From an uncultured Prevotellaceae bacterium (lineage in GTDB: Bacteria; Bacteroidota; Bacteroidia; Bacteroidales; Bacteroidaceae): a stretch of DNA of 56,091 nt. Below the pieces are notes generated by a model. It was not told the DNA's origin. It worked only from the letters and a program-made list of their open reading frames with translations, and made no database searches. Every line of letters starts with the position of its first letter. The stretch's first letter is position 1. The stretch lies in NCBI GenBank assembly GCA_902785695.1, contig CACZZQ010000017.1:1-56091 (forward strand), given 5' to 3'. This document shows positions 1-56,091 of the stretch, piece after piece. The position numbers and the translations under genes were made by a program.

Positions 1-516
1 CAGACGGGGTTCCAGCTTCTCTATCGTCACGCCCAACTGACCGTTGTATATCATGCGCGCCCGCTCGTAGAGGTTCTCATGGAACAGCGCAATCTGGTCA
101 GGGGCAACGGGACAGGTCGCGTTATTCAGGCTTGAATCATGGAGCTGTCCCCTTGACTCTGGAAAGAGTTCCCCGCGACACACGATCTTCACCGACTGTC
201 CGTCGGCTCCCACGAAGGCCATCAGCGTCTGCGGCATCTCGCCGGCTCCGCGTCGTACGGCATCAGCCTCGTCGGGTCCCGTCAGGTTGTTCACCTCCAG
301 CAGCACCAGTCCGTTGTATGCTTTCGTTACGCGCTCCCCATTGCGGTTCTCCTGTTCCTGTGCAAAGCAGATGCGCGGCAGTTCGTTGGCACTGCCCGAC
401 AAACCAGCAATTTTTCCGTCAATATCTCTAATAGTATCGGCCAATTGCTGAAGGTCCATCGTGCGCAGTGTCTCCTTGTTTCGATAGTTTCTGATGATGG
501 TTATACGTGTACTCAT
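1..516 (-). CDS. BT4734-type primase/VirE N-terminal protein, 3' part outside window
   Basis: The ATG is at 514-516 and the reading frame stays open to base 1, giving 172 visible residues that begin MSTRITIIRNYRNKET. The pattern of a short basic start, a helix (LQQLADTIRDIDGK), a strand ending in PRICFAQE, then YNGLVLLEVNNL and LMAFVGADGQSVKIVCRGE resembles the BT4734-like N-terminal domain (VirE_N) found at the front of Bacteroidota mobile-element primases. The family is usually linked to DNA replication of integrated elements. A -7 box lies 25 bases upstream and a large composite palindrome lies beyond it. A second, different primase-like gene sits at 40387-42792. Family assignment is from pattern memory; the catalytic part is not visible. 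Confidence 0.7.
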   Translation of the reverse strand, partial: MSTRITIIRNYRNKETLRTMDLQQLADTIRDIDGKIAGLSGSANELPRICFAQEQENRNGERVTKAYNGLVLLEVNNLTGPDEADAVRRGAGEMPQTLMAFVGADGQSVKIVCRGELFPESRGQLHDSSLNNATCPVAPDQIALFHENLYERARMIYNGQLGVTIEKLEPRL

Positions 517-541
517 AATAGATATGTAATAGAATTGATTA

Positions 542-549
542 CAAAGTTA
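542..549 (-). promoter_or_regulatory. -7 box for the 1-516 gene
   Basis: The minus strand reads TAACTTTG, the Bacteroidota sigma-ABfr -7 consensus TAnnTTTG, 25 bases before the ATG. It lies between the gene and the composite palindrome starting at 588, so the palindrome is just upstream of this promoter. Confidence 0.6.
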
Positions 550-587
550 CACATTTTTTTTGAATATACAAAGAAAAATAATACAAA

Positions 588-973
588 AAATAGGTCAAGC
601 CTTCATGTTAGCAGTTATCTCATTGATTATTAATATATTAACCCATGAAGGCTTGCTTTTTAAGCCTTCATGTAGCCTTCATATAGCCTTCATACTCAAA
701 TTAAGTCACTCAGCACAAGTAAGCGTGCCATTTACAATGCAGAAGTAAGCCACTTATGAAAAAAAGTAAGCCACTTATAAAAAAAAGTAAGCCACTTATA
801 AAAAAAAGTAAGCCACTTATAAAAAAAAGTAAGCCACTTACAACGAATAAATGGCATCTATGACGTGACTGAAATTACATGAAGGCTATATGAAGGCTTA
901 AAAGGCAAGCCTTCATATACTAATCGCCTAATATTCAAATGATTAGGTAAGTATATGAAGGCTTGACCTATTT
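588..973. repeat. Composite palindromic element A
   Basis: This gene-free stretch is one large imperfect inverted repeat. The left arm (588-693) and right arm (879-973) both start, read inward, with AAATAGGTCAAGCCTTCAT, continue with about 36 AT-rich bases, then ATGAAGGCTTG and runs of AAGCCTTCAT. The word GCCTTCAT or its complement occurs nine times. Each arm can also fold on itself, because CAAGCCTTCATG pairs with CATGAAGGCTTG in the left arm. The centre holds five 21-bp tandem repeats. The element sits between a primase-like gene start and the 3' end of an outer-membrane protein gene. It has no coding capacity that I would believe. Confidence 0.85.
745..841. repeat. Five tandem 21-bp repeats inside element A
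   Basis: The word GTAAGCCACTTA starts at 745, 766, 787, 808 and 829, an exact 21-base period. Each unit ends in a run of seven or eight A bases, except the last, which is truncated. Spacing close to two helical turns and A-tract phasing would give a bent, iteron-like stretch. It lies in the loop between the two arms of element A. Confidence 0.9.
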
Positions 974-989
974 TTCAACAAAAAATTTG

Positions 990-3962
990 TCAGAATCTCA
1001 TAGGACCTCCGAAGCCACCGCCTCCACGGTTGCCTCCACCACGGTTACCACCACGGCCTCCACCGAAACCACCGCCCATTCCAGGCCCCATACCGCCCAT
1101 ACCACGCATCTGCTGACGGGCTGCCTTGGTGCCAAAGAGGTTCAAGCGATAGTTCACACGCAGCATCACGTAACTGGTGATGGCGTTGTACTCGATATCA
1201 CTACGCGAGAAGGCACTGACCATACGTGTGAAGTTGGACTGCTGATGAAGCAGGTCGTAGAATTCCAAGCGCACTGAGAGAGGCTTGCCCTGCAGGAAGC
1301 TCTGAGCAATCTGAGCATTCCAAATCAGCTCATCGGTGTTGGCAGCAGCATCGGCAAAACCACGACGGCTAGCCATTCCCAAGTTTGTTGTGAACTGCGT
1401 GCCCCAAGGTGCATTGATGGTTGTATTGAAACCATAGTTAAAGCTCCATGTATTCAGGTTAGAATTAGTCTGAAGGGCATTCGAGTTATGGTTATAATCC
1501 ACGCTACCGTTGAGCTCCACCTCAAACCAGTCGTTGCGGTAGCTAAAGCCTAAACGCTCACGCAGGGTTGTGGCTTTGGTAGTAGACTTTGTTGTAGTCA
1601 AACTGGTACCATCGTAGAAATAACCCACGTTGTTGCTGTAGTTCACGCCTGTCTCAGTGTTCACATTGAAGTAACCTAATGTATCAAGAGCTACGTTGTA
1701 CATCACGCTACCTCCTGCGCTCCACTGTCCGTTGATATTCACAGGCTGTGACTTGGTTCCACCAGTTGCTGCTACATACTCCGTTCTCTGAGCAATGCTG
1801 TTGCTTGTAGTCGAGAAGTTCAGATTGGCATTGATGAACTGCGAGTGGCTCTCAATGAAATTGTTGAAACGCAGGTTAAGTCTTTGTGTGAACGAGGGCT
1901 TCAAGCCTGCATTACCAGTACGTTCGTTCAGGGGGTCTGTATTATCCTTAATCTCAAGCAGGTCGGTCATTGAAGGCTGACTGCTGTTGCCACGATACTC
2001 CAAACGCAGCTGACCGCGGTCACCAATTCGATAGCGCAGGTTGGCAGTAGGACTCCAGTTGATGACGGTACGGGTGGTGTCGATCTTGTTACCCAAATAT
2101 TCCTGATGGAACTTCGACAACTGCGGCTTAATCTGTACACCAATGTTGAAATCAAATTTCTCACGGATAAAGCGCAGCATGATCTCAGCTGTATGTGTGT
2201 AATTCCTGTAATTCGAATAGCGTCCCAACGTATCATTCTCAAAATCCGTATAGTTTCTTCCACCCAGACGATCAAAGACAGCATCCCACTGACGATATTC
2301 CGGGAAGACATCAGTCATCGAAACACGGCGTGTAGGATCGTCAAGTCTCCAGAAGTCATAGGTATTACGGTCACTCTTTGTATAGCTGTACTGGAACTGA
2401 TAGCTGAACTGCAAGAATGTAGCCTTGGCTATCGGCTCGCTATAGGTAGCCTGAAGACTATAGTCATAATTCTTCTGAGGTGTTACATTGTAGCGGTTTG
2501 TCTGAGTAGAGTCACCAGTAAGTGTCTTGTAAAGCCTGATAAGACTCTGCGAGAACTGTTCAGAGTCACCATCGCTATAGTTAGCTGTTGCTCTCAATGT
2601 AATATTTCTTCCCGTGTTGCTCAGTTTACGATTAACCTGCAGAGTCGTTCCTATACGTTTGGAGTCGCTGTAGTTCATGCCACCATTGGTACGTTTGTTC
2701 ACCACAAGTGAGTCGCCCAGCATATTGTTAACCATATCCAAGATACTACGATTCGACACGTAGTCGTAGGGATCGGCAGTGAATGTACCCGACTCTGAGC
2801 GCGACTGCCCGTCGTTGGTGTTATAGCTCCATGTGGGGCGCATACTGATATTCCAAGCCGTATCGGGTGTCCATTCAACACGTCCCTGGGCACTCCAGCT
2901 GTTAGAACGAGAGAAGTTCTGGTTCTGCGACTCAGAGAAGCGACCTGCTGGGTTCATGAAGTTTTCAGAAGATGTGCGCGACCATGTATCACCGTCACGA
3001 TGATTCCACGTTACAGAACCGTCGAGCAGGATAACGTCAGTCTTCTCATAGTTGAAGTTCACCATCGCCATCTTGGAAGCCTGCAAGCCACTGCGGCCTC
3101 CACCGCCGAAACGACCTCCGAAGCCACCGCCGCCAAAGCCCATATCATTAACATTGTTGGCATTGAGCATCGACATGATACGTGTATTATCCTTCATCAC
3201 TGCACCAAATGCACGACCTGTATAACGATTTTCCGTTCCCACACCAGCATCCACGTTGGCAAACATACCACGGTTCATACCTGCCTTCAAGCCAAAGTCG
3301 AGCACGGTGGTCTCATTACCATCGTCAATACCTGTAATACGGCTCAGGTCGCTCTTCTCATCATAAGTTTTGATACGCTCCACGATACTGGTAGGCAGGT
3401 TTTTCATTGCCGTCTGCGTGTCGCCAGTCATAAACTCCTTACCGTCAACCTTAATCTTCTTCACCGTCTTACCATTGATAGTGATAGTACCGTCATCGCT
3501 GACCTGTGCACCAGGCAGACGCTTCACCAATTCCTCAACGACAGACCCCTCTGGAGTCTTATACGCGCCTGCGTTATATATTACGGTGTCACCCTTTGAA
3601 TAGACACGGGCCATATTCTTCACCACCTCAGCACCTTTCAGCATCACGGCATCCACCTTCAGCGACATTGTCCCAAGATCTGCGGGCTTACCCTCCATTG
3701 TGAGGTTTTTATACGTTGTCTTGTATCCCACATACGTCACACGGACAATATACTTACCATCCGCAGGGGCTGTTAGCGAGAACTGTCCGTTCATGTTAGT
3801 CACTGCATGAGACACCGAGGTACTGTCGGCTTTCAACAACGATACAGTAGCCTGAATGACACCCTCGTTGGCTTCATCAACCACTTTACCCGAAATTGTT
3901 CGCTGTGCTTGCATTGAAAAGGCCGAAAGAACGACGGCCATCAGAAGTAAAATACGCTTCAT
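990..3962 (-). CDS. Outer-membrane beta-barrel protein (TonB-receptor-like, OMP_b-brl_3 type)
   Basis: A 990-residue protein starting at MKRILLLMAVVLSAFSMQAQ, a clear signal peptide; an upstream in-frame Met at 4028 would hide it, so 3962 is preferred. Residues about 20-105 form a carboxypeptidase-regulatory-like domain (RTISGKVVDEANEGVIQATV), followed by a plug-like region (VEELVKRLPGAQVSDDGTI, TINGKTVKKIKVDGKEF) and a long aromatic-rich barrel of the OMP_b-brl_3 type. Two glycine-rich segments stand out: one after NVNDMGFGGGG in a barrel loop and one forming the last 35 residues (GMGG, GGGR and GGNRGG repeats). No SusD partner is adjacent. The ligand cannot be predicted. Confidence 0.85.
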   Translation of the reverse strand: MKRILLLMAVVLSAFSMQAQRTISGKVVDEANEGVIQATVSLLKADSTSVSHAVTNMNGQFSLTAPADGKYIVRVTYVGYKTTYKNLTMEGKPADLGTMSLKVDAVMLKGAEVVKNMARVYSKGDTVIYNAGAYKTPEGSVVEELVKRLPGAQVSDDGTITINGKTVKKIKVDGKEFMTGDTQTAMKNLPTSIVERIKTYDEKSDLSRITGIDDGNETTVLDFGLKAGMNRGMFANVDAGVGTENRYTGRAFGAVMKDNTRIMSMLNANNVNDMGFGGGGFGGRFGGGGRSGLQASKMAMVNFNYEKTDVILLDGSVTWNHRDGDTWSRTSSENFMNPAGRFSESQNQNFSRSNSWSAQGRVEWTPDTAWNISMRPTWSYNTNDGQSRSESGTFTADPYDYVSNRSILDMVNNMLGDSLVVNKRTNGGMNYSDSKRIGTTLQVNRKLSNTGRNITLRATANYSDGDSEQFSQSLIRLYKTLTGDSTQTNRYNVTPQKNYDYSLQATYSEPIAKATFLQFSYQFQYSYTKSDRNTYDFWRLDDPTRRVSMTDVFPEYRQWDAVFDRLGGRNYTDFENDTLGRYSNYRNYTHTAEIMLRFIREKFDFNIGVQIKPQLSKFHQEYLGNKIDTTRTVINWSPTANLRYRIGDRGQLRLEYRGNSSQPSMTDLLEIKDNTDPLNERTGNAGLKPSFTQRLNLRFNNFIESHSQFINANLNFSTTSNSIAQRTEYVAATGGTKSQPVNINGQWSAGGSVMYNVALDTLGYFNVNTETGVNYSNNVGYFYDGTSLTTTKSTTKATTLRERLGFSYRNDWFEVELNGSVDYNHNSNALQTNSNLNTWSFNYGFNTTINAPWGTQFTTNLGMASRRGFADAAANTDELIWNAQIAQSFLQGKPLSVRLEFYDLLHQQSNFTRMVSAFSRSDIEYNAITSYVMLRVNYRLNLFGTKAARQQMRGMGGMGPGMGGGFGGGRGGNRGGGNRGGGGFGGPMRF

Positions 3963-4101
3963 ATTTTGTTTTTTTATGATTTCAACTGATAGTATGACGC
4001 GGTGACGAAATAAAAGTTTAATATACACTATTATTTTTTTATATCACCGATTCTTTAATTTCTTTAACGTATCAGTTCTTTCCTAACTTAGGAAAAAATA
4101 G

Positions 4102-4109
4102 TAACTTTG
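4102..4109 (+). promoter_or_regulatory. -7 box for dnaB
   Basis: TAACTTTG followed by CA, the Bacteroidota -7 consensus, 20 bases before the dnaB ATG. No convincing TTTG -33 box is seen at the usual 19-20 base spacing. Confidence 0.6.
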
Positions 4110-4129
4110 CACATTCAAAATCATACTAT

Positions 4130-5689
4130 ATGGCCGAACAAAATACATCCCGACGCAGACAACCCCGACAGCAGCAGCCTGTTGACAACACATACGCCCA
4201 CCTTCAGCCACAGGCATTGGAAGTGGAGCGGGCCGTGATAGGCGCACTACTGATTGACAAGGATGCCTATTCCATTGTCTGCGAGATTCTGAAGCCGGAA
4301 AGCTTCTATGAGCCTCGCAATAAAATCATCTACGAGGCCATCCAACAGTTGTCGATGAACGAGCAACCCGTTGATGTGCTTACGGTTGTTGACCAACTGT
4401 CGAAGAGCGGACAACTGGAAGAAGTAGGAGGTCCTGCTTATATTGCCGACATATCGTCGCATGTCGTTTCATCGGCACATATCGACTATCACTCTCGCAT
4501 CGTGGCTCAGAAATACCTGGCCAGACAGCTCATACAGTTTGCCAGTGATGTAGAGACCAAGGCATTCGACGAGACCATCAACATAGACGAACTGATGCAG
4601 CACGCAGAAGGCGCACTGTTTGAGATTTCCCAGAAGAACCTGAAAAAGGACTACACGCAAATTGACCCCGTGGTAGCCCAAGCCGTAAAGGTGATTCAGG
4701 AAGCGGCAAAGAACAAAGACGGATTGACGGGTATCTCCAGCGGCTATCATGGATTGGATGACAAGACGAGTGGCTGGCAGCCTTCTGATCTTGTTATCAT
4801 CGCCGGTCGCCCTGCCATGGGTAAGACAGCCTTCGCATTGTCGATGGCCAAGAACATCGCTGCCGACAACCAAGTGCCAATGGCGTTTTTCTCGCTTGAA
4901 ATGTCAAACCAGCAGTTGGTCAACCGTTTGATTTCCAACGCTTGTGAGATTGACAGTAAAAAGATTCTCAACGGACAATTGCAGCCAGACGAATGGGACA
5001 GGTTGGACAAGAGAATCAACAACCTGTTAGGTGCACCGTTATACGTAGATGACACTCCGGGTCTTTCCGTATTTGAATTGCGTACAAAGGCACGCCGACT
5101 GGTACGCGAGCATGGTGTCAAGATAATCATGATTGACTACCTGCAGCTGATGAATGCCAACGGTATGCGATTCTCAAGCCGTCAGGAAGAGGTGTCTACC
5201 ATCAGCCGCTCGCTGAAGGGACTCGCTAAAGAGCTCGACATTCCCATCCTGGCTCTATCGCAATTGAATCGTGGTGTAGAGAATCGAGAAGGTTTGGAAG
5301 GCAAACGCCCGCAGTTGAGCGACCTGCGTGAGTCGGGTGCCATAGAACAGGATGCCGATATGGTGCTCTTCGTACACCGTCCAGAGTATTACCGCATCTT
5401 CCAGGATGACAAAGGACGCGACCTGCACGGTATGGCAGAAATCATTATTGCAAAGCATCGTAAGGGTGCCACTGGCGATGTGTTGTTGACTTTCCGAGGT
5501 GAATACACGCGATTTGAGAACCCTGAGGACGGACGACTGGATGCACATCAGCCGCAGAATGGTGGAGAAATCATCAGTTCAAAGGTGAATGGCGACAGTC
5601 AGATGAACGGTTCAATGCCTGACGATTACGACCCATTCGGCAGTGGAATGCCCATTCCACCACCATCGAACGGCCCCATGCCTTTCTAA
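4130..5689 (+). CDS. dnaB: Replicative DNA helicase DnaB
   Basis: 519 residues, slightly longer than typical DnaB because of polar tails at both ends. The DnaB N-terminal helical domain covers about residues 25-125 (LEVERAVIGALLIDKDAY) and the RecA-like helicase domain about 195-460. The Walker A motif GRPAMGKTAF is near residue 225, Walker B IIMIDYLQLM near 335, and the arginine-rich end LTFRGEYTRFENP is typical. It is the hexameric 5'-3' helicase that unwinds the replication fork and recruits primase. It has its own -7 box and is followed by phoH with a separate promoter. The C-terminal tail is rich in Pro, Asn and Gly and is probably disordered. Confidence 0.96.
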   Translation: MAEQNTSRRRQPRQQQPVDNTYAHLQPQALEVERAVIGALLIDKDAYSIVCEILKPESFYEPRNKIIYEAIQQLSMNEQPVDVLTVVDQLSKSGQLEEVGGPAYIADISSHVVSSAHIDYHSRIVAQKYLARQLIQFASDVETKAFDETINIDELMQHAEGALFEISQKNLKKDYTQIDPVVAQAVKVIQEAAKNKDGLTGISSGYHGLDDKTSGWQPSDLVIIAGRPAMGKTAFALSMAKNIAADNQVPMAFFSLEMSNQQLVNRLISNACEIDSKKILNGQLQPDEWDRLDKRINNLLGAPLYVDDTPGLSVFELRTKARRLVREHGVKIIMIDYLQLMNANGMRFSSRQEEVSTISRSLKGLAKELDIPILALSQLNRGVENREGLEGKRPQLSDLRESGAIEQDADMVLFVHRPEYYRIFQDDKGRDLHGMAEIIIAKHRKGATGDVLLTFRGEYTRFENPEDGRLDAHQPQNGGEIISSKVNGDSQMNGSMPDDYDPFGSGMPIPPPSNGPMPF

Positions 5690-5748
5690 TTACACCTCTG
5701 CTTTGACAAAATATTGCATTTTGATAGAGTTATTCGAAAATAATATTG

Positions 5749-5756
5749 TAACTTTG
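5749..5756 (+). promoter_or_regulatory. -7 box for phoH operon
   Basis: TAACTTTG followed by CA, 27 bases before the proposed TTG start of phoH. It probably drives phoH-purC and the genes behind them. Confidence 0.6.
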
Positions 5757-5783
5757 CACACGAAAAAAACTGTTTAGATTGTT

Positions 5784-6755
5784 TTGATAGAGAAGCATCT
5801 TGTATTAGAAGATATTGACCCCGTCATGTTTATGGGGGTGGGGAACGTGCATTTACAGATGTTACGTGCACTATATCCCAAACTGCGCATCATAGCCCGT
5901 GATAATGTGATTCGTATTATGGGCGATGAAGAGCAAATGGCTGCGTTTGAAGAGAGTACTGAGAAGATGCGCCTACACGTCTTGAAGTTCAATTATATCA
6001 CTGAAGAAGACATCCTTGACATCGTAAAAGGTAAGCGCACGCATACAGAAGTACCAGATGATGTAGTGGTCTATTCCATCTCCGGCCGGCCAATCAAAGC
6101 ACGCAGTGAGAACCAGCAACGACTCATCGATGCCTATCAGCAGAACGATATGGTGTTTGCTGTAGGGCCTGCAGGAACAGGAAAGACTTACCTGTCTATT
6201 GCATTGGCAGTCAAAGCATTAAAAGAGAAAACGGCAAAGAAGATTATTCTTAGTCGTCCTGCTGTTGAGGCGGGTGAGAAGCTTGGATTCCTGCCTGGCG
6301 ACATGAAGGACAAGATAGATCCATACCTACAGCCGCTCTACGATGCACTGGAAGACATGATACCACAGGTAAAACTGCAGGACATGATGGAAAAGCACAT
6401 CATACAGATAGCACCGCTGGCCTTTATGCGAGGTCGCACACTAAGCGACGCGGTGGTCATCTTAGACGAAGCACAGAACACCACCCCAGCCCAGATACGT
6501 ATGTTCCTGACCCGTATGGGATGGAACACCAAGATGATTATCACGGGCGACATGACGCAGATTGACCTGCCCAGATCTCAGAAAAGCGGACTCATAGAGG
6601 CCCTGCATATATTAAATAATGTGGAGGGCATCGGTGTGGTAAATCTGAACGGGAAGGATATCGTGCGCCATAAACTGGTGACCCGCATCGTCAATGCATA
6701 CGAAAGTTACGACAAAGAATATAACAACAACAATGAAAGCATTAACAAAGACTGA
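5784..6755 (+). CDS. phoH: PhoH-family ATPase
   Basis: 323 residues. A KH-like N-terminal region (about 10-110) precedes the PhoH P-loop domain with Walker [11 protein letters not shown] near residue 129 and Walker [10 protein letters not shown] near 223. The segment [20 protein letters not shown] is highly typical of the family, which is linked to RNA metabolism. The conserved N-terminus ([14 protein letters not shown]) requires a TTG start at 5784: a TAG stop at 5775-5777 closes the frame upstream and there is no ATG or GTG between. The 3' end overlaps purC by 23 bases in another frame, so the two are probably cotranscribed. Confidence 0.93.
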
Positions 6756-7680
6756 CTTCAACTTCGAAGGACAGAAGAGCGTTTATCACGGAAAAGTCCG
6801 TGACGTGTACAACATCAACGATGACCTGATGGTGATGGTAGCCACCGACCGCATCTCAGCTTTCGACGTGGTATTGCCAAAGGGAATCCCCTTCAAGGGA
6901 CAGGTTCTGAACCAGATTGCAGCCCAGTTCCTGGATGCTACAACCGACATCTGCCCTAACTGGAAACTGGCTACCCCAGACCCAATGGTAACCGTAGGTC
7001 TGAAGTGCGAGGGTTTCCGCGTAGAGATGATTATCCGCTCTATCCTCACCGGTTCTGCTTGGCGTGAGTATAAGAACGGTTGTCGCGAACTCTGTGGTGT
7101 TAAGCTGCCCGATGGCATGAAGGAGAACGAGCGTTTCCCAGAGCCCATCATCACGCCTACGACAAAGGCTGACGAGGGTCATGACATGAACATCTCAAAG
7201 GAAGAGATCATTGCTCAGGGCATTGTTTCTGCTGAGGACTATGCCATCATGGAAGACTACACCCGCAAGATTTTTGCCCGTGGACAGGAGATTGCCGCAA
7301 AGCGTGGCCTGATTCTCGTTGACACGAAGTATGAATTTGGCAAACGCGATGGTAAGGTGTACCTCATCGATGAGATTCACACCCCCGACTCAAGCCGCTA
7401 TTTCTATGCTGAGGGCTACGAAGAGAAGTTGGCAAAGGGCGAGCCTCAGAAACAGCTTTCAAAGGAGTTCGTACGTCAGTGGCTCATTGAGCACAACTTC
7501 ATGAACGAGCCAGGACAGACGATGCCTGAGATTACGGACGAGTATGCTGAAAGCGTTTCAGAGCGCTACATCGAGCTCTACGAGCACATCACTGGTACCA
7601 AGTTCGACAAGGCTACTGAGACTGGCGACATCGCAGCACGTATCGAAAAAAATGTTTCAGACTATCTGAAAACCAGATAA
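6733..7680 (+). CDS. purC: SAICAR synthase (phosphoribosylaminoimidazole-succinocarboxamide synthase)
   Basis: 315 residues, the longer form common in Bacteroidota. It ligates aspartate to CAIR with ATP in purine biosynthesis. Typical motifs are GKVRDVYNI near the start, [35 protein letters not shown] and [11 protein letters not shown]. The ATG at 6733 fits the family; an in-frame ATG at 6694 lies deep inside phoH and is not used. The gene overlaps phoH by 23 bases and its stop codon abuts the next ATG directly, so phoH-purC-menG is a tight operon. purM lies 3.4 kb downstream on the same strand. Confidence 0.96.
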
Positions 7681-8412
7681 ATGTACAAACAGGAAGAGAT
7701 AAAACCCTATCACGAGGGTGAGAAAGCGCAGCAGGTGGAGCAGATGTTTGATAACATCGCTCCCACTTACGACACGCTGAACCACCGTCTCTCGTGGGAT
7801 ATCGACAAGGGATGGCGAAAGAAGGCCATCAGGCAACTAACGCCCCACAAGCCCCAGACGATGCTCGACATCGCTACGGGGACGGGCGACTTTGCCATTC
7901 TGTCGGCTCAGATGCTACGGCCCAAGAAATTAATAGGTGCCGACATCAGCGAGGGAATGATGGAGATAGGCCGGAGGAAAGTGAAACAGTTAGGACTGCA
8001 AGACACCATCTCCTTTGCCAAAGAAGACTGTCTGAATCTGAGCTACGCTGACAATACCTTCGATGCCATCACAGCAGCATTCGGCATCCGCAACTTTGCC
8101 AACCTGGACAAGGGACTGAGCGAGATGTGTCGCGTGCTGAAGCCTGGCGGACATCTTAGCATCGTGGAACTCACCACGCCTGTCAGTTTCCCCATGAAAC
8201 AACTCTTCCATATCTACTCTCATACAGTGCTGCCTGTCTACGGACGTATGATATCCAAAGACACCAGCGCTTATTCGTATCTGACAAAGACCATTGAGGC
8301 CTTCCCTCAAGGTGAGATGATGCAAGAGATACTGCATCAGGCAGGCTTCAAAGAGGCTACTTTCAAACGGCTTACTTTTGGTATCTGCACAATGTATTTC
8401 GCAACAAAATAA
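7681..8412 (+). CDS. menG: Demethylmenaquinone methyltransferase (UbiE/MenG)
   Basis: 243 residues of the UbiE/COQ5 family. It methylates demethylmenaquinone with S-adenosylmethionine in the last step of menaquinone synthesis, the respiratory quinone expected in this phylum. The SAM motif [12 protein letters not shown] is near residue 62; [21 protein letters not shown] near the start, AFGIRNF and [13 protein letters not shown] are family signatures. The ATG follows the purC stop with no gap, so translation is probably coupled. aroE starts nine bases behind it; both serve chorismate-derived pathways. Confidence 0.95.
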
Positions 8413-8421
8413 TCGACTGTT

Positions 8422-9168
8422 ATGGACAAGTACGGACTTATTGGCTTCCCACTGGGGCATTCGTTCTCTATCAACTACTTCAACCAGAAGTTTGCAGATG
8501 AGGGAATCAATGCCAAGTACATGAACTTTGAGATTCCATCTATTGAGGCACTCGCAGAAGTGCTCGACTCAAATCCAGAACTGAAGGGTCTTAACGTAAC
8601 GATTCCCTACAAACAAAAAGTCATGGAGTTTCTGGATCAGATTAGTCCTGAAGCCCGTGCCATCGGTGCTGTCAACGTCATCAAGGTGACCCATAAAGGA
8701 AAGGAAATCATACTAAAAGGATTCAACTCTGATGTCATCGGCTTCACGCAAAGTATTGAACCCATGCTGGAACCATATCATAAGAAAGCACTGATATTGG
8801 GAACAGGAGGCGCATCAAAGGCTATTGACTACGGATTGAAGGCCTTGGGACTTGAGACGGTGTTCGTAAGTAGATATCGTCGTCCGGAAACCATCTGTTA
8901 TGACGACATCACACCAGAAGCGGTGGAAGAATACAACGTCATTGTAAACTGCACTCCACTTGGTATGTTCCCCAAGACAGAAGAATGTCCACAGCTTCCC
9001 TATGAGGCAATGGATGAAAAAAACATACTCTATGACCTTATTTACAACCCCGATGAAACAATGTTCATGAAAAAGGGAGCCAGGTATGGTGCCAATGTGA
9101 AGAACGGATTGGAGATGTTGTTGCTGCAGGCATTCGCATCGTGGGAGTTCTGGAACGGAAAAGAGTAA
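8422..9168 (+). CDS. aroE: Shikimate dehydrogenase
   Basis: 248 residues. It reduces 3-dehydroshikimate to shikimate with NADPH on the route to chorismate. The substrate-binding start GLIGFPLGHSFS, NVTIPYKQKVMEF (about residues 58-70, with the catalytic lysine in PYKQ), the dinucleotide loop LGTGGASKA (about 126-134), NCTPLGMFP and YDLIYNPDETMFM are all present. The length is at the short end of the family, as in other Bacteroidota. It is nine bases behind menG and eight bases before the TPM gene. Confidence 0.95.
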   Translation: MDKYGLIGFPLGHSFSINYFNQKFADEGINAKYMNFEIPSIEALAEVLDSNPELKGLNVTIPYKQKVMEFLDQISPEARAIGAVNVIKVTHKGKEIILKGFNSDVIGFTQSIEPMLEPYHKKALILGTGGASKAIDYGLKALGLETVFVSRYRRPETICYDDITPEAVEEYNVIVNCTPLGMFPKTEECPQLPYEAMDEKNILYDLIYNPDETMFMKKGARYGANVKNGLEMLLLQAFASWEFWNGKE

Positions 9169-9175
9169 CAAACAA

Positions 9176-10420
9176 ATGGAAACAAGTTGGACAATCTTTG
9201 AGATGTATATAGCCATCTTTGGCCTGATTGTTACAGTTGGAATACTGGGCGACAAGAAAGGCAAGGGGACTACACAGCAACTGCTGGACAATACGCGTGC
9301 CAGGTTAAAAAGCTGTGCCAGCCGTTTCAACCAGCAGGTAAAGCTTCTCCAAAAGGAATACAAAGGAGAAAAGAATCATAGCAGAAGCATTCTGAAAAAA
9401 TACGAAGCGAAATACATCATTACAAAGTCGGACTACAATCGTGAAGCCGATACTGTTATCAGGGAATGGAGCTCTGCAAAAAAAGACAACCAATGGTGGA
9501 AACGCTACTGGGTGGTTGTCATGGTAACAGGCATCATCTGTCTTTTAGGAGCGTGCACAGAGTCTATTGTCAGGCTGGGAGAGAAGGATGAACAGACACA
9601 GGTTCCCATAGAGCAAACACTAAAGGCACACGAGGAAAGAGTATGGGATGCCAAATCAATACCTATGCCCCACCTTACAGATGGCCGCCGCTATGTATCA
9701 AACCCAGACGGAATCATATCGGAAGAGACCGTAAGACGTCTGGATGCCCAACTTATGAAGATGGACGACTCGCTGGGTATTGAATCCGTACTGGCTATTG
9801 TCAGTCGTGTAGAAAATGGAGATGTATTCCGCTTTGCACAAGACATCTTTGACATATATAAAGTAGGTAAAAACGACCGGGGACTGGTCATGGTGCTGGC
9901 TTACGATGACCATAAGTTCCGTTCCCATACAGGTCGTTCACTGGAGGCCGATTTGACTGATGCCGAGGTCTTCAGATTCCAGGAACGCTATCTGATTCCG
10001 AGTATGAAGGCAGAAATGCCAGACAGCGGACTGATATATTTCACAGAAGCTATCTATAACCTTCTGCAAGGTAAGGAACTGCCAGTGATGACAGGATTAG
10101 ACAGTGCTAATAGTGATGATGATGCCGACGATGTGCTGCCAGCCCTCTACTTTTTCCTATTTGCTGCATGGTTAGGTATATATCTGTTTGCTTCCCATCG
10201 TCACGGCTGGAACATGAAGACTTATTACAGCGGTATGCTTGCAAAAAACCCGTTTGTGAACAATGGTTCAGCACTCGCTGCTGGCTACGTAGCAGGAAGT
10301 ATCCTAAGTGGAGGTGGCAGAAGCGGAGGCTACGGTGGAGGCGGCTTTGGAGGCGGTGGCTTCGGAGGAGGTTTCAGTGGAGGAAGCAGCGGTGGCGGTG
10401 GTGCCACATCAAGTTGGTAA
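9176..10420 (+). CDS. TPM-domain membrane protein with Gly-rich tail
   Basis: 414 residues. An N-terminal membrane segment (about 5-22) is followed by a basic, coiled-coil-like stretch, a second hydrophobic segment (about 110-130, VVVMVTGIICLLGAC), an extracytoplasmic TPM domain (about 160-310, with SNPDGIISEETVRRLDAQL and DRGLVMVLAYDDHKFRSHTG), another membrane segment (about 330-350) and a C-terminal tail of GGGFGGG repeats ending in SSW. TPM proteins with Gly-rich tails are commonly paired with LemA, and lemA is the next gene, 42 bases downstream. The molecular function of the pair is unclear. The extra N-terminal membrane and coiled region is not part of the usual YgcG layout. Confidence 0.8.
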   Translation: METSWTIFEMYIAIFGLIVTVGILGDKKGKGTTQQLLDNTRARLKSCASRFNQQVKLLQKEYKGEKNHSRSILKKYEAKYIITKSDYNREADTVIREWSSAKKDNQWWKRYWVVVMVTGIICLLGACTESIVRLGEKDEQTQVPIEQTLKAHEERVWDAKSIPMPHLTDGRRYVSNPDGIISEETVRRLDAQLMKMDDSLGIESVLAIVSRVENGDVFRFAQDIFDIYKVGKNDRGLVMVLAYDDHKFRSHTGRSLEADLTDAEVFRFQERYLIPSMKAEMPDSGLIYFTEAIYNLLQGKELPVMTGLDSANSDDDADDVLPALYFFLFAAWLGIYLFASHRHGWNMKTYYSGMLAKNPFVNNGSALAAGYVAGSILSGGGRSGGYGGGGFGGGGFGGGFSGGSSGGGGATSSW

Positions 10421-10462
10421 TACAAAGAAACATCAAATAAACAACTAATAAAGGTAAGTATT

Positions 10463-11038
10463 ATGAAAAAAAGTTATCTGATTCTTATTGGAATTGCCGT
10501 TGTTGTAATCCTCATCATCGGCTGGGTAAAGAGCACATACAACGGTATGGTTACCGTGGAAGAAGAAGCCACGACAGCATTGGCTAACGTGCAGTCGGCC
10601 TACCAGCGTCGCGCTGACCTGATTCCTAACCTCGTAGAAGTCGTTAAAGGTTATGCTGCTCATGAGAAAGAGACCTTAGAGGGTGTCATTAACGCACGTG
10701 CCAAAGCTACAAGTATGTCGTTGAACGCTGACAACATTGAGGAATACCAGAAGGCTCAGGGTGAGTTGAGCAGTGCTTTGGGACGACTCATTGCTATTGG
10801 AGAAGCCTATCCCGACTTGAAAGCCAACGAGAACTTCCGCGAATTGCAGGTACAACTGGAAGGTACAGAGAACCGTATCAACGAGGAGCGCAACAAAGCT
10901 AACAAGGCCATTCAAGACTACAACATCAAGATTCGTCGTTTCCCCAGCAATCTGCTCGCTGGCCTGTTTGGATTCGAGAAGATGAACAAGTTTGAGGCTG
11001 AAGCCGGTGCAGAGAAGGCTCCAAAAGTATCTTTCTGA
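10463..11038 (+). CDS. lemA: LemA family protein
   Basis: 191 residues. One N-terminal membrane anchor (about 5-22, SYLILIGIAVVVILIIGWV) is followed by the LemA helical domain (about 30-180) with QRRADLIPNLVEVVKGYAAH, GRLIAIGEAYPDLKANENF and NIKIRRFPSNLLAGLFGF, all strong family signatures. The bulk of the protein is expected outside the inner membrane. It directly follows the TPM protein, the standard partner. Its exact role is not established. Confidence 0.92.
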   Translation: MKKSYLILIGIAVVVILIIGWVKSTYNGMVTVEEEATTALANVQSAYQRRADLIPNLVEVVKGYAAHEKETLEGVINARAKATSMSLNADNIEEYQKAQGELSSALGRLIAIGEAYPDLKANENFRELQVQLEGTENRINEERNKANKAIQDYNIKIRRFPSNLLAGLFGFEKMNKFEAEAGAEKAPKVSF

Positions 11039-11072
11039 TTGAAAGGAAAAAATAGACAATTAAGGATTTGAA

Positions 11073-12239
11073 ATGATTGACAACCGCTATATGATGCGTG
11101 GCGTTAGTGCCGCAAAGGAAGATGTCCACGCAGCTATCAAGAACATAGACAAAGGGCTTTATCCACAGGCATTCTGTAAGATTATCCCAGACATTCTTGG
11201 AGGTGATTCTGATTATTGCAACATCATGCATGCCGACGGTGCTGGTACGAAGTCAAGTCTCGCCTATATGTATTGGAAAGAGACAGGCGACCTCTCTGTT
11301 TGGAAGGGTATTGCTCAGGATGCTATCGTGATGAATACCGACGACCTGCTCTGTGTAGGTGCTGTAGATAATATCTTGGTATCAAGCACCATCGGCCGTA
11401 ATAAGATGCTGGTACCAGGCGAGGTCATCTCAGCTATCATTAATGGCACAGACGAATTGTTGGCAGAGCTCCGTGAGATGGGTATCGGCATCTATCCTAC
11501 TGGTGGCGAGACAGCAGACGTAGGCGACCTTGTTCGTACGATTATCGTTGACTCTACTGTTACCTGTCGCATGAAGCGCAGCGATGTGATTAACAATGCT
11601 AACATTCGTCCTGGTGATGTCATCGTAGGACTCTCGTCCACAGGTCAGGCAACTTATGAGAAGCGCTACAACGGTGGAATGGGAAGTAATGGTTTGACTT
11701 CAGCTCGTCATGACGTATTCGCAAAGTACTTGGCAGAGAAATATCCTGAGAGTTTTGACCACGCAGTGCCCAATGATTTGGTTTACAGCGGTAAGTATCA
11801 ACTGACAGATGCTGTTGAAGGTTCACCCGTCGATGCCGGACAGTTGGTGCTCTCGCCTACCCGTACCTATGCACCTGTTATCAAACGCTTGCTTGATGAG
11901 ATGCGGCCTGAGATTCATGGTATGGTACATTGTACTGGTGGTGCTCAAACAAAGGTTTTGCATTTCGTCAACGAGAACTGCAAGGTCATTAAGGACAATA
12001 TGTTCCCTGTTCCCCCACTCTTCCGTGCTATCCACGAGTGCTCTGGCACTGATTGGAAGGAGATGTATCAGGTATTCAATATGGGACATCGTATGGAAAT
12101 CTACGTACGTCCTGAGATGGCAGAGAAGGTCATTGCGTTGTCAAAGTCATTCAATATCGATGCACAGGTTATTGGACACATTGAGGAAGGTCCACGTTCT
12201 CTGACCATCAAGAGCGAATTCGGTACATTTGAGTATTAA
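11073..12239 (+). CDS. purM: AIR synthase, PurM-type (phosphoribosylformylglycinamidine cyclo-ligase)
   Basis: 388 residues. It catalyses the ATP-dependent closure of FGAM to AIR in purine synthesis. The PurM/SelD-type fold is shown by DGAGTKSSLAYMYWKETGD, MNTDDLLCVGAVDNIL, YPTGGETADVGDLVRTIIVD, GDVIVGLSSTGQATYE and MVHCTGGAQTK. It is 35 bases behind lemA and on the same strand as purC. A strong hairpin at 12301-12334 follows the stop. The sequence differs from the proteobacterial PurM but matches the Bacteroidota form; another PurM-like activity cannot be fully excluded. Confidence 0.88.
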   Translation: MIDNRYMMRGVSAAKEDVHAAIKNIDKGLYPQAFCKIIPDILGGDSDYCNIMHADGAGTKSSLAYMYWKETGDLSVWKGIAQDAIVMNTDDLLCVGAVDNILVSSTIGRNKMLVPGEVISAIINGTDELLAELREMGIGIYPTGGETADVGDLVRTIIVDSTVTCRMKRSDVINNANIRPGDVIVGLSSTGQATYEKRYNGGMGSNGLTSARHDVFAKYLAEKYPESFDHAVPNDLVYSGKYQLTDAVEGSPVDAGQLVLSPTRTYAPVIKRLLDEMRPEIHGMVHCTGGAQTKVLHFVNENCKVIKDNMFPVPPLFRAIHECSGTDWKEMYQVFNMGHRMEIYVRPEMAEKVIALSKSFNIDAQVIGHIEEGPRSLTIKSEFGTFEY

Positions 12240-12267
12240 CACTGGTACCGCCTCATCTGTAATTTTT

Positions 12268-12759
12268 ATGAACAAACAAACAAGCTACAATATTTATTAT
12301 AAGGTAACATCGGAGACTTTTCCGATGTTACCTTCTTTTGCTGGCATCATCCCTGATAGGGCTGGCGATACAAAGCCCCAAGGTAAAGCATATATTTGTA
12401 CATTCAAAGACGAGATGCCTCAAAATATCATTACCCGCGTGGTACAATTCCAACTCAACACCATCTTGTTGTGCGGTCAAGAATCGCCCACCTATATTAG
12501 AAACCTTCGGCGCACTCTGACAACCGACATTACCCCCAACCTACAGATATGGAAAGAAGTTAACAACGAGAAATGCCAGACATATGAAGACTGTGTTGAT
12601 GCTTTTGTAATTGACATTAACGAAATAGACAAATATCAAGGCACGCACCCTATCCTAATATCTGGAATTTCAGCAAATAATGATCTTGACAGCTTGTATC
12701 AGAAGTACAAAGGACGATGTTTGGGCTTTATCACGAATGAATTTGGAGATACAGAATAA
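12268..12759 (+). CDS. Orphan TrpF-like protein (divergent)
   Basis: 163 residues from the ATG at 12268; an alternative ATG at 12325 lies inside the preceding hairpin. The order of elements resembles phosphoribosylanthranilate isomerase: SFAGIIPDRAG where TrpF has a phosphate-loop-proximal strand, VVQFQLNTILLCGQESPTYI where TrpF has VQLHGxE, VDAFVIDI, then ILISGISANN and LGFITNEFGD. The usual KICGI start is absent and the catalytic Cys and Asp cannot be placed. No trp genes are nearby. It may be a degenerate or repurposed TIM-barrel protein. This is a weak family call. Confidence 0.4.
   Translation: MNKQTSYNIYYKVTSETFPMLPSFAGIIPDRAGDTKPQGKAYICTFKDEMPQNIITRVVQFQLNTILLCGQESPTYIRNLRRTLTTDITPNLQIWKEVNNEKCQTYEDCVDAFVIDINEIDKYQGTHPILISGISANNDLDSLYQKYKGRCLGFITNEFGDTE
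12301..12334 (+). terminator. Strong hairpin after purM
   Basis: A perfect 14-bp stem (AAGGTAACATCGGA with its complement) and a six-base loop, followed by TTCTTTT. It lies 61 bases after the purM stop and looks like a Rho-independent terminator. It also falls inside the first codons of the next gene if that gene starts at 12268. Confidence 0.7.
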
Positions 12760-12773
12760 TATTCGTACCTTTG
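12742..12773 (+). promoter_or_regulatory. Promoter of the pectinase fusion gene
   Basis: TTTG at 12742-12745 and TACCTTTG at 12766-12773, spacer 20 bases, a good match to the Bacteroidota TTTG-N19-TAnnTTTG promoter. The -33 box is inside the last codons of the TrpF-like gene. The pectinase ATG is 28 bases downstream of the -7 box. Confidence 0.7.
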
Positions 12774-12801
12774 CACACAAATAAAAACTAAGACTATTAA
12801 A

Positions 12802-15800
12802 ATGAATACTAAAAAACTGATTCTATCACTTCTCGTGATACTATTCCCATCGTTATGCATGGCTATCGACTGGGATGGTAAAAAGTATCAATCTATTGAA
12901 CAAAGCATTCAACAGCCACAGTTCGGAAAGGCAACCATACTGATTACCAAATGCGGAGCTAAGACTGATGCTTCCGCAACTAATAATCAGAAGGCAATCC
13001 AGAAAGCCATTGACAAATGCTCGAAAAAAGGAGGTGGACGTGTTGTCGTACCTGCAAATATGACGTTTCTAACAGGAGCTATCCACCTAAAAAGTCACGT
13101 CAACCTTGTTGTTGAGGAAGGAGCTGTACTGAAGTTCGCCTTCCAGCCAGAGCTCTACCCCATCGTTGAAACTTCATGGGAAGGACTTGACTGCTATAAC
13201 CTTTCACCCTGCATCTATGCCTTCCAACAAACCGATATTGCCATCACGGGTAAGGGAACCATTGACGGCGGTGGAACGAAAGAGACCTGGTGGCCTTGGT
13301 GCGGTGCCGAGAAGTACGGATGGAAGCCTGGCATGATTGCCCAGAAGAACGAGGCTCGTCCGCGCCTGTTGAAGAATGGTGAGGACGGTGTGCCTATGAC
13401 TGACGAGAAAGGTAATCCCACCAAGGAGCGCACCTTTGGACAAAAGGACGGTCTGCGCCCCCAATTGGTGAACTTCACTCAATGCCAGCGTATCCTGATA
13501 GAGAACGTGACACTGCTCGACTCGCCTTTCTGGGTAATTCATCCCCTGAAATCACAAGATATCACCGTTCGCGGCGTACATATCAACAACGACGGTCCTA
13601 ACGGTGACGGATGTGACCCTGAGTCATGTGACCGTGTACTCATAGAGAATTGCTACTTCAATACCGGCGATGACTGCATTGCCATCAAAAGTGGTCGTAA
13701 CCGCGATGGACGTGAGCGTGCAATGCCCTCGCAAAACATCATTATCCGTAACTGTGAGATGAAGAACGGTCACGGTGGCGTGGTGATAGGTTCAGAAATT
13801 AGTGGTGGTGCGAAGAATATCTTTGCTCACGATTGCGTGATGGATTCGCCCAACCTTGACCGCGTATTGCGTATCAAGACCAACTCTTGTCGAGGCGGTA
13901 TCATTGAGGACATCTACGTAAAGGATGTGAAAGTAGGCCAGTGTGGCGAGAGCGTACTGAAAATCAACCTCGACTACGAGCATAATGAAATCTGTTGCCG
14001 AGGTAACTACCCAACGGTGCGCAATGTACTGATGGAGAACGTGACCTGCGAGAAATCGAAATATGGTGTCCAGATCATCGGACTGGAAGAAGATACTTTC
14101 GTCAACGATATCACGGTGCGTAATTGTCGATTCAATGGCGTACAGCAGGGCAATACGATTACGGGTAAGACTCGCAATATTATGTTCGAGAAACTCTATG
14201 TGAATGGTGGTCTCGCACTCATGAAGAAACCCTACAAGCATTATTCGGAATGGATGACCCGCTCCGAGATGAAACGCTATCCAAAATCGTATCTGCTGGA
14301 CTTTTCCAATCGTCCCAAGTGGAGTTACGTAATGGGTATTGAACTGGAGGGTATGCTCGACACCTATCTGCGCTATGGTGGGCAAGACATCTTTGACTAC
14401 TGCAAGCTCTATACCGATACGATGATTAACGAGCAGGGCGAGATTCGCGGCTACAACATCCTTGACTATAATCTGGATAACATACGCACAGGCCATTTCA
14501 TGACACGAATGTACCAGCAACTACCAGAAAAGAAAAACCTCATAGCCATGCAGACGCTCATGAAGCAACTGCAGGAGCAGCCAAGAACAGTGGTCGACAA
14601 AGTATATTGGCACAAAGCCATCTATGCCTATCAAGTATGGCTCGACGGCATTTTCATGGGACTGCCATTCCGTTGCTTGACAGCACCAATCACGGAGAAG
14701 AGTCCTAAGACGGTGAACAAAATCTATGACGACGCTGTAGATCAATTGTCCATTACCTACAATCGTACGTTTGATCCCAAGACCAGCCTAAACCGCCATG
14801 CCTATGACGAGAACAGGAATATGTTCTGGGCCGACAAGGAGACAGGCTTAAGCCAGCACTGCTGGGGACGAGCTCAAGGATGGTACACTATGGCTCTCAT
14901 CGAGGTACTTGATGCCGTGCCTGCCGACTATGCACGTCGTAGCGAACTCATAGAACTACTTCAGAAAGATTTCGACGCCATCCTGAAATGGCAGGACAAG
15001 CAGTCGGGTCTATGGTATCAGGTGATGGATTCACCAGATCGCGAGGGAAACTATCTGGAGAGCACCTGCTCGGCTATGTTCACCTACGCCCTGCTGAAAG
15101 CCTACAGAAAAGGTTACGTAGGCACGAAATATCGCGATGCAGGCATCAAGGCCTATCGTGGCATTATCAATAATTTCATCAAGGTTAATGATGACGAGAC
15201 CGTCTCACTGACCCATTGCTGCGCCGTAGCAGGCCTCGGACCTGGCATTAGTCCTGAGGTGGAGGCTGCTCTGAAGCGTATCAATCCTAAGGCGCAAGCC
15301 AAGGAGAATAAACGTCGCAACGGCTCGTACAACTACTATCTCTCTGAGCAGATACGAGACAACGATGCCAAGGGCATAGGTCCGTTTATCTGGGCTTCAT
15401 TAGAAATGGAGCAAATGGGTTTTACTACAGACAATGTGATGAAACATATTAATCGTCAAGCCGTTACAGGAAGAAACAATCCCATTATCACCAAGGCCGA
15501 CCCGCTGGCTTCACTCACCGTTGGTAACGGTCATTTTGCAACAACGGTCGACGTAACTGGTTTGCAGAGTTTCCCTTTTGAATATGAGGCTGGCGTTCCC
15601 CTTACAGCAATGTCAGATTGGGGATGGCATTCGTTTCCAAACACTAGCCACTTGACACCTGAAGAAACACAGAAAGCATTTGACTTAGGTCACAGGCATA
15701 AAGAGATTTACGCCATCGAATATAAGGCTTCAAAGGGCGATTCCGCACGCAACGTGGCTGCAACAGAATACTTTCGCGTAAACCCTCACCGTTTGAATCT

Positions 15801-17640
15801 GGGCATTGTAGGCCTGGAGATGAAAGACCGCAGCGGACAGAAGGTTGAACTACAGTCGCTGGCCGATATTCGCCAAGAGTTGAAACTCTACGACGGTGTC
15901 ATCGAATCTTCGTTTCGAGCTGACAACGAGTCCGTCGAAGTGACCACTGCTGCCCTGCAAAATAAAGATGCTACGATTTATCGCATCAAGTCCGAACTGC
16001 TTAGGGATGGACGTGCCAAGATACGCATCCGCCTTCCCTATCCCACTGGCCGTCATGCAGATGCTGCCACCGACCTATCGAAACCAGAACTCCATAAGTC
16101 GCGCATCGTGATGAACGACAAGCATTCGGCCATTATTGAGCATTCAATCGACTCTATCCGTTATTTTCTGAAACTCAACTGGACAGGCGATGGAGAGCTG
16201 ACACGCACAGCCGATCATGATTTTACACTAAGTGCCACTAACGATGTACTTGTATTCAAAGCTGAGTACTCTGCAACAATGTCATACAGGAAAGATAGAG
16301 ATAACAATATTATCCCCGATCCCATCATCGTGTATGACCAGGAATTGCGCGCTGTGATGAAGGCATGGAACCGTTGGTGGGACGAGGGGGCTATAGTGGA
16401 TTTCTCAGAATGTACCGACCCAAGAGCCAAGGAATTGGAGCGACGTGTGGTGCTCAGTCAGTATCTCACGCAAGTGAACTGCGCCAACTACATGCCACCG
16501 CAAGAGACAGGTTTGACCTACAACTCGTGGTTTGGTCGTCCGCACTTGGAGATGACGTGGTGGCACATGGTGGACTTTGCTCTGTGGAACCGTCCTCGCG
16601 TAGTCGAAAAAGTACTGAATTGGTACAACCGCGTTGCATATACGGAGGCTAAGAAAATAGCTGAACGACAAGGTTTTAAAGGCATCCGTTGGATGAAGAT
16701 GACCGACCCTTGGGCTGGTGAGGCACCTTCAAATACTGGTTCTTTCCTTATCTGGCAACAGCCACATTATATCTATATGGCAGAGGAGATGTATCGCAGC
16801 AATCCTTCGATGGTGACACTACAGAAATATGCAAAACAGGTAGAGGAAACGGCTGAGTTCATGGCCGATTTTGTGAGCTATGATGCCAAGACCAAGAAAT
16901 ATTTCTTACAAGGAGCCACAGCCATGCAAGAGAGTATGTCGAAAGACTTTTCTTATAATCATCCCTTCGAGTTGGCTTACTGGCAGTATGGGCTTAGCAT
17001 AGCCAATGACTGGCGCGAGCGTCAGGGACTATCTCGTAACGCGAAGTGGGACGATATTTGCGCAGGGCTTTCGTCTTTGCCCAAGGAAGCGAGTTTCTAT
17101 ACCGCTGGTTTGCCCAAGGGAAATACCAAGGCCTTGAAAGCCTTCGACCCCTTCGATACCGTAGCATCAGGCAATACGAACAACAACGCACAGATGGAAA
17201 CCTTTAAAGCAAAGACCCACAACGACCATCCCGCCGTGCTGGGGGCATGCGGTTTACTGCCTATACCGAAGTCGCATCCGCTCTACACCACTGACGTGAT
17301 GAGCGCCACCCTGACTGATGTGATGCAGAACTGGAATTGGGCAACAACATGGGGATGGGACTATGGTATGGTGGCCATGACGGCAGCACGCCTAGGGAAA
17401 CCCGATGTAGCCCTGCAAGCTCTGCTCATTGATACGCAAAAGAACACCTATCTGAAGAATGGTCATAACTTCCAGACACTAGACCGTCTGCGAATTTACC
17501 TCCCTGGAAACGGGGCATTGCTTACGGCAGTTGCCATGATGTGTGCCGGATGGGACGGATGTGTAAATCCTAATAATCCAGGATTCCCACAAGACGGTAC
17601 ATGGAACGTACGTTGGGAGAACCTGCAACGAATGCAATAA
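12802..17640 (+). CDS. Three-module pectinase: GH28 + GH105-like + (alpha/alpha)6 hydrolase
   Basis: 1612 residues with an N-terminal signal peptide (MNTKKLILSLLVILFPSLCMA). Residues about 40-480 are a GH28 polygalacturonase-type beta-helix: GPNGDGCDPESC near 265, TGDDCIAIKSG near 289, GHGGVVIGSE near 323 and RIKTN near 357 hold the usual Asp and His positions. Residues about 500-870 are a GH105/GH88-like unsaturated uronyl hydrolase (FWADKETGLSQHCWGRAQGW, THCCAVAGLGPG). Residues about 880-1612 are a further barrel-like hydrolase with a beta-sandwich front and an alpha/alpha part (WFGRPHLEMTWWHMVDFALW, ATTWGWDYGMVAMTAARLG) that I cannot assign to a numbered family. Together they could cut homogalacturonan or rhamnogalacturonan and process the products in the periplasm. 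No susCD pair is adjacent. Confidence 0.85.
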   Translation: MNTKKLILSLLVILFPSLCMAIDWDGKKYQSIEQSIQQPQFGKATILITKCGAKTDASATNNQKAIQKAIDKCSKKGGGRVVVPANMTFLTGAIHLKSHVNLVVEEGAVLKFAFQPELYPIVETSWEGLDCYNLSPCIYAFQQTDIAITGKGTIDGGGTKETWWPWCGAEKYGWKPGMIAQKNEARPRLLKNGEDGVPMTDEKGNPTKERTFGQKDGLRPQLVNFTQCQRILIENVTLLDSPFWVIHPLKSQDITVRGVHINNDGPNGDGCDPESCDRVLIENCYFNTGDDCIAIKSGRNRDGRERAMPSQNIIIRNCEMKNGHGGVVIGSEISGGAKNIFAHDCVMDSPNLDRVLRIKTNSCRGGIIEDIYVKDVKVGQCGESVLKINLDYEHNEICCRGNYPTVRNVLMENVTCEKSKYGVQIIGLEEDTFVNDITVRNCRFNGVQQGNTITGKTRNIMFEKLYVNGGLALMKKPYKHYSEWMTRSEMKRYPKSYLLDFSNRPKWSYVMGIELEGMLDTYLRYGGQDIFDYCKLYTDTMINEQGEIRGYNILDYNLDNIRTGHFMTRMYQQLPEKKNLIAMQTLMKQLQEQPRTVVDKVYWHKAIYAYQVWLDGIFMGLPFRCLTAPITEKSPKTVNKIYDDAVDQLSITYNRTFDPKTSLNRHAYDENRNMFWADKETGLSQHCWGRAQGWYTMALIEVLDAVPADYARRSELIELLQKDFDAILKWQDKQSGLWYQVMDSPDREGNYLESTCSAMFTYALLKAYRKGYVGTKYRDAGIKAYRGIINNFIKVNDDETVSLTHCCAVAGLGPGISPEVEAALKRINPKAQAKENKRRNGSYNYYLSEQIRDNDAKGIGPFIWASLEMEQMGFTTDNVMKHINRQAVTGRNNPIITKADPLASLTVGNGHFATTVDVTGLQSFPFEYEAGVPLTAMSDWGWHSFPNTSHLTPEETQKAFDLGHRHKEIYAIEYKASKGDSARNVAATEYFRVNPHRLNLGIVGLEMKDRSGQKVELQSLADIRQELKLYDGVIESSFRADNESVEVTTAALQNKDATIYRIKSELLRDGRAKIRIRLPYPTGRHADAATDLSKPELHKSRIVMNDKHSAIIEHSIDSIRYFLKLNWTGDGELTRTADHDFTLSATNDVLVFKAEYSATMSYRKDRDNNIIPDPIIVYDQELRAVMKAWNRWWDEGAIVDFSECTDPRAKELERRVVLSQYLTQVNCANYMPPQETGLTYNSWFGRPHLEMTWWHMVDFALWNRPRVVEKVLNWYNRVAYTEAKKIAERQGFKGIRWMKMTDPWAGEAPSNTGSFLIWQQPHYIYMAEEMYRSNPSMVTLQKYAKQVEETAEFMADFVSYDAKTKKYFLQGATAMQESMSKDFSYNHPFELAYWQYGLSIANDWRERQGLSRNAKWDDICAGLSSLPKEASFYTAGLPKGNTKALKAFDPFDTVASGNTNNNAQMETFKAKTHNDHPAVLGACGLLPIPKSHPLYTTDVMSATLTDVMQNWNWATTWGWDYGMVAMTAARLGKPDVALQALLIDTQKNTYLKNGHNFQTLDRLRIYLPGNGALLTAVAMMCAGWDGCVNPNNPGFPQDGTWNVRWENLQRMQ

Positions 17641-17663
17641 CAAACTATCATTCAATAGAGAGC

Positions 17664-17699
17664 AAAAGCGATGGGGTGTTTAATCCTCGTCGCTTTTTT
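17664..17699. terminator. Terminator between pectinase and yadS
   Basis: AAAAGCGA pairs with TCGCTTTT around an inner GGGG/CCTC stem, with a T-run on the plus strand and A-rich sequence upstream. It overlaps the last codons of the convergent yadS gene and can serve the plus-strand gene. Confidence 0.55.
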
Positions 17700-18312
17700 C
17701 TTCATTCTTTAGTATGGGCAGTGATATGTGGTAACGCACGGCAAGGAAACGAATCACGCACGTTACAACAAAACTAATAATAGCAGTGATACCCACAGGC
17801 ACACCCAACTCAACCCCACCCCAGTAGGCCAATCCGCCTACGACACAAGCCATTGCATAAATTTCTTTATGGAAGATGACGGGCTCGTTATTGAGTAATA
17901 CGTCACGGATGACACCACCGGCAGCACCCGTGATACATCCCATGATGATGGCCACCCAAAACGCCTGACCAGCATCCAGACTTCGCTGGATGCCTGCTAT
18001 GGTAAAAAGAGCAAGGCCGAACGTATCAAACACAAACCACGCATTCTTCAACGGCTCCATCCACTTACCCATAAAAGCCACAGTAAGCAGTGCCACAGCA
18101 GTACATATCATGTAAATAGGTGTGGTCATCCAGAAGATGGGTACGTCGAGTATCACGTCGCGTATCGTACCACCACCGATGGCTACTGCAATGCCACACA
18201 CATAACCGCCAAACCAGTCGAAGTGCTTGGCTGCTGCATGGCGAATACCAGAGATTGCAAAAGCAAACGTACCAAGCAATTCTATGACCTTAATTATGAT
18301 ATCCTGATTCAT
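17680..18312 (-). CDS. YadS/TRIC-type membrane channel protein
   Basis: 210 residues of the UPF0126 / trimeric intracellular cation channel-like family. Two internal repeats of three membrane helices each carry a glycine-rich signature, GGGTIRDVILD near residue 47 and AAGGVIRDVLL near 131, plus a seventh helix near the C-terminus. The family forms small inner-membrane channels; cation or amino-acid roles have been proposed and cannot be settled here. It ends convergent to the pectinase gene and has its own promoter facing the one of the histidine kinase. Confidence 0.85.
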   Translation of the reverse strand: MNQDIIIKVIELLGTFAFAISGIRHAAAKHFDWFGGYVCGIAVAIGGGTIRDVILDVPIFWMTTPIYMICTAVALLTVAFMGKWMEPLKNAWFVFDTFGLALFTIAGIQRSLDAGQAFWVAIIMGCITGAAGGVIRDVLLNNEPVIFHKEIYAMACVVGGLAYWGGVELGVPVGITAIISFVVTCVIRFLAVRYHISLPILKNEEKSDED

Positions 18313-18331
18313 TTTAATAAAAATTTGTGTG

Positions 18332-18339
18332 CAAAGTTA
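18332..18339 (-). promoter_or_regulatory. -7 box for yadS
   Basis: The minus strand reads TAACTTTGCA, 19 bases before the ATG of yadS. It is divergent from the histidine-kinase promoter at 18383. Confidence 0.6.
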
Positions 18340-18382
18340 CAATTTTTTCCTCTTTTTTGCATGACTTTTAAACTTTTTTTCT

Positions 18383-18390
18383 TAAATTTG
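18383..18390 (+). promoter_or_regulatory. -7 box for the histidine kinase
   Basis: TAAATTTG followed by CA, 29 bases before the ATG, preceded by a T-rich stretch. It forms a divergent promoter region with yadS. Confidence 0.5.
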
Positions 18391-18419
18391 CACCGGAATC
18401 CGCTCATTAACCTTTACCT

Positions 18420-20081
18420 ATGAAGCTATTGACATCAAATCCAACCCATATCCTACTGATTTTCTCAGTATGTCTAACACTCATTACGTGTACAGATAAG
18501 GACACTAATGCGCATAGTTCACCACTGGTTAATCAGTTAGGATTCAGCAAAGAAGACCCGCTTATCGTAGGTATCGACAAAGACTATGCACCTTTAGAGT
18601 ATATAGATGACGAAGACCGTCCACGTGGCTATGACGTAGAGTTTACTAACATTCTCATGAAGCGACTGGGATTTCCTTATGTCTATCGTGCCAACTCGTG
18701 GGAAAACATTGCTCCCGACGTGCTTCACGGAGTGGTAGACCTGGGTATGATGATCTATTCGCCCTACCGCAAGGACAGTACCAACTATTCCCGGGCTGTT
18801 TTCCGTCTCTATTATCAAGTTGTCTATCCAAAGAAGAGTGATGACGAGCGTTTCGACTTCCGCAATCTGGAAGGCAAGCGTATCGCCTATATGAAATCAC
18901 GTCCCGTTGGCGATTTGCTTAGCAGTGAGAATGCCATCAAATTCAGCGTGACCAATTTGGAAGAAGCCATGTTCGACCTGGTAAAAGGGAAATACGATGC
19001 CGTCATCTGCTACCGCTACCAAGCCAGATACTTGATAAACCTTCATCATTTCGAAAACCTGCTCACCGACGATATTTCCCTTCCCCCACGCGAATATTGC
19101 TACGTTAGCCATAGCAAAGCCCTGATTAATATCATCGACAAGGAGTTGCTCAGAATGGAGAACGAGGGCATCACCGATGATGTCTACGTCATCAAATCTA
19201 CCTTCAACGGCCTACGTATCCCCACATGGGTGTGGTATCTGTTGGGAGGTGTAGCCTTCATCCTACTCATCATCATCAATACCATCTACAGACGCTCGCG
19301 CAAACAGTTGGCACAAGCAAATGCCGTACTCGAGAAGAGCAACGAAGAACTCAAAGATCGTAATGAGGAACTATCCATAGCCCGCGAACACGCTATGGAA
19401 TCCGACCGTTTGAAGACGGCTTTCATCCAAAACATGACCCATCAGATACGCACGCCACTCAACATCGTCATTGGCTTTGCTCAGGTCATCAACGAAGAAT
19501 ACGACACCCTGTCCAAGGAAGAGATCAAGATGATGACAGGTCAGATGATGAAAAACACCAATGCACTTACCGCTATAGTCAATAAACTCATTGCTCTCTC
19601 TATCCTGCAGAGCAAGGGAAAGATAGAGAAGCACGACCGTCTGTCGTGCAACGCAATCTGTCGCGATGCTATTCAGGGAATCACGCTTTCACATCCCGAC
19701 GCAGTGACGCTACAGTTTAGCACAACGATACCCGACGACCTACAGTTGCTTACAAATAAGGTTATGCTTCAAAGAGTGCTCCACGAATTAATCAGCAATG
19801 CCGACCAGTTCACCCATCAGGGTACCATCACCCTCGGAGTCGCTCAGCCTGATAAGCATTCCGTATGCTTCAGCGTCACGGATACCGGTTCCGGAATATC
19901 CGATCGAGACAAGGATCACGTCTTCAACCTGTTCTATAAACCTGATGAGTTTGCCGAGGGACTTGGTTTAGGTCTTTCCCTCTGCCGTAAAGCCATCGAC
20001 CAGATGGGAGGCAATATTCGCATCGATGAAGCCTATACCACCGGCACACGCATCATCATCACCCTACCCCTGGACAACTAA
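18420..20081 (+). CDS. Sensor histidine kinase with periplasmic SBP_bac_3 domain
   Basis: 553 residues. An N-terminal hydrophobic segment ends in LITC at residue 24, a lipobox-like site. Residues about 42-255 form a solute-binding family 3 domain (LIVGIDKDYAPLEYIDDE), followed by one membrane helix (about 265-285), a coiled coil (about 288-325), HisKA with the phospho-acceptor His341 in MTHQIRTPLN, and HATPase_c with N-box ELISNADQFT, G1 DTGSGIS and G2 GLGLGLSLCRKA. It should autophosphorylate in response to a small periplasmic ligand, perhaps an amino acid or cyclic compound. It has no receiver domain and no response regulator adjacent. Its last four bases overlap rarA, which is convergent. 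Confidence 0.9.
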   Translation: MKLLTSNPTHILLIFSVCLTLITCTDKDTNAHSSPLVNQLGFSKEDPLIVGIDKDYAPLEYIDDEDRPRGYDVEFTNILMKRLGFPYVYRANSWENIAPDVLHGVVDLGMMIYSPYRKDSTNYSRAVFRLYYQVVYPKKSDDERFDFRNLEGKRIAYMKSRPVGDLLSSENAIKFSVTNLEEAMFDLVKGKYDAVICYRYQARYLINLHHFENLLTDDISLPPREYCYVSHSKALINIIDKELLRMENEGITDDVYVIKSTFNGLRIPTWVWYLLGGVAFILLIIINTIYRRSRKQLAQANAVLEKSNEELKDRNEELSIAREHAMESDRLKTAFIQNMTHQIRTPLNIVIGFAQVINEEYDTLSKEEIKMMTGQMMKNTNALTAIVNKLIALSILQSKGKIEKHDRLSCNAICRDAIQGITLSHPDAVTLQFSTTIPDDLQLLTNKVMLQRVLHELISNADQFTHQGTITLGVAQPDKHSVCFSVTDTGSGISDRDKDHVFNLFYKPDEFAEGLGLGLSLCRKAIDQMGGNIRIDEAYTTGTRIIITLPLDN

Positions 20082-21349
20082 TCCTCGTAGCGCTTTCCCC
20101 AGTAGTTCACCATCCGCTGCCACAGCTTTTCCTCCGACGGATTATGTTGACCGTGCCACAAGCGCTTATCCTTCAATGCGTCAGGCATATACTGCTGTTC
20201 AGTAAAGTGTCCAATATAGTCATGCGGATACTTATAGCCATCGTGATACCCCAACTCTTTCATCAATTGTGTTGGAGCATTCCTGATTGGCAGCGGTACG
20301 GGCTGATTTCCCGTCTCACGCACTAATGCTAATGCGGCATCTATCCCCAGATAGGCAGAGTTACTCTTTGGCGACGTAGCCAGATAGACAGCACACTCAG
20401 CCAAAGCAATCCTCGCCTCTGGCCACCCAATCTTCATCACCGTATCAAAGGCGGCATTGGCCAACAGTAACGCATTGGGATTAGCCAACCCAATATCCTC
20501 AGATGCCGAGATCACCATACGTCGGGCAATAAACTGAGGATCCTCCCCCCCCTCAATCATACGTGCCATCCAGTAGAGTGCCGCGTCAGGATCGCTGCCG
20601 CGAATACTCTTGATAAAGGCCGAGATGATATCGTAATGCATCTCACCGTCCTTGTCGTAGGCCAACGGATTCTGTTGCAGACGGGCTACCACCAATTCAT
20701 CGGTAATCACCACATCACCACTTTCAGATTCCACCACCAACTCCAAGATATTCAACAGCTTACGCGCATCGCCACCACTGTATCTCAATAATGCATTCGT
20801 TTCTTTCAGCTCTATATTTCGCTCCTTCAGAATCAAATCCTTCGTGATGGCACGTTCCACCAACTTCAGCAAATCCGCTTTCTCCAGCGACTTCAGCACA
20901 TAGAGCTGACAGCGCGACAGCAACGGACGAATCACCTCAAACGACGGATTCTCTGTCGTAGCACCTATCAACGTCACGATGCCACGTTCCACAGCTCCCA
21001 GCAACGAATCCTGCTGAGATTTCGAGAAACGGTGAATCTCATCTATAAACAAGATTGGTGAAGCCTCGTTGAAGAATCTACCCTTCTGAGCCTTCTCTAT
21101 CACGTCCCTCACATCCTTCACGCCGCTGGTCACTGCCGACAGCGTATAGAAGGGTGTATCCAGTTTGTTGGCTATAATGTGTGCCAACGTCGTCTTTCCA
21201 ACTCCTGGAGGACCCCAGAGTATAAACGACGATATGCGCCCCGAATCAATCATCCTTCGGAGCACTGCCCCCTCGCCTACCAAGTGCTGCTGACCTATAT
21301 AGTCATCCAGCGTGCGAGGTCTCAGTCTTTCTGCTAATGGTTCTGCCAT
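20078..21349 (-). CDS. rarA: Replication-associated recombination protein A (RarA/MgsA)
   Basis: 423 residues, normal for the family. It is an AAA+ ATPase related to clamp loaders that acts at stalled forks. The start MAEPLAERLRPRTLDDYIGQ, Walker A GPPGVGKTTLA near residue 46, Walker B ILFIDEIHRFSKSQQDSLL, sensor-1 IGATTENPSF, and the C-terminal LGYHDGYKYPHDY are typical. Its stop overlaps the 3' end of the histidine kinase by four bases. It has its own -7 box. Confidence 0.96.
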   Translation of the reverse strand: MAEPLAERLRPRTLDDYIGQQHLVGEGAVLRRMIDSGRISSFILWGPPGVGKTTLAHIIANKLDTPFYTLSAVTSGVKDVRDVIEKAQKGRFFNEASPILFIDEIHRFSKSQQDSLLGAVERGIVTLIGATTENPSFEVIRPLLSRCQLYVLKSLEKADLLKLVERAITKDLILKERNIELKETNALLRYSGGDARKLLNILELVVESESGDVVITDELVVARLQQNPLAYDKDGEMHYDIISAFIKSIRGSDPDAALYWMARMIEGGEDPQFIARRMVISASEDIGLANPNALLLANAAFDTVMKIGWPEARIALAECAVYLATSPKSNSAYLGIDAALALVRETGNQPVPLPIRNAPTQLMKELGYHDGYKYPHDYIGHFTEQQYMPDALKDKRLWHGQHNPSEEKLWQRMVNYWGKRYED

Positions 21350-21360
21350 AATTCAAATGC

Positions 21361-21368
21361 CAAAGGTA
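21361..21368 (-). promoter_or_regulatory. -7 box for rarA
   Basis: The minus strand reads TACCTTTG 11 bases before the rarA ATG. The implied leader is only a few bases long. Confidence 0.55.
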
Positions 21369-21505
21369 CAAAAATAATTACATATCACCAAATTATTTCT
21401 TCATCTCATGTTAAAAAACTTAGGTAGAAACACGATATAAATCAAGAAAGTGAGGAATTTTGGCAATTGTTTTCGCACACAGTGAAATATTTAGTATATT
21501 TTGCA

Positions 21506-21513
21506 TAACTTTG
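21506..21513 (+). promoter_or_regulatory. -7 box for the SulP transporter
   Basis: TAACTTTG followed by CA, 30 bases before the ATG. The remaining 21369-21505 stretch is AT-rich and holds nothing else I can support. Confidence 0.6.
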
Positions 21514-21543
21514 CACACGTTTTTATAAGGACAACATTTAGTA

Positions 21544-23220
21544 ATGAAAACTTTGGATTTCAAGCCGAAAATGGTATCGGCGATTAAGAATTACAACAAA
21601 CAGACATTCATGGCCGACCTCATGGCTGGTGTGATTGTAGGCATTGTGGCGCTGCCTCTGGCTATCGCCTTCGGTATTGCCAGCGGTGTTTCACCAGAGA
21701 AAGGTATCATCACCGCTATCGTGGCTGGCTTCGTGATTTCAGCCATGGGTGGTTCGAAAGTACAGATTGGCGGTCCCACAGGTGCGTTCATCGTCATCGT
21801 GGCAGGCATCATCAACCAGTATGGTATGCAGGGACTGACGATTGCTACGCTGATGGCTGGCGTCTTCCTGATTGGTTTCGGTCTGCTGCATTTAGGCACG
21901 ATTATCAAGTACATCCCCTATCCTATCATTGTGGGATTCACCAGCGGTATCGCCGTAACCATCTTTACCACACAAGTAAAAGACCTGCTGGGAATGCAGA
22001 TGGAGAGCGTACCTAGCGATTTTATTGAGAAATGGATTGCCTACGGACAGAACCTGATGAACATCGACCCGTGGAGTGCTGGTGTGGGACTGGTAAGTGT
22101 GGCAATCATTGCCTCAACACCTAAGTTCAGCAAGCGCATACCGGGTTCGCTCATTGCTATCATCGTAATGACGGTAGCCGTATTGTTGCTGAAGCAGTAC
22201 GCTGGCGTAACATCGATAGAGACCATCGGCGACCGTTTCAGTATCTCTTCCCAACTGCCTGCTGCTACAGTACCAGAGTTGACTTGGGAGACCATCAAGG
22301 GTCTTGTGGCTCCTGCGCTGACCATTGCAATTCTAGGTGCTATCGAGAGTCTGCTGTCTGCTACCGTTGCCGACGGTGTGATAGGTGACCATCACAACTC
22401 TAATACAGAGCTGATAGGTCAGGGGGTGGCAAACATCGTGTCGCCCATCTTCGGCGGTATTCCTGCTACAGGTGCCATTGCCCGTACGATGACGAATATC
22501 AATAATGGCGGTCGCACGCCTATCGCAGGTATCGTACATGCAGTGGTGCTGCTGCTCATCTTCCTGTTCCTGATGCCGTTGGCACAGTATATCCCAATGG
22601 CTTGCCTGGCAGGTGTATTGGTAGTGGTAAGCTACGGCATGAGCGGCTGGCGTTCGTTTACTGCGCTGATGCGCAATCCTAAGAGTGACATCACCGTGCT
22701 GCTTCTGACGTTCCTGCTGACCATCGTCTTCGACCTGACCGTAGCTATCGAGGTAGGACTGATTTGTGCCTGCCTGCTCTTCATGCGCCGCATGAGCGAA
22801 ACTACAGACGTGAAGGCCGTCTACGATGAGATTGACCTGAACGAGGATGCCGATATGGAGCGTGGCAACTTGGAGCATCTCACCATTCCTAAGGGTGTAG
22901 AGGTGTACGAGATCAACGGTCCCTACTTCTTCGGTGCCGGTAACAAGTTCGAGGACTTAATGGGTCGCTACGGCAATCGTCCTAAGGTGCGCATCATCCG
23001 TATGCGTAAGGTTCCCTTCATCGACTCTACTGGCCTGCATAACTTGGAAAATATGTGCCTGATGAGCCAGAAGGAAGGTATTACTGTGGTGCTGTCTGGC
23101 GTGAACGAAAAAGTGGAAGCCGTGCTTCGACGCAACAACTTCCACAAATTATTAGGTGAGAAGAATATCTGTAATCACATTGACTTGGCCTTGGCTCGTG
23201 CTAACGAGCTGGTGGCTTAG
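21544..23220 (+). CDS. SulP-family anion transporter with STAS domain
   Basis: 558 residues. The membrane part (about 20-420) starts with DLMAGVIVGIVALPLAIAFG, a strong SulP signature, and holds about 12-14 helices with VQIGGPTGAFIVIVAGI and GGIPATGAIARTMTNINNGG. The STAS domain covers about 445-555 (EVYEINGPYFFGAGNKFED, VPFIDSTGLHNLENM). The family moves sulfate, bicarbonate or dicarboxylates across the inner membrane; the substrate cannot be read from sequence. It has its own promoter and ends four bases from the convergent PP2C gene. Confidence 0.92.
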   Translation: MKTLDFKPKMVSAIKNYNKQTFMADLMAGVIVGIVALPLAIAFGIASGVSPEKGIITAIVAGFVISAMGGSKVQIGGPTGAFIVIVAGIINQYGMQGLTIATLMAGVFLIGFGLLHLGTIIKYIPYPIIVGFTSGIAVTIFTTQVKDLLGMQMESVPSDFIEKWIAYGQNLMNIDPWSAGVGLVSVAIIASTPKFSKRIPGSLIAIIVMTVAVLLLKQYAGVTSIETIGDRFSISSQLPAATVPELTWETIKGLVAPALTIAILGAIESLLSATVADGVIGDHHNSNTELIGQGVANIVSPIFGGIPATGAIARTMTNINNGGRTPIAGIVHAVVLLLIFLFLMPLAQYIPMACLAGVLVVVSYGMSGWRSFTALMRNPKSDITVLLLTFLLTIVFDLTVAIEVGLICACLLFMRRMSETTDVKAVYDEIDLNEDADMERGNLEHLTIPKGVEVYEINGPYFFGAGNKFEDLMGRYGNRPKVRIIRMRKVPFIDSTGLHNLENMCLMSQKEGITVVLSGVNEKVEAVLRRNNFHKLLGEKNICNHIDLALARANELVA

Positions 23221-23224
23221 TCAC

Positions 23225-24127
23225 TCACAGGTTCAAGAACACGAGGATTACAGCTAGTAGTGCAAAGACAAAGAACAGAACAAACAAAACTGTCTTTACA
23301 AGACTTGTCTTCCTTTTAGGAGCCGGTTTCAAATCAAGAACCGGCTCTTTCTTGTCTTCTACCACATCCTTCACGTGTATCAGATAGGCGGAGTGATTGT
23401 CGGCATTATCCACCGTTGCATCAATCAACTGCTGACGCTTCTGCTCATCGGTAGTACTTTCATCGGCAAAGATGCTCATCAGAGCAGCATCATCCATCTG
23501 TTCCAACATACCATCGGTGCAGAGGAAGAAATAATCATCTGGCTCCACATCCGCGATATGTACGATAGTGGCTTCCGTCCGCGAAGACTGATGAGGCTGC
23601 ATCGCCTTCAGGATGACATTCTTCTTGGGTGAGGTGCGCATCTCTTCGAAAGTAATCTGACCCTGTTCGTAGAGCTGCTGCACCAAAGAATGATCGCGAG
23701 AACGGAAAAGAATGCCCCTGCAATCACCTAACGACGGACGCAGGTGATAGATGCGGCTATCACCGATATGGGCCACCAGACAACCTCCGTCATGAAAACA
23801 GAGGAACGTCATAGTGGTACCCATCTGAGCCTCATTATTCACATCTGCGGCATCCAACGCATCATAAGCCTTGGAAAGACATTGACAGAAGTCCTCGTCA
23901 GTAAAGACGGGGACGGCATCACGGATAACGTCAGCCAGATGTCCCAGAGCCTTACTCACAGCCTCACTTGCCACCTCGCCCATGTCAAGTCCACCCATGC
24001 CGTCGCATACCACAAACACACGACTATCCGTACACGCCTCACCCATTAGAGGGTAGATAGCGTCTTCTTGGTTCTGGCGGCCACCCAACTCGTTGATGGC
24101 CAGTGGTTGATACAAATGGAACTTCAT
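23225..24127 (-). CDS. PP2C-type Ser/Thr phosphatase with C-terminal membrane anchor
   Basis: 300 residues from the ATG at 24127; the frame extends upstream only through non-ATG codons, so MKFHLYQPLAINELGGRQN is taken as the start. PP2C metal motifs are present: NQEDAIYP, VVCDGMGG, LVAHIGDSRIYHL, SRDHSLVQQLYEQGQI and FLCTDGMLE. A lysine-rich linker leads to a C-terminal membrane helix (about 277-298). It would dephosphorylate Ser/Thr proteins at the inner membrane; no partner kinase is visible. It starts 12 bases after the guaA stop, so it probably belongs to the murU-guaA transcript. Confidence 0.9.
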   Translation of the reverse strand: MKFHLYQPLAINELGGRQNQEDAIYPLMGEACTDSRVFVVCDGMGGLDMGEVASEAVSKALGHLADVIRDAVPVFTDEDFCQCLSKAYDALDAADVNNEAQMGTTMTFLCFHDGGCLVAHIGDSRIYHLRPSLGDCRGILFRSRDHSLVQQLYEQGQITFEEMRTSPKKNVILKAMQPHQSSRTEATIVHIADVEPDDYFFLCTDGMLEQMDDAALMSIFADESTTDEQKRQQLIDATVDNADNHSAYLIHVKDVVEDKKEPVLDLKPAPKRKTSLVKTVLFVLFFVFALLAVILVFLNL

Positions 24128-24139
24128 AATAACAGGCAA

Positions 24140-25747
24140 TTACTCCCACTCGATTGTTGCAGGTGGCTTTGACGAGATATCATAGCAAACGCGGTTCACG
24201 CCACGTACCTTATTAATAATCTCATTAGAGACCTTAGCCATAAAGTCGTAAGGCAGATGAGCCCAGTCGGCTGTCATGGCATCAGTAGAGGTGACAGCAC
24301 GCAGAGCAACGGGATGCTCGTAAGTACGCTCATCACCCATCACTCCTACGCTACGAACAGTAGAAAGCAGGATAGCACCTGCCTGCCAGATCTGATCGTA
24401 GAGCGAAACCTCGACCTCGCCGTCTTTCATATCAGCAGGTATACCTGCAGCAAGCACTTTACGAGCCTCTTCGCCAGAGAGTTTCACCTTATAATCACGA
24501 AGACCGCGGATATAGATATCGTCAGCATTCTGCAGGATCTCAACTTTCTCACGAGTGATATCACCCAAGATACGTACAGCGAGTCCAGGACCAGGGAAGG
24601 GATGACGCGTAATCAAATGCTCGGGCATACCCATCTGACGACCCACACGACGCACCTCGTCCTTGAACAACCACTTCAGGGGTTCGCACAACTGCAGGTT
24701 CATCTCCTTAGGCAGCCCACCTACATTATGATGGCTTTTTATGACCTTACCCGTGATATTCAACGACTCGATACGGTCGGGATAGATAGTCCCCTGAGCC
24801 AGCCAACGGGCATCGGTAATCTTGCGAGCCTCAGCATTGAAAACCTCGACAAAGTCGCGACCTATGATCTTACGCTTCTGTTCTGGATCAGTAACGCCAG
24901 CCAGATCAGCAAAGAATTTTTCTGAGGCATCAACGCCAATCACATTCAAGCCCAGTACCTTATAGTCTTCCATCACCTGAGTGAACTCGTTCTTACGCAA
25001 CATTCCGTGATCGACGAAGATACAGGTAAGTCGGTTGCCGATAGCCTTATTCAGCAGAACAGCAGCAACAGAAGAATCAACGCCACCGCTCAAGCCAAGG
25101 ATGACGCGATCATTACCCAACTGCGCTTTCAGCTCTGCGACAGTAGTGTCAACAAATGAAGCTGCGCTCCACTTCTGCTTAGAACCACAGATATCAACCA
25201 CAAAGTTCTTCAGCAACTGTGTGCCTTGAAGGCTATGGAACACCTCAGGGTGGAACTGTACGGCCCAAACGGGTTGTGTAGTAGAAGCAAAGGCTGCATT
25301 CTTCACATCGGCCGTAGAACCAATCACCTTGAAGTCAGAGGGGATGGCAGTAATGGTGTCACCATGACTCATCCATACCTGCGAACCTTGCACGAAATCC
25401 TTGAACAAAGGATTCGTAGTGTCTACCGTCTGAAGGTTGGCACGACCGTACTCACGAGAATCTGCTTTCTCTACTTTACCCCCCAGTGTGTGTGAAATAA
25501 ACTGGGCGCCATAGCAGATGCCAAGCACGGGGATTTTTCCAACGAATTGCGAGAGGTCTACCTTGAAAGCCTCGGGATCATGAACCGAATAGGGCGAACC
25601 AGAGAGGATCACACCAATAACGGAGTCATCACCAACAGGGAACTTGTTGTAAGGCAGAATTTCGCAAAAGGTGTCCAGCTCGCGAACACGACGACCAATA
25701 AGCTGGGTCGTCTGCGAACCGAAATCAAGGATTATAATCTTTTGCAT
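24140..25747 (-). CDS. guaA: GMP synthase (glutamine-hydrolysing)
   Basis: 535 residues. It converts XMP to GMP using glutamine amide nitrogen and ATP. The class I amidotransferase domain (about 1-190) has the nucleophile Cys in GICYGAQFI and His in VQFHPEV. The ATP-pyrophosphatase domain has the P-loop [15 protein letters not shown] near residue 218. The C-terminal dimerisation part has [15 protein letters not shown] and ends PPATIEWE. It starts eight bases after the murU stop, so the two are probably cotranscribed. Confidence 0.97.
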
Positions 25748-25755
25748 TTAATGAT

Positions 25756-26553
25756 TTATTGATTTAAGAAATTTTCTGCTTGGTCAAGTGTCTCAATCTT
25801 ACCTACATCCATCAAACGCAGGTCGTCCTTCACCAGTCCTACTATTTTGGAACGGTGGCAGATGCTAAGATAGAAATCTATAATTGGGAATCGCTCTGGG
25901 AACTGATCCATGAGCGGGAACAGACGGGGCGAGAAAGAGTGGATGCCGGAAAACGCGAATGCGTTTAGTGAAGAGTGAAGAGTGTAGAGTGTAGAGTTTG
26001 CTGCCGCCACAACATTCAGATCATTATCAATATGAATCTCAGCTTCACGAAGCCAAGGGAAAGGACTGCGTATTTCTCCCGTCTCATTGTTTATCCAGCC
26101 TTTCAGTCGCATGGCATTGTCAAAGAGCAGGTAACGCTTGGTCTTGCGCTTGCTCACCAAAAGGACAGCATCTTCATCAGGCAGATGCTGACGCGAGAAC
26201 CATCCGAAATCTACATTATCCAGGATATCGACATTATGTATTAGGATGGGCTCGTTGTCATCAAACAGCGGTGCAGCCTTCTTCAAGCCCCCACCCGTTT
26301 CAAGCAACTCATCACTCTCATCGCTAAAACGAACCAACGGGGCATAGTCTTGCTGCGCCACGTGGTCGATAATCATCTGAGAAAAATGATGGATATTAAC
26401 GATGAAACGATCATAACCTTGCTCACGGAGTCGGTTGATGATAATATCGAGCAGAGGCGTTCCTCCCACTGGCACCAACGCTTTAGGCATGGTGTCTGTA
26501 AGCGGTTTAAGGCGGGTTCCCAAGCCCGCTGCGAATATCATCGCTTGTTTCAT
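25756..26553 (-). CDS. MurU-like sugar-phosphate nucleotidyltransferase
   Basis: 265 residues from the ATG at 26553. The nucleotide-binding signature AAGLGTRLKPLTDTMPKAL is at the start, followed by ILIHNVDIL (metal-binding Asp) and DVGKIETLDQAE at the end. The length and sequence resemble MurNAc-1-phosphate uridylyltransferase, which makes UDP-MurNAc in peptidoglycan recycling. This is supported by the neighbour at 26972-28504, whose first half looks like the sugar kinase AmgK that supplies MurNAc-1-phosphate. A 10-12-residue stretch near 185-197 (STLYTLHSSL) derives from a repeat inserted in frame. Other sugar nucleotidyltransferase specificities remain possible. Confidence 0.75.
   Translation of the reverse strand: MKQAMIFAAGLGTRLKPLTDTMPKALVPVGGTPLLDIIINRLREQGYDRFIVNIHHFSQMIIDHVAQQDYAPLVRFSDESDELLETGGGLKKAAPLFDDNEPILIHNVDILDNVDFGWFSRQHLPDEDAVLLVSKRKTKRYLLFDNAMRLKGWINNETGEIRSPFPWLREAEIHIDNDLNVVAAANSTLYTLHSSLNAFAFSGIHSFSPRLFPLMDQFPERFPIIDFYLSICHRSKIVGLVKDDLRLMDVGKIETLDQAENFLNQ
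25966..26000. repeat. Half palindromic element inserted in murU
   Basis: The stretch repeats AGAGTGAAGAGTGTAGAGTG-type words and encodes STLYTLHSSL on the minus strand. Nearly the same peptide, LFTLHSSL, is encoded by an arm of the palindromic element inside the primase gene at 41676-41708. Only one arm is present here. Confidence 0.6.
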
Positions 26554-26558
26554 GGGTG

Positions 26559-26566
26559 CAAAGATA
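26559..26566 (-). promoter_or_regulatory. -7 box directly before murU
   Basis: The minus strand reads TATCTTTG ending only five bases before the ATG. In this phylum transcription starts a few bases after the box, so the mRNA would have almost no leader. Confidence 0.5.
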
Positions 26567-26725
26567 CGAATAAGTGAGTAAAAAGCCAAATATTATTTGA
26601 GCTTTTTCGATTCGAAAGTACCTTTATTTTTTAATTTTCAACTTTCAATCTTCCATTTTCCATCATACCTCATCCATCATCCATTCATCATCAATGCATC
26701 TTCTTCATTTATTTAATTTTTCAAA

Positions 26726-26918
26726 TCTGCTGCCACACTGCCACCATTTTCCTGAAATGCCCTGTTTATGGGCAAAAATGGGTGGCAGGAGGGTGGCAGC
26801 AGGTGGCAGCAAAATAGGGAAAACGATATTTTATTTAATCAAAAAACATCGCTTTGTTTTTTAGAAAACATCGTTTTCTGCGTTAGAAAACATCGTTTTC
26901 TGCCGTAGAAAACGTGTG
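26726..26918. repeat. Composite palindromic element C with 22-bp tandem palindromes
   Basis: This gene-free stretch (26567-26971) has a left arm CTGCTGCCACACTGCCACC (26728-26746), a short GCCC/GGGC hairpin (26759-26773) and a right arm with three GGTGGCAG words (26780-26812). It is followed by tandem 22-bp units TTAGAAAACATCGTTTTCTG (26861-26918, with a degenerate copy at 26841), each of which is itself a palindrome (AGAAAAC-ATC-GTTTTCT). The lead-in 26630-26700 is CCAT/TTCAT-rich simple sequence. There is no primase or HU gene next to it. Confidence 0.8.
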
Positions 26919-26971
26919 TTTAGAGCAAAGTTCCTCGGTCTTGATCAGTCAGTTCGTCGTTCGTTTGCACG

Positions 26972-28504
26972 TCACTTACTAAGCACTTGCATGATGTTTT
27001 GCTCGCGATGGCAGATACGCACCTCCACGCCAAACTTCTCGTGGATATGCTCAGCCAGATGTTGCGCACTATAAACAGAGCGATGCTGACCACCCGTACA
27101 ACCGAAGCAGAACATCAGCGAGGTAAAGCCACGCTGGATATAACGACGCACATGAGCATCGGCCAACTTATAAACAGAATCCAGGAAGGTCAGGATTTCA
27201 CCATCGTCCTCAAGGAAACGAATAACGGGCTCGTCCAAACCTGTCAACTTTTTATAAGGCTCGTAACGACCAGGGTTATGGGTTGAACGACAGTCGAATA
27301 CATAACCACCACCATTACCACTCTCATCCTCAGGAATTCCCTTGCCGTATGAGAAACTGAATACCTTTACCACCAACGGACCTTGAGCATCGTATTTCGA
27401 GAACGTAGCAGGTCCGTCCAAGGGATGAGGTTTATAGGGGTTGTTTTCCGTTATCTTATAACCATCGGCACGTTTTGCAGTAGATGTGATCTGCTGATAC
27501 TTCGGCAGTTCAGTCAACTGTTTGATGAGTGAAACCAAATATGGATATGAGAAGTCTGTGACAGCAAGCAGCTCACGCAGGTTCTGGATTGCAGGTGGAA
27601 TACTATCTATGAAATGCTGTTTGCGCTCGAAGTAACCACGGAAGCCGTATGCACCCAGCACCTGAAGGGTACGGAACAGCACAAAGAGCGACAGACGTGC
27701 CACAAAGACATGGGGTGTTGGCACCTCTGTAAACTGTTTCAATGCATGATAGTATTCATATACCAACTCACGACGCAACTTATGGGGATATTTCGCAGAG
27801 GCTTGCCACAGGAACGAAGCAAGGTCATAGTAGTACGGCCCCTTACGACCACCTTGGAAGTCAATGAAATAAGGATTCCCCTTATCATCAAGCATCACAT
27901 TGCGAGCCTGGAAGTCTCGATACAGGAAACATTGTTCATCGCCAGCTGCAGTCAAGTCCTTTGCCAACAGACGGAAGTCGGCCTCCAGTTTCAACTCATG
28001 GAAGTCCAGATCTGTGGCTTTCAAGAAGCAATACTTAAAATAGTTAAGGTCGAAAAGGACGGAATCCGTATCAAATGCAGGTTGTGGATAGCAATTAGAG
28101 AAGTCTAATTCACGTGCTCCACGAATCTGAATATTCGGTAACTCACGGATAGTACGTTTCAAGAGGTTTTGCTCCTGTAAAGTATAACGACCGCCTGCCT
28201 CACGTCCACCTCGGATGGCATCAAACAGCGAAACGGAACCAAGATCTGTCTGCAAATAGCGCAATCCATCATCGCTGACAGCCAATATCTGAGGGACAGG
28301 CAGCTTTCGCATCGTGAAATGTCGAGCCAGATAGACAAACGCATGATTCTCGTCACGACTGGTACCTACACATCCCACCACACTGACACCATCGGCATTA
28401 GTCATCCTGTAATACGCACGATTACTGCCAGCACCTGGAAGCTTCTCTGTCTGCACGGGTTCTGAGCCACACCATTCTTTATATAGTTCTATGAGTTGTT
28501 TCAT
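26972..28504 (-). CDS. AmgK-like sugar kinase fused to RapZ C-terminal domain
   Basis: 510 residues from the ATG at 28504 (MKQLIELYKEWCG). Residues about 1-330 are an APH-type phosphotransferase with FLYRDFQARNVML (catalytic Asp and Asn), YFIDFQGGRKGPYYYDLASF and a start resembling the MurNAc/GlcNAc kinase AmgK. Residues about 375-508 are the RapZ C-terminal domain, with GGGYVFDCRSTHNPGRY and CFGCTGGQHRSV. The P-loop half of normal RapZ is missing. In enterobacteria RapZ senses glucosamine-6-phosphate. The fusion together with the MurU-like gene suggests cell-wall sugar recycling linked to sensing. The domain calls are clear; the role is inferred. Confidence 0.82.
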   Translation of the reverse strand: MKQLIELYKEWCGSEPVQTEKLPGAGSNRAYYRMTNADGVSVVGCVGTSRDENHAFVYLARHFTMRKLPVPQILAVSDDGLRYLQTDLGSVSLFDAIRGGREAGGRYTLQEQNLLKRTIRELPNIQIRGARELDFSNCYPQPAFDTDSVLFDLNYFKYCFLKATDLDFHELKLEADFRLLAKDLTAAGDEQCFLYRDFQARNVMLDDKGNPYFIDFQGGRKGPYYYDLASFLWQASAKYPHKLRRELVYEYYHALKQFTEVPTPHVFVARLSLFVLFRTLQVLGAYGFRGYFERKQHFIDSIPPAIQNLRELLAVTDFSYPYLVSLIKQLTELPKYQQITSTAKRADGYKITENNPYKPHPLDGPATFSKYDAQGPLVVKVFSFSYGKGIPEDESGNGGGYVFDCRSTHNPGRYEPYKKLTGLDEPVIRFLEDDGEILTFLDSVYKLADAHVRRYIQRGFTSLMFCFGCTGGQHRSVYSAQHLAEHIHEKFGVEVRICHREQNIMQVLSK

Positions 28505-28530
28505 ATTGTCGGTCTTTTCTGTTTTGAGCG

Positions 28531-28538
28531 CAAAGTTA
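28531..28538 (-). promoter_or_regulatory. -7 box for the kinase-RapZ gene
   Basis: The minus strand reads TAACTTTG followed by CG, 26 bases before the ATG. It is divergent from the blaI-type promoter. Confidence 0.55.
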
Positions 28539-28596
28539 GCACTTTTTTGTGTGAACAACTAAAAAAAGAGTCACTTTCTACTTAATAAAATTTAAA

Positions 28597-28642
28597 AACT
28601 AAAGCATTTAGTTACATCGAACTAATATTTTTAGTTACTTTG
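28597..28642 (+). promoter_or_regulatory. Promoter and two operator-like dyads before blaI
   Basis: Two dyads with the same half-site are seen: AACTAAAGCATTTAGTT at 28597-28613 (perfect arms) and AACTAATATTTTTAGTT at 28620-28636. The second overlaps TTACTTTG (28635-28642), a near-consensus -7 box. The next gene encodes a BlaI-type repressor, so autoregulation through these sites is likely. Confidence 0.6.
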
Positions 28643-28707
28643 CCAACGGATATAGATACTGACGCATCAGAAGCGTTAAGAAAGAAAAGGATTAAAAACC
28701 CAAAACG

Positions 28708-29070
28708 ATGAAAAGACTGACCACGAAAGAACGGGAAATCATGGAGTTGTACTGGCAGCACGGACCGATGTTCGTCAAGGAACTGCTGGAGTACTACGAT
28801 GAGCCACGTCCTCATTTCAATACACTGTCTACTACGGTTCGCATACTGGAAAAGAAAGGTTTCCTGGATCATAAGCAATATGGCACCTCGTATCAGTATT
28901 TCCCACTTGTTACGGAGAAGGAATACGGACGAAGCAGTCTCACAGGTATTATTAAGGACTACTTTAATGATTCCTACTTGAGTGCCGTCTCTTCTTTCGT
29001 GAAGGAAGAGAAAATCTCAGTGGACGAGTTGAAAGAACTTATAGAGAAAATAGAAGAATCAAAAGTTTGA
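28708..29070 (+). CDS. BlaI/MecI/CopY-family repressor
   Basis: 120 residues. A winged helix-turn-helix (about 1-75: LTTKEREIMELYWQHGPMFV, FNTLSTTVRILEKKGFLDH) is followed by a helical dimerisation tail, as in Penicillinase_R repressors. In the classical system a membrane metalloprotease inactivates the repressor; an M56 protein is encoded 75 bases downstream. In Bacteroidota such pairs usually are not tied to beta-lactamase, and none is seen here, so the inducing signal is unknown. Two AACTAA/TTAGTT dyads in the promoter are plausible binding sites. Confidence 0.88.
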   Translation: MKRLTTKEREIMELYWQHGPMFVKELLEYYDEPRPHFNTLSTTVRILEKKGFLDHKQYGTSYQYFPLVTEKEYGRSSLTGIIKDYFNDSYLSAVSSFVKEEKISVDELKELIEKIEESKV

Positions 29071-29145
29071 GAAACCCCAAATCTCCGCTCGGCCCAAAGG
29101 GACGCTTTTACAAAGCGGAGCGACTAAAAGAAACCTCAAATCAAT

Positions 29146-30771
29146 ATGAGTATGATGGAGTTCTTAACATACGACCTGAAGGTAGCAGCTCTACTGGCAG
29201 TATTCTATATGTTTTACCGCCTGCTGCTAAGCCACGAGACGTTTCACCGTGTTAATCGCGTGGTACTACTTCTGACAGCTATTCTGTCGTTCGTACTACC
29301 TTTATGCGTCATCACCATTCACAAAACAGTTGTTGTGGATATGCCGAAGGCCAACATCGATTTTGGTGGAATGACGATGATGATAGAGGAAGCTGAGCCA
29401 CAGGCACCATTCTGGCAGACAGCTGCAATTGTCGTATTCTTCATCGGCTTGGTGGTCACATTAGGTTATACACTCCAAAGCATACTCCGAGTATGGTTGC
29501 TCATCCGTCATAGTGAACAGCACCCGCAGAACGATGGTACCGTCATCTGCGTGGCAAAAGGCGATGTATCGCCCTTCAGTTGGATGCGTTACATCGTACT
29601 CTCTCAAAGCGACTACGAGGCTCAAGATGCCTCCATACTCGCCCATGAACGGGGACATATCCGTCGGCGTCACTCGCTCGACCTCATCCTCGTTGATACG
29701 CTCACCGCCCTGCAATGGTTCAATCCTGCTATGTGGATGCTGCGCCAAGACCTGCGTGCCATCCATGAGTACGAGGCCGATGCAGCGGTACTCTCTCAAG
29801 GCATCAATATGCGTCAGTATCAGTATCTACTTATCCAAAAAGCCGTAAGCCACTGTGGGTACTCAGTAGCCAACGGTATCAGTCACAGTACCCTTAAAAA
29901 CCGCATAAACATGATGCTTACCAATAAAAAATCTACAAGCAAGAGCTGGATCAAAGTATTCGCTCTGCTACCCGTCGTGGGCCTTGCACTGGCTCTAAAT
30001 GCAGAAACCGTCAACGACTATGTCTATAAGGAGGAGCAGCAACAGCCACAGGCAAAAGTCGTAAAGAAGGGAAAGAAAAATGCTCAGATTAAGATGGGTA
30101 CCAAAACCATCGAAGTGAAGGAAGAAAAGACCGTTGGGACGAAAGCCGACAAACAGCAGTCGAATGACTGGGAGAAGAACCTGATTTTCCTCGGGGAGCA
30201 GTTTGGTGATGCCGAGCCGCTGATTGTCATCGATGGCAAGGTGTCCACCTCGGAACAACTGAAAGCCCTCGACAAGAAGGAGGTTGACAACATTACTGTC
30301 ATGAAAAACGAAGGGGCGCTGAAAGTCTATGCCAAGCAGTTCAATGCCGACACCTCCAATGGCATCCTCTTCATCAACACCAAGGAGTATGTCAAGAACG
30401 GTGAGAAAAAAGTAGTTGAAGTGGCTGTAAAGGCCAAGAAGCCTGAAGAGGCCGAAAAGCCCTTTGACGTAGTAGAGCAGATGCCGGAGTTCCCTGGCGG
30501 TATGCCGGAATTAATGAAGTTCTTACAGGAAAACGTGAAATATCCAGAAGAAGCCATGAAGAATGGTATTCAGGGACGTGTTCTCATACAGTTCATTGTT
30601 GAGAAAGACGGCAGTATCAGCGAAGCCAAGGTTATCAAGAAAGTAAACGAGCTTCTGGATGCCGAAGCTCTCCGCGTAATCGGTGAGATGCCAAAATGGA
30701 CACCTGGCAAACAAAAAGGCGAGGCTGTACGCGTAAAGTTCACCTTACCCGTTACTTTCAGACTCAGTTAA
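29146..30771 (+). CDS. BlaR1-like M56 metallopeptidase with TonB C-terminal domain
   Basis: 541 residues. Membrane segments lie near 10-28, 38-58 and 93-115; the M56 zinc site HERGH is at 167-171 in LAHERGHIRRRHSLD; a further membrane segment lies near 270-285. A Lys/Gln-rich linker follows, then a plug-like motif (PLIVIDGKVSTSEQLKALDK) and a TonB C-terminal domain (about 445-540: VEQMPEFPGGMPELMKFLQE, YPEEAMKNGIQGRVLIQFIV). It should sense a signal in the envelope and control the BlaI repressor upstream; the TonB domain suggests contact with outer-membrane receptors. The 75-base gap to blaI holds a short imperfect inverted repeat. Confidence 0.9.
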   Translation: MSMMEFLTYDLKVAALLAVFYMFYRLLLSHETFHRVNRVVLLLTAILSFVLPLCVITIHKTVVVDMPKANIDFGGMTMMIEEAEPQAPFWQTAAIVVFFIGLVVTLGYTLQSILRVWLLIRHSEQHPQNDGTVICVAKGDVSPFSWMRYIVLSQSDYEAQDASILAHERGHIRRRHSLDLILVDTLTALQWFNPAMWMLRQDLRAIHEYEADAAVLSQGINMRQYQYLLIQKAVSHCGYSVANGISHSTLKNRINMMLTNKKSTSKSWIKVFALLPVVGLALALNAETVNDYVYKEEQQQPQAKVVKKGKKNAQIKMGTKTIEVKEEKTVGTKADKQQSNDWEKNLIFLGEQFGDAEPLIVIDGKVSTSEQLKALDKKEVDNITVMKNEGALKVYAKQFNADTSNGILFINTKEYVKNGEKKVVEVAVKAKKPEEAEKPFDVVEQMPEFPGGMPELMKFLQENVKYPEEAMKNGIQGRVLIQFIVEKDGSISEAKVIKKVNELLDAEALRVIGEMPKWTPGKQKGEAVRVKFTLPVTFRLS

Positions 30772-30797
30772 GCCATTTTAAACAGTCAGCAATCACT

Positions 30798-30832
30798 AGA
30801 ATGGTAGTACGAACGTCTCGTGCTACCATTCT
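30798..30832. terminator. Hairpin between convergent genes
   Basis: AGAATGGTAG pairs with CTACCATTCT, extended by ACGA/TCGT after one mismatch. It lies between the M56 gene and the convergent glycosidase gene and includes the latter's stop codon. There is no long T-run. Confidence 0.5.
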
Positions 30833-33738
30833 AATGTAATGCCCATCAGTCCAATCACTACATCGTTTGAAAGCGTACGCAGGGTGAGACTACGCAGACG
30901 CTTATTTTGATTCAAAGGCATACGCAACATTTGTGCTGCACCACCAGGGATCTCTCGTCCATAGACACCCTTTATGTTCAAGGCTTCGCCTAAGTCACGA
31001 CTCACCGTTCCCGTGCCGAAACAAACGCGATACGGACGATGAGGGAAAGTATAAAATGCCTTGCCGTCAACGTAATAATCCTGTTCGATAGGACACCAGT
31101 TATCTGGATTCCTCAGCGCCAACGTATCAGTTGTATTGTCATCGTAGGTAGCAACTACGAGTCCATTGTCTATACGGCTCTGCATGTGGTTCGTACTTCC
31201 TGCCATCAGCAGATAGGCTGCTGCAACTTGTGCTTTCAAAGGAATCACGATACTGTCAGGATAGTTATCCCATAGCGAAGTATAGATAATATTCTGTCCT
31301 TCCTTAGGCGTACGGAAAGGCACACCTGCCACGTCAAACCTATTATTGCGAATCAACGAGCGGAACACAGAGTCATTAATCTCTGGCGTATATTGCGGAT
31401 GGCACCACTCTCCTACTCCCTGAACTGGTATTTGAAGCGTCGTGGTCTGAGGACGAGGCGAGAGATACTTATTCTTAAAGATGTCATCAACCTTGGCATT
31501 AAAGTATGCATCGATATTCTGAGGATCCTTTACACCCGTTGTAGGTTCATCGAGACCCGGATTAGGCCCCACACTCACCACTGGGTGAGATAATCTCATC
31601 ATGTAATCAGGTTTCTTCACCTCTATCACCTGATGTTGTTCACAGGTTCCCTCTGTATCACGATAACTGCCAAGTCCTGTGTTCTGGCGAAGCACAATTT
31701 TCAAGGGCTGACGGAAATGCTGCGTAATCTCATAACGCTCTACCTCTCCTTTACGTATGAACTTATATTCCAGATAAGGGGTCTTCACCTCAACGCTATC
31801 CCATGAATTGGGGAAGCCTGGACGGATGAAGCAACGTCCATCGAGTGCCTGGGGAACGATGCCAAAGAGACCCTGAATCAACGTGCGACTGCTGATACCG
31901 ATACAATCGCCAAAGTCACGATAGCACTCACCACGGGCAGCATCATAATGACTGATTTGTCCGAAGTTGGCAGGACATTGTCCATAGTACATCTGATCCA
32001 TGATATTTCCCATCAGCAACTCATGGCCCCATGAACTATGTCCAGCCTCAAAGAATGCCAAGGCTGTATGCATAACCTCTGCAGCTGCAACATTGTTGAT
32101 GCTCCATGAATACGGCATCCAGTTTGATGTAGCGATAGTACGATAGCCCGTCTTCTCAACGCGGATATGAGGGATATGCGACATCACCCAATTCGTTGCC
32201 TCGTATGCCTGTCCTGGCGAGCAAGCCCCACAATCGATAGGCGTATAGATACTCCATACGGCAGGACTCTCGTGAAGACGTTTCAAGCCCATAGCATCCT
32301 GATACTCAGCCCAAACGCCTTTGTCTTTTATCCAAAGCCGGTCGTTCATCGCCTTCAGGATAGCCTCAGCCTCATCGTGATAAGGCTTCGCATCCTCGCC
32401 AATTATCTCTGCGATACGAGCAGCCAATTTATTACCTCTATAATTATAAGCCGACGAATGGGTGACGGCTCCACCATTATAATATAAGGCATCACTGGCC
32501 CAAATACAACAATAAGCATCATAAAGATGATCACCATCTGGGTCGTAGTTGCGTTTCTCCCAAGCCAGATGACTTTTGATAACGGGCCACATCTTTCGCA
32601 TATAGGCTGTATCTGCATCATATTGGAAGTGCCAGAGCAATTCATCCATGTAGTTCAGATTCATGTCGTAATGATGCATCTGATCATTACGCTCTGGGTT
32701 ACGACAGATATAACCATTGGAATACATCTGAGTGCCCCATTTCTTTTCGGCACGAGCCATATTCATCTTCGCATCTTGCGAAGGATGAGGTATCGTAGGC
32801 TCCACGTTCGTCACCTGACTTTTGGCGTATGCATCGAAATGACTAATCTGTCGGTCGTTCCATCCAAGCACATCACCCACGTATGCAGCACGCCAACCAG
32901 CCAGCGGCATACGCCAACCGATACATCCGTGAAGCCAGGTCTTGCCGTCCCAGTCGCCATCGGCAGCAAAAGCCAAAGCACTTCCCAGGGTATTAATATA
33001 AGGATCGGGAGTCTTAAATGATATTCTATCAGCCAAACGTCCGTTATACATCACGGCATTCATGAACAGCTGTCGGCCTTGCTCTTCACTGACAGGTGTA
33101 ATCTTATTAATGGAATCAATAACAAAATAGGTTTCATGTCCACCTTCCCATCGACTCTCTGAGAGTTGTGCCAACGTGGGCGATGCCTCAAAGACACCAG
33201 GTTTATCGGCACCTATATCACCATTGCGTTGCAGTTTGGGATTAGCAATAGCACATACCTGAGCCAGGAACTGAGCTTTTGATTTAAAACGTCTGTCATC
33301 AAACAGCCACACAGCCCCCTCTCTATCAGGCATCGCCACAACAGTCAAAGCCAGTTCGGCATCCTCACCCCAACGCTTATCACGTAGACAATAGATTCGC
33401 ATGCCGTTCACATAACTTGCTTTGCAATAATCGGTAGAGTCTATAGGCACGCCATTCACCTGGAAACGGATATGACGATGATGATTTTTTTTCACCACAG
33501 CAAAGACGGGACGATCGGAAGTCTCCACACGCCAATCCGTATGACTGCCATACAATGCTCGCGTAAAACGGTTGTTACCGTTTTCGCAAACGAAGGCATC
33601 ACCTTCAGGGAAATATTGCTGAGTGCGCTCTACATTCTGCTTGCCATCATTATACGAAGGCAAGGCACCTGCTATCTGGGCCTCTACGAAAGAAGCACTG
33701 CAGGCAACGAGCAAGAGACTCAGCAACGACCGTATCAT
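30823..33738 (-). CDS. DUF4450-like glycoside hydrolase, (alpha/alpha)6 type
   Basis: 971 residues from the ATG at 33738, with signal peptide MIRSLLSLLLVACSASFVEA. The N-terminal part (GALPSYNDGKQNVERTQQYF, ENGNNRFTRALYGSHTDWRV) matches my memory of the DUF4450 family. The central part (about 330-640) has glycosidase-barrel features such as WLHGCIGWRMPLAGWRAAYV, YDPDGDHLYDAYCCIWASDA and ESPAVWSIYTPIDCGACSPG. A beta-rich C-terminal region follows. The protein is probably periplasmic; the substrate is unknown. Its ATG overlaps the stop of the small membrane gene upstream by four bases. Confidence 0.7.
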   Translation of the reverse strand: MIRSLLSLLLVACSASFVEAQIAGALPSYNDGKQNVERTQQYFPEGDAFVCENGNNRFTRALYGSHTDWRVETSDRPVFAVVKKNHHRHIRFQVNGVPIDSTDYCKASYVNGMRIYCLRDKRWGEDAELALTVVAMPDREGAVWLFDDRRFKSKAQFLAQVCAIANPKLQRNGDIGADKPGVFEASPTLAQLSESRWEGGHETYFVIDSINKITPVSEEQGRQLFMNAVMYNGRLADRISFKTPDPYINTLGSALAFAADGDWDGKTWLHGCIGWRMPLAGWRAAYVGDVLGWNDRQISHFDAYAKSQVTNVEPTIPHPSQDAKMNMARAEKKWGTQMYSNGYICRNPERNDQMHHYDMNLNYMDELLWHFQYDADTAYMRKMWPVIKSHLAWEKRNYDPDGDHLYDAYCCIWASDALYYNGGAVTHSSAYNYRGNKLAARIAEIIGEDAKPYHDEAEAILKAMNDRLWIKDKGVWAEYQDAMGLKRLHESPAVWSIYTPIDCGACSPGQAYEATNWVMSHIPHIRVEKTGYRTIATSNWMPYSWSINNVAAAEVMHTALAFFEAGHSSWGHELLMGNIMDQMYYGQCPANFGQISHYDAARGECYRDFGDCIGISSRTLIQGLFGIVPQALDGRCFIRPGFPNSWDSVEVKTPYLEYKFIRKGEVERYEITQHFRQPLKIVLRQNTGLGSYRDTEGTCEQHQVIEVKKPDYMMRLSHPVVSVGPNPGLDEPTTGVKDPQNIDAYFNAKVDDIFKNKYLSPRPQTTTLQIPVQGVGEWCHPQYTPEINDSVFRSLIRNNRFDVAGVPFRTPKEGQNIIYTSLWDNYPDSIVIPLKAQVAAAYLLMAGSTNHMQSRIDNGLVVATYDDNTTDTLALRNPDNWCPIEQDYYVDGKAFYTFPHRPYRVCFGTGTVSRDLGEALNIKGVYGREIPGGAAQMLRMPLNQNKRLRSLTLRTLSNDVVIGLMGITLEW

Positions 33739-33926
33739 TTGCGCTTTTCCTTCCATTTCTCTATCCAATCCATGATATAGCTTTCCAATATCGCAATGAG
33801 TATCAGAATACCCAAAGCCATCAGAAAAGCCCACCACAAACTATTCGTCAACTTGGCGGCATACGAATAAACCACCATACACAACGCAAACTTTACAGCC
33901 CAAGCTATTTTAAACTTCCAATTCAT
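33735..33926 (-). CDS. Small membrane protein, unknown function
   Basis: 63 residues, start at MNWKFKIAWAVKFALCMVVY. Two hydrophobic segments (about 6-22 and 28-50) and a charged tail (DWIEKWKEKRK) are seen. The stop TGA overlaps the ATG of the glycosidase gene (ATGA), and a -7 box lies ten bases upstream, so it leads a two-gene operon. I do not recognise a family. Confidence 0.6.
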   Translation of the reverse strand: MNWKFKIAWAVKFALCMVVYSYAAKLTNSLWWAFLMALGILILIAILESYIMDWIEKWKEKRK

Positions 33927-33935
33927 AACTGATTG

Positions 33936-33943
33936 CAAAGGTA
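33936..33943 (-). promoter_or_regulatory. -7 box for the small membrane protein/glycosidase operon
   Basis: The minus strand reads TACCTTTGCA ten bases before the ATG at 33926, implying a very short leader. Confidence 0.6.
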
Positions 33944-33993
33944 CAAACAAATAAATGAACCACAAAGGATTCCTCAATTCTTTTGTCGTTTTC

Positions 33994-34024
33994 TTTGTTT
34001 TTTCCACCTTTTTTACTACCTTTG
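33994..34024 (+). promoter_or_regulatory. Consensus promoter for the CotH gene
   Basis: TTTG at 33994-33997, exactly 19 bases of spacer, then TACCTTTG at 34017-34024. This is the best match in the window to TTTG-N19-TAnnTTTG. The ATG follows 29 bases later. Confidence 0.75.
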
Positions 34025-34053
34025 TAGCCAGAACGTAAAACCCGACTGCTAAC

Positions 34054-36069
34054 ATGAACAGAAATCTACTTCAAATCATTATCCTATGCCTGTTTTCAGT
34101 ACTGAACGCCAATGCCCAGTACTTGCAGAAGACAGACCTTCCCACTGTCTATATAGAGACCTTCGACGGCTCTGACATCAAGAGCAAGGAGGTCTATAAA
34201 TACTGCCGTCTGCACTATGTCGACGAGGCCGGAGCAGTGACATCCTACGACTCCGTTTCTATTCGCGGACGAGGCAATTCCACCTGGAGCCTGTCGAAGA
34301 AGCCCTACAGGATCAAGTTCCTGAACAAGGAGAAGTTCTTAGGCAAGGGCTATGCGAAAGCCAAGAAATGGACACTGCTGGCTAATGCTGGCGACAAGAC
34401 GATGATCCGCAATGCCGTCACCTCGGCTATGGGAGAGTTCACCACCCTGAAGTTCAACCCCGCCTACAAGTTCGTGGATATGGTGCTGAACGGCAGTTAT
34501 GTGGGTACCTATCAGATCAGCGACCAGATAGACGTGCGCCCCCATCGTGTCAACATCACCGAGCAGCCCTACCCCATTGCCGACACCACCAACATCAGTG
34601 GCGGCTACCTGCTTGAGGTCGACGGGTTCAAGGATGGCAACTGCTTCACCTCCAACACCTACAAGGCACCCGTGCGCATCCACTATCCTGATGACGAAGA
34701 GATAGACAGCAGACAGACAAACTACATACGCAACTATATCAACAACACGTTCGAAGCTGCACTCTCGTCGCAGAACTTCACCGACCCAGAAACGGGCTAC
34801 AGGGCCTATGTAGACACCACCTCGCTCATCGACTGGTATCTATGTACGGAGATCAGTGCCAACATCGACGGATTCTTCAGCACCTATTTCTACAAGGAGC
34901 AGAACGACCCACGACTGTACTGGGGGCCTCTGTGGGACTATGACATCGCCTACAACAACGACCATCGCGTTCAGAATGAGATGAGGCTGCAGAGCAGCGT
35001 CAACCAGCTGATGACATACATTGCCTACAGCGGTTCAAAGAATTGGGTCAACCGTATGTGGGAAGACCCGTGGTTCCAGAAAACCGTCTATACCCGCTAT
35101 CAGGAGTTACTGGACAACGGTTTGGTGGATTATCTGCAAGCGAAAGTTGACAGTCTGAGTGGCTTGCTACAGAAATCGCAGCAGCTGAACTACGAGAAAT
35201 GGGGCATCAACCGCAAGATGTACCATGAGGTGGTACTGTATTCTTCATACAGCCAATATGTATCTGATTTAAAGACATTTATCAACGAGCATTGCCAGTA
35301 TTTGAAGAATGCCTTCTATTCCAAGAAGCCAGCCGAACCCACACCACCCTTCGAGCCTGAGGACTTCTACTATCGAATCGTGAACGCGAAGACGATGAAG
35401 GCGATGGACCTGGACAATAGCAAGATAGTGCAATACACCCTGACCGACGGACGAAAGAGTCAGGAATGGCAGATTCAGAAGAACGGTGACTATTACGTCA
35501 TCCTCAACCGCGAAACGGGATTGGCACTCAACGACCCCACCTACGGCAACGCTACCGCAACTACGAACGTGGGTACACAGCTTAACGTAGCAGAACCCGA
35601 CGAGCATAGCGAGGCACAGATGTGGGACTTCATTGCCCAAGGTACTGAGGGCTACTACAACCTGCTCAACATCAAGACCCAGCACATTGCCAACCTGAAC
35701 GGCGGCGGTACCAACGACTATACACAGATACTGAGCTACACCAATGATGCCAAGAACAGCACCAGCACCAATCGTATGTGGCTGCTGGAGCCAAGCAGTC
35801 CTCTGCCTTACGAGACAACGGGCGTGGAGTATCATCAGGAGCCTGAGGAATATGCGCTGGCATACAATCAGCAGACCAAGACGCTGCACTTCGGCTCTGA
35901 GACTCCTGCAGAGCTTACCTTCCCTGTACGCATTTACACCACATCAGGCCGACTGCTGGCAACCTTCCGTGCCAACGAGCAGTTCTCAATGGAGGCTTAC
36001 CCACAGGGTATCTACATCGCAACATGGAACGTCAGCGGCAAGACGCGTAGCGTCAAATTCCAACGATAA
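34054..36069 (+). CDS. Secreted CotH-family protein with lectin-like and sorting-type C-terminal domains
   Basis: 671 residues with signal peptide MNRNLLQIIILCLFSVLNANA. The CotH domain (about 70-400) shows SIRGRGNSTWSLSKKPYRIK, NGSYVGTYQISDQIDV, GGYLLEVDG and WGPLWDYDIAYNND; CotH proteins are atypical protein kinases in spore coats, but in Bacteroidota they are secreted and of unknown target. Residues about 435-595 look like a ricin-type lectin domain (YRIVNAKTMKAMDL, EWQIQKNGDYYVI, YYNLLNIKTQHIANL). The last about 70 residues (PVRIYTTSGRLLATF, PQGIYIATWNVSGKTRSVKF) resemble a type IX secretion C-terminal sorting domain. Confidence 0.82.
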   Translation: MNRNLLQIIILCLFSVLNANAQYLQKTDLPTVYIETFDGSDIKSKEVYKYCRLHYVDEAGAVTSYDSVSIRGRGNSTWSLSKKPYRIKFLNKEKFLGKGYAKAKKWTLLANAGDKTMIRNAVTSAMGEFTTLKFNPAYKFVDMVLNGSYVGTYQISDQIDVRPHRVNITEQPYPIADTTNISGGYLLEVDGFKDGNCFTSNTYKAPVRIHYPDDEEIDSRQTNYIRNYINNTFEAALSSQNFTDPETGYRAYVDTTSLIDWYLCTEISANIDGFFSTYFYKEQNDPRLYWGPLWDYDIAYNNDHRVQNEMRLQSSVNQLMTYIAYSGSKNWVNRMWEDPWFQKTVYTRYQELLDNGLVDYLQAKVDSLSGLLQKSQQLNYEKWGINRKMYHEVVLYSSYSQYVSDLKTFINEHCQYLKNAFYSKKPAEPTPPFEPEDFYYRIVNAKTMKAMDLDNSKIVQYTLTDGRKSQEWQIQKNGDYYVILNRETGLALNDPTYGNATATTNVGTQLNVAEPDEHSEAQMWDFIAQGTEGYYNLLNIKTQHIANLNGGGTNDYTQILSYTNDAKNSTSTNRMWLLEPSSPLPYETTGVEYHQEPEEYALAYNQQTKTLHFGSETPAELTFPVRIYTTSGRLLATFRANEQFSMEAYPQGIYIATWNVSGKTRSVKFQR

Positions 36070-36097
36070 AGCCACGAATCAGCATGACAGCAGCAAA

Positions 36098-36130
36098 TTT
36101 CTCATTTCTCATTTCTCATTTCTCATTTTT
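36098..36130. repeat. Short tandem repeat CATTTCTC
   Basis: Four copies of the 8-base word CATTTCTC in a row directly before the ABC-F promoter. It is simple sequence with no other function visible. Confidence 0.7.
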
Positions 36131-36135
36131 ATTTG

Positions 36136-36143
36136 TACCTTTG
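36136..36143 (+). promoter_or_regulatory. -7 box for the ABC-F gene
   Basis: TACCTTTG followed by CA, 33 bases before the ATG. The tandem CATTTCTC repeat sits where the -33 region would be. Confidence 0.6.
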
Positions 36144-36170
36144 CACCCGCTAAGAAAAATAGAAGGATAA

Positions 36171-37790
<1,620 letters not shown>

Positions 37791-37831
37791 TTATGAGCGT
37801 TATAACGTGATAACGATATAACGAAAATAAA

Positions 37832-37855
37832 AAGGCTGAGCAATTGCTCAGCCTT
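37832..37855. terminator. Bidirectional terminator
   Basis: A perfect 24-base palindrome, AAGGCTGAGCAA followed by its complement, flanked by A on the left and T on the right. It sits between two convergent genes and can serve both. Confidence 0.85.
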
Positions 37856-37861
37856 TATTAT

Positions 37862-39643
37862 TTATTTTTCACTTCTCTCTATCCATGCCAGCACGTCGCC
37901 CTTGCGAACCTTTGCGCCTTGCTTGGCACTGACCTCAACGAGCTTACCACCCAGTGCAGCGGGGATGGGCACTATCTCACCCCATTTCTCCATAAGGTAG
38001 CAGAAGGTCTGACCCTCCTCGTACTTCTGTCCGATAAACGGCTCTACGCAGGGAGCACACTCACCTTCGCCGTTGAACTCATAGAAAATCTGTCCGGCAG
38101 ACGGGCAAACCAATGCGTCGGCCTTAGCGTGCTTGAAGGCAGCCAATTCCTCGGCACTCATCTTCGAGCCGAGTTTAGCATCCTTAGCCTTCTGCAGGTC
38201 AGCCAGGAACTGCTTCTTGGCCTGTCCGCTCTTGAAGGGACGGTACTGCTCTGGGTGCATAGCCAGTTCGAAAAGTTCCTCGTTGTCCTTACCGTAATCC
38301 CATCCGTTCTCATCCATCTCTTTCTTGAAGCCTTCGAGCGCGTTGGGGATGAGGGTGTGAGGATCTACATCAGTGAACTCGCGCTTCTGCTGCTCTGCCA
38401 GTTCCATCAACTCAGGAGCAATGGTGCCAGGAATCTTTCCGCTCTTACCCAGGATCATACCCCAGATGGCATCATCCATCATCGCGTAGCGACCCTTACC
38501 CTGCTCCATCGTGAGGAGGTTCATCAGGGCGATGTTCTTAGTGTACTGCGAGAACGGCGTTACCAATGGGGGATAACCTACACGAGGCCATACATACTCT
38601 ACCTCGTTGAAGAGTTTTACCAACATATCATCCATCGTGAGCGTAGGCTCGCCCTTCTTCTCGCGCAGCTTGTTGATCATCGTCTGGATGCCGCCCAGAT
38701 CAGCCATCATACTTCCCATCATGCCGCCAGGCAGACCGCATCCCAGCAAGAGACTCGACATATGCTTGTTGGCAGGATTGATAAAGTAGCCCAGCCACTC
38801 GTCGATGAACTCCTGCGTCAATGTGCGTGCCTGCATATACGCGTTCATATTAATATCAGCCACCTCGAAGCCCTCGTTCTTCAGCATCGACTGCACAGAG
38901 ATGATATCCGGATGCACCTTACCCCAGCTCAGAGGCTCGATGGCAGTATCGATGATGTCGGCACCGTTGTTACAAACCTCCAGGATGCTGGCCATCGACA
39001 GACCTGGGCCTGAGTGTCCGTGATACTGGATAATGATATCGGGGTGTTTTGTCTTGATAGCCTTGGTCAGCTGTCCCAACATAGCAGGCTGACCGATACC
39101 AGCCATATCCTTCAGACAGATTTCCTCTGCTCCAGCGGCAATCACCTCATCGGCAATCTTTGAGTAGTACTCTACGGTGTGAACGGGAGAGGTGGTGATA
39201 CACAGCGTTGCCTGAGGAATCATACCAGCAGCCTTAGCCCACTTGATAGAGGGGATGATATTTCGCGTATCGTTCAATCCGCAGAAGATACGGGGGATGT
39301 CCACACCCTGCGCCTTCTTCACCTTGTACATCAGCTCACGCACGTCGTCGGGCACAGGATACATACGCAATGCATTCAAGCCACGATCCAACATATGAGT
39401 CTGAATACCCACCTCATTGAACGGCTTACAGAAAGCACGTACTGCATCGTTAGGATTCTCACCTGCCATCAGGTTCACCTGCTCGAAGGCACCACCGTTG
39501 GTCTCCACACGTGCAAAACAGCCCATGTCGATAATCACGGGTGCAATACGCTCCAACTGATCCTTACGCGGCTGGAACTTTCCGCTCGACTGCCACATAT
39601 CGCGGTAGACAAGACTAAACTTAATTTGTTTCTTTGTTGCCAT
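37862..39643 (-). CDS. Carboxyltransferase subunit (oxaloacetate decarboxylase alpha / pyruvate carboxylase B-like)
   Basis: 593 residues. The HMGL-like barrel (about 8-280) has SLVYRDMWQSSGKFQP, LCLKDMAGIGQP-like ICLKDMAGIGQPAML and IQYHGHSGPGLSMAS with metal-binding Asp and His; the PYC/OADA domain follows (about 290-500). The last 75 residues look like a biotinyl/lipoyl domain (PSAGQIFYEFNGEGE, GGKLVEVSAKQGAKVRKGDV), but the position of the biotin motif AMKM reads LMEKWGE, so the usual acceptor Lys is not in place. It may use a separate biotin carrier; no carrier or beta subunit is adjacent. It has its own promoter. Confidence 0.85.
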   Translation of the reverse strand: MATKKQIKFSLVYRDMWQSSGKFQPRKDQLERIAPVIIDMGCFARVETNGGAFEQVNLMAGENPNDAVRAFCKPFNEVGIQTHMLDRGLNALRMYPVPDDVRELMYKVKKAQGVDIPRIFCGLNDTRNIIPSIKWAKAAGMIPQATLCITTSPVHTVEYYSKIADEVIAAGAEEICLKDMAGIGQPAMLGQLTKAIKTKHPDIIIQYHGHSGPGLSMASILEVCNNGADIIDTAIEPLSWGKVHPDIISVQSMLKNEGFEVADINMNAYMQARTLTQEFIDEWLGYFINPANKHMSSLLLGCGLPGGMMGSMMADLGGIQTMINKLREKKGEPTLTMDDMLVKLFNEVEYVWPRVGYPPLVTPFSQYTKNIALMNLLTMEQGKGRYAMMDDAIWGMILGKSGKIPGTIAPELMELAEQQKREFTDVDPHTLIPNALEGFKKEMDENGWDYGKDNEELFELAMHPEQYRPFKSGQAKKQFLADLQKAKDAKLGSKMSAEELAAFKHAKADALVCPSAGQIFYEFNGEGECAPCVEPFIGQKYEEGQTFCYLMEKWGEIVPIPAALGGKLVEVSAKQGAKVRKGDVLAWIERSEK

Positions 39644-39677
39644 AGTCTATTTAAAGTTGTAATATTCTTTTCAACTG

Positions 39678-39685
39678 CAAAGGTA
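39678..39685 (-). promoter_or_regulatory. -7 box for the carboxyltransferase gene
   Basis: The minus strand reads TACCTTTGCA, 34 bases before the ATG. Confidence 0.6.
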
Positions 39686-39761
39686 CGAATAAGCGAGAAG
39701 AAAACCAAAACATTTTTGAGTTTTCTTGAGCGAAATTGGTTTTGGCAAAGCAAGAGGTACG

Positions 39762-39797
39762 AAAAAAACGAGCGAACCACAAAGGATTCGCCCGCTC
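39762..39797 (-). terminator. Possible terminator of the DUF5675 gene
   Basis: On the minus strand a GC-rich short stem (GAGCG with CGCTC) is followed by a run of seven T. The stem is only five pairs, so the call is weak. Confidence 0.35.
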
Positions 39798-39800
39798 TTT

Positions 39801-40319
39801 TTACTTGATGGTTATCCACACCGCCTCGCCTCGTTCCTTGGCCTCAACGATTTTCTGTTTCAGCCGGTGCAGCCAGATGCGAGAGTCAACCACTTGACCT
39901 ACGAGCTTGTTTTTGCCTACGAGAATGCAGCCAGCGGTGTCTTCGGCGGTGTTGCCAGCATGGATGCGGATGCCCTCGAAATTCGGCACGCCCAGTAAGA
40001 TGGGTAGCCACGCCTTCATCTTCGGACTCCATGAAATGACTACCGCGTAGCGACCTTCGGGGATGGCCGAGCGGCCTTTTATCTTGCGGCCACCGTGGGC
40101 GTAGTCGCGCCAAGTGGGTTCCAGTGTGTCGCAGAAATACAGACTCTCCCCCGTCCCCTCCCTGTGAGGGAGGGGCGTAGATAGTTCTTGTGCTGGATTC
40201 TGTGTTTGACTCTGACCACTCCCCTCCCTCACAGGGAGGGGTTGGGGGAGAGTCTTGATACTTAGTTTGCCAATGGTGTAGATCTTGCGCTTTGCTATTC
40301 TTGTCAATATCAGCTCCAT
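39801..40319 (-). CDS. DUF5675-family protein with palindromic-element insert
   Basis: 172 residues. The start MELILTRIAKRKIYTIGKLS and, after an interruption, YFCDTLEPTWRDY, AIPEGRYAVVISWSPKMKAW, PNFEGIRIHAGNTAEDTAGC and RIWLHRLKQKI match the DUF5675 family, small proteins found with Bacteroidota phage-like elements and thought related to cell-wall enzymes. Residues about 22-59 (for example TLPQPLPVREGSG and STPLPHREGTGES) are encoded by a 114-bp palindromic repeat inserted in frame, so the native protein would be about 134 residues. It lies downstream of the primase gene on the same strand. Confidence 0.75.
   Translation of the reverse strand: MELILTRIAKRKIYTIGKLSIKTLPQPLPVREGSGQSQTQNPAQELSTPLPHREGTGESLYFCDTLEPTWRDYAHGGRKIKGRSAIPEGRYAVVISWSPKMKAWLPILLGVPNFEGIRIHAGNTAEDTAGCILVGKNKLVGQVVDSRIWLHRLKQKIVEAKERGEAVWITIK
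40144..40257. repeat. 114-bp palindromic element inserted in frame in the DUF5675 gene
   Basis: The left arm starts CTCTCCCCCGTCCCCTCCCT (40144) and the right arm ends with the complement of CTCTCCCCCAACCCCTCCCT (40257). The arms are 32 bases long with two mismatches; each also holds a CCCTCCC/GGGAGGG hairpin. The length is a multiple of three, and the reading frame is kept. Confidence 0.85.
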
Positions 40320-40357
40320 AACTGAAATTTAATGTTTAATGTTTAATGTTTAATGTG

Positions 40358-40397
40358 CTTAATGTCACGATGTCACTTTGTCATTGTCACTTTTTGT
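40358..40397. repeat. TGTCAC-word repeat, left inverted copy
   Basis: Begins CTTAATGTCACGATGTCACT and ends TTGTCATTGTCACTTTTTGT. Apart from one extra base it is the exact reverse complement of 55621-55661. The copy covers the last codons and stop of the primase gene. A run of TTTAATG repeats (40329-40357) precedes it, and the same words recur, inverted, before the HU gene (55965-55984). Confidence 0.9.
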
Positions 40398-42792
40398 CTT
40401 GACACTTCGTGTCGACCTTGCTCCACAACTTCGAGTCCACCTTCTCCACCCAGCCGTCGCGGTTCCAGCGCGAGATGATTTTGATGATTGAGTTGCGAGG
40501 CACGTTGCTGCGCTTCAATGCCGCCAGATCATCAACCGTAAACGTGGGTGGCAACTGGTCGAAGATGCTGTTGTTCTTGCCATATCGCTGACACTCCGTC
40601 TCAGCATCCACATACTGATTCTGCAGGGCCACGCCAAACACCTTGATTTGCTGTTGCAGACAGTAGCTGGCCATCATCAGGGCAAACTCAATACAGGCTT
40701 TCGACTCATGGCTTCCCCTCTCTTTGGAGGGGACTGAGGGGAGGCTTAGCAGGTGGAAGATGACACCGCAACGGAAGCCGATGACCGCAGCACGACGGCG
40801 GTAGGTGTCCTTCACGTGGTCGATGTCCTTCAGTGCCGCCACGCGCTGCTCTTCCACCCACCCGTCGATAGCCTTGCGCAGTCGAGGGGTATCCACATAG
40901 CCGCTAAACGAGCGCAATCGTGTCACTGCCTCCTGAATCCTCGCCTCGTCCTCCACGGAACGACGCCCGTAACGAGGCATCTTGGCAAACGAGGTGTCGG
41001 GCATCTCAGCCAGTAGGATACGGCTCGAAAGACCGTTCTCTACATTGTCCGACTTGAAGCACTTCCTGACGGCCCCGCTGGTTCCGAGCATTGACCAGTT
41101 ATACGCCACTTTTACGACACCACTCTCAGCTTGGTCGCTGTTGTAATCCTGACCCCACTCCGAGTCAATCGGGTCGAAAGCCAGTCGGTAGATGTCGTAC
41201 TTCGACGACCACGAGCCGGCACCGTTGGTCTTGCGCAGCGTGTCCAGTTCCTCGCCAAAGCTGTACAAGGTGTGCCCGTTGGCATTCTTCAAGCGCTTCA
41301 ATAGCGTAGAACACGACACCGTCACGGGCACCACGCGAATCAATACCTTCGGGTCTTCGGGAGCCTTCTCGTTAGCCTTGCGACTCTTCTTGCGCTCCTT
41401 CCACTCGTCCTCACGCTTGCGAGCCAAGGCATCCTCCTCGTCGAACTGACGCTTCCAGATGTTCACGGCATGTTTACACACCGATTTTCCCGAGGCCTGT
41501 TCACCGTAGATAATCGACATCATGCCCAACTTCTGCATCTCGCCGTCACAATAGCGTACCTCCACCTGGTCGGCGTAGGCAGCCGCCAACGGCAACACCG
41601 AGCAGAGCACCGGCATGTGCATCGAGACAGGCACACCCGTGAGCGACTCCTTCAGACCTACAGGCAGGGCCTTTCTAAGTGAAGAATGAAGAGTGAAGAG
41701 TGAAGAATCGGGCTGCGCTGAGTCATCGAATTCAGGGTGAGCGGAAGCAAATTCTTCACTCTTCATTCTTAACTCTTCACTCTCTACAATTTGATCTATC
41801 AATCGCGAACCCTTAGTGGGCTCCTTGCAAGCTGAGTGGATGATACCCTTCATCTCCTGCGCTGACAGTCCGTAGCGAGGCATCACCTCCAGCAGCCACT
41901 CCTCCGAGTTATCACAAATAGCCCTGAGATTAGCCGCCAACTGATGCAGGCGCTTGTTGCGCTCACCCTCTGAGGGCTCACCACCCGTCCTACGCCAATA
42001 CTCAGCGATAATAGAGGTATAAGGAATGTCCTTGAACTGAGAAGGAAAGGCCCCCCCAAGCCCCTCCGAAGGAGGGGGTGTCTGGTTATCCCCTCCTTGG
42101 GAGGGGCTTGTGGAGGCTCCAAAATACGCCCCATCCTCCGTACGTCCATCGATGCTCAGACCTCTGTCCGTATATGCCTTGCGACGCTGAGCCACCTCTT
42201 CCTCAGAAAGCTGCTCATACCATCCGTCGGCACGATAAATCTCGTACTCCGCAGGCGTGATATAGATAAACCTCTCAGGAGTGAAGCATGACGTATCAGC
42301 CACGATGGTCACGCCGTCCGTACTCAGTGCCTTACAGTAGGCACGCTGCGCCTCGGGTACCGTCATGCCCAGCGGCAAGCGGATATCAATATGAAGCTTC
42401 TTGCGAGCCGAGTAGTCCTTGTGCAACATCATGCCCTGCCACTCGCCACCTATCTGTACATCCAGCTTCTCCGACATCCTATTGGCGTGTTCCACCAATT
42501 CGGGGTCGTCAATATCCACACACGTCTGCCAAGTAAACGACTCAGCATCTATATGCTCGCGGTCGCGATAGTTATCACGGAAGCGGCTGTAGTGCGGACA
42601 GCGGAAGGGTAGAAAACCCTTTAGCCGTCTTTGCTCCTCTTCGCATATTGTGCTGTTGTTGATGCGCTTAATCAGATTACCAACGCGCGCTTCACTTGCC
42701 ACGAAATCGTATTCTGAGAGCGGAACTTCCACAACATACGACCTCGGCTGCTCCTTGTTCTGACGCGGGTTGAGTGCTATTAGTCTTCCCAT
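40387..42792 (-). CDS. DUF3987-type primase/helicase of a mobile element, with three repeat-derived inserts
   Basis: 801 residues. The N-terminal part (about 1-225) includes FTWQTCVDIDDPELVEHANR and LHIDIRLPLGMTVPEAQRAY, similar to BT4734/primase-polymerase-like regions. The rest is a DUF3987-type ATPase with P-loop IIYGEQASGKSVCKHAVN near residue 425 and EELDTLRKTNGAGSW. A winged-helix-like end (FTVDDLAALKRSNVPRNSII) finishes it. It probably primes or unwinds DNA of an integrated element. Three low-complexity segments are encoded by palindromic repeats: about 226-248, 337-372 and 682-694. It overlaps the gene upstream by 13 bases. Confidence 0.75.
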   Translation of the reverse strand: MGRLIALNPRQNKEQPRSYVVEVPLSEYDFVASEARVGNLIKRINNSTICEEEQRRLKGFLPFRCPHYSRFRDNYRDREHIDAESFTWQTCVDIDDPELVEHANRMSEKLDVQIGGEWQGMMLHKDYSARKKLHIDIRLPLGMTVPEAQRAYCKALSTDGVTIVADTSCFTPERFIYITPAEYEIYRADGWYEQLSEEEVAQRRKAYTDRGLSIDGRTEDGAYFGASTSPSQGGDNQTPPPSEGLGGAFPSQFKDIPYTSIIAEYWRRTGGEPSEGERNKRLHQLAANLRAICDNSEEWLLEVMPRYGLSAQEMKGIIHSACKEPTKGSRLIDQIVESEELRMKSEEFASAHPEFDDSAQPDSSLFTLHSSLRKALPVGLKESLTGVPVSMHMPVLCSVLPLAAAYADQVEVRYCDGEMQKLGMMSIIYGEQASGKSVCKHAVNIWKRQFDEEDALARKREDEWKERKKSRKANEKAPEDPKVLIRVVPVTVSCSTLLKRLKNANGHTLYSFGEELDTLRKTNGAGSWSSKYDIYRLAFDPIDSEWGQDYNSDQAESGVVKVAYNWSMLGTSGAVRKCFKSDNVENGLSSRILLAEMPDTSFAKMPRYGRRSVEDEARIQEAVTRLRSFSGYVDTPRLRKAIDGWVEEQRVAALKDIDHVKDTYRRRAAVIGFRCGVIFHLLSLPSVPSKERGSHESKACIEFALMMASYCLQQQIKVFGVALQNQYVDAETECQRYGKNNSIFDQLPPTFTVDDLAALKRSNVPRNSIIKIISRWNRDGWVEKVDSKLWSKVDTKCQDKK
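40710..40747. repeat. Short palindromic insert 3 in the primase gene
   Basis: GGCTTCCCCTCTCTTTGGAG runs into GGGACTGAGGGGAGGCTT, so the ends pair (GCTTCCCCTC with GAGGGGAGGC, one mismatch). On the minus strand it encodes SLPSVPSKERGS. Confidence 0.6.
41676..41783. repeat. 108-bp palindromic insert 2 in the primase gene
   Basis: The left arm (41676-41708) is made of GTGAAGAATGAAGAGTGAAG words and the right arm (41751-41783) is its near complement. The minus strand encodes SEELRMKSEEF from one arm and SSLFTLHSSL from the other. The length is a multiple of three and the frame is kept. Confidence 0.8.
42050..42118. repeat. 69-bp palindromic insert 1 in the primase gene
   Basis: The left arm contains CCAAGCCCCTCCGAAGGAGG and the right arm CCTCCTTGGGAGGGGCTTGT, nearly complementary. 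The minus strand encodes STSPSQGG and TPPPSEGLGGAF. Length 69 is a multiple of three. Confidence 0.8.
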
Positions 42793-43232
42793 ATTGTTTC
42801 CTCCTTGCGTGTTTTAAGATACGACATCACCTCGTCTGCCTCCTCCGCAAAGAGCGACTTCATCAGCGCCAGTCCCAGGTTCTTCGGAAACTTGAACGTC
42901 ACGTAGAGATACTCCATGTCGAGTCTGCGTCGGTGCGACGGACGGTCGGTGCGATACAGCGGACGAGTCATCTCCACACAGGCGTGGCGCGTCTCATACA
43001 GCAGTTCGCGCTTCGGACCCGTGTTCGTGCGGTAAGCCTTGAAGAAACTTGTGCCGTCCTCCTCGATGGTCATTCGCCCCTTTGGTTGACGCTTGCCGCC
43101 GTTAGTCACCTGTTCGTCCACCCATCCGCAAGGATAAATGTTCACATCACCGTTTACGTGGAACTTAGTCTGAGTGTCCATACTCACTTCGCCAGCCAGA
43201 ATCTGCTGGACTTTACAATTTTTTCTTGCCAT
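42780..43232 (-). CDS. Conserved-looking hypothetical protein upstream of primase
   Basis: 150 residues, MARKNCKVQQILAGEVSMDT at the start. No membrane segment or signal peptide. The composition is ordered, with VNGDVNIYPCGWVDEQV, TSFFKAYRTNTGPKRELLYE and MEYLYVTFKFPKNLGLALM. It overlaps the primase start by 13 bases, so the two are translationally linked. I do not recognise a named family; position suggests an accessory replication or regulatory role. Confidence 0.6.
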   Translation of the reverse strand: MARKNCKVQQILAGEVSMDTQTKFHVNGDVNIYPCGWVDEQVTNGGKRQPKGRMTIEEDGTSFFKAYRTNTGPKRELLYETRHACVEMTRPLYRTDRPSHRRRLDMEYLYVTFKFPKNLGLALMKSLFAEEADEVMSYLKTRKEETIWED

Positions 43233-43326
43233 TTTGGTTGAAGATTGCGAGAGAAGTTTTCGAGAAAGGCGCCTACATCATTGCTGATGCTCAATTGATT
43301 CTCTCGACTCCAACCCTGGTTAATGA

Positions 43327-43608
43327 TTATTTGTTTACTTTCACGATGTCAGTACACAGTATTTCTTGAAACACCTGATTCTGATACTCGTGCGTTGAGA
43401 AGCGGAGCGTTGCGATAACCACATCACCTTCGTAGAACCTGCACGCCGCCAGATTGCCCAGCATAGCGCACACATACTCGTTTTCAAACTTGCCGCCCAG
43501 TTCCTTCAGTACGATGTTGCACTTCTGAATCTGACCGCCGTCAGCCTTAGCCGACTGTACGCTGAAGGCCTCGCCCTGGCGTACCACTTTTAGGATTCTT
43601 GTTTCCAT
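43327..43608 (-). CDS. Small OB-fold-like protein (possible ssDNA-binding, DUF3127-like)
   Basis: 93 residues. The strand pattern and the segment GDVVIATLRFSTHEYQNQVF followed by EILCTDIVKV recall the DUF3127/SSB-like OB-fold end (GDxVxVxFxIxSREFxGRWY). The start METRILKVVRQGEAFSVQSA fits the first strand. It sits two genes upstream of the primase on the same strand with a -7 box 63 bases before the ATG, so it may coat single-stranded DNA of the element. The fold call is a pattern judgement and could be wrong. Confidence 0.5.
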   Translation of the reverse strand: METRILKVVRQGEAFSVQSAKADGGQIQKCNIVLKELGGKFENEYVCAMLGNLAACRFYEGDVVIATLRFSTHEYQNQVFQEILCTDIVKVNK

Positions 43609-43670
43609 TTTACCTTATTATTTGTTTTACGTCGCGTCCTTAGTGCGACCTTTTAAGTGGTTTGACGATG

Positions 43671-43678
43671 CAAAGGTA
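43671..43678 (-). promoter_or_regulatory. -7 box for the OB-like/primase operon
   Basis: The minus strand reads TACCTTTGCA, 63 bases before the ATG. The leader contains a small GTCGC/GCGAC hairpin (43631-43649). Confidence 0.6.
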
Positions 43679-43770
43679 CATAAGCTGATAATCTGGGCAA
43701 ATCTGAGCGAATAATCTCAGATTATTTTCATCAGCGTAACACAACATCCTCAAAATCAGTACAAAACAAA

Positions 43771-43806
43771 AAGTGCCCGACTCTCAAAATCGAGAATCGA
43801 GCACTT
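43771..43806 (-). terminator. Terminator of the ATPase-nuclease operon
   Basis: AAGTGC-CGA-CTCTC pairs with GAGA-TCG-GCACTT across a short AT loop. On the minus strand it is followed by TTTTTGTTTTG. It lies 27 bases after the stop of the nuclease gene and separates it from the replication genes. Confidence 0.75.
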
Positions 43807-43832
43807 GTAAATTTCGCTCAGATTATGTCAGA

Positions 43833-44426
43833 TTACTTTTCTGGCTTTTCCCAATGGGTCTTTTCCGAGAAAAACAAACCGATATTGTTGTTTTCGTCAG
43901 CGAAACGAATCTGGTACTCCTGCTTGATAGCCCTACTTTTCGGGAAACGCTGTGACACCACCACATGACAACTCAGTGTTACGGCATCTTCAAACTGGAC
44001 GTCAACCTTCTGTAATCTATCCTTAAACACATGGATGGTTTCCTTCAACTGACTGGTAGCCTTATCAAATGTCTCACGCACCTGTTCGCTACTGTTCCCG
44101 TAAGCATTCGTCTTAAACTCAACGAAACGGAATTGTTTGTCATCAAACAAAGCACAATCACAAATACCACCTACGTGTTCCTTTATCAGTTTGTTGTCTA
44201 TCGAGAGTAAGACTATCTGCCTATTGTTTTCATTAATCACCATCAAGGCTTTCTGTTCATCGTCAGGATTGTTAGTGAATCGTGAAAACTTCTCTTCATC
44301 ATCGTCAATCACCATCAGTTCACTATCCATCCTCACTGTCCAACACTCATTGAACGGCTTGTAAGCCTCCGTAGCAAAAGCCTCGTCCAGTTTAATCCTG
44401 TCGATAGCCTGTTGATTTACTGCCAT
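43833..44426 (-). CDS. Putative PD-(D/E)XK nuclease partner of the ATPase
   Basis: 197 residues, no signal or membrane segment. The stretch GGICDCALFDDKQFRFVEFK (about 85-104) has the Asp ... Glu-x-Lys spacing of PD-(D/E)XK nucleases, followed by QVRETFDKATSQLKETIHVF, a helix of the right length. The start sits six bases after the stop of the AAA ATPase gene, and a terminator follows, so the two form a closed operon. ATPase plus small nuclease is a common defence layout (compare Septu or PARIS), but this partner does not look like HNH or TOPRIM. Function is inferred from motif and context. Confidence 0.55.
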   Translation of the reverse strand: MAVNQQAIDRIKLDEAFATEAYKPFNECWTVRMDSELMVIDDDEEKFSRFTNNPDDEQKALMVINENNRQIVLLSIDNKLIKEHVGGICDCALFDDKQFRFVEFKTNAYGNSSEQVRETFDKATSQLKETIHVFKDRLQKVDVQFEDAVTLSCHVVVSQRFPKSRAIKQEYQIRFADENNNIGLFFSEKTHWEKPEK

Positions 44427-44432
44427 AACCTG

Positions 44433-45503
44433 CTACTTCTTCTTAACCTGACGATAGAGATCATAGAGGCGGTCAAAGTCATCGCCAATCACCTCTGATA
44501 CAGAATCCAATTCATTTACCGACACCAGTCCAGTCTTCTCTGAAATCAGACTTTTGCAATACACCTCGCTATTGGGGTCGAGTGAATATACTGCTACATC
44601 GTCTGGATTCACAGTATAACCTGGTACGATAATCTTTTCAGCCTCTTCACGAACCTCGTCAATGTGGTGAAGCTTATATGCCAGCATCAGCACGTTCAGA
44701 CACGACAGCATATAGGGACTATGGGTTGTTAATACCACCTGCCTATCATCCTTTCCTGCCATACGCGATGAAATAAAGTTCAATATCTCACGCTGATTCT
44801 CTGGGAACAAGTTCTGTTCAGGTTCCTCGATAACAAATGAATTAAAGGCATCGGTCTTTATGGCATAATCTATAATAACCAACATGGGTATAGCAGACTG
44901 GAGTCCCGATGAAGAAACGCTTAGCGGCAACAGTTTATTCTTACCCTTCAAACTAATCATATTCCTGTTGTCCTGCTTCACGTAACTCACATCAAAGAAT
45001 GGAATATCATAGACAGGCAACTCCTTTGTGGCCCTCTCAAACTGACTCATGTAATTCAGCAGCAGCGAGGAAATAGGAATCTGCGCGCTCCACATCGAAG
45101 CGATAGCCTCAGACATATTACCTATCAGATTGCGCTCGGCAGGCACATAGAGGAAACGCTGTATATCTGCGGACTGATTGTCGCCCATTTCTACGAGGAA
45201 ATGCCCATCTTCGTAAGTCACCTTGCAGGGAATAGTCGTCTCATCGTATTTGAGTTCATAAAAAATAAAGCTATTCTCCTGCAGATAATCGTTAATCCCA
45301 TAGTCATGAAGACGTTTTGTATAATTCAACTTATCACGAACATCGGCCCATAGCGATTCTCTGCAAAACGTCAGCAACTTGGCTATTGTACTTTTTCCAC
45401 TACCCTGTGTGCCGATGAATAACGTCATAGGCCGGATAATGATATCCAGATTACTGATAGGTCCGAAATTGCGGACGGTCAACTTCTCATATACAATCCT
45501 CAT
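44433..45503 (-). CDS. AAA ATPase (OLD/SMC-like, AAA_15/AAA_21 type)
   Basis: 356 residues. Walker A GTQGSGKS is at 31-38, directly after FGPISNLDIIIRPMTLFI. A helical insertion follows, then SLKGKNKLLPLSVSSSGLQS, a signature-like segment, Walker B FVIEEPEQNLFP near 220, and the switch His in VLTTHSPYML near 257. There is no TOPRIM domain, unlike full OLD proteins. It has its own -7 box 24 bases upstream and a nuclease-like gene six bases downstream. Such ATPases act as sensors or motors in defence pairs; which trigger it recognises is unknown. Confidence 0.85.
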   Translation of the reverse strand: MRIVYEKLTVRNFGPISNLDIIIRPMTLFIGTQGSGKSTIAKLLTFCRESLWADVRDKLNYTKRLHDYGINDYLQENSFIFYELKYDETTIPCKVTYEDGHFLVEMGDNQSADIQRFLYVPAERNLIGNMSEAIASMWSAQIPISSLLLNYMSQFERATKELPVYDIPFFDVSYVKQDNRNMISLKGKNKLLPLSVSSSGLQSAIPMLVIIDYAIKTDAFNSFVIEEPEQNLFPENQREILNFISSRMAGKDDRQVVLTTHSPYMLSCLNVLMLAYKLHHIDEVREEAEKIIVPGYTVNPDDVAVYSLDPNSEVYCKSLISEKTGLVSVNELDSVSEVIGDDFDRLYDLYRQVKKK

Positions 45504-45527
45504 AACTCAAAAGTTTCTATTTTGGTG

Positions 45528-45535
45528 CAAATTTA
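45528..45535 (-). promoter_or_regulatory. -7 box for the ATPase-nuclease pair
   Basis: The minus strand reads TAAATTTGCA, 24 bases before the ATPase ATG. It suggests that the pair is transcribed independently of the genes upstream. Confidence 0.5.
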
Positions 45536-45575
45536 CGATTTTCTCTTCAATTATCTCCCATCTATCACCTTCTTT

Positions 45576-46574
45576 TTACGCTTTTTTATCCAACTTCGGA
45601 ACGTAAGCGTCCAATAATGGTATGATACTCTCAAAGTCTGGAGTCATCAAGCCCTTGTTGGGTCGCCCCTTATCTATATTGGTATATCCCTTGTCATCAC
45701 CAAAGAAATCCTTGTTCAGGGCCGGTGAACCTTTCAATCTGAACAGTTTCTTGTCGTCCAGATAGCCAACCATATTTTGCCACACTATCTTCACCCTGTC
45801 ACCGCGCCCGTTTTCCAACAGACGCCACAGGGTTTCCGACTGTTCCGCTTCATTGCCCGATAGCGGAGTCTCGCCCTTTCCTAAAATCGTTCGCAGCATC
45901 TGCTTCACGCTGTAGGCTATTTCATCATACTTCCAGTCACCTTTATCGACCAAAGTCAATAACTGGTTGTAGGTGTCCTGACGGTTAGGCGTCAGCGTAT
46001 TTTTTACTACTGTTTCCTTCTCTTGGGATGATATACAGTTGCTATAGTCAACATCAATACCATACTCCTCCGCATGTCCTAACAGAATGTCAGTAAAGAT
46101 ACATATCTTGTTGAGAATATCAAAGAAAGATTTTATTTCTCCCTCTCTGTCAGCATCATTGAATGGAATGTTGTTAGCAAACTTGCACCACCAGGAATCA
46201 TCATCCTTCATCTGATACCAGCGATGGGCAATCTTCATGCGCGCAAAAACCTTTATATGCTCCTCACGCTCTTCCTTCACCTCTTGAAGCAGAAACTCTT
46301 CTGTACACCCTTTGGCCCATTTTACTATTTCGTTCTTTGCTGATAAGTATGTCAGCGTGAGAGTCTGTGCGAAGCAGAGTACCACATCGTTGAATAGTTG
46401 CTGTCCCCATTTGGCATATGGTGAGGGCTGTTGGGCCGTATAGAATGCGATGAGTTCCTGCTGACATTGCTCACGAATATTCCCTAATGCAAACAAATGA
46501 TCTGCATTATTCAGCAAGCGGTCTACTCGTGCCTGCAAGAACGGAGAAATATCATTCTGTGTCATCATTACCAT
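45576..46574 (-). CDS. Hypothetical protein Z of the Fic-linked operon
   Basis: 332 residues, soluble, rich in Trp and aromatic residues. Helical in the first half (VVLCFAQTLTLTYLSAKNEI, HIKVFARMKIAHRWYQMKDD), then CKFANNIPFNDADREGEIKS, LWRLLENGRGDRVKIVWQNM and a well-ordered end (GSPALNKDFFGDDKGYTNID). No nuclease, ATPase or NTase motif is obvious. The ATG abuts the stop of gene Y. I do not recognise a family. Confidence 0.55.
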   Translation of the reverse strand: MVMMTQNDISPFLQARVDRLLNNADHLFALGNIREQCQQELIAFYTAQQPSPYAKWGQQLFNDVVLCFAQTLTLTYLSAKNEIVKWAKGCTEEFLLQEVKEEREEHIKVFARMKIAHRWYQMKDDDSWWCKFANNIPFNDADREGEIKSFFDILNKICIFTDILLGHAEEYGIDVDYSNCISSQEKETVVKNTLTPNRQDTYNQLLTLVDKGDWKYDEIAYSVKQMLRTILGKGETPLSGNEAEQSETLWRLLENGRGDRVKIVWQNMVGYLDDKKLFRLKGSPALNKDFFGDDKGYTNIDKGRPNKGLMTPDFESIIPLLDAYVPKLDKKA

Positions 46575-46865
46575 TTATCCAAATACAGGGTCATTGCCAT
46601 AATATATCCCTTCTATCCAACTCTTGACATATTCCAATGGTAGGCTGTGTTCATCGTCAAGTTCCATATCCACATCATGTTCTTCTGCTATCGGCAGAAT
46701 GATTTCTAACATGTCCTTTGTGAAATAATCGCAATCTTCCTTGCTTTTCCGTCCGTCACCAAAACCTTCTCTTATGGGCTTGATTTTCTGCCATACCTCA
46801 CGGGCTGCCACTACACAATTCTCTGGATAGTGATGGGGCACCTCAGTCCATAGCGAATCTACCAA
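46575..46865 (-). CDS. Hypothetical protein Y of the Fic-linked operon
   Basis: 96 residues, acidic and soluble (EIILPIAEEHDVDMELDDEH). It overlaps gene X by seven bases and abuts gene Z, so it is translated as part of a tight cluster. The size and acidity would fit a small regulator, but nothing shows this directly. Confidence 0.5.
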   Translation of the reverse strand: MVDSLWTEVPHHYPENCVVAAREVWQKIKPIREGFGDGRKSKEDCDYFTKDMLEIILPIAEEHDVDMELDDEHSLPLEYVKSWIEGIYYGNDPVFG

Positions 46866-47473
46866 AGGCAGTCTATATATCCAAAGCAGTTTCCTGTGTC
46901 AGTAAAGTCAAGCCGACGCTGACGCGAATCACATTTGGTGACATACATGTCATACAAGGCGAGATCCATTTTCTGTGCCTCTACACAAGCCACAGCGAAC
47001 ACCATTCTAGCAAGAAGAGCGCCCACGCGGGTATACGCAGTAAGGAATTTCAGTAGTTCCCCGTTGCTGGGCGAGAACTGTTCTGTTCCTTCATTACCCA
47101 TATGAGGAAACCTGTCATCCAACATATTTAAATCAAAGAAATTTGAGAATGGATCGTTCTGTAGCAGGTAAGCCAACAGACGCATCAGCTCTACAAGCCA
47201 TCCTGCCAACCCTTCTTGTGGCTCCTGCATCAGAGGATTCTCCTTGATGGGATAAATCTTAAACAGGGTGTGACCAAAAAAGTTTGAAACGTGTTGACGG
47301 GCAAAATCGCCCTTGGCATCCATGCCAAGCATTTGGTCGGCCACGCTGAGTCTTGCCCATTTCTGATAGGCTGCATCTTTGTTTTGCAGACCCTCTATCT
47401 CGATGCCCATCTTGCCGAACACCTCTGTCTTGTAATACTCCAGCATTTCTGCTGCTGTCTTTTTAAATTCCAT
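46859..47473 (-). CDS. Hypothetical protein X of the Fic-linked operon
   Basis: 204 residues from the ATG at 47473 (MEFKKTAAEMLEYYKTEVFG). A TTG at 47557 would add 28 residues and overlap the fic stop (TTGA); the ATG is preferred. Helical segments include LAGWLVELMRLLAYLLQNDP and LLKFLTAYTRVGALLARMVF, amphipathic rather than clearly membrane-spanning. The last residues contain CDSRQRRLDFTDTGNCFGYI. No known motif is seen. Confidence 0.5.
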   Translation of the reverse strand: MEFKKTAAEMLEYYKTEVFGKMGIEIEGLQNKDAAYQKWARLSVADQMLGMDAKGDFARQHVSNFFGHTLFKIYPIKENPLMQEPQEGLAGWLVELMRLLAYLLQNDPFSNFFDLNMLDDRFPHMGNEGTEQFSPSNGELLKFLTAYTRVGALLARMVFAVACVEAQKMDLALYDMYVTKCDSRQRRLDFTDTGNCFGYIDCLW

Positions 47474-47553
47474 TATCTTATTCTCTATATAATTCTTACA
47501 ACCGTTCAACCACAACCTTGTCAGCTTTATCGTTATTATCTTATTGTTTTCAA

Positions 47554-48588
47554 TCAAAAATACTCCCTCACCGCAAAGTCAAACTGGTCGATGAAAATCT
47601 GCTTGAAGGCATACAGATTGTTTTGCTCGTAGAAGATAAGCATTGCCTTCTTGTAGTCGATGGAGTCCACAGAACGGAAACTCAGCGGACAGTAGCCGTT
47701 GGCTATCAGAATGGCATTGCTGGTAATGCGAGCCGTGCGCTTGTTACCGTCAGAAAAAGCCTGGATATACGACAGAAGCACCAGCGTCAGCAGCGCCTTC
47801 TCGAACACGTTCTCCTTGCTGTTTATCAGGTCGCAGGTATCATGCATAGCCTCGCGAATCTGGAACTCGTTGTCCAGCGGATGATAGTTGGTGCCAGTGA
47901 TACCCACACGGCGATGTCGGATACCCCTGTCCACCGAAAGCTCCTTAGTCAGCAGCTGGTGGATATCCTCAATATGGCTCACCGTCAACTGCTGCAGGTA
48001 GTCAGGATTATCCAGCACAAATCGTAGTGCATCCTTATGGTTCAGCAGCATCACCGCCTCCTCTTTCGTCTTGCCGTCAGCCGTCTTGCTCTCGCGCAGC
48101 AGTCGCTCCGTCTCCAACAGCGAATAGGTGTTGCCCTCTATCTGCGACGATTTCCAGCTCAGGTCAATACCCAGCCGCTCCATCTCCTTGCGATACTCGT
48201 TTTCCGTCATCTCGCTCACATGCTGGCGAAATTCCGCCTGTAGCGCATTCAGGTGTTCCATCTCCTCGTCGGTAAACAAGTGCACGGCTGGCAACTGATA
48301 GCGTATCAAGTCGAAGTTGAAAGACGTCTGCACCTCGCGCTCATCAACATCTTGCGCGAAGTAGGTATCCAGATTCAGCGGCATCAGCAGATGAGCCTGA
48401 TCCGATAGTCTGTACCTTGTGGCACGCGCCTTACCTTCCACCACCACATCGCCCTTGGCCACTGCCGTAGCAAGCAGACGCTTCATGGTGGCGTCGCTAC
48501 CCTCGAAAGCCGTTCCACGGGCTATCTCGTCGCGCGACGACAGCGGATGATAGTGCAGAACCTGCAGTATTTCTCTTGATATATCCAT
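47554..48588 (-). CDS. Fic-domain protein with N-terminal winged helix and non-canonical active site
   Basis: 344 residues. A winged-helix-like domain (about 1-65: HYHPLSSRDEIARGTAFEGS) precedes the Fic domain (about 150-340). The inhibitory motif SSQIEGN is intact near residue 148, as in class II Fic proteins. The core motif reads IQAFSDGNKRTAR where HPFxDGNGR is normal: the catalytic His is Gln. Fic proteins usually AMPylate target proteins; with Gln at this place activity is doubtful or altered. It leads the X-Y-Z genes, and a 9-bp inverted repeat lies before its promoter. Confidence 0.88.
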   Translation of the reverse strand: MDISREILQVLHYHPLSSRDEIARGTAFEGSDATMKRLLATAVAKGDVVVEGKARATRYRLSDQAHLLMPLNLDTYFAQDVDEREVQTSFNFDLIRYQLPAVHLFTDEEMEHLNALQAEFRQHVSEMTENEYRKEMERLGIDLSWKSSQIEGNTYSLLETERLLRESKTADGKTKEEAVMLLNHKDALRFVLDNPDYLQQLTVSHIEDIHQLLTKELSVDRGIRHRRVGITGTNYHPLDNEFQIREAMHDTCDLINSKENVFEKALLTLVLLSYIQAFSDGNKRTARITSNAILIANGYCPLSFRSVDSIDYKKAMLIFYEQNNLYAFKQIFIDQFDFAVREYF

Positions 48589-48611
48589 ATCTTTACATTC
48601 TTTAATCGGTG

Positions 48612-48619
48612 CAAAGATA
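48612..48619 (-). promoter_or_regulatory. -7 box for the fic operon
   Basis: The minus strand reads TATCTTTGCA, 23 bases before the fic ATG. Confidence 0.6.
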
Positions 48620-48636
48620 CGGATAATTTTTCAATT

Positions 48637-48690
48637 ATCGGCTCATTTTGAGCTAAAAATTACATTTCGTGGAATAATTTTTGAGCCGAT
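48637..48690. promoter_or_regulatory. Inverted repeat upstream of fic, operator-like
   Basis: ATCGGCTCA at 48637-48645 and its exact complement TGAGCCGAT at 48682-48690 flank an AT-rich 36-base spacer that would cover the -33 region. The Fic protein has a DNA-binding-type N-terminus and could bind here. Between 48691 and 48832 I see only unassigned sequence. Confidence 0.4.
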
Positions 48691-48832
48691 ACTGGATCTT
48701 GCTACGTCTTATCTATTACATATTACATCAAGCATCAAACATCGTCAGTCCCCCGTTCGGCTCATCATTATTCTCTGCAGTATCTTTTCATTGTTTGCAA
48801 AGATGAATAACGAAGCATTTTCACACATCTTT

Positions 48833-49164
48833 TTATTTTACAAATCCATTCTCGTCAACATCATCCTTTTTCAAATTAATAACCGGCTGGTCGCAAGTAA
48901 CAAACGGGATAGATGTCTCATTTCTTACAAAGATGTATCTGGTGTTTGGATTGCCAACTACGAGATTATACCCCAAATTTCAACAGGACTTAATTCGTAC
49001 ATCTTATAGAAGTAGCTTTCTTGTGCAACATCCATCAGGCTAATGTATTCGACCTTGTTTGCCTTGATAATATAAGTCCACACTTTTCTCTCCTCTGGGC
49101 TCAGTTTCCAAGGATTCAAATATTTCCGCCAGACATAATGTTGCTTTTTTGTATCTGTATTCAT
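48833..49164 (-). pseudogene. Internally deleted DUF4238 gene
   Basis: The first 66 residues (KQHYVWRKYLNPWKLSPEER) match the DUF4238 start KQHYVPxxYLxxF. After WG the frame stops, but another frame continues with GNPNTRYIFVRNETSIPFVT and CDQPVINLKKDDVDENGFVK, which is the typical SDNPV-type C-terminal part of the same family, and ends at 48833. About 150 residues of the usual length (about 270) are missing. This is a decayed gene of unknown function, often seen in defence regions. Confidence 0.7.
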
Positions 49165-50159
49165 TAATGAATAATCATCTGCTCTATTTCTTGCTTCGCT
49201 TTCTCCAATTGCAAACGTCCCTCTTGTTGTAAAGCTTTTGCTTTTTGACGGAGCTCTGCAACATGGTGAGCTATTTCTTTCTGTTTTTCTATTGGAGGGA
49301 GTGGTACATTGAAATTCTCCAATAAGTTTACTGATACTCTTTGTTGGCCTGCCGAGCCACCAAAATATAGCATTGCAGTTTTCCTGATAGCCTTCATGTG
49401 AAGAAGTGCTTGCAGATAATCAATGGAGAGTTGACTTGTTCGTGGACGTATTACGAAAAACTCTGTTGAACCACAGCCTAAGCCATTTGTCAGACCTCTT
49501 ACAACAACAGATTTGCCGTTCTGCATACACGGTGTTATCTTAGCCCAAAGCAGATCGCCATCCTGGAATCTTGTAAAACCAGACGATTCGCCTATTGTCT
49601 TTTCTGACATAGAAGCAATCTCTGAATAGCACTCGTCGATAACCTCCATAGGAATAAAAGAAATCGGCGTTTCTGCATCCTTACCCTTGAAAGACGTATT
49701 GGGATTTATCCAAGCACAACTTGATAGCTTGACATTATCGTATTTCTCAGAGACAAGTTTTATACCGTCTTTATATACGCTTGGATCAAGTCGCCCTTCC
49801 AATGAGCTTCTATTAATAATAAATTGCCTACTCTCCAAATCCGTTTTGATTTCTGGCAAAACAACATCTAACTCTTCCAGCAAATAAGAATCGATAGAAT
49901 CAATGAGCTGTTGAGATTCATTCTCTTTTTGTTTCTTTGAAGAAATAGCCTCGTCAATTTTTGAAAAATCAACGCCTTCTATGACGGGGATATTCTTAAG
50001 TGACGGATAATCCAATGCAGGTCTTGTTCCACCCGTAGAATGACGAGAAGCGACCTTTTCAACAATATCAAGGTTAAGGTAACGTGCAAGATACTTACTT
50101 AATTCTGGGTCACCTGTCTTTATCACCACCATATGCTGGTTAGTATTCCCTACAAATCC
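49164..50159 (-). pseudogene. 5'-truncated type I restriction specificity subunit (hsdS)
   Basis: About 330 residues remain. The frame begins inside target-recognition domain 1 (GFVGNTNQHMVVIK), continues with a central conserved helix (NIPVIEGVDFSKIDEAISSK), TRD 2 (FTRFQDGDLLWAKITPCMQN, GGSAGQQRVSVNLLENFNVP) and the C-terminal helix (LPPIEKQKEIAHHVAELRQK). The first about 130 residues are lost at a junction with an HNH gene. No hsdM or intact hsdR is in the window, so it cannot function alone. Confidence 0.8.
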
Positions 50160-50839
50160 TTGGGGTGCGCCTCCACGATGCACTCACTTCCGTACGCCTC
50201 GCCAATGCGTTCGCCCGTCACCTGACAACGGTAATCGTACAACCGTTTCAGGCTTTCACCAATCGAGCGGTCGAGCTGGCGCACGTGCTGCATCCTTAGT
50301 GATGTCTTGATACCGGTCTTCTTGTCCTCACGTGGCTCAAAAATCTCAAACGCCAGTTCGTCCTGCGCCTTTATCTCAGCCTCAACGGCCATCTCCTGAG
50401 CAGGCAGACATTCAAGTACGAAAGTGCCAGGAACAGGCGATGCCCACAATACTACCACATCAGACAATTCCTTTGGCAACACGATTTTTCTCCGTTGACC
50501 AACCCGTTCACGTTCAGCCGTTAGCCACTTATAAGCCTTCGAAAAAATCGCCTGCAAGTGTTTAGCTATTGGTGAGTTCTCCGAGTAGCGCACCTGTAGC
50601 AAGTCGGGGTGAGTAGGATATTTGCTGCGGTCGAAATCTATGTTGTTCATCCGCACCTGAAACACCTTTCCCTCCACCATCAGTTGAATGTCGCAACTCT
50701 CCCCATGATGCAACTCCCGCCCAAGGGCAGCATACGCTAGCGCATGAAACTCAGGAGGGATATGGAATCCCTGACGCAGCAACGACAAGTCAATGCTCCG
50801 TTTCAACAGGAAGATGTTAGAGAGTGCATTTGTATTCAT
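50150..50839 (-). pseudogene. 3'-truncated HNH endonuclease gene
   Basis: 229 codons. The frame runs through LKRLYDYRCQVTGERIGEAY into CIVEAHPKDL and stops. The HNH core normally continues EAHHI and a zinc-binding HxxH or CxxC part; it breaks off at the first His, exactly where hsdS sequence begins in another frame. The upstream part (LRQGFHIPPEFHALAYAALG, LWASPVPGTFVLECLPAQEM) is intact and resembles the N-terminal domain that accompanies such nucleases in this phylum. Confidence 0.65.
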
Positions 50840-50964
50840 TATTCTTTTCCTTTATTTATTTAAAGTTTCACTGTTGTGAGTATTGTCTGTAATAGACATT
50901 ATCTCTTGGCGAATGTTCTATTATCGACCATATTCCCCGCCAAGGAAGGTTTTATCTGCTTTAT

Positions 50965-52158
50965 TCATAACTTTATTCCCTTTGTTTCCTTGCGAACCCG
51001 TTCTATCTCGTTGATAATAAAGTTAACAAATCTCCTTGAATGGTTTTCTATTTCAAGCCAAAAGGCATCATTTAGCTCATAATCTTTATGCCAATTCCAT
51101 CCAATGTATCCATCATCAGAATTTTCAAAAACACCATTTAGCATTGCTATATTTTTCTTTGCAACTTTTTTATCTGGGTCACGCCAAACACCAGAAAAAA
51201 GTCCTCCTTTATCGCTTTCCATTGCCCACCAGCATTTCTCCCATTCTGGAATATCTACTTCAAGGTCAAAGTAATCATATTGGAAATCGTATGCTCGAAT
51301 ATGATAGCCTTTCTTTTCTAGTGTATTGCAGATTTTCTGCCTGCAGATGCCTTCTATTTTTTTATTCGCTGCAGAGCTGACTATTTCTTGCAATTTATCG
51401 ACATCTTCCCACGTGTCGAGAAGTTCTTTTAGACTATTGGCTTGAAGTTTATCCATAAGCTGCTTTTCTAAATAATTTTCAATTTCGATATCTTCTTCTC
51501 GTGCATCGAAGTATTCTTTCAGGAAATCGATATACAGAGTTATAGACGAAGACAACAATGGCTCGTTTCGTGTTTCCTCCAAATCCATAAGCGTATCAAG
51601 CCAAGGTATGATATCATCCTTGAAATTCATACAAATAAAGCGGCCATTGTTCTTGTTAGAGTATCCAAGATGTTTCTTTGCCTTGTCTGTCAAACTGATA
51701 TCAGAAACTTTTTTGTTGCCATCGAGAGTCAAATAGACAACGAAAATACTACGTCTAGGAATGCCAAGGTCTATAACATAGTCAATGTATCTTTCTATTT
51801 GTTCCTCTTGATCAGACGCTCCCCAGATTTTATTTTCTACAATGATGGCATACGACTTTTTTTCTTTAATCAACAGATCAATCCTGTTGTCCTGTTCATT
51901 GGTCAATTCGGGATTCTGGATGGAAATATCAATGGGACAATCAGCTATAGCTTTCAAGCGTTCGATAAAACTCTGCAAGACAGGGTATTGACCATTGTGA
52001 GAGTATTGCAGCAATCCGCGCAAAATACGTGAATTTGCGTTCTCATTGGCATGAAGCTCCCTTATGACATTGATTGAATATGGAAGAGCTGCCTTTTTAC
52101 TCTTATAGAGTTCATTCAGTTCTTTTGCAACCTTGATCAGTTTATCTTTGTCTGCCAT
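50965..52158 (-). CDS. PD-(D/E)XK nuclease superfamily protein (PDDEXK_4 type)
   Basis: 397 residues, soluble. The PDDEXK_4 pattern is clear: ENANSRILRGLLQYSHNGQY, then NRIDLLIKEKKSYAIIVENK with catalytic Asp and Glu-x-Lys (about 93-112), followed by DQEEQIERYIDYV (the Q-type helix). The second half (WEKCWWAMESDKGGLFSGVW, DDGYIGWNWHKDYELNDAFW) is a separate ordered domain. It starts eight bases after a small hypothetical gene, so the two are likely one unit. Proteins of this type are frequent in defence islands. Confidence 0.8.
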   Translation of the reverse strand: MADKDKLIKVAKELNELYKSKKAALPYSINVIRELHANENANSRILRGLLQYSHNGQYPVLQSFIERLKAIADCPIDISIQNPELTNEQDNRIDLLIKEKKSYAIIVENKIWGASDQEEQIERYIDYVIDLGIPRRSIFVVYLTLDGNKKVSDISLTDKAKKHLGYSNKNNGRFICMNFKDDIIPWLDTLMDLEETRNEPLLSSSITLYIDFLKEYFDAREEDIEIENYLEKQLMDKLQANSLKELLDTWEDVDKLQEIVSSAANKKIEGICRQKICNTLEKKGYHIRAYDFQYDYFDLEVDIPEWEKCWWAMESDKGGLFSGVWRDPDKKVAKKNIAMLNGVFENSDDGYIGWNWHKDYELNDAFWLEIENHSRRFVNFIINEIERVRKETKGIKL

Positions 52159-52166
52159 TTATCTGC

Positions 52167-52595
52167 TTATTTATGTTCTTTGCTTACGACATTAATGACG
52201 GCTTCTTTCCAATTCTCATCAAAATGATGGAGATTCTCAGGATCTGGATAATTATGGGCCCAGATAATCTCATTAAGAGTTCTAATGAAACGTTTGTATA
52301 TAGTAGTGTTTATCGCCAATATTTCCTCGTCCAATTCGACAACTTTCCATCCTTCTGGTGCAACAACACGTTTAGGCGTTATACTTATAGATTCAATAAA
52401 TGGACAAACACCAAGAATGTCAGAGAATGAAAACTCCAAACTTTGGTTATCTATTTCAAATGTAACGCCTTTCTCATCTATAAAGAATACATGCCCTCTA
52501 TAATCATCAGTCACATTCAGACTATAAGAGAAGGCAATCATTGAAATAGGCAGGTATGACTTATAGTTTTCCTTTGTTAACTTTGTCGTTTCCAT
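52167..52595 (-). CDS. Hypothetical protein paired with the PDDEXK_4 nuclease
   Basis: 142 residues, acidic, soluble (YLPISMIAFSYSLNVTDDYR, HVFFIDEKGVTFEIDNQSLE, VVELDEEILAINTTIYKRFI). It ends eight bases before the nuclease gene on the same strand. The small acidic product could be an immunity or regulatory partner, but no family is recognised. Confidence 0.55.
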   Translation of the reverse strand: METTKLTKENYKSYLPISMIAFSYSLNVTDDYRGHVFFIDEKGVTFEIDNQSLEFSFSDILGVCPFIESISITPKRVVAPEGWKVVELDEEILAINTTIYKRFIRTLNEIIWAHNYPDPENLHHFDENWKEAVINVVSKEHK

Positions 52596-52615
52596 ATTGT
52601 AATATTGGATTATCC

Positions 52616-52756
52616 TTACAAAACCGTTTCACATACATACTTCTCTATATCCACTTCAGGCAGTTTGCTTCCTTTCGACCTTACTTCGTTCATGAATGTC
52701 TTAACCTCATCGGTGGTCATCAGATGCTTACGCCATGCGTACCAGAGAAAGTCCAT
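52616..52756 (-). pseudogene. Short C-terminal gene fragment
   Basis: 46 codons in another frame than the HsdR_N fragment: MDFLWYAWRKHLMTTDEVKT, then FMNEVRSKGSKLPEVDIEKY and the stop. It looks like the end of an unrelated gene joined to the truncated restriction gene near 52750. The parent family is not recognised. Confidence 0.4.
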
Positions 52757-53028
52757 CGCGGTTCCAATTCTATATGTTCAGGTCTATATCCTTTCTCAAG
52801 CAAACGGCACACACATTCCAATACAACAAAATTCTCTTTTTTGTCAAAGTTACTTGTGGTTTTGTCATGCACTTTAAGCCCTTTGCCTTCTGGATATATT
52901 ATTTTCTTGTTGTCAAAGTCAACAGCAACAATACAAGTATCATAATCCCGCTTGTAATAATCGCCCATAGATTCTTTGACAAATCCAATTTCGGATAAAA
53001 CAGCTTTTAAGTTCTCTATCTGAATCAT
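52720..53028 (-). pseudogene. N-terminal fragment of a type I-like restriction/methylase gene (HsdR_N-type)
   Basis: From the ATG at 53028: MIQIENLKAVLSEIGFVKES, VDFDNKKIIYPEGKGLKVHD, VLECVCRLLEKGYRPEHIEL. This matches the HsdR_N-type start of Bacteroidota restriction-methylase proteins, which then continue into the nuclease core; here it breaks off after LEPRW. About 87 native residues remain of a protein normally several hundred long. Confidence 0.6.
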
Positions 53029-53044
53029 ATCTTCGGATTTTCGT

Positions 53045-54106
53045 TTATTTCTCGTCTTCTTCAATATAGTTCTCGAAACGGGCTTTTGCAATCTCCAGAG
53101 ACTTCTGAATCTGGTGCTGCAGGACTTCACGTGAAGGTAACTCTGTCATATATTGAGCCACCTTAATGCCAGCCTTGTCTAGTTGCAACAGTTCAATCTG
53201 TTCCTTGCTCCCCTCTGTGCATAGTAGCAATCCAAGGGGTGTCTCTTCTCCTGGTTCCATTTCGTTCTGCTCCAGCCAACGCAGATAGAGTTCCATCTGT
53301 CCCTTGTATTCTGCCTTGAATCGTCCTTTCTTCAGGTCAATGGCTATCAGGCGGTGCAGACGACGATGATAGAACAACAAATCAAGATAAAAGTCCTCAC
53401 CATCGATAATCATACGTTTCTGACGTGCTACAAAGCTGAAGCCGTTGCCCAACTCTATGATGAATTGTTCCAAATGAGCCACCAAGCAATCCTCAAGTGT
53501 CTTCTCGCTATAGAAGCCCTTCAAACCTGTAAACTCCAAGAAGTATGGGTTCTTGAATACGAGGTCGGGCGACATCACGTTATCATCGCGCAAAGTTGAG
53601 AGCTCTTTCTTGATAAATTCTTCGGGCTTGCCGCTGATGGCAGTGCGTTCGAAAAGCATACCGTCTATTTCCTTGCGAAGCCTGCGAACACTCCATCTTT
53701 CTGAGGCTGCGAGTGTCAGATAGAACTCGCGTTGAATATCATCATTGAGGGGTATCACTTCTACAAAATGAGACCATGACAATTGTCGTGACAGTGTCGC
53801 GATAATTTGTGATTCAGGGAAAAACAAAGCAAATTGCATCATTCTACGGATATTCTTCTCATCGAATCCCTTAATATTATAATTCTCTTGCAATTGTCGT
53901 GACACTGTCGCGACAATTTGTTTTCCATACTCAGCACGTTGATTGTCAAGCACTTCGCGATTGATGCGCTCACCTATATGCCAGTACATCATGGTCAGTT
54001 CATAATTGGCGGTAGCTGCCACATGACCACGTGCCTGCTCGATAATCTGTCGCAAGTCCTGTATCAGGGATTGCGTATTATATTGCTGTATCTTTTGAAT
54101 GTCCAT
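53045..54106 (-). CDS. YhcG/DUF1016 PD-(D/E)XK nuclease
   Basis: 353 residues. The DUF1016 N-terminal domain (about 1-150: YELTMMYWHIGERINREVLD, KNIRRMMQFALFFPESQI) is followed by the YhcG-type nuclease domain (about 175-330: GEDFYLDLLFYHRRLHRLIA, IDLKKGRFKAEYKGQMELYL) with Asp, Asp-x-Lys and the Tyr/Gln helix. Such proteins often accompany type I restriction loci, and remnants of one surround this gene. It appears full length. It is expected to be a DNA endonuclease or accessory factor. Confidence 0.9.
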   Translation of the reverse strand: MDIQKIQQYNTQSLIQDLRQIIEQARGHVAATANYELTMMYWHIGERINREVLDNQRAEYGKQIVATVSRQLQENYNIKGFDEKNIRRMMQFALFFPESQIIATLSRQLSWSHFVEVIPLNDDIQREFYLTLAASERWSVRRLRKEIDGMLFERTAISGKPEEFIKKELSTLRDDNVMSPDLVFKNPYFLEFTGLKGFYSEKTLEDCLVAHLEQFIIELGNGFSFVARQKRMIIDGEDFYLDLLFYHRRLHRLIAIDLKKGRFKAEYKGQMELYLRWLEQNEMEPGEETPLGLLLCTEGSKEQIELLQLDKAGIKVAQYMTELPSREVLQHQIQKSLEIAKARFENYIEEDEK

Positions 54107-54125
54107 ATCTCTCTCTTTATAATTC

Positions 54126-54400
54126 CTATTTCAGCAGGTTTAACAGTTCAACATAGTGGCCCTCGGAAATGCGCTCCTGCTCGAACAGCAGGCGGGCTTT
54201 CTCGCCAAAGTCGCCTATCACCACACCTTCGTTGCCTGGCTGATAGAGCGAGAGGTCGTAGCCGTATTCTGTGGCAATCTGCTGAATCTCCATGCTCTCG
54301 GCCAGATGATCCTGCAATTCCTCATCGGTAAACAGACGCAGGTGGCGCAAGCAATAGCAAAGCGACTGATGGCTGACACCGAACAACTGCTCCAGTTTTA
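54126..54400 (-). pseudogene. C-terminal remnant of an ImmA/IrrE-type peptidase gene
   Basis: About 92 codons remain: IKLEQLFGVSHQSLCYCLRH resembles the helix after the ImmA/IrrE catalytic domain (FGVSxxALxxRL), and LFEQERISEGHYVELLNLLK resembles the family end. The zinc motif HExxH is missing. The frame continues upstream only into unrelated sequence. Confidence 0.5.
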
Positions 54401-54411
54401 TCGATACTATC

Positions 54412-54516
54412 CTACGACCAAAGAGAATCGCAATCCAAGCGCATTGGCAATAAGCATAAACGTGCTGAGCTGCGAAGCACCTCAATCACTTGCTGCTCCT
54501 GCGTTACCTTCTTCAT
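54412..54516 (-). pseudogene. Fragments of small HTH genes
   Basis: One frame gives MKKVTQEQQVIEVLRS; another gives LSTFMLIANALGLRFSLVVG, which looks like the end of an XRE-type antitoxin (MxIAxALGLxxSL). They abut within 60 bases and then run into the ImmA-like remnant, so this is joined debris of a small regulatory pair. Confidence 0.35.
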
Positions 54517-54530
54517 TTGCAAAGAAGCGA

Positions 54531-55376
54531 TTACAATGCCTCTATTTCTTCAATAGAAAGGCCTGTATATTTGGAAATGAGTTCTGTAGGCATACCGTCT
54601 GATTTCATCTTGCTGGCAGCCTCAACGTTTGCTTCAGCCTTAGCCTCTTTCTTTGCTGTATTGATGGCATTGTTGATGTCACGATATGCCTTCACACTGT
54701 CCTCATAGCCACGACGTTCCTCTGGTGAGAATCGAGCTATCTCTGCCTGTTCAAATAGCTTAGTAAATACTCTTTCCTGCAAAGCTTTGGGGCGCTCGAA
54801 CAAACGCGACAGGTTACGAAGTACAAAGAGCCACTTATCGAACATCGTCTCAAGTTCATCCTCAGTTTTGTTGAACTTGGGCATTTCAAGGTAGATGTAA
54901 GTCAGCTTGTCGAAGAAAACTTTCTTCGTAGCAGTATCCATCAACTTTACTTCGTGGTGATAGCAGTCTTTGGAATACTCATCGTCTTTGAAAACAAAAT
55001 TCAGCACGCCAATGGTATAGACTTCCTTCAGGTTGAAGTCCCAATCATCGCCCACATTGCCTTGATCTTGTATCGGGAAAGTAGAGTAGAATACGCTACG
55101 GTCCTTGTAGTATTGCTGAGACACATTCTGCATCTCGACGATAAATTTGGAACCGTTCTCATCCTCACAATATACATCAAAGATTGCACGGCGGTTACCA
55201 TAGATACCCAAACGCTCCATCGGCAGGTAGCTGATATCCTTGATATTCTGATGTCCCATAAACAGGGCATTGAGGAAACTGATGAGCAAATCCTTGTTCA
55301 TCTCAGTACCGAACAACTTCTTGAAACCGAAGTCGGTGTACGGATTGATGTATCTCTCTTTTATATCCTGTGCCAT
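54531..55376 (-). CDS. Rpn/PDDEXK_2 family nuclease
   Basis: 281 residues. The start ERYINPYTDFGFKKLFGTEM, then RRAIFDVYCEDENGSKFIVE (catalytic Asp and Glu), MQNVSQQYYKDRSVFYSTF and LTYIYLEMPKFNKTEDELET are classic for the Rpn family. The C-terminus is a Lys/Ala-rich coiled part ending LISKYTGLSIEEIEAL. These proteins are often labelled transposases but are recombination-promoting nucleases; repeats in the family can be defence-linked. It has its own -7 box and is intact. Confidence 0.92.
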   Translation of the reverse strand: MAQDIKERYINPYTDFGFKKLFGTEMNKDLLISFLNALFMGHQNIKDISYLPMERLGIYGNRRAIFDVYCEDENGSKFIVEMQNVSQQYYKDRSVFYSTFPIQDQGNVGDDWDFNLKEVYTIGVLNFVFKDDEYSKDCYHHEVKLMDTATKKVFFDKLTYIYLEMPKFNKTEDELETMFDKWLFVLRNLSRLFERPKALQERVFTKLFEQAEIARFSPEERRGYEDSVKAYRDINNAINTAKKEAKAEANVEAASKMKSDGMPTELISKYTGLSIEEIEAL

Positions 55377-55395
55377 AATTGTCCTATTTTTGCTG

Positions 55396-55403
55396 CAAAT
55401 ATA
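55396..55403 (-). promoter_or_regulatory. -7 box for the Rpn gene
   Basis: The minus strand reads TATATTTGCA, 19 bases before the ATG. A second minus-strand TAACTTTG at 55539-55546 has no gene start close behind it. Confidence 0.5.
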
Positions 55404-55620
55404 CGAAGAATATTTGAATTGTTATATAGTTTAATTAGAATTATTAAGAAAAAATATCATTCCAATCGCGAATACAGGTGAATGTCGACTAATTACCCCT
55501 TGCCACCAGCCCACTTGATATTTACATCTTTGGGGCTACAAAGTTACGAAATCTTTTGGAGAATATAACGATTTACGACGAATTTACACAACTTTTAATA
55601 AATGCGTTTCTTTTCACACA

Positions 55621-55801
55621 ACAAAAAAGTGACAATGACAAAGTGACATCGTGACATTAAGGTATATCCATAATTTGAGAAAAATGTGGAGTAGAATATT
55701 TACAATATATATATTATATATAATATATATATTGTAACTTAATAATGCGCATATTCGCAGGTGCTTATTGTCACTTTGTCACGATGTCATTGTCACGATT
55801 T
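55621..55801. repeat. Composite palindromic element B with perfect AT palindrome
   Basis: This element lies in the gene-free stretch 55377-56010. The left arm is made of TGACA words (GTGACAATGACAAAGTGACA at 55629) and the right arm (55763-55801) of the complementary TGTCA words (TTGTCACTTTGTCACGATGT), with the inner words in a different order. Between them lies a perfect 38-base palindrome of AT alternation (55700-55737), starting TTACAATATATATATTATA. The left arm is also the inverted copy of 40358-40397. The HU gene follows at 56011. Confidence 0.88.
55700..55737. repeat. Perfect 38-bp AT palindrome
   Basis: TTACAATATATATATTATA followed by its exact reverse complement, with no mismatch and no spacer. 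Such a sequence extrudes or melts easily. Confidence 0.95.
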
Positions 55802-55836
55802 GGGGCTGTCTGCGAATAAGGGCACTTATCGTGATC

Positions 55837-55866
55837 AAAATCGGGCCTTACGGCATCCCGATTTTT
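55837..55866 (+). terminator. Terminator-like hairpin before the HU promoter
   Basis: AAAATCGGG pairs with CCCGATTTT around an 11-base loop and is followed by TTT. No gene ends just upstream on the plus strand, so it may end a short RNA transcribed from within element B or isolate the HU promoter. It overlaps the HU -33 box. Confidence 0.6.
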
Positions 55867-55895
55867 GGCTACCTACAGTTTTCTTCGTACCTTTG
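55864..55895 (+). promoter_or_regulatory. Promoter for the HU-like gene
   Basis: TTTG at 55864-55867, 20-base spacer, TACCTTTG at 55888-55895 followed by CA. The ATG is 115 bases downstream, so the leader is long; its end is made of TTAAACA repeats. Confidence 0.7.
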
Positions 55896-56010
55896 CATTG
55901 TTAATAAAAAGTTGCCCATTTACGATGCGCAAACAGGCCATTTGCAAGGCGTAAGCAGCAGACTTAAACATTAAACATTAAACAACTAACCTACTCAAAA
56001 ACTAAAAACT

Positions 56011-56091
56011 ATGATTAAGTACGTAAAGTATCAGAACAAGAACGAGGACAGTAAGGCATACGGCAAGTGGTATGCCCGCGTGAAGAACACT
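56011..56091 (+). CDS. Bacteroidota HU-like (histone-like) DNA-binding protein, 5' part
   Basis: Only 27 residues are in the window: MIKYVKYQNKNEDSKAYGKW, then YARVKNT. The pattern YxxYQNxxxxSKAYGKWYAR is the typical start of the Bacteroidota HU-like family, which often lies beside BT4734-type primase genes, small DUF4248 genes and amidases. The protein should bind and bend DNA. Here it lies next to composite element B. Confidence 0.8.
   Translation, partial: MIKYVKYQNKNEDSKAYGKWYARVKNT

Follow-up and report, generated by a model that had tools for sequence, protein, structure and literature searches.

A two-gene locus from an uncultured Prevotellaceae bacterium, which encodes a predicted ATPase and a small putative nuclease, raises the question of whether it is an undescribed defence system, as the original prediction proposed, or part of a system that already has a name. 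The window analysed here is the whole stretch of DNA, a single contig of 56,091 bases from a 2.48-Mb draft genome (78% completeness, 61 contigs). The two genes are as follows.

44433..45503, minus strand: gene A, OLD-type ABC ATPase of 356 residues, no TOPRIM; head, residues 1 to about 275; C-terminal extension, residues about 276-356 (open reading frame, Pfam, PADLOC, alignment)
43833..44426, minus strand: gene B, putative PD-(D/E)XK-type nuclease of 197 residues; D90, E103-x-K105, Q126 (open reading frame, PADLOC, alignments, profile comparison)

An ABC ATPase and a putative nuclease in tandem

Gene A lies upstream of gene B on the same strand, with a gap of 6 bp between them (44427-44432). 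The description given in the original prediction, an ATPase without TOPRIM and a 197-residue Asp...Glu-x-Lys protein six bases apart, holds: both frames lie where it had placed them and the motifs are conserved. Gene A matches the Pfam families AAA_15 (1.4e-24) and AAA_21 and carries Walker A (K37), Arg124, an SSGLQ signature, an EEPE Walker B (E226-E227) and a THSPY H-loop (H261). Across eight aligned A sequences, the window counted, Walker A, SSGLQ, the EEPE-type Walker B and the THS of the H-loop are kept, and K37, R124, E226, E227 and H261 are invariant (8/8). The protein extends 95 residues beyond the H-loop histidine, and neither Pfam nor a further profile scan finds a TOPRIM family in it. 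Its matches among PDB sequences (13 sequences) are OLD, PtuA, retron and unnamed AAA ATPases together with one ABC transporter.

The assignment of gene B to the PD-(D/E)XK enzymes, which rests on motifs and profiles, is consistent with the conservation of its core. The D...ExK...Q pattern (D90, E103-F-K105, Q126) is invariant in 8/8 aligned sequences, and in a wider alignment (n=25; the window counted in both) E103, K105 and Q126 are present in 25/25 and D77, D90, N65 and F175 in at least 90%. A Pfam scan of gene B returned no family above chance, and a search of PDB sequences with the B profile gave no match at E up to 1. In the PHROGs scan the window protein matched nothing below E 0.029, the best value among the four relatives scanned being 0.0039.

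Profiles place the pair in the WonAB / PDC-M29 family

Judged on E-values, bit scores and adjacency rather than on PADLOC's own score and coverage cut-offs, the best PADLOC models for both genes are those of a single candidate system, PDC-M29. Gene A matches PDC-M29A at 2.1e-50 (170 bits) and the adjacent gene B matches PDC-M29B at 4.7e-13 (47.6 bits). The window pair is divergent, whereas a canonical PDC-M29 pair, L066, reaches 619 and 226 bits. Profile-profile alignment (hhalign) of the window families against L066 and its kin gave 7.3e-12 for B and 5.5e-58 for A. Further models matched by gene A are AriA (95 bits), NsnB (71), PD-T4-4_A (65.5) and PtuA (37); for the ATPase of a Microcystis relative, PADLOC scores AriA at 198 vs 98 bits. 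The string PDC-M29 was not found in the literature searched, and the PDCs are described as still unvalidated in 2026 (PMC12988326) and as underexplored (PMC13356809).

PDC-M29 is a candidate system name only, and the experimentally tested relative is WonAB. Published in 2025, WonAB comes from a Vibrio cholerae prophage and was tested in V. cholerae and E. coli; its operon has two genes, one for an OLD-type ABC ATPase and one for a PD-(D/E)xK nuclease (PMC12137116). As reported there, defence requires both genes and both active sites and acts as abortive infection via a translation stop; when WonB is overproduced, translation is blocked while the genomic DNA stays intact; WonB is non-toxic without WonA, and its toxicity requires the WonA ATPase (PMC12137116). 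RNA cutting by WonB is its authors' suggestion, and they put WonAB near PD-T4-4 and the 'OLD-ABC ATPase + Novel REase' operon of Krishnan et al. (PMC12137116). A 2026 paper also describes OLD-ABC ATPases paired with PD-(D/E)XK nucleases (PMC12839542).

To relate our families to WonAB we used an A-profile search of viral contigs, which yielded 13 loci, nine of them (L101-L109) with an ATPase of ~430 residues and a nuclease of ~140 residues, whole or in part. Three of the four printed wonA/wonB qPCR primers, read in the best open frame, score highest in this group, while primer wonB_F does not favour it. The peptides compare as PQANGK (Walker A) vs PQAKGK in L101, PRYSWE vs PRYGWE and CDWILS vs CDWLLV. 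The nuclease lysine is K71 in WonB and K67-71 in the group, compared with K88-109 in canonical PDC-M29 and K83-116 in the window family. The ATPase residues K34, R182, E300 and H333 of WonA compare with K33, R175-183, E292-305 and H327-338 in the group, numbers that alone are not decisive, since two members of the window family, L005 and L011, come near too; the equivalent of WonA R182 in gene A is R124. From the primers and the nuclease residue number we infer that L101-L109 are WonAB-like, and we use the label in this sense.

The window B family aligns with the WonB-like nucleases at 3.9e-11, and five other PD-(D/E)XK control sets, each made up of one to three sequences, gave 0.0043-0.75 (hhalign); between the WonB-like group and one of these control sets there is also a weak link (4e-5). 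The window A family aligns with the WonA-like ATPases at 2e-50, to column 389-391 of 398. Against both PDC-M29A and the WonA-like set the alignment runs to column 389 of 398, whereas against three other OLD-like ATPase sets it stops just past the H-loop, at columns 306-313; the C-terminal extension is therefore aligned only inside the family. In a quick ATPase tree, with long outgroup branches, one branch (SH-aLRT 92) separates the window, PDC-M29 and WonA-like proteins from nine other ATPases, and in the same tree the window clade is closer to PDC-M29 than to the WonAB-like proteins.

By these profile comparisons, the window pair is a divergent Bacteroidales member of the known WonAB / PDC-M29 family. 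The term 'undescribed' is not borne out, because both genes belong to a named system: they match the PDC-M29 models and are profile-homologous to the WonAB-like group, to which the proposed profile search of the small protein also leads. The result links WonAB to the PADLOC candidate PDC-M29, which gains an experimental precedent. The family, whose tested member known to us is proteobacterial, also gains a branch from gut/rumen Bacteroidales.

As a separate observation, three gammaproteobacterial ATPases (L089, L091, L099) carry an SAERTG or SAERxG motif and are followed by a different PD-(D/E)XK-like protein, which has weak profile similarity to the WonB-like group (4e-5).

Comparison with named systems

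With WonAB the window pair shares the gene order, ATPase then nuclease, the C-terminal extension of the ATPase and the small size and PD-(D/E)XK type of the nuclease; by profile, both proteins are homologous to the WonAB-like group. It differs in that B has 197 residues and WonB about 140, so that the target of B may differ from that of WonB, and in that the stretch from the Walker A lysine to the conserved arginine is ~60 residues shorter in A (K37-R124 vs K34-R182). It also comes from another phylum and another site, and is known from sequence alone. The 'OLD-ABC ATPase + Novel REase' operon (Krishnan et al. 2020), compared here by description only, has the same architecture and is said to cover all detected WonAB homologues (PMC12137116).

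The other named systems resemble the pair in their ATPase and part from it in their effector. PD-T4-4 likewise combines an OLD-like ATPase with a nuclease, and PARIS and Septu have related ABC ATPase subunits; in PADLOC, however, gene B has no match at E up to 1 to PD-T4-4_B, to AriB, the PARIS effector, which is described as a TOPRIM protein, or to PtuB, the HNH effector of Septu. The parallel with Septu and PARIS drawn in the original prediction, with an effector of a different kind, is thus upheld. In OLD and Gabija the TOPRIM nuclease is fused to the ATPase, unlike in gene A.

Pairing and distribution

A is directly upstream of B in 44 of the 45 B-profile loci of a one-genome-per-species collection, and the 45th, L032, begins at a contig end. 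The same arrangement is seen in 19/19 further loci of a phylum sample, with A split into two overlapping frames in L059. These counts, which the original prediction had asked for, indicate a pairing beyond chance. Other neighbouring genes vary among loci, so the core consists of two genes.

Relatives of B are present in 19/395 genomes of the phylum sample and in 10/301 family genomes, our own counted in both; the latter figure makes the distribution patchy. At the nine other family-sample loci A adjoins B in seven, whose genomes recur in the 45-locus set; L009 is cut by a contig end and L012 is a fused remnant. The closest B relatives are 82-98% identical and come from genomes titled Prevotella or Bacteroidales. 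The 45-locus set is nearly all titled Bacteroidota, the exceptions being Microcystis (L054), a Succinivibrio MAG (L051), a Eubacteriaceae MAG (L032) and one 'uncultured bacterium'. In a Gammaproteobacteria sample the B profile matched 3/369 genomes, namely the starting genome and two weak matches. Searches of phages and plasmids with the window B or its close profile found no relatives; a canonical-type B query found none in phages and one match in a Persicobacter plasmid.

Two loci have unusual layouts. The remnant in L012 (1251-1647) is degenerate, with the 5' end of A beside the 3' end of B, and L034 (3-5588) holds two A-B pairs with other genes in between, the first copy being cut by the start of the locus.

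The pair is cargo at a site that also occurs empty

The signals and borders around the two genes are given below.

45528..45535, minus strand: -7 box TAAATTTG, Bacteroidota type, before gene A (similar position in 7/7 upstream regions)
43771..43806, minus strand: terminator hairpin, 16 pairs followed by the T-rich tail TTTGTTTTGT, 3' of B (hairpin common to L128 and L129)
43845..45602, minus strand: cargo interval of 1758 bp, pair plus promoter (missing in the congeneric L128 and L129)
45576..46574, minus strand: left flank, 332-residue protein with a conserved C-terminal part of ~140 residues and a variable N-terminal part (locus comparisons)

The motif TAnnTTTG, which we take to be a -7 box of the Bacteroidota type, begins 31-36 bases before the start of A in 7/7 upstream regions examined (the window, L013, L014, L015, L018, L022 and L023; eight further loci were skipped), and its background in the window is 0.039 per 100 nt and strand. 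This agrees with the promoter originally proposed for the pair. In two genomes of the same genus (L128 and L129), the gene matching 45576-46574 ends in ...LLDAYCPEK and is directly followed by the sequence that comes after B in the window, so that the pair and its promoter form a cargo of 1,758 bp. The terminator, which had also been credited to the pair, is present as a hairpin, but it stands in these two loci without the pair as well and thus belongs to the site.

The 332-residue flank protein has no Pfam family, only one sub-threshold match, and it has matches in 10/149 other genomes of the genus. Its N-terminal parts are exchangeable. A relative of it stands beside the pair in seven loci (close kin, the window counted) and is missing in most others. 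As its relatives also occur without the pair and flank it only in these seven close-kin loci, the gene was rejected as a third component. One relative, in L014, contains a HIRAN domain.

Natural chimeras join one head to another effector

The comparison of the window with its close relatives adds one further feature.

43756..44690, minus strand: exchanged module, comprising B and the C-terminal extension of A (trees; informative sites relative to L023 and to L018 or L013)

DNA identities were computed in 60-base steps. Compared with L023, a Prevotellaceae MAG, the window shows 98-100% identity along A to residue ~258, 95% in the step containing the switch and 52-73% through the rest of A and B; after B it returns to 97-98% over 120 bases, and farther on identity is mostly 83% or less (one step 85%). 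For L013 and L018 the reverse is seen, with 42-80% in the head and 78-100% in the C-terminal extension and B. Put together, the head of the window ATPase shares 99-100% DNA identity with one relative, and its C-terminal extension and nuclease share about 84-99% with others. Informative sites in 44,679-43,791 are L018-like in 286 cases and L023-like in 13, compared with 24 and 360 before the module and 36 and 97 after it. The left breakpoint falls between 44,690 and 44,679, at A residues 272-275, eleven to fourteen residues past the H-loop histidine, and the right one between 43,791 and 43,756, at the terminator.

The opposite combination is found in L020. Its head is 91-95% identical to L013/L018, while L022/L023 come closest for the end of its extension and for the initial two thirds of B (71-79%; last third of B 57-60%), and its switch falls inside the C-terminal extension. 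The window, L022 and L023 thus have head type I and L013, L018 and L020 head type II; the window, L013 and L018 have effector type 1 and L020, L022 and L023 effector type 2. All four combinations of head and effector exist on these assignments, with head type I and effector type 1 joined in the window alone.

Trees of the two parts conflict with each other in the same way. The head tree joins the window with L022 and L023 (100/100) and L013 with L018 and L020 (99/98), and the tail-plus-B tree joins L020 with L022 and L023 (100/100) and the window with L013, L014 and L018 (87/96, not starred). Among four AU tests, whose groups were named after the identities had been seen, three reject the exchanged grouping (p 9e-5, 5e-34 and 6e-6); the fourth, which places the window with L013, L018 and L014 on head data, does not reject it (p 0.067, log-likelihood 661 lower).

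A second case, independent of that of the window, occurs in the canonical PDC-M29 clade. Identity of L062 to L071 is 0.92-1.00 from residue 60 to ~400 of the open reading frame and then 0.60-0.92, and identity to L066 is 0.67-0.87 at residues 100-340 and 0.90-1.00 from ~340 through B. The H-loop histidine of L062 is at ~387, and its downstream flank is L066-like.

We also compared the coupling of tail and head to B by partial distance correlation. On all 58 loci (from 66 with both genes, after five incomplete ones and three without the search motif were dropped) the values are 0.694 for tail/B and 0.553 for head/B; in the Bacteroidales set they are 0.645 and 0.705 and do not separate the two couplings, so the module reading rests on the mapped breakpoints. 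Tail and B identities are discordant in eleven locus pairs: seven involve L048, in which the end of the reading frame looks frameshifted, and in the other four, viewed in finer steps, the change lies inside the extension.

Part of this pattern might come from assembly, if two strains had been joined at a conserved stretch of a draft genome. The incompleteness of the genome and its many contigs would allow for this, and across 398 genomes of the genus the exact junction of the window is not seen a second time and hence rests on one draft genome. We nevertheless consider an artefact improbable. The window is back to the L023 type just after B, so that two joins within 1 kb would be needed, and the switches of L020 relative to L013/L018 and of L062 relative to L071/L066 are seen without the window, although most of these genomes may be drafts too.

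The simplest reading of the chimeras would be that extension and nuclease form a cognate unit, although the conserved DNA that surrounds the H-loop could by itself promote crossing-over at this point, with no selection involved. We lean towards the view that the evolutionary unit is not the gene: the extension and the nuclease would form one cassette that passes between divergent heads, the join lying at or shortly behind the H-loop, and that recombines freely in at least two distant clades, with the extension as the cognate docking surface. If cassettes and heads recombine freely, one crossover can re-wire the specificity of defence. As far as the literature searched shows, this module exchange is new. 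Comparison with the relatives points to sensor heads and killing parts that move between strains as modules of their own. The chimeras are ready-made domain swaps, for which we predict that the head sets the trigger and the extension plus nuclease set the outcome, and the head swaps bear directly on what ABC-ATPase sensors of this kind detect.

Proposed mechanism and alternatives

What the sequences show directly is the two genes with their motifs and tight pairing, their profile-based family membership, the filled and the empty site, and the chimeras. Dimerisation, docking, abortive infection and translation as the target we infer from WonAB. We regard it as highly probable, taken as a whole, that the pair is a divergent WonAB / PDC-M29 member which would work as follows. 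Gene A would encode an ABC ATPase that forms a dimer, detects some sign of phage infection with its head and docks the nuclease B on its C-terminal extension. Infection would change the state of the ATPase and license B to cut, its target most likely being RNA needed for translation, which would probably make B an RNase. The stop in translation would then halt the growth of the cell, and phage would not be released. Extension and B would be inherited largely as one effector unit, which recombination can join to different heads; this co-inheritance would lend indirect support to a docking of B on the dimerised extensions.

PD-(D/E)XK enzymes are mostly DNases, and the sole other PADLOC match of B besides PDC-M29B, a weak one to Cas4 (E 8.8e-4), also supports an abortive system of the same family, likewise triggered by the ATPase, in which B cuts DNA of the phage or the host chromosome and not RNA. 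We hold this to be unlikely, given the intact genomic DNA and blocked translation reported on WonB overproduction (PMC12137116) and the homology of the B core to the WonB-like group. Two linked genes, with the A extension and B mostly inherited together, would also suit a plain toxin-antitoxin pair in which A neutralises B and no phage is sensed. To our knowledge, however, a full ABC ATPase with conserved motifs is unlike known antitoxins. WonB is reported as toxic only with WonA and its ATPase, the opposite of a simple antitoxin (PMC12137116), and a toxin-antitoxin pair is thus very unlikely. A housekeeping ATPase-nuclease of DNA repair or the cell cycle (compare the archaeal OLD-family Cran1) might be considered as well, as OLD-family enzymes need not be defence genes (PMC12796447), but the patchy presence of the pair (10/301 family genomes), its place as cargo at a site also found empty, the defence-type neighbours and the two copies in L034 make this extremely unlikely. 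The reading that we retain is that of a WonAB / PDC-M29 pair in which the ATPase would trigger an RNA-cutting nuclease.

Neighbouring genes

The surroundings are of the defence type, as had been predicted: PADLOC and Pfam identify in the window a Fic gene (PDC-S04/SoFic), a type I specificity subunit, PDC-S26 and DUF1016/YhcG (PDC-S02, 406 bits). On the minus strand, 50965-55376 holds a PD-(D/E)XK cluster composed of PDDEXK_4 (PDC-S26), YhcG/DUF1016 (PDC-S02) and a PDDEXK_2 transposase-family protein. Two overlapping frames at 49164-50839 (minus strand) encode a 229-residue protein, which has no Pfam match and whose end looks HNH-like by eye, and a seemingly truncated type I specificity subunit; the stretch 48977-50095 has 99.7% DNA identity with L023. 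Next to the site, 39801-42792 (minus strand) contains a DUF5675 gene and a gene with a sub-threshold DUF3987 match, of which a second copy, 25% identical, occurs in the same genome.
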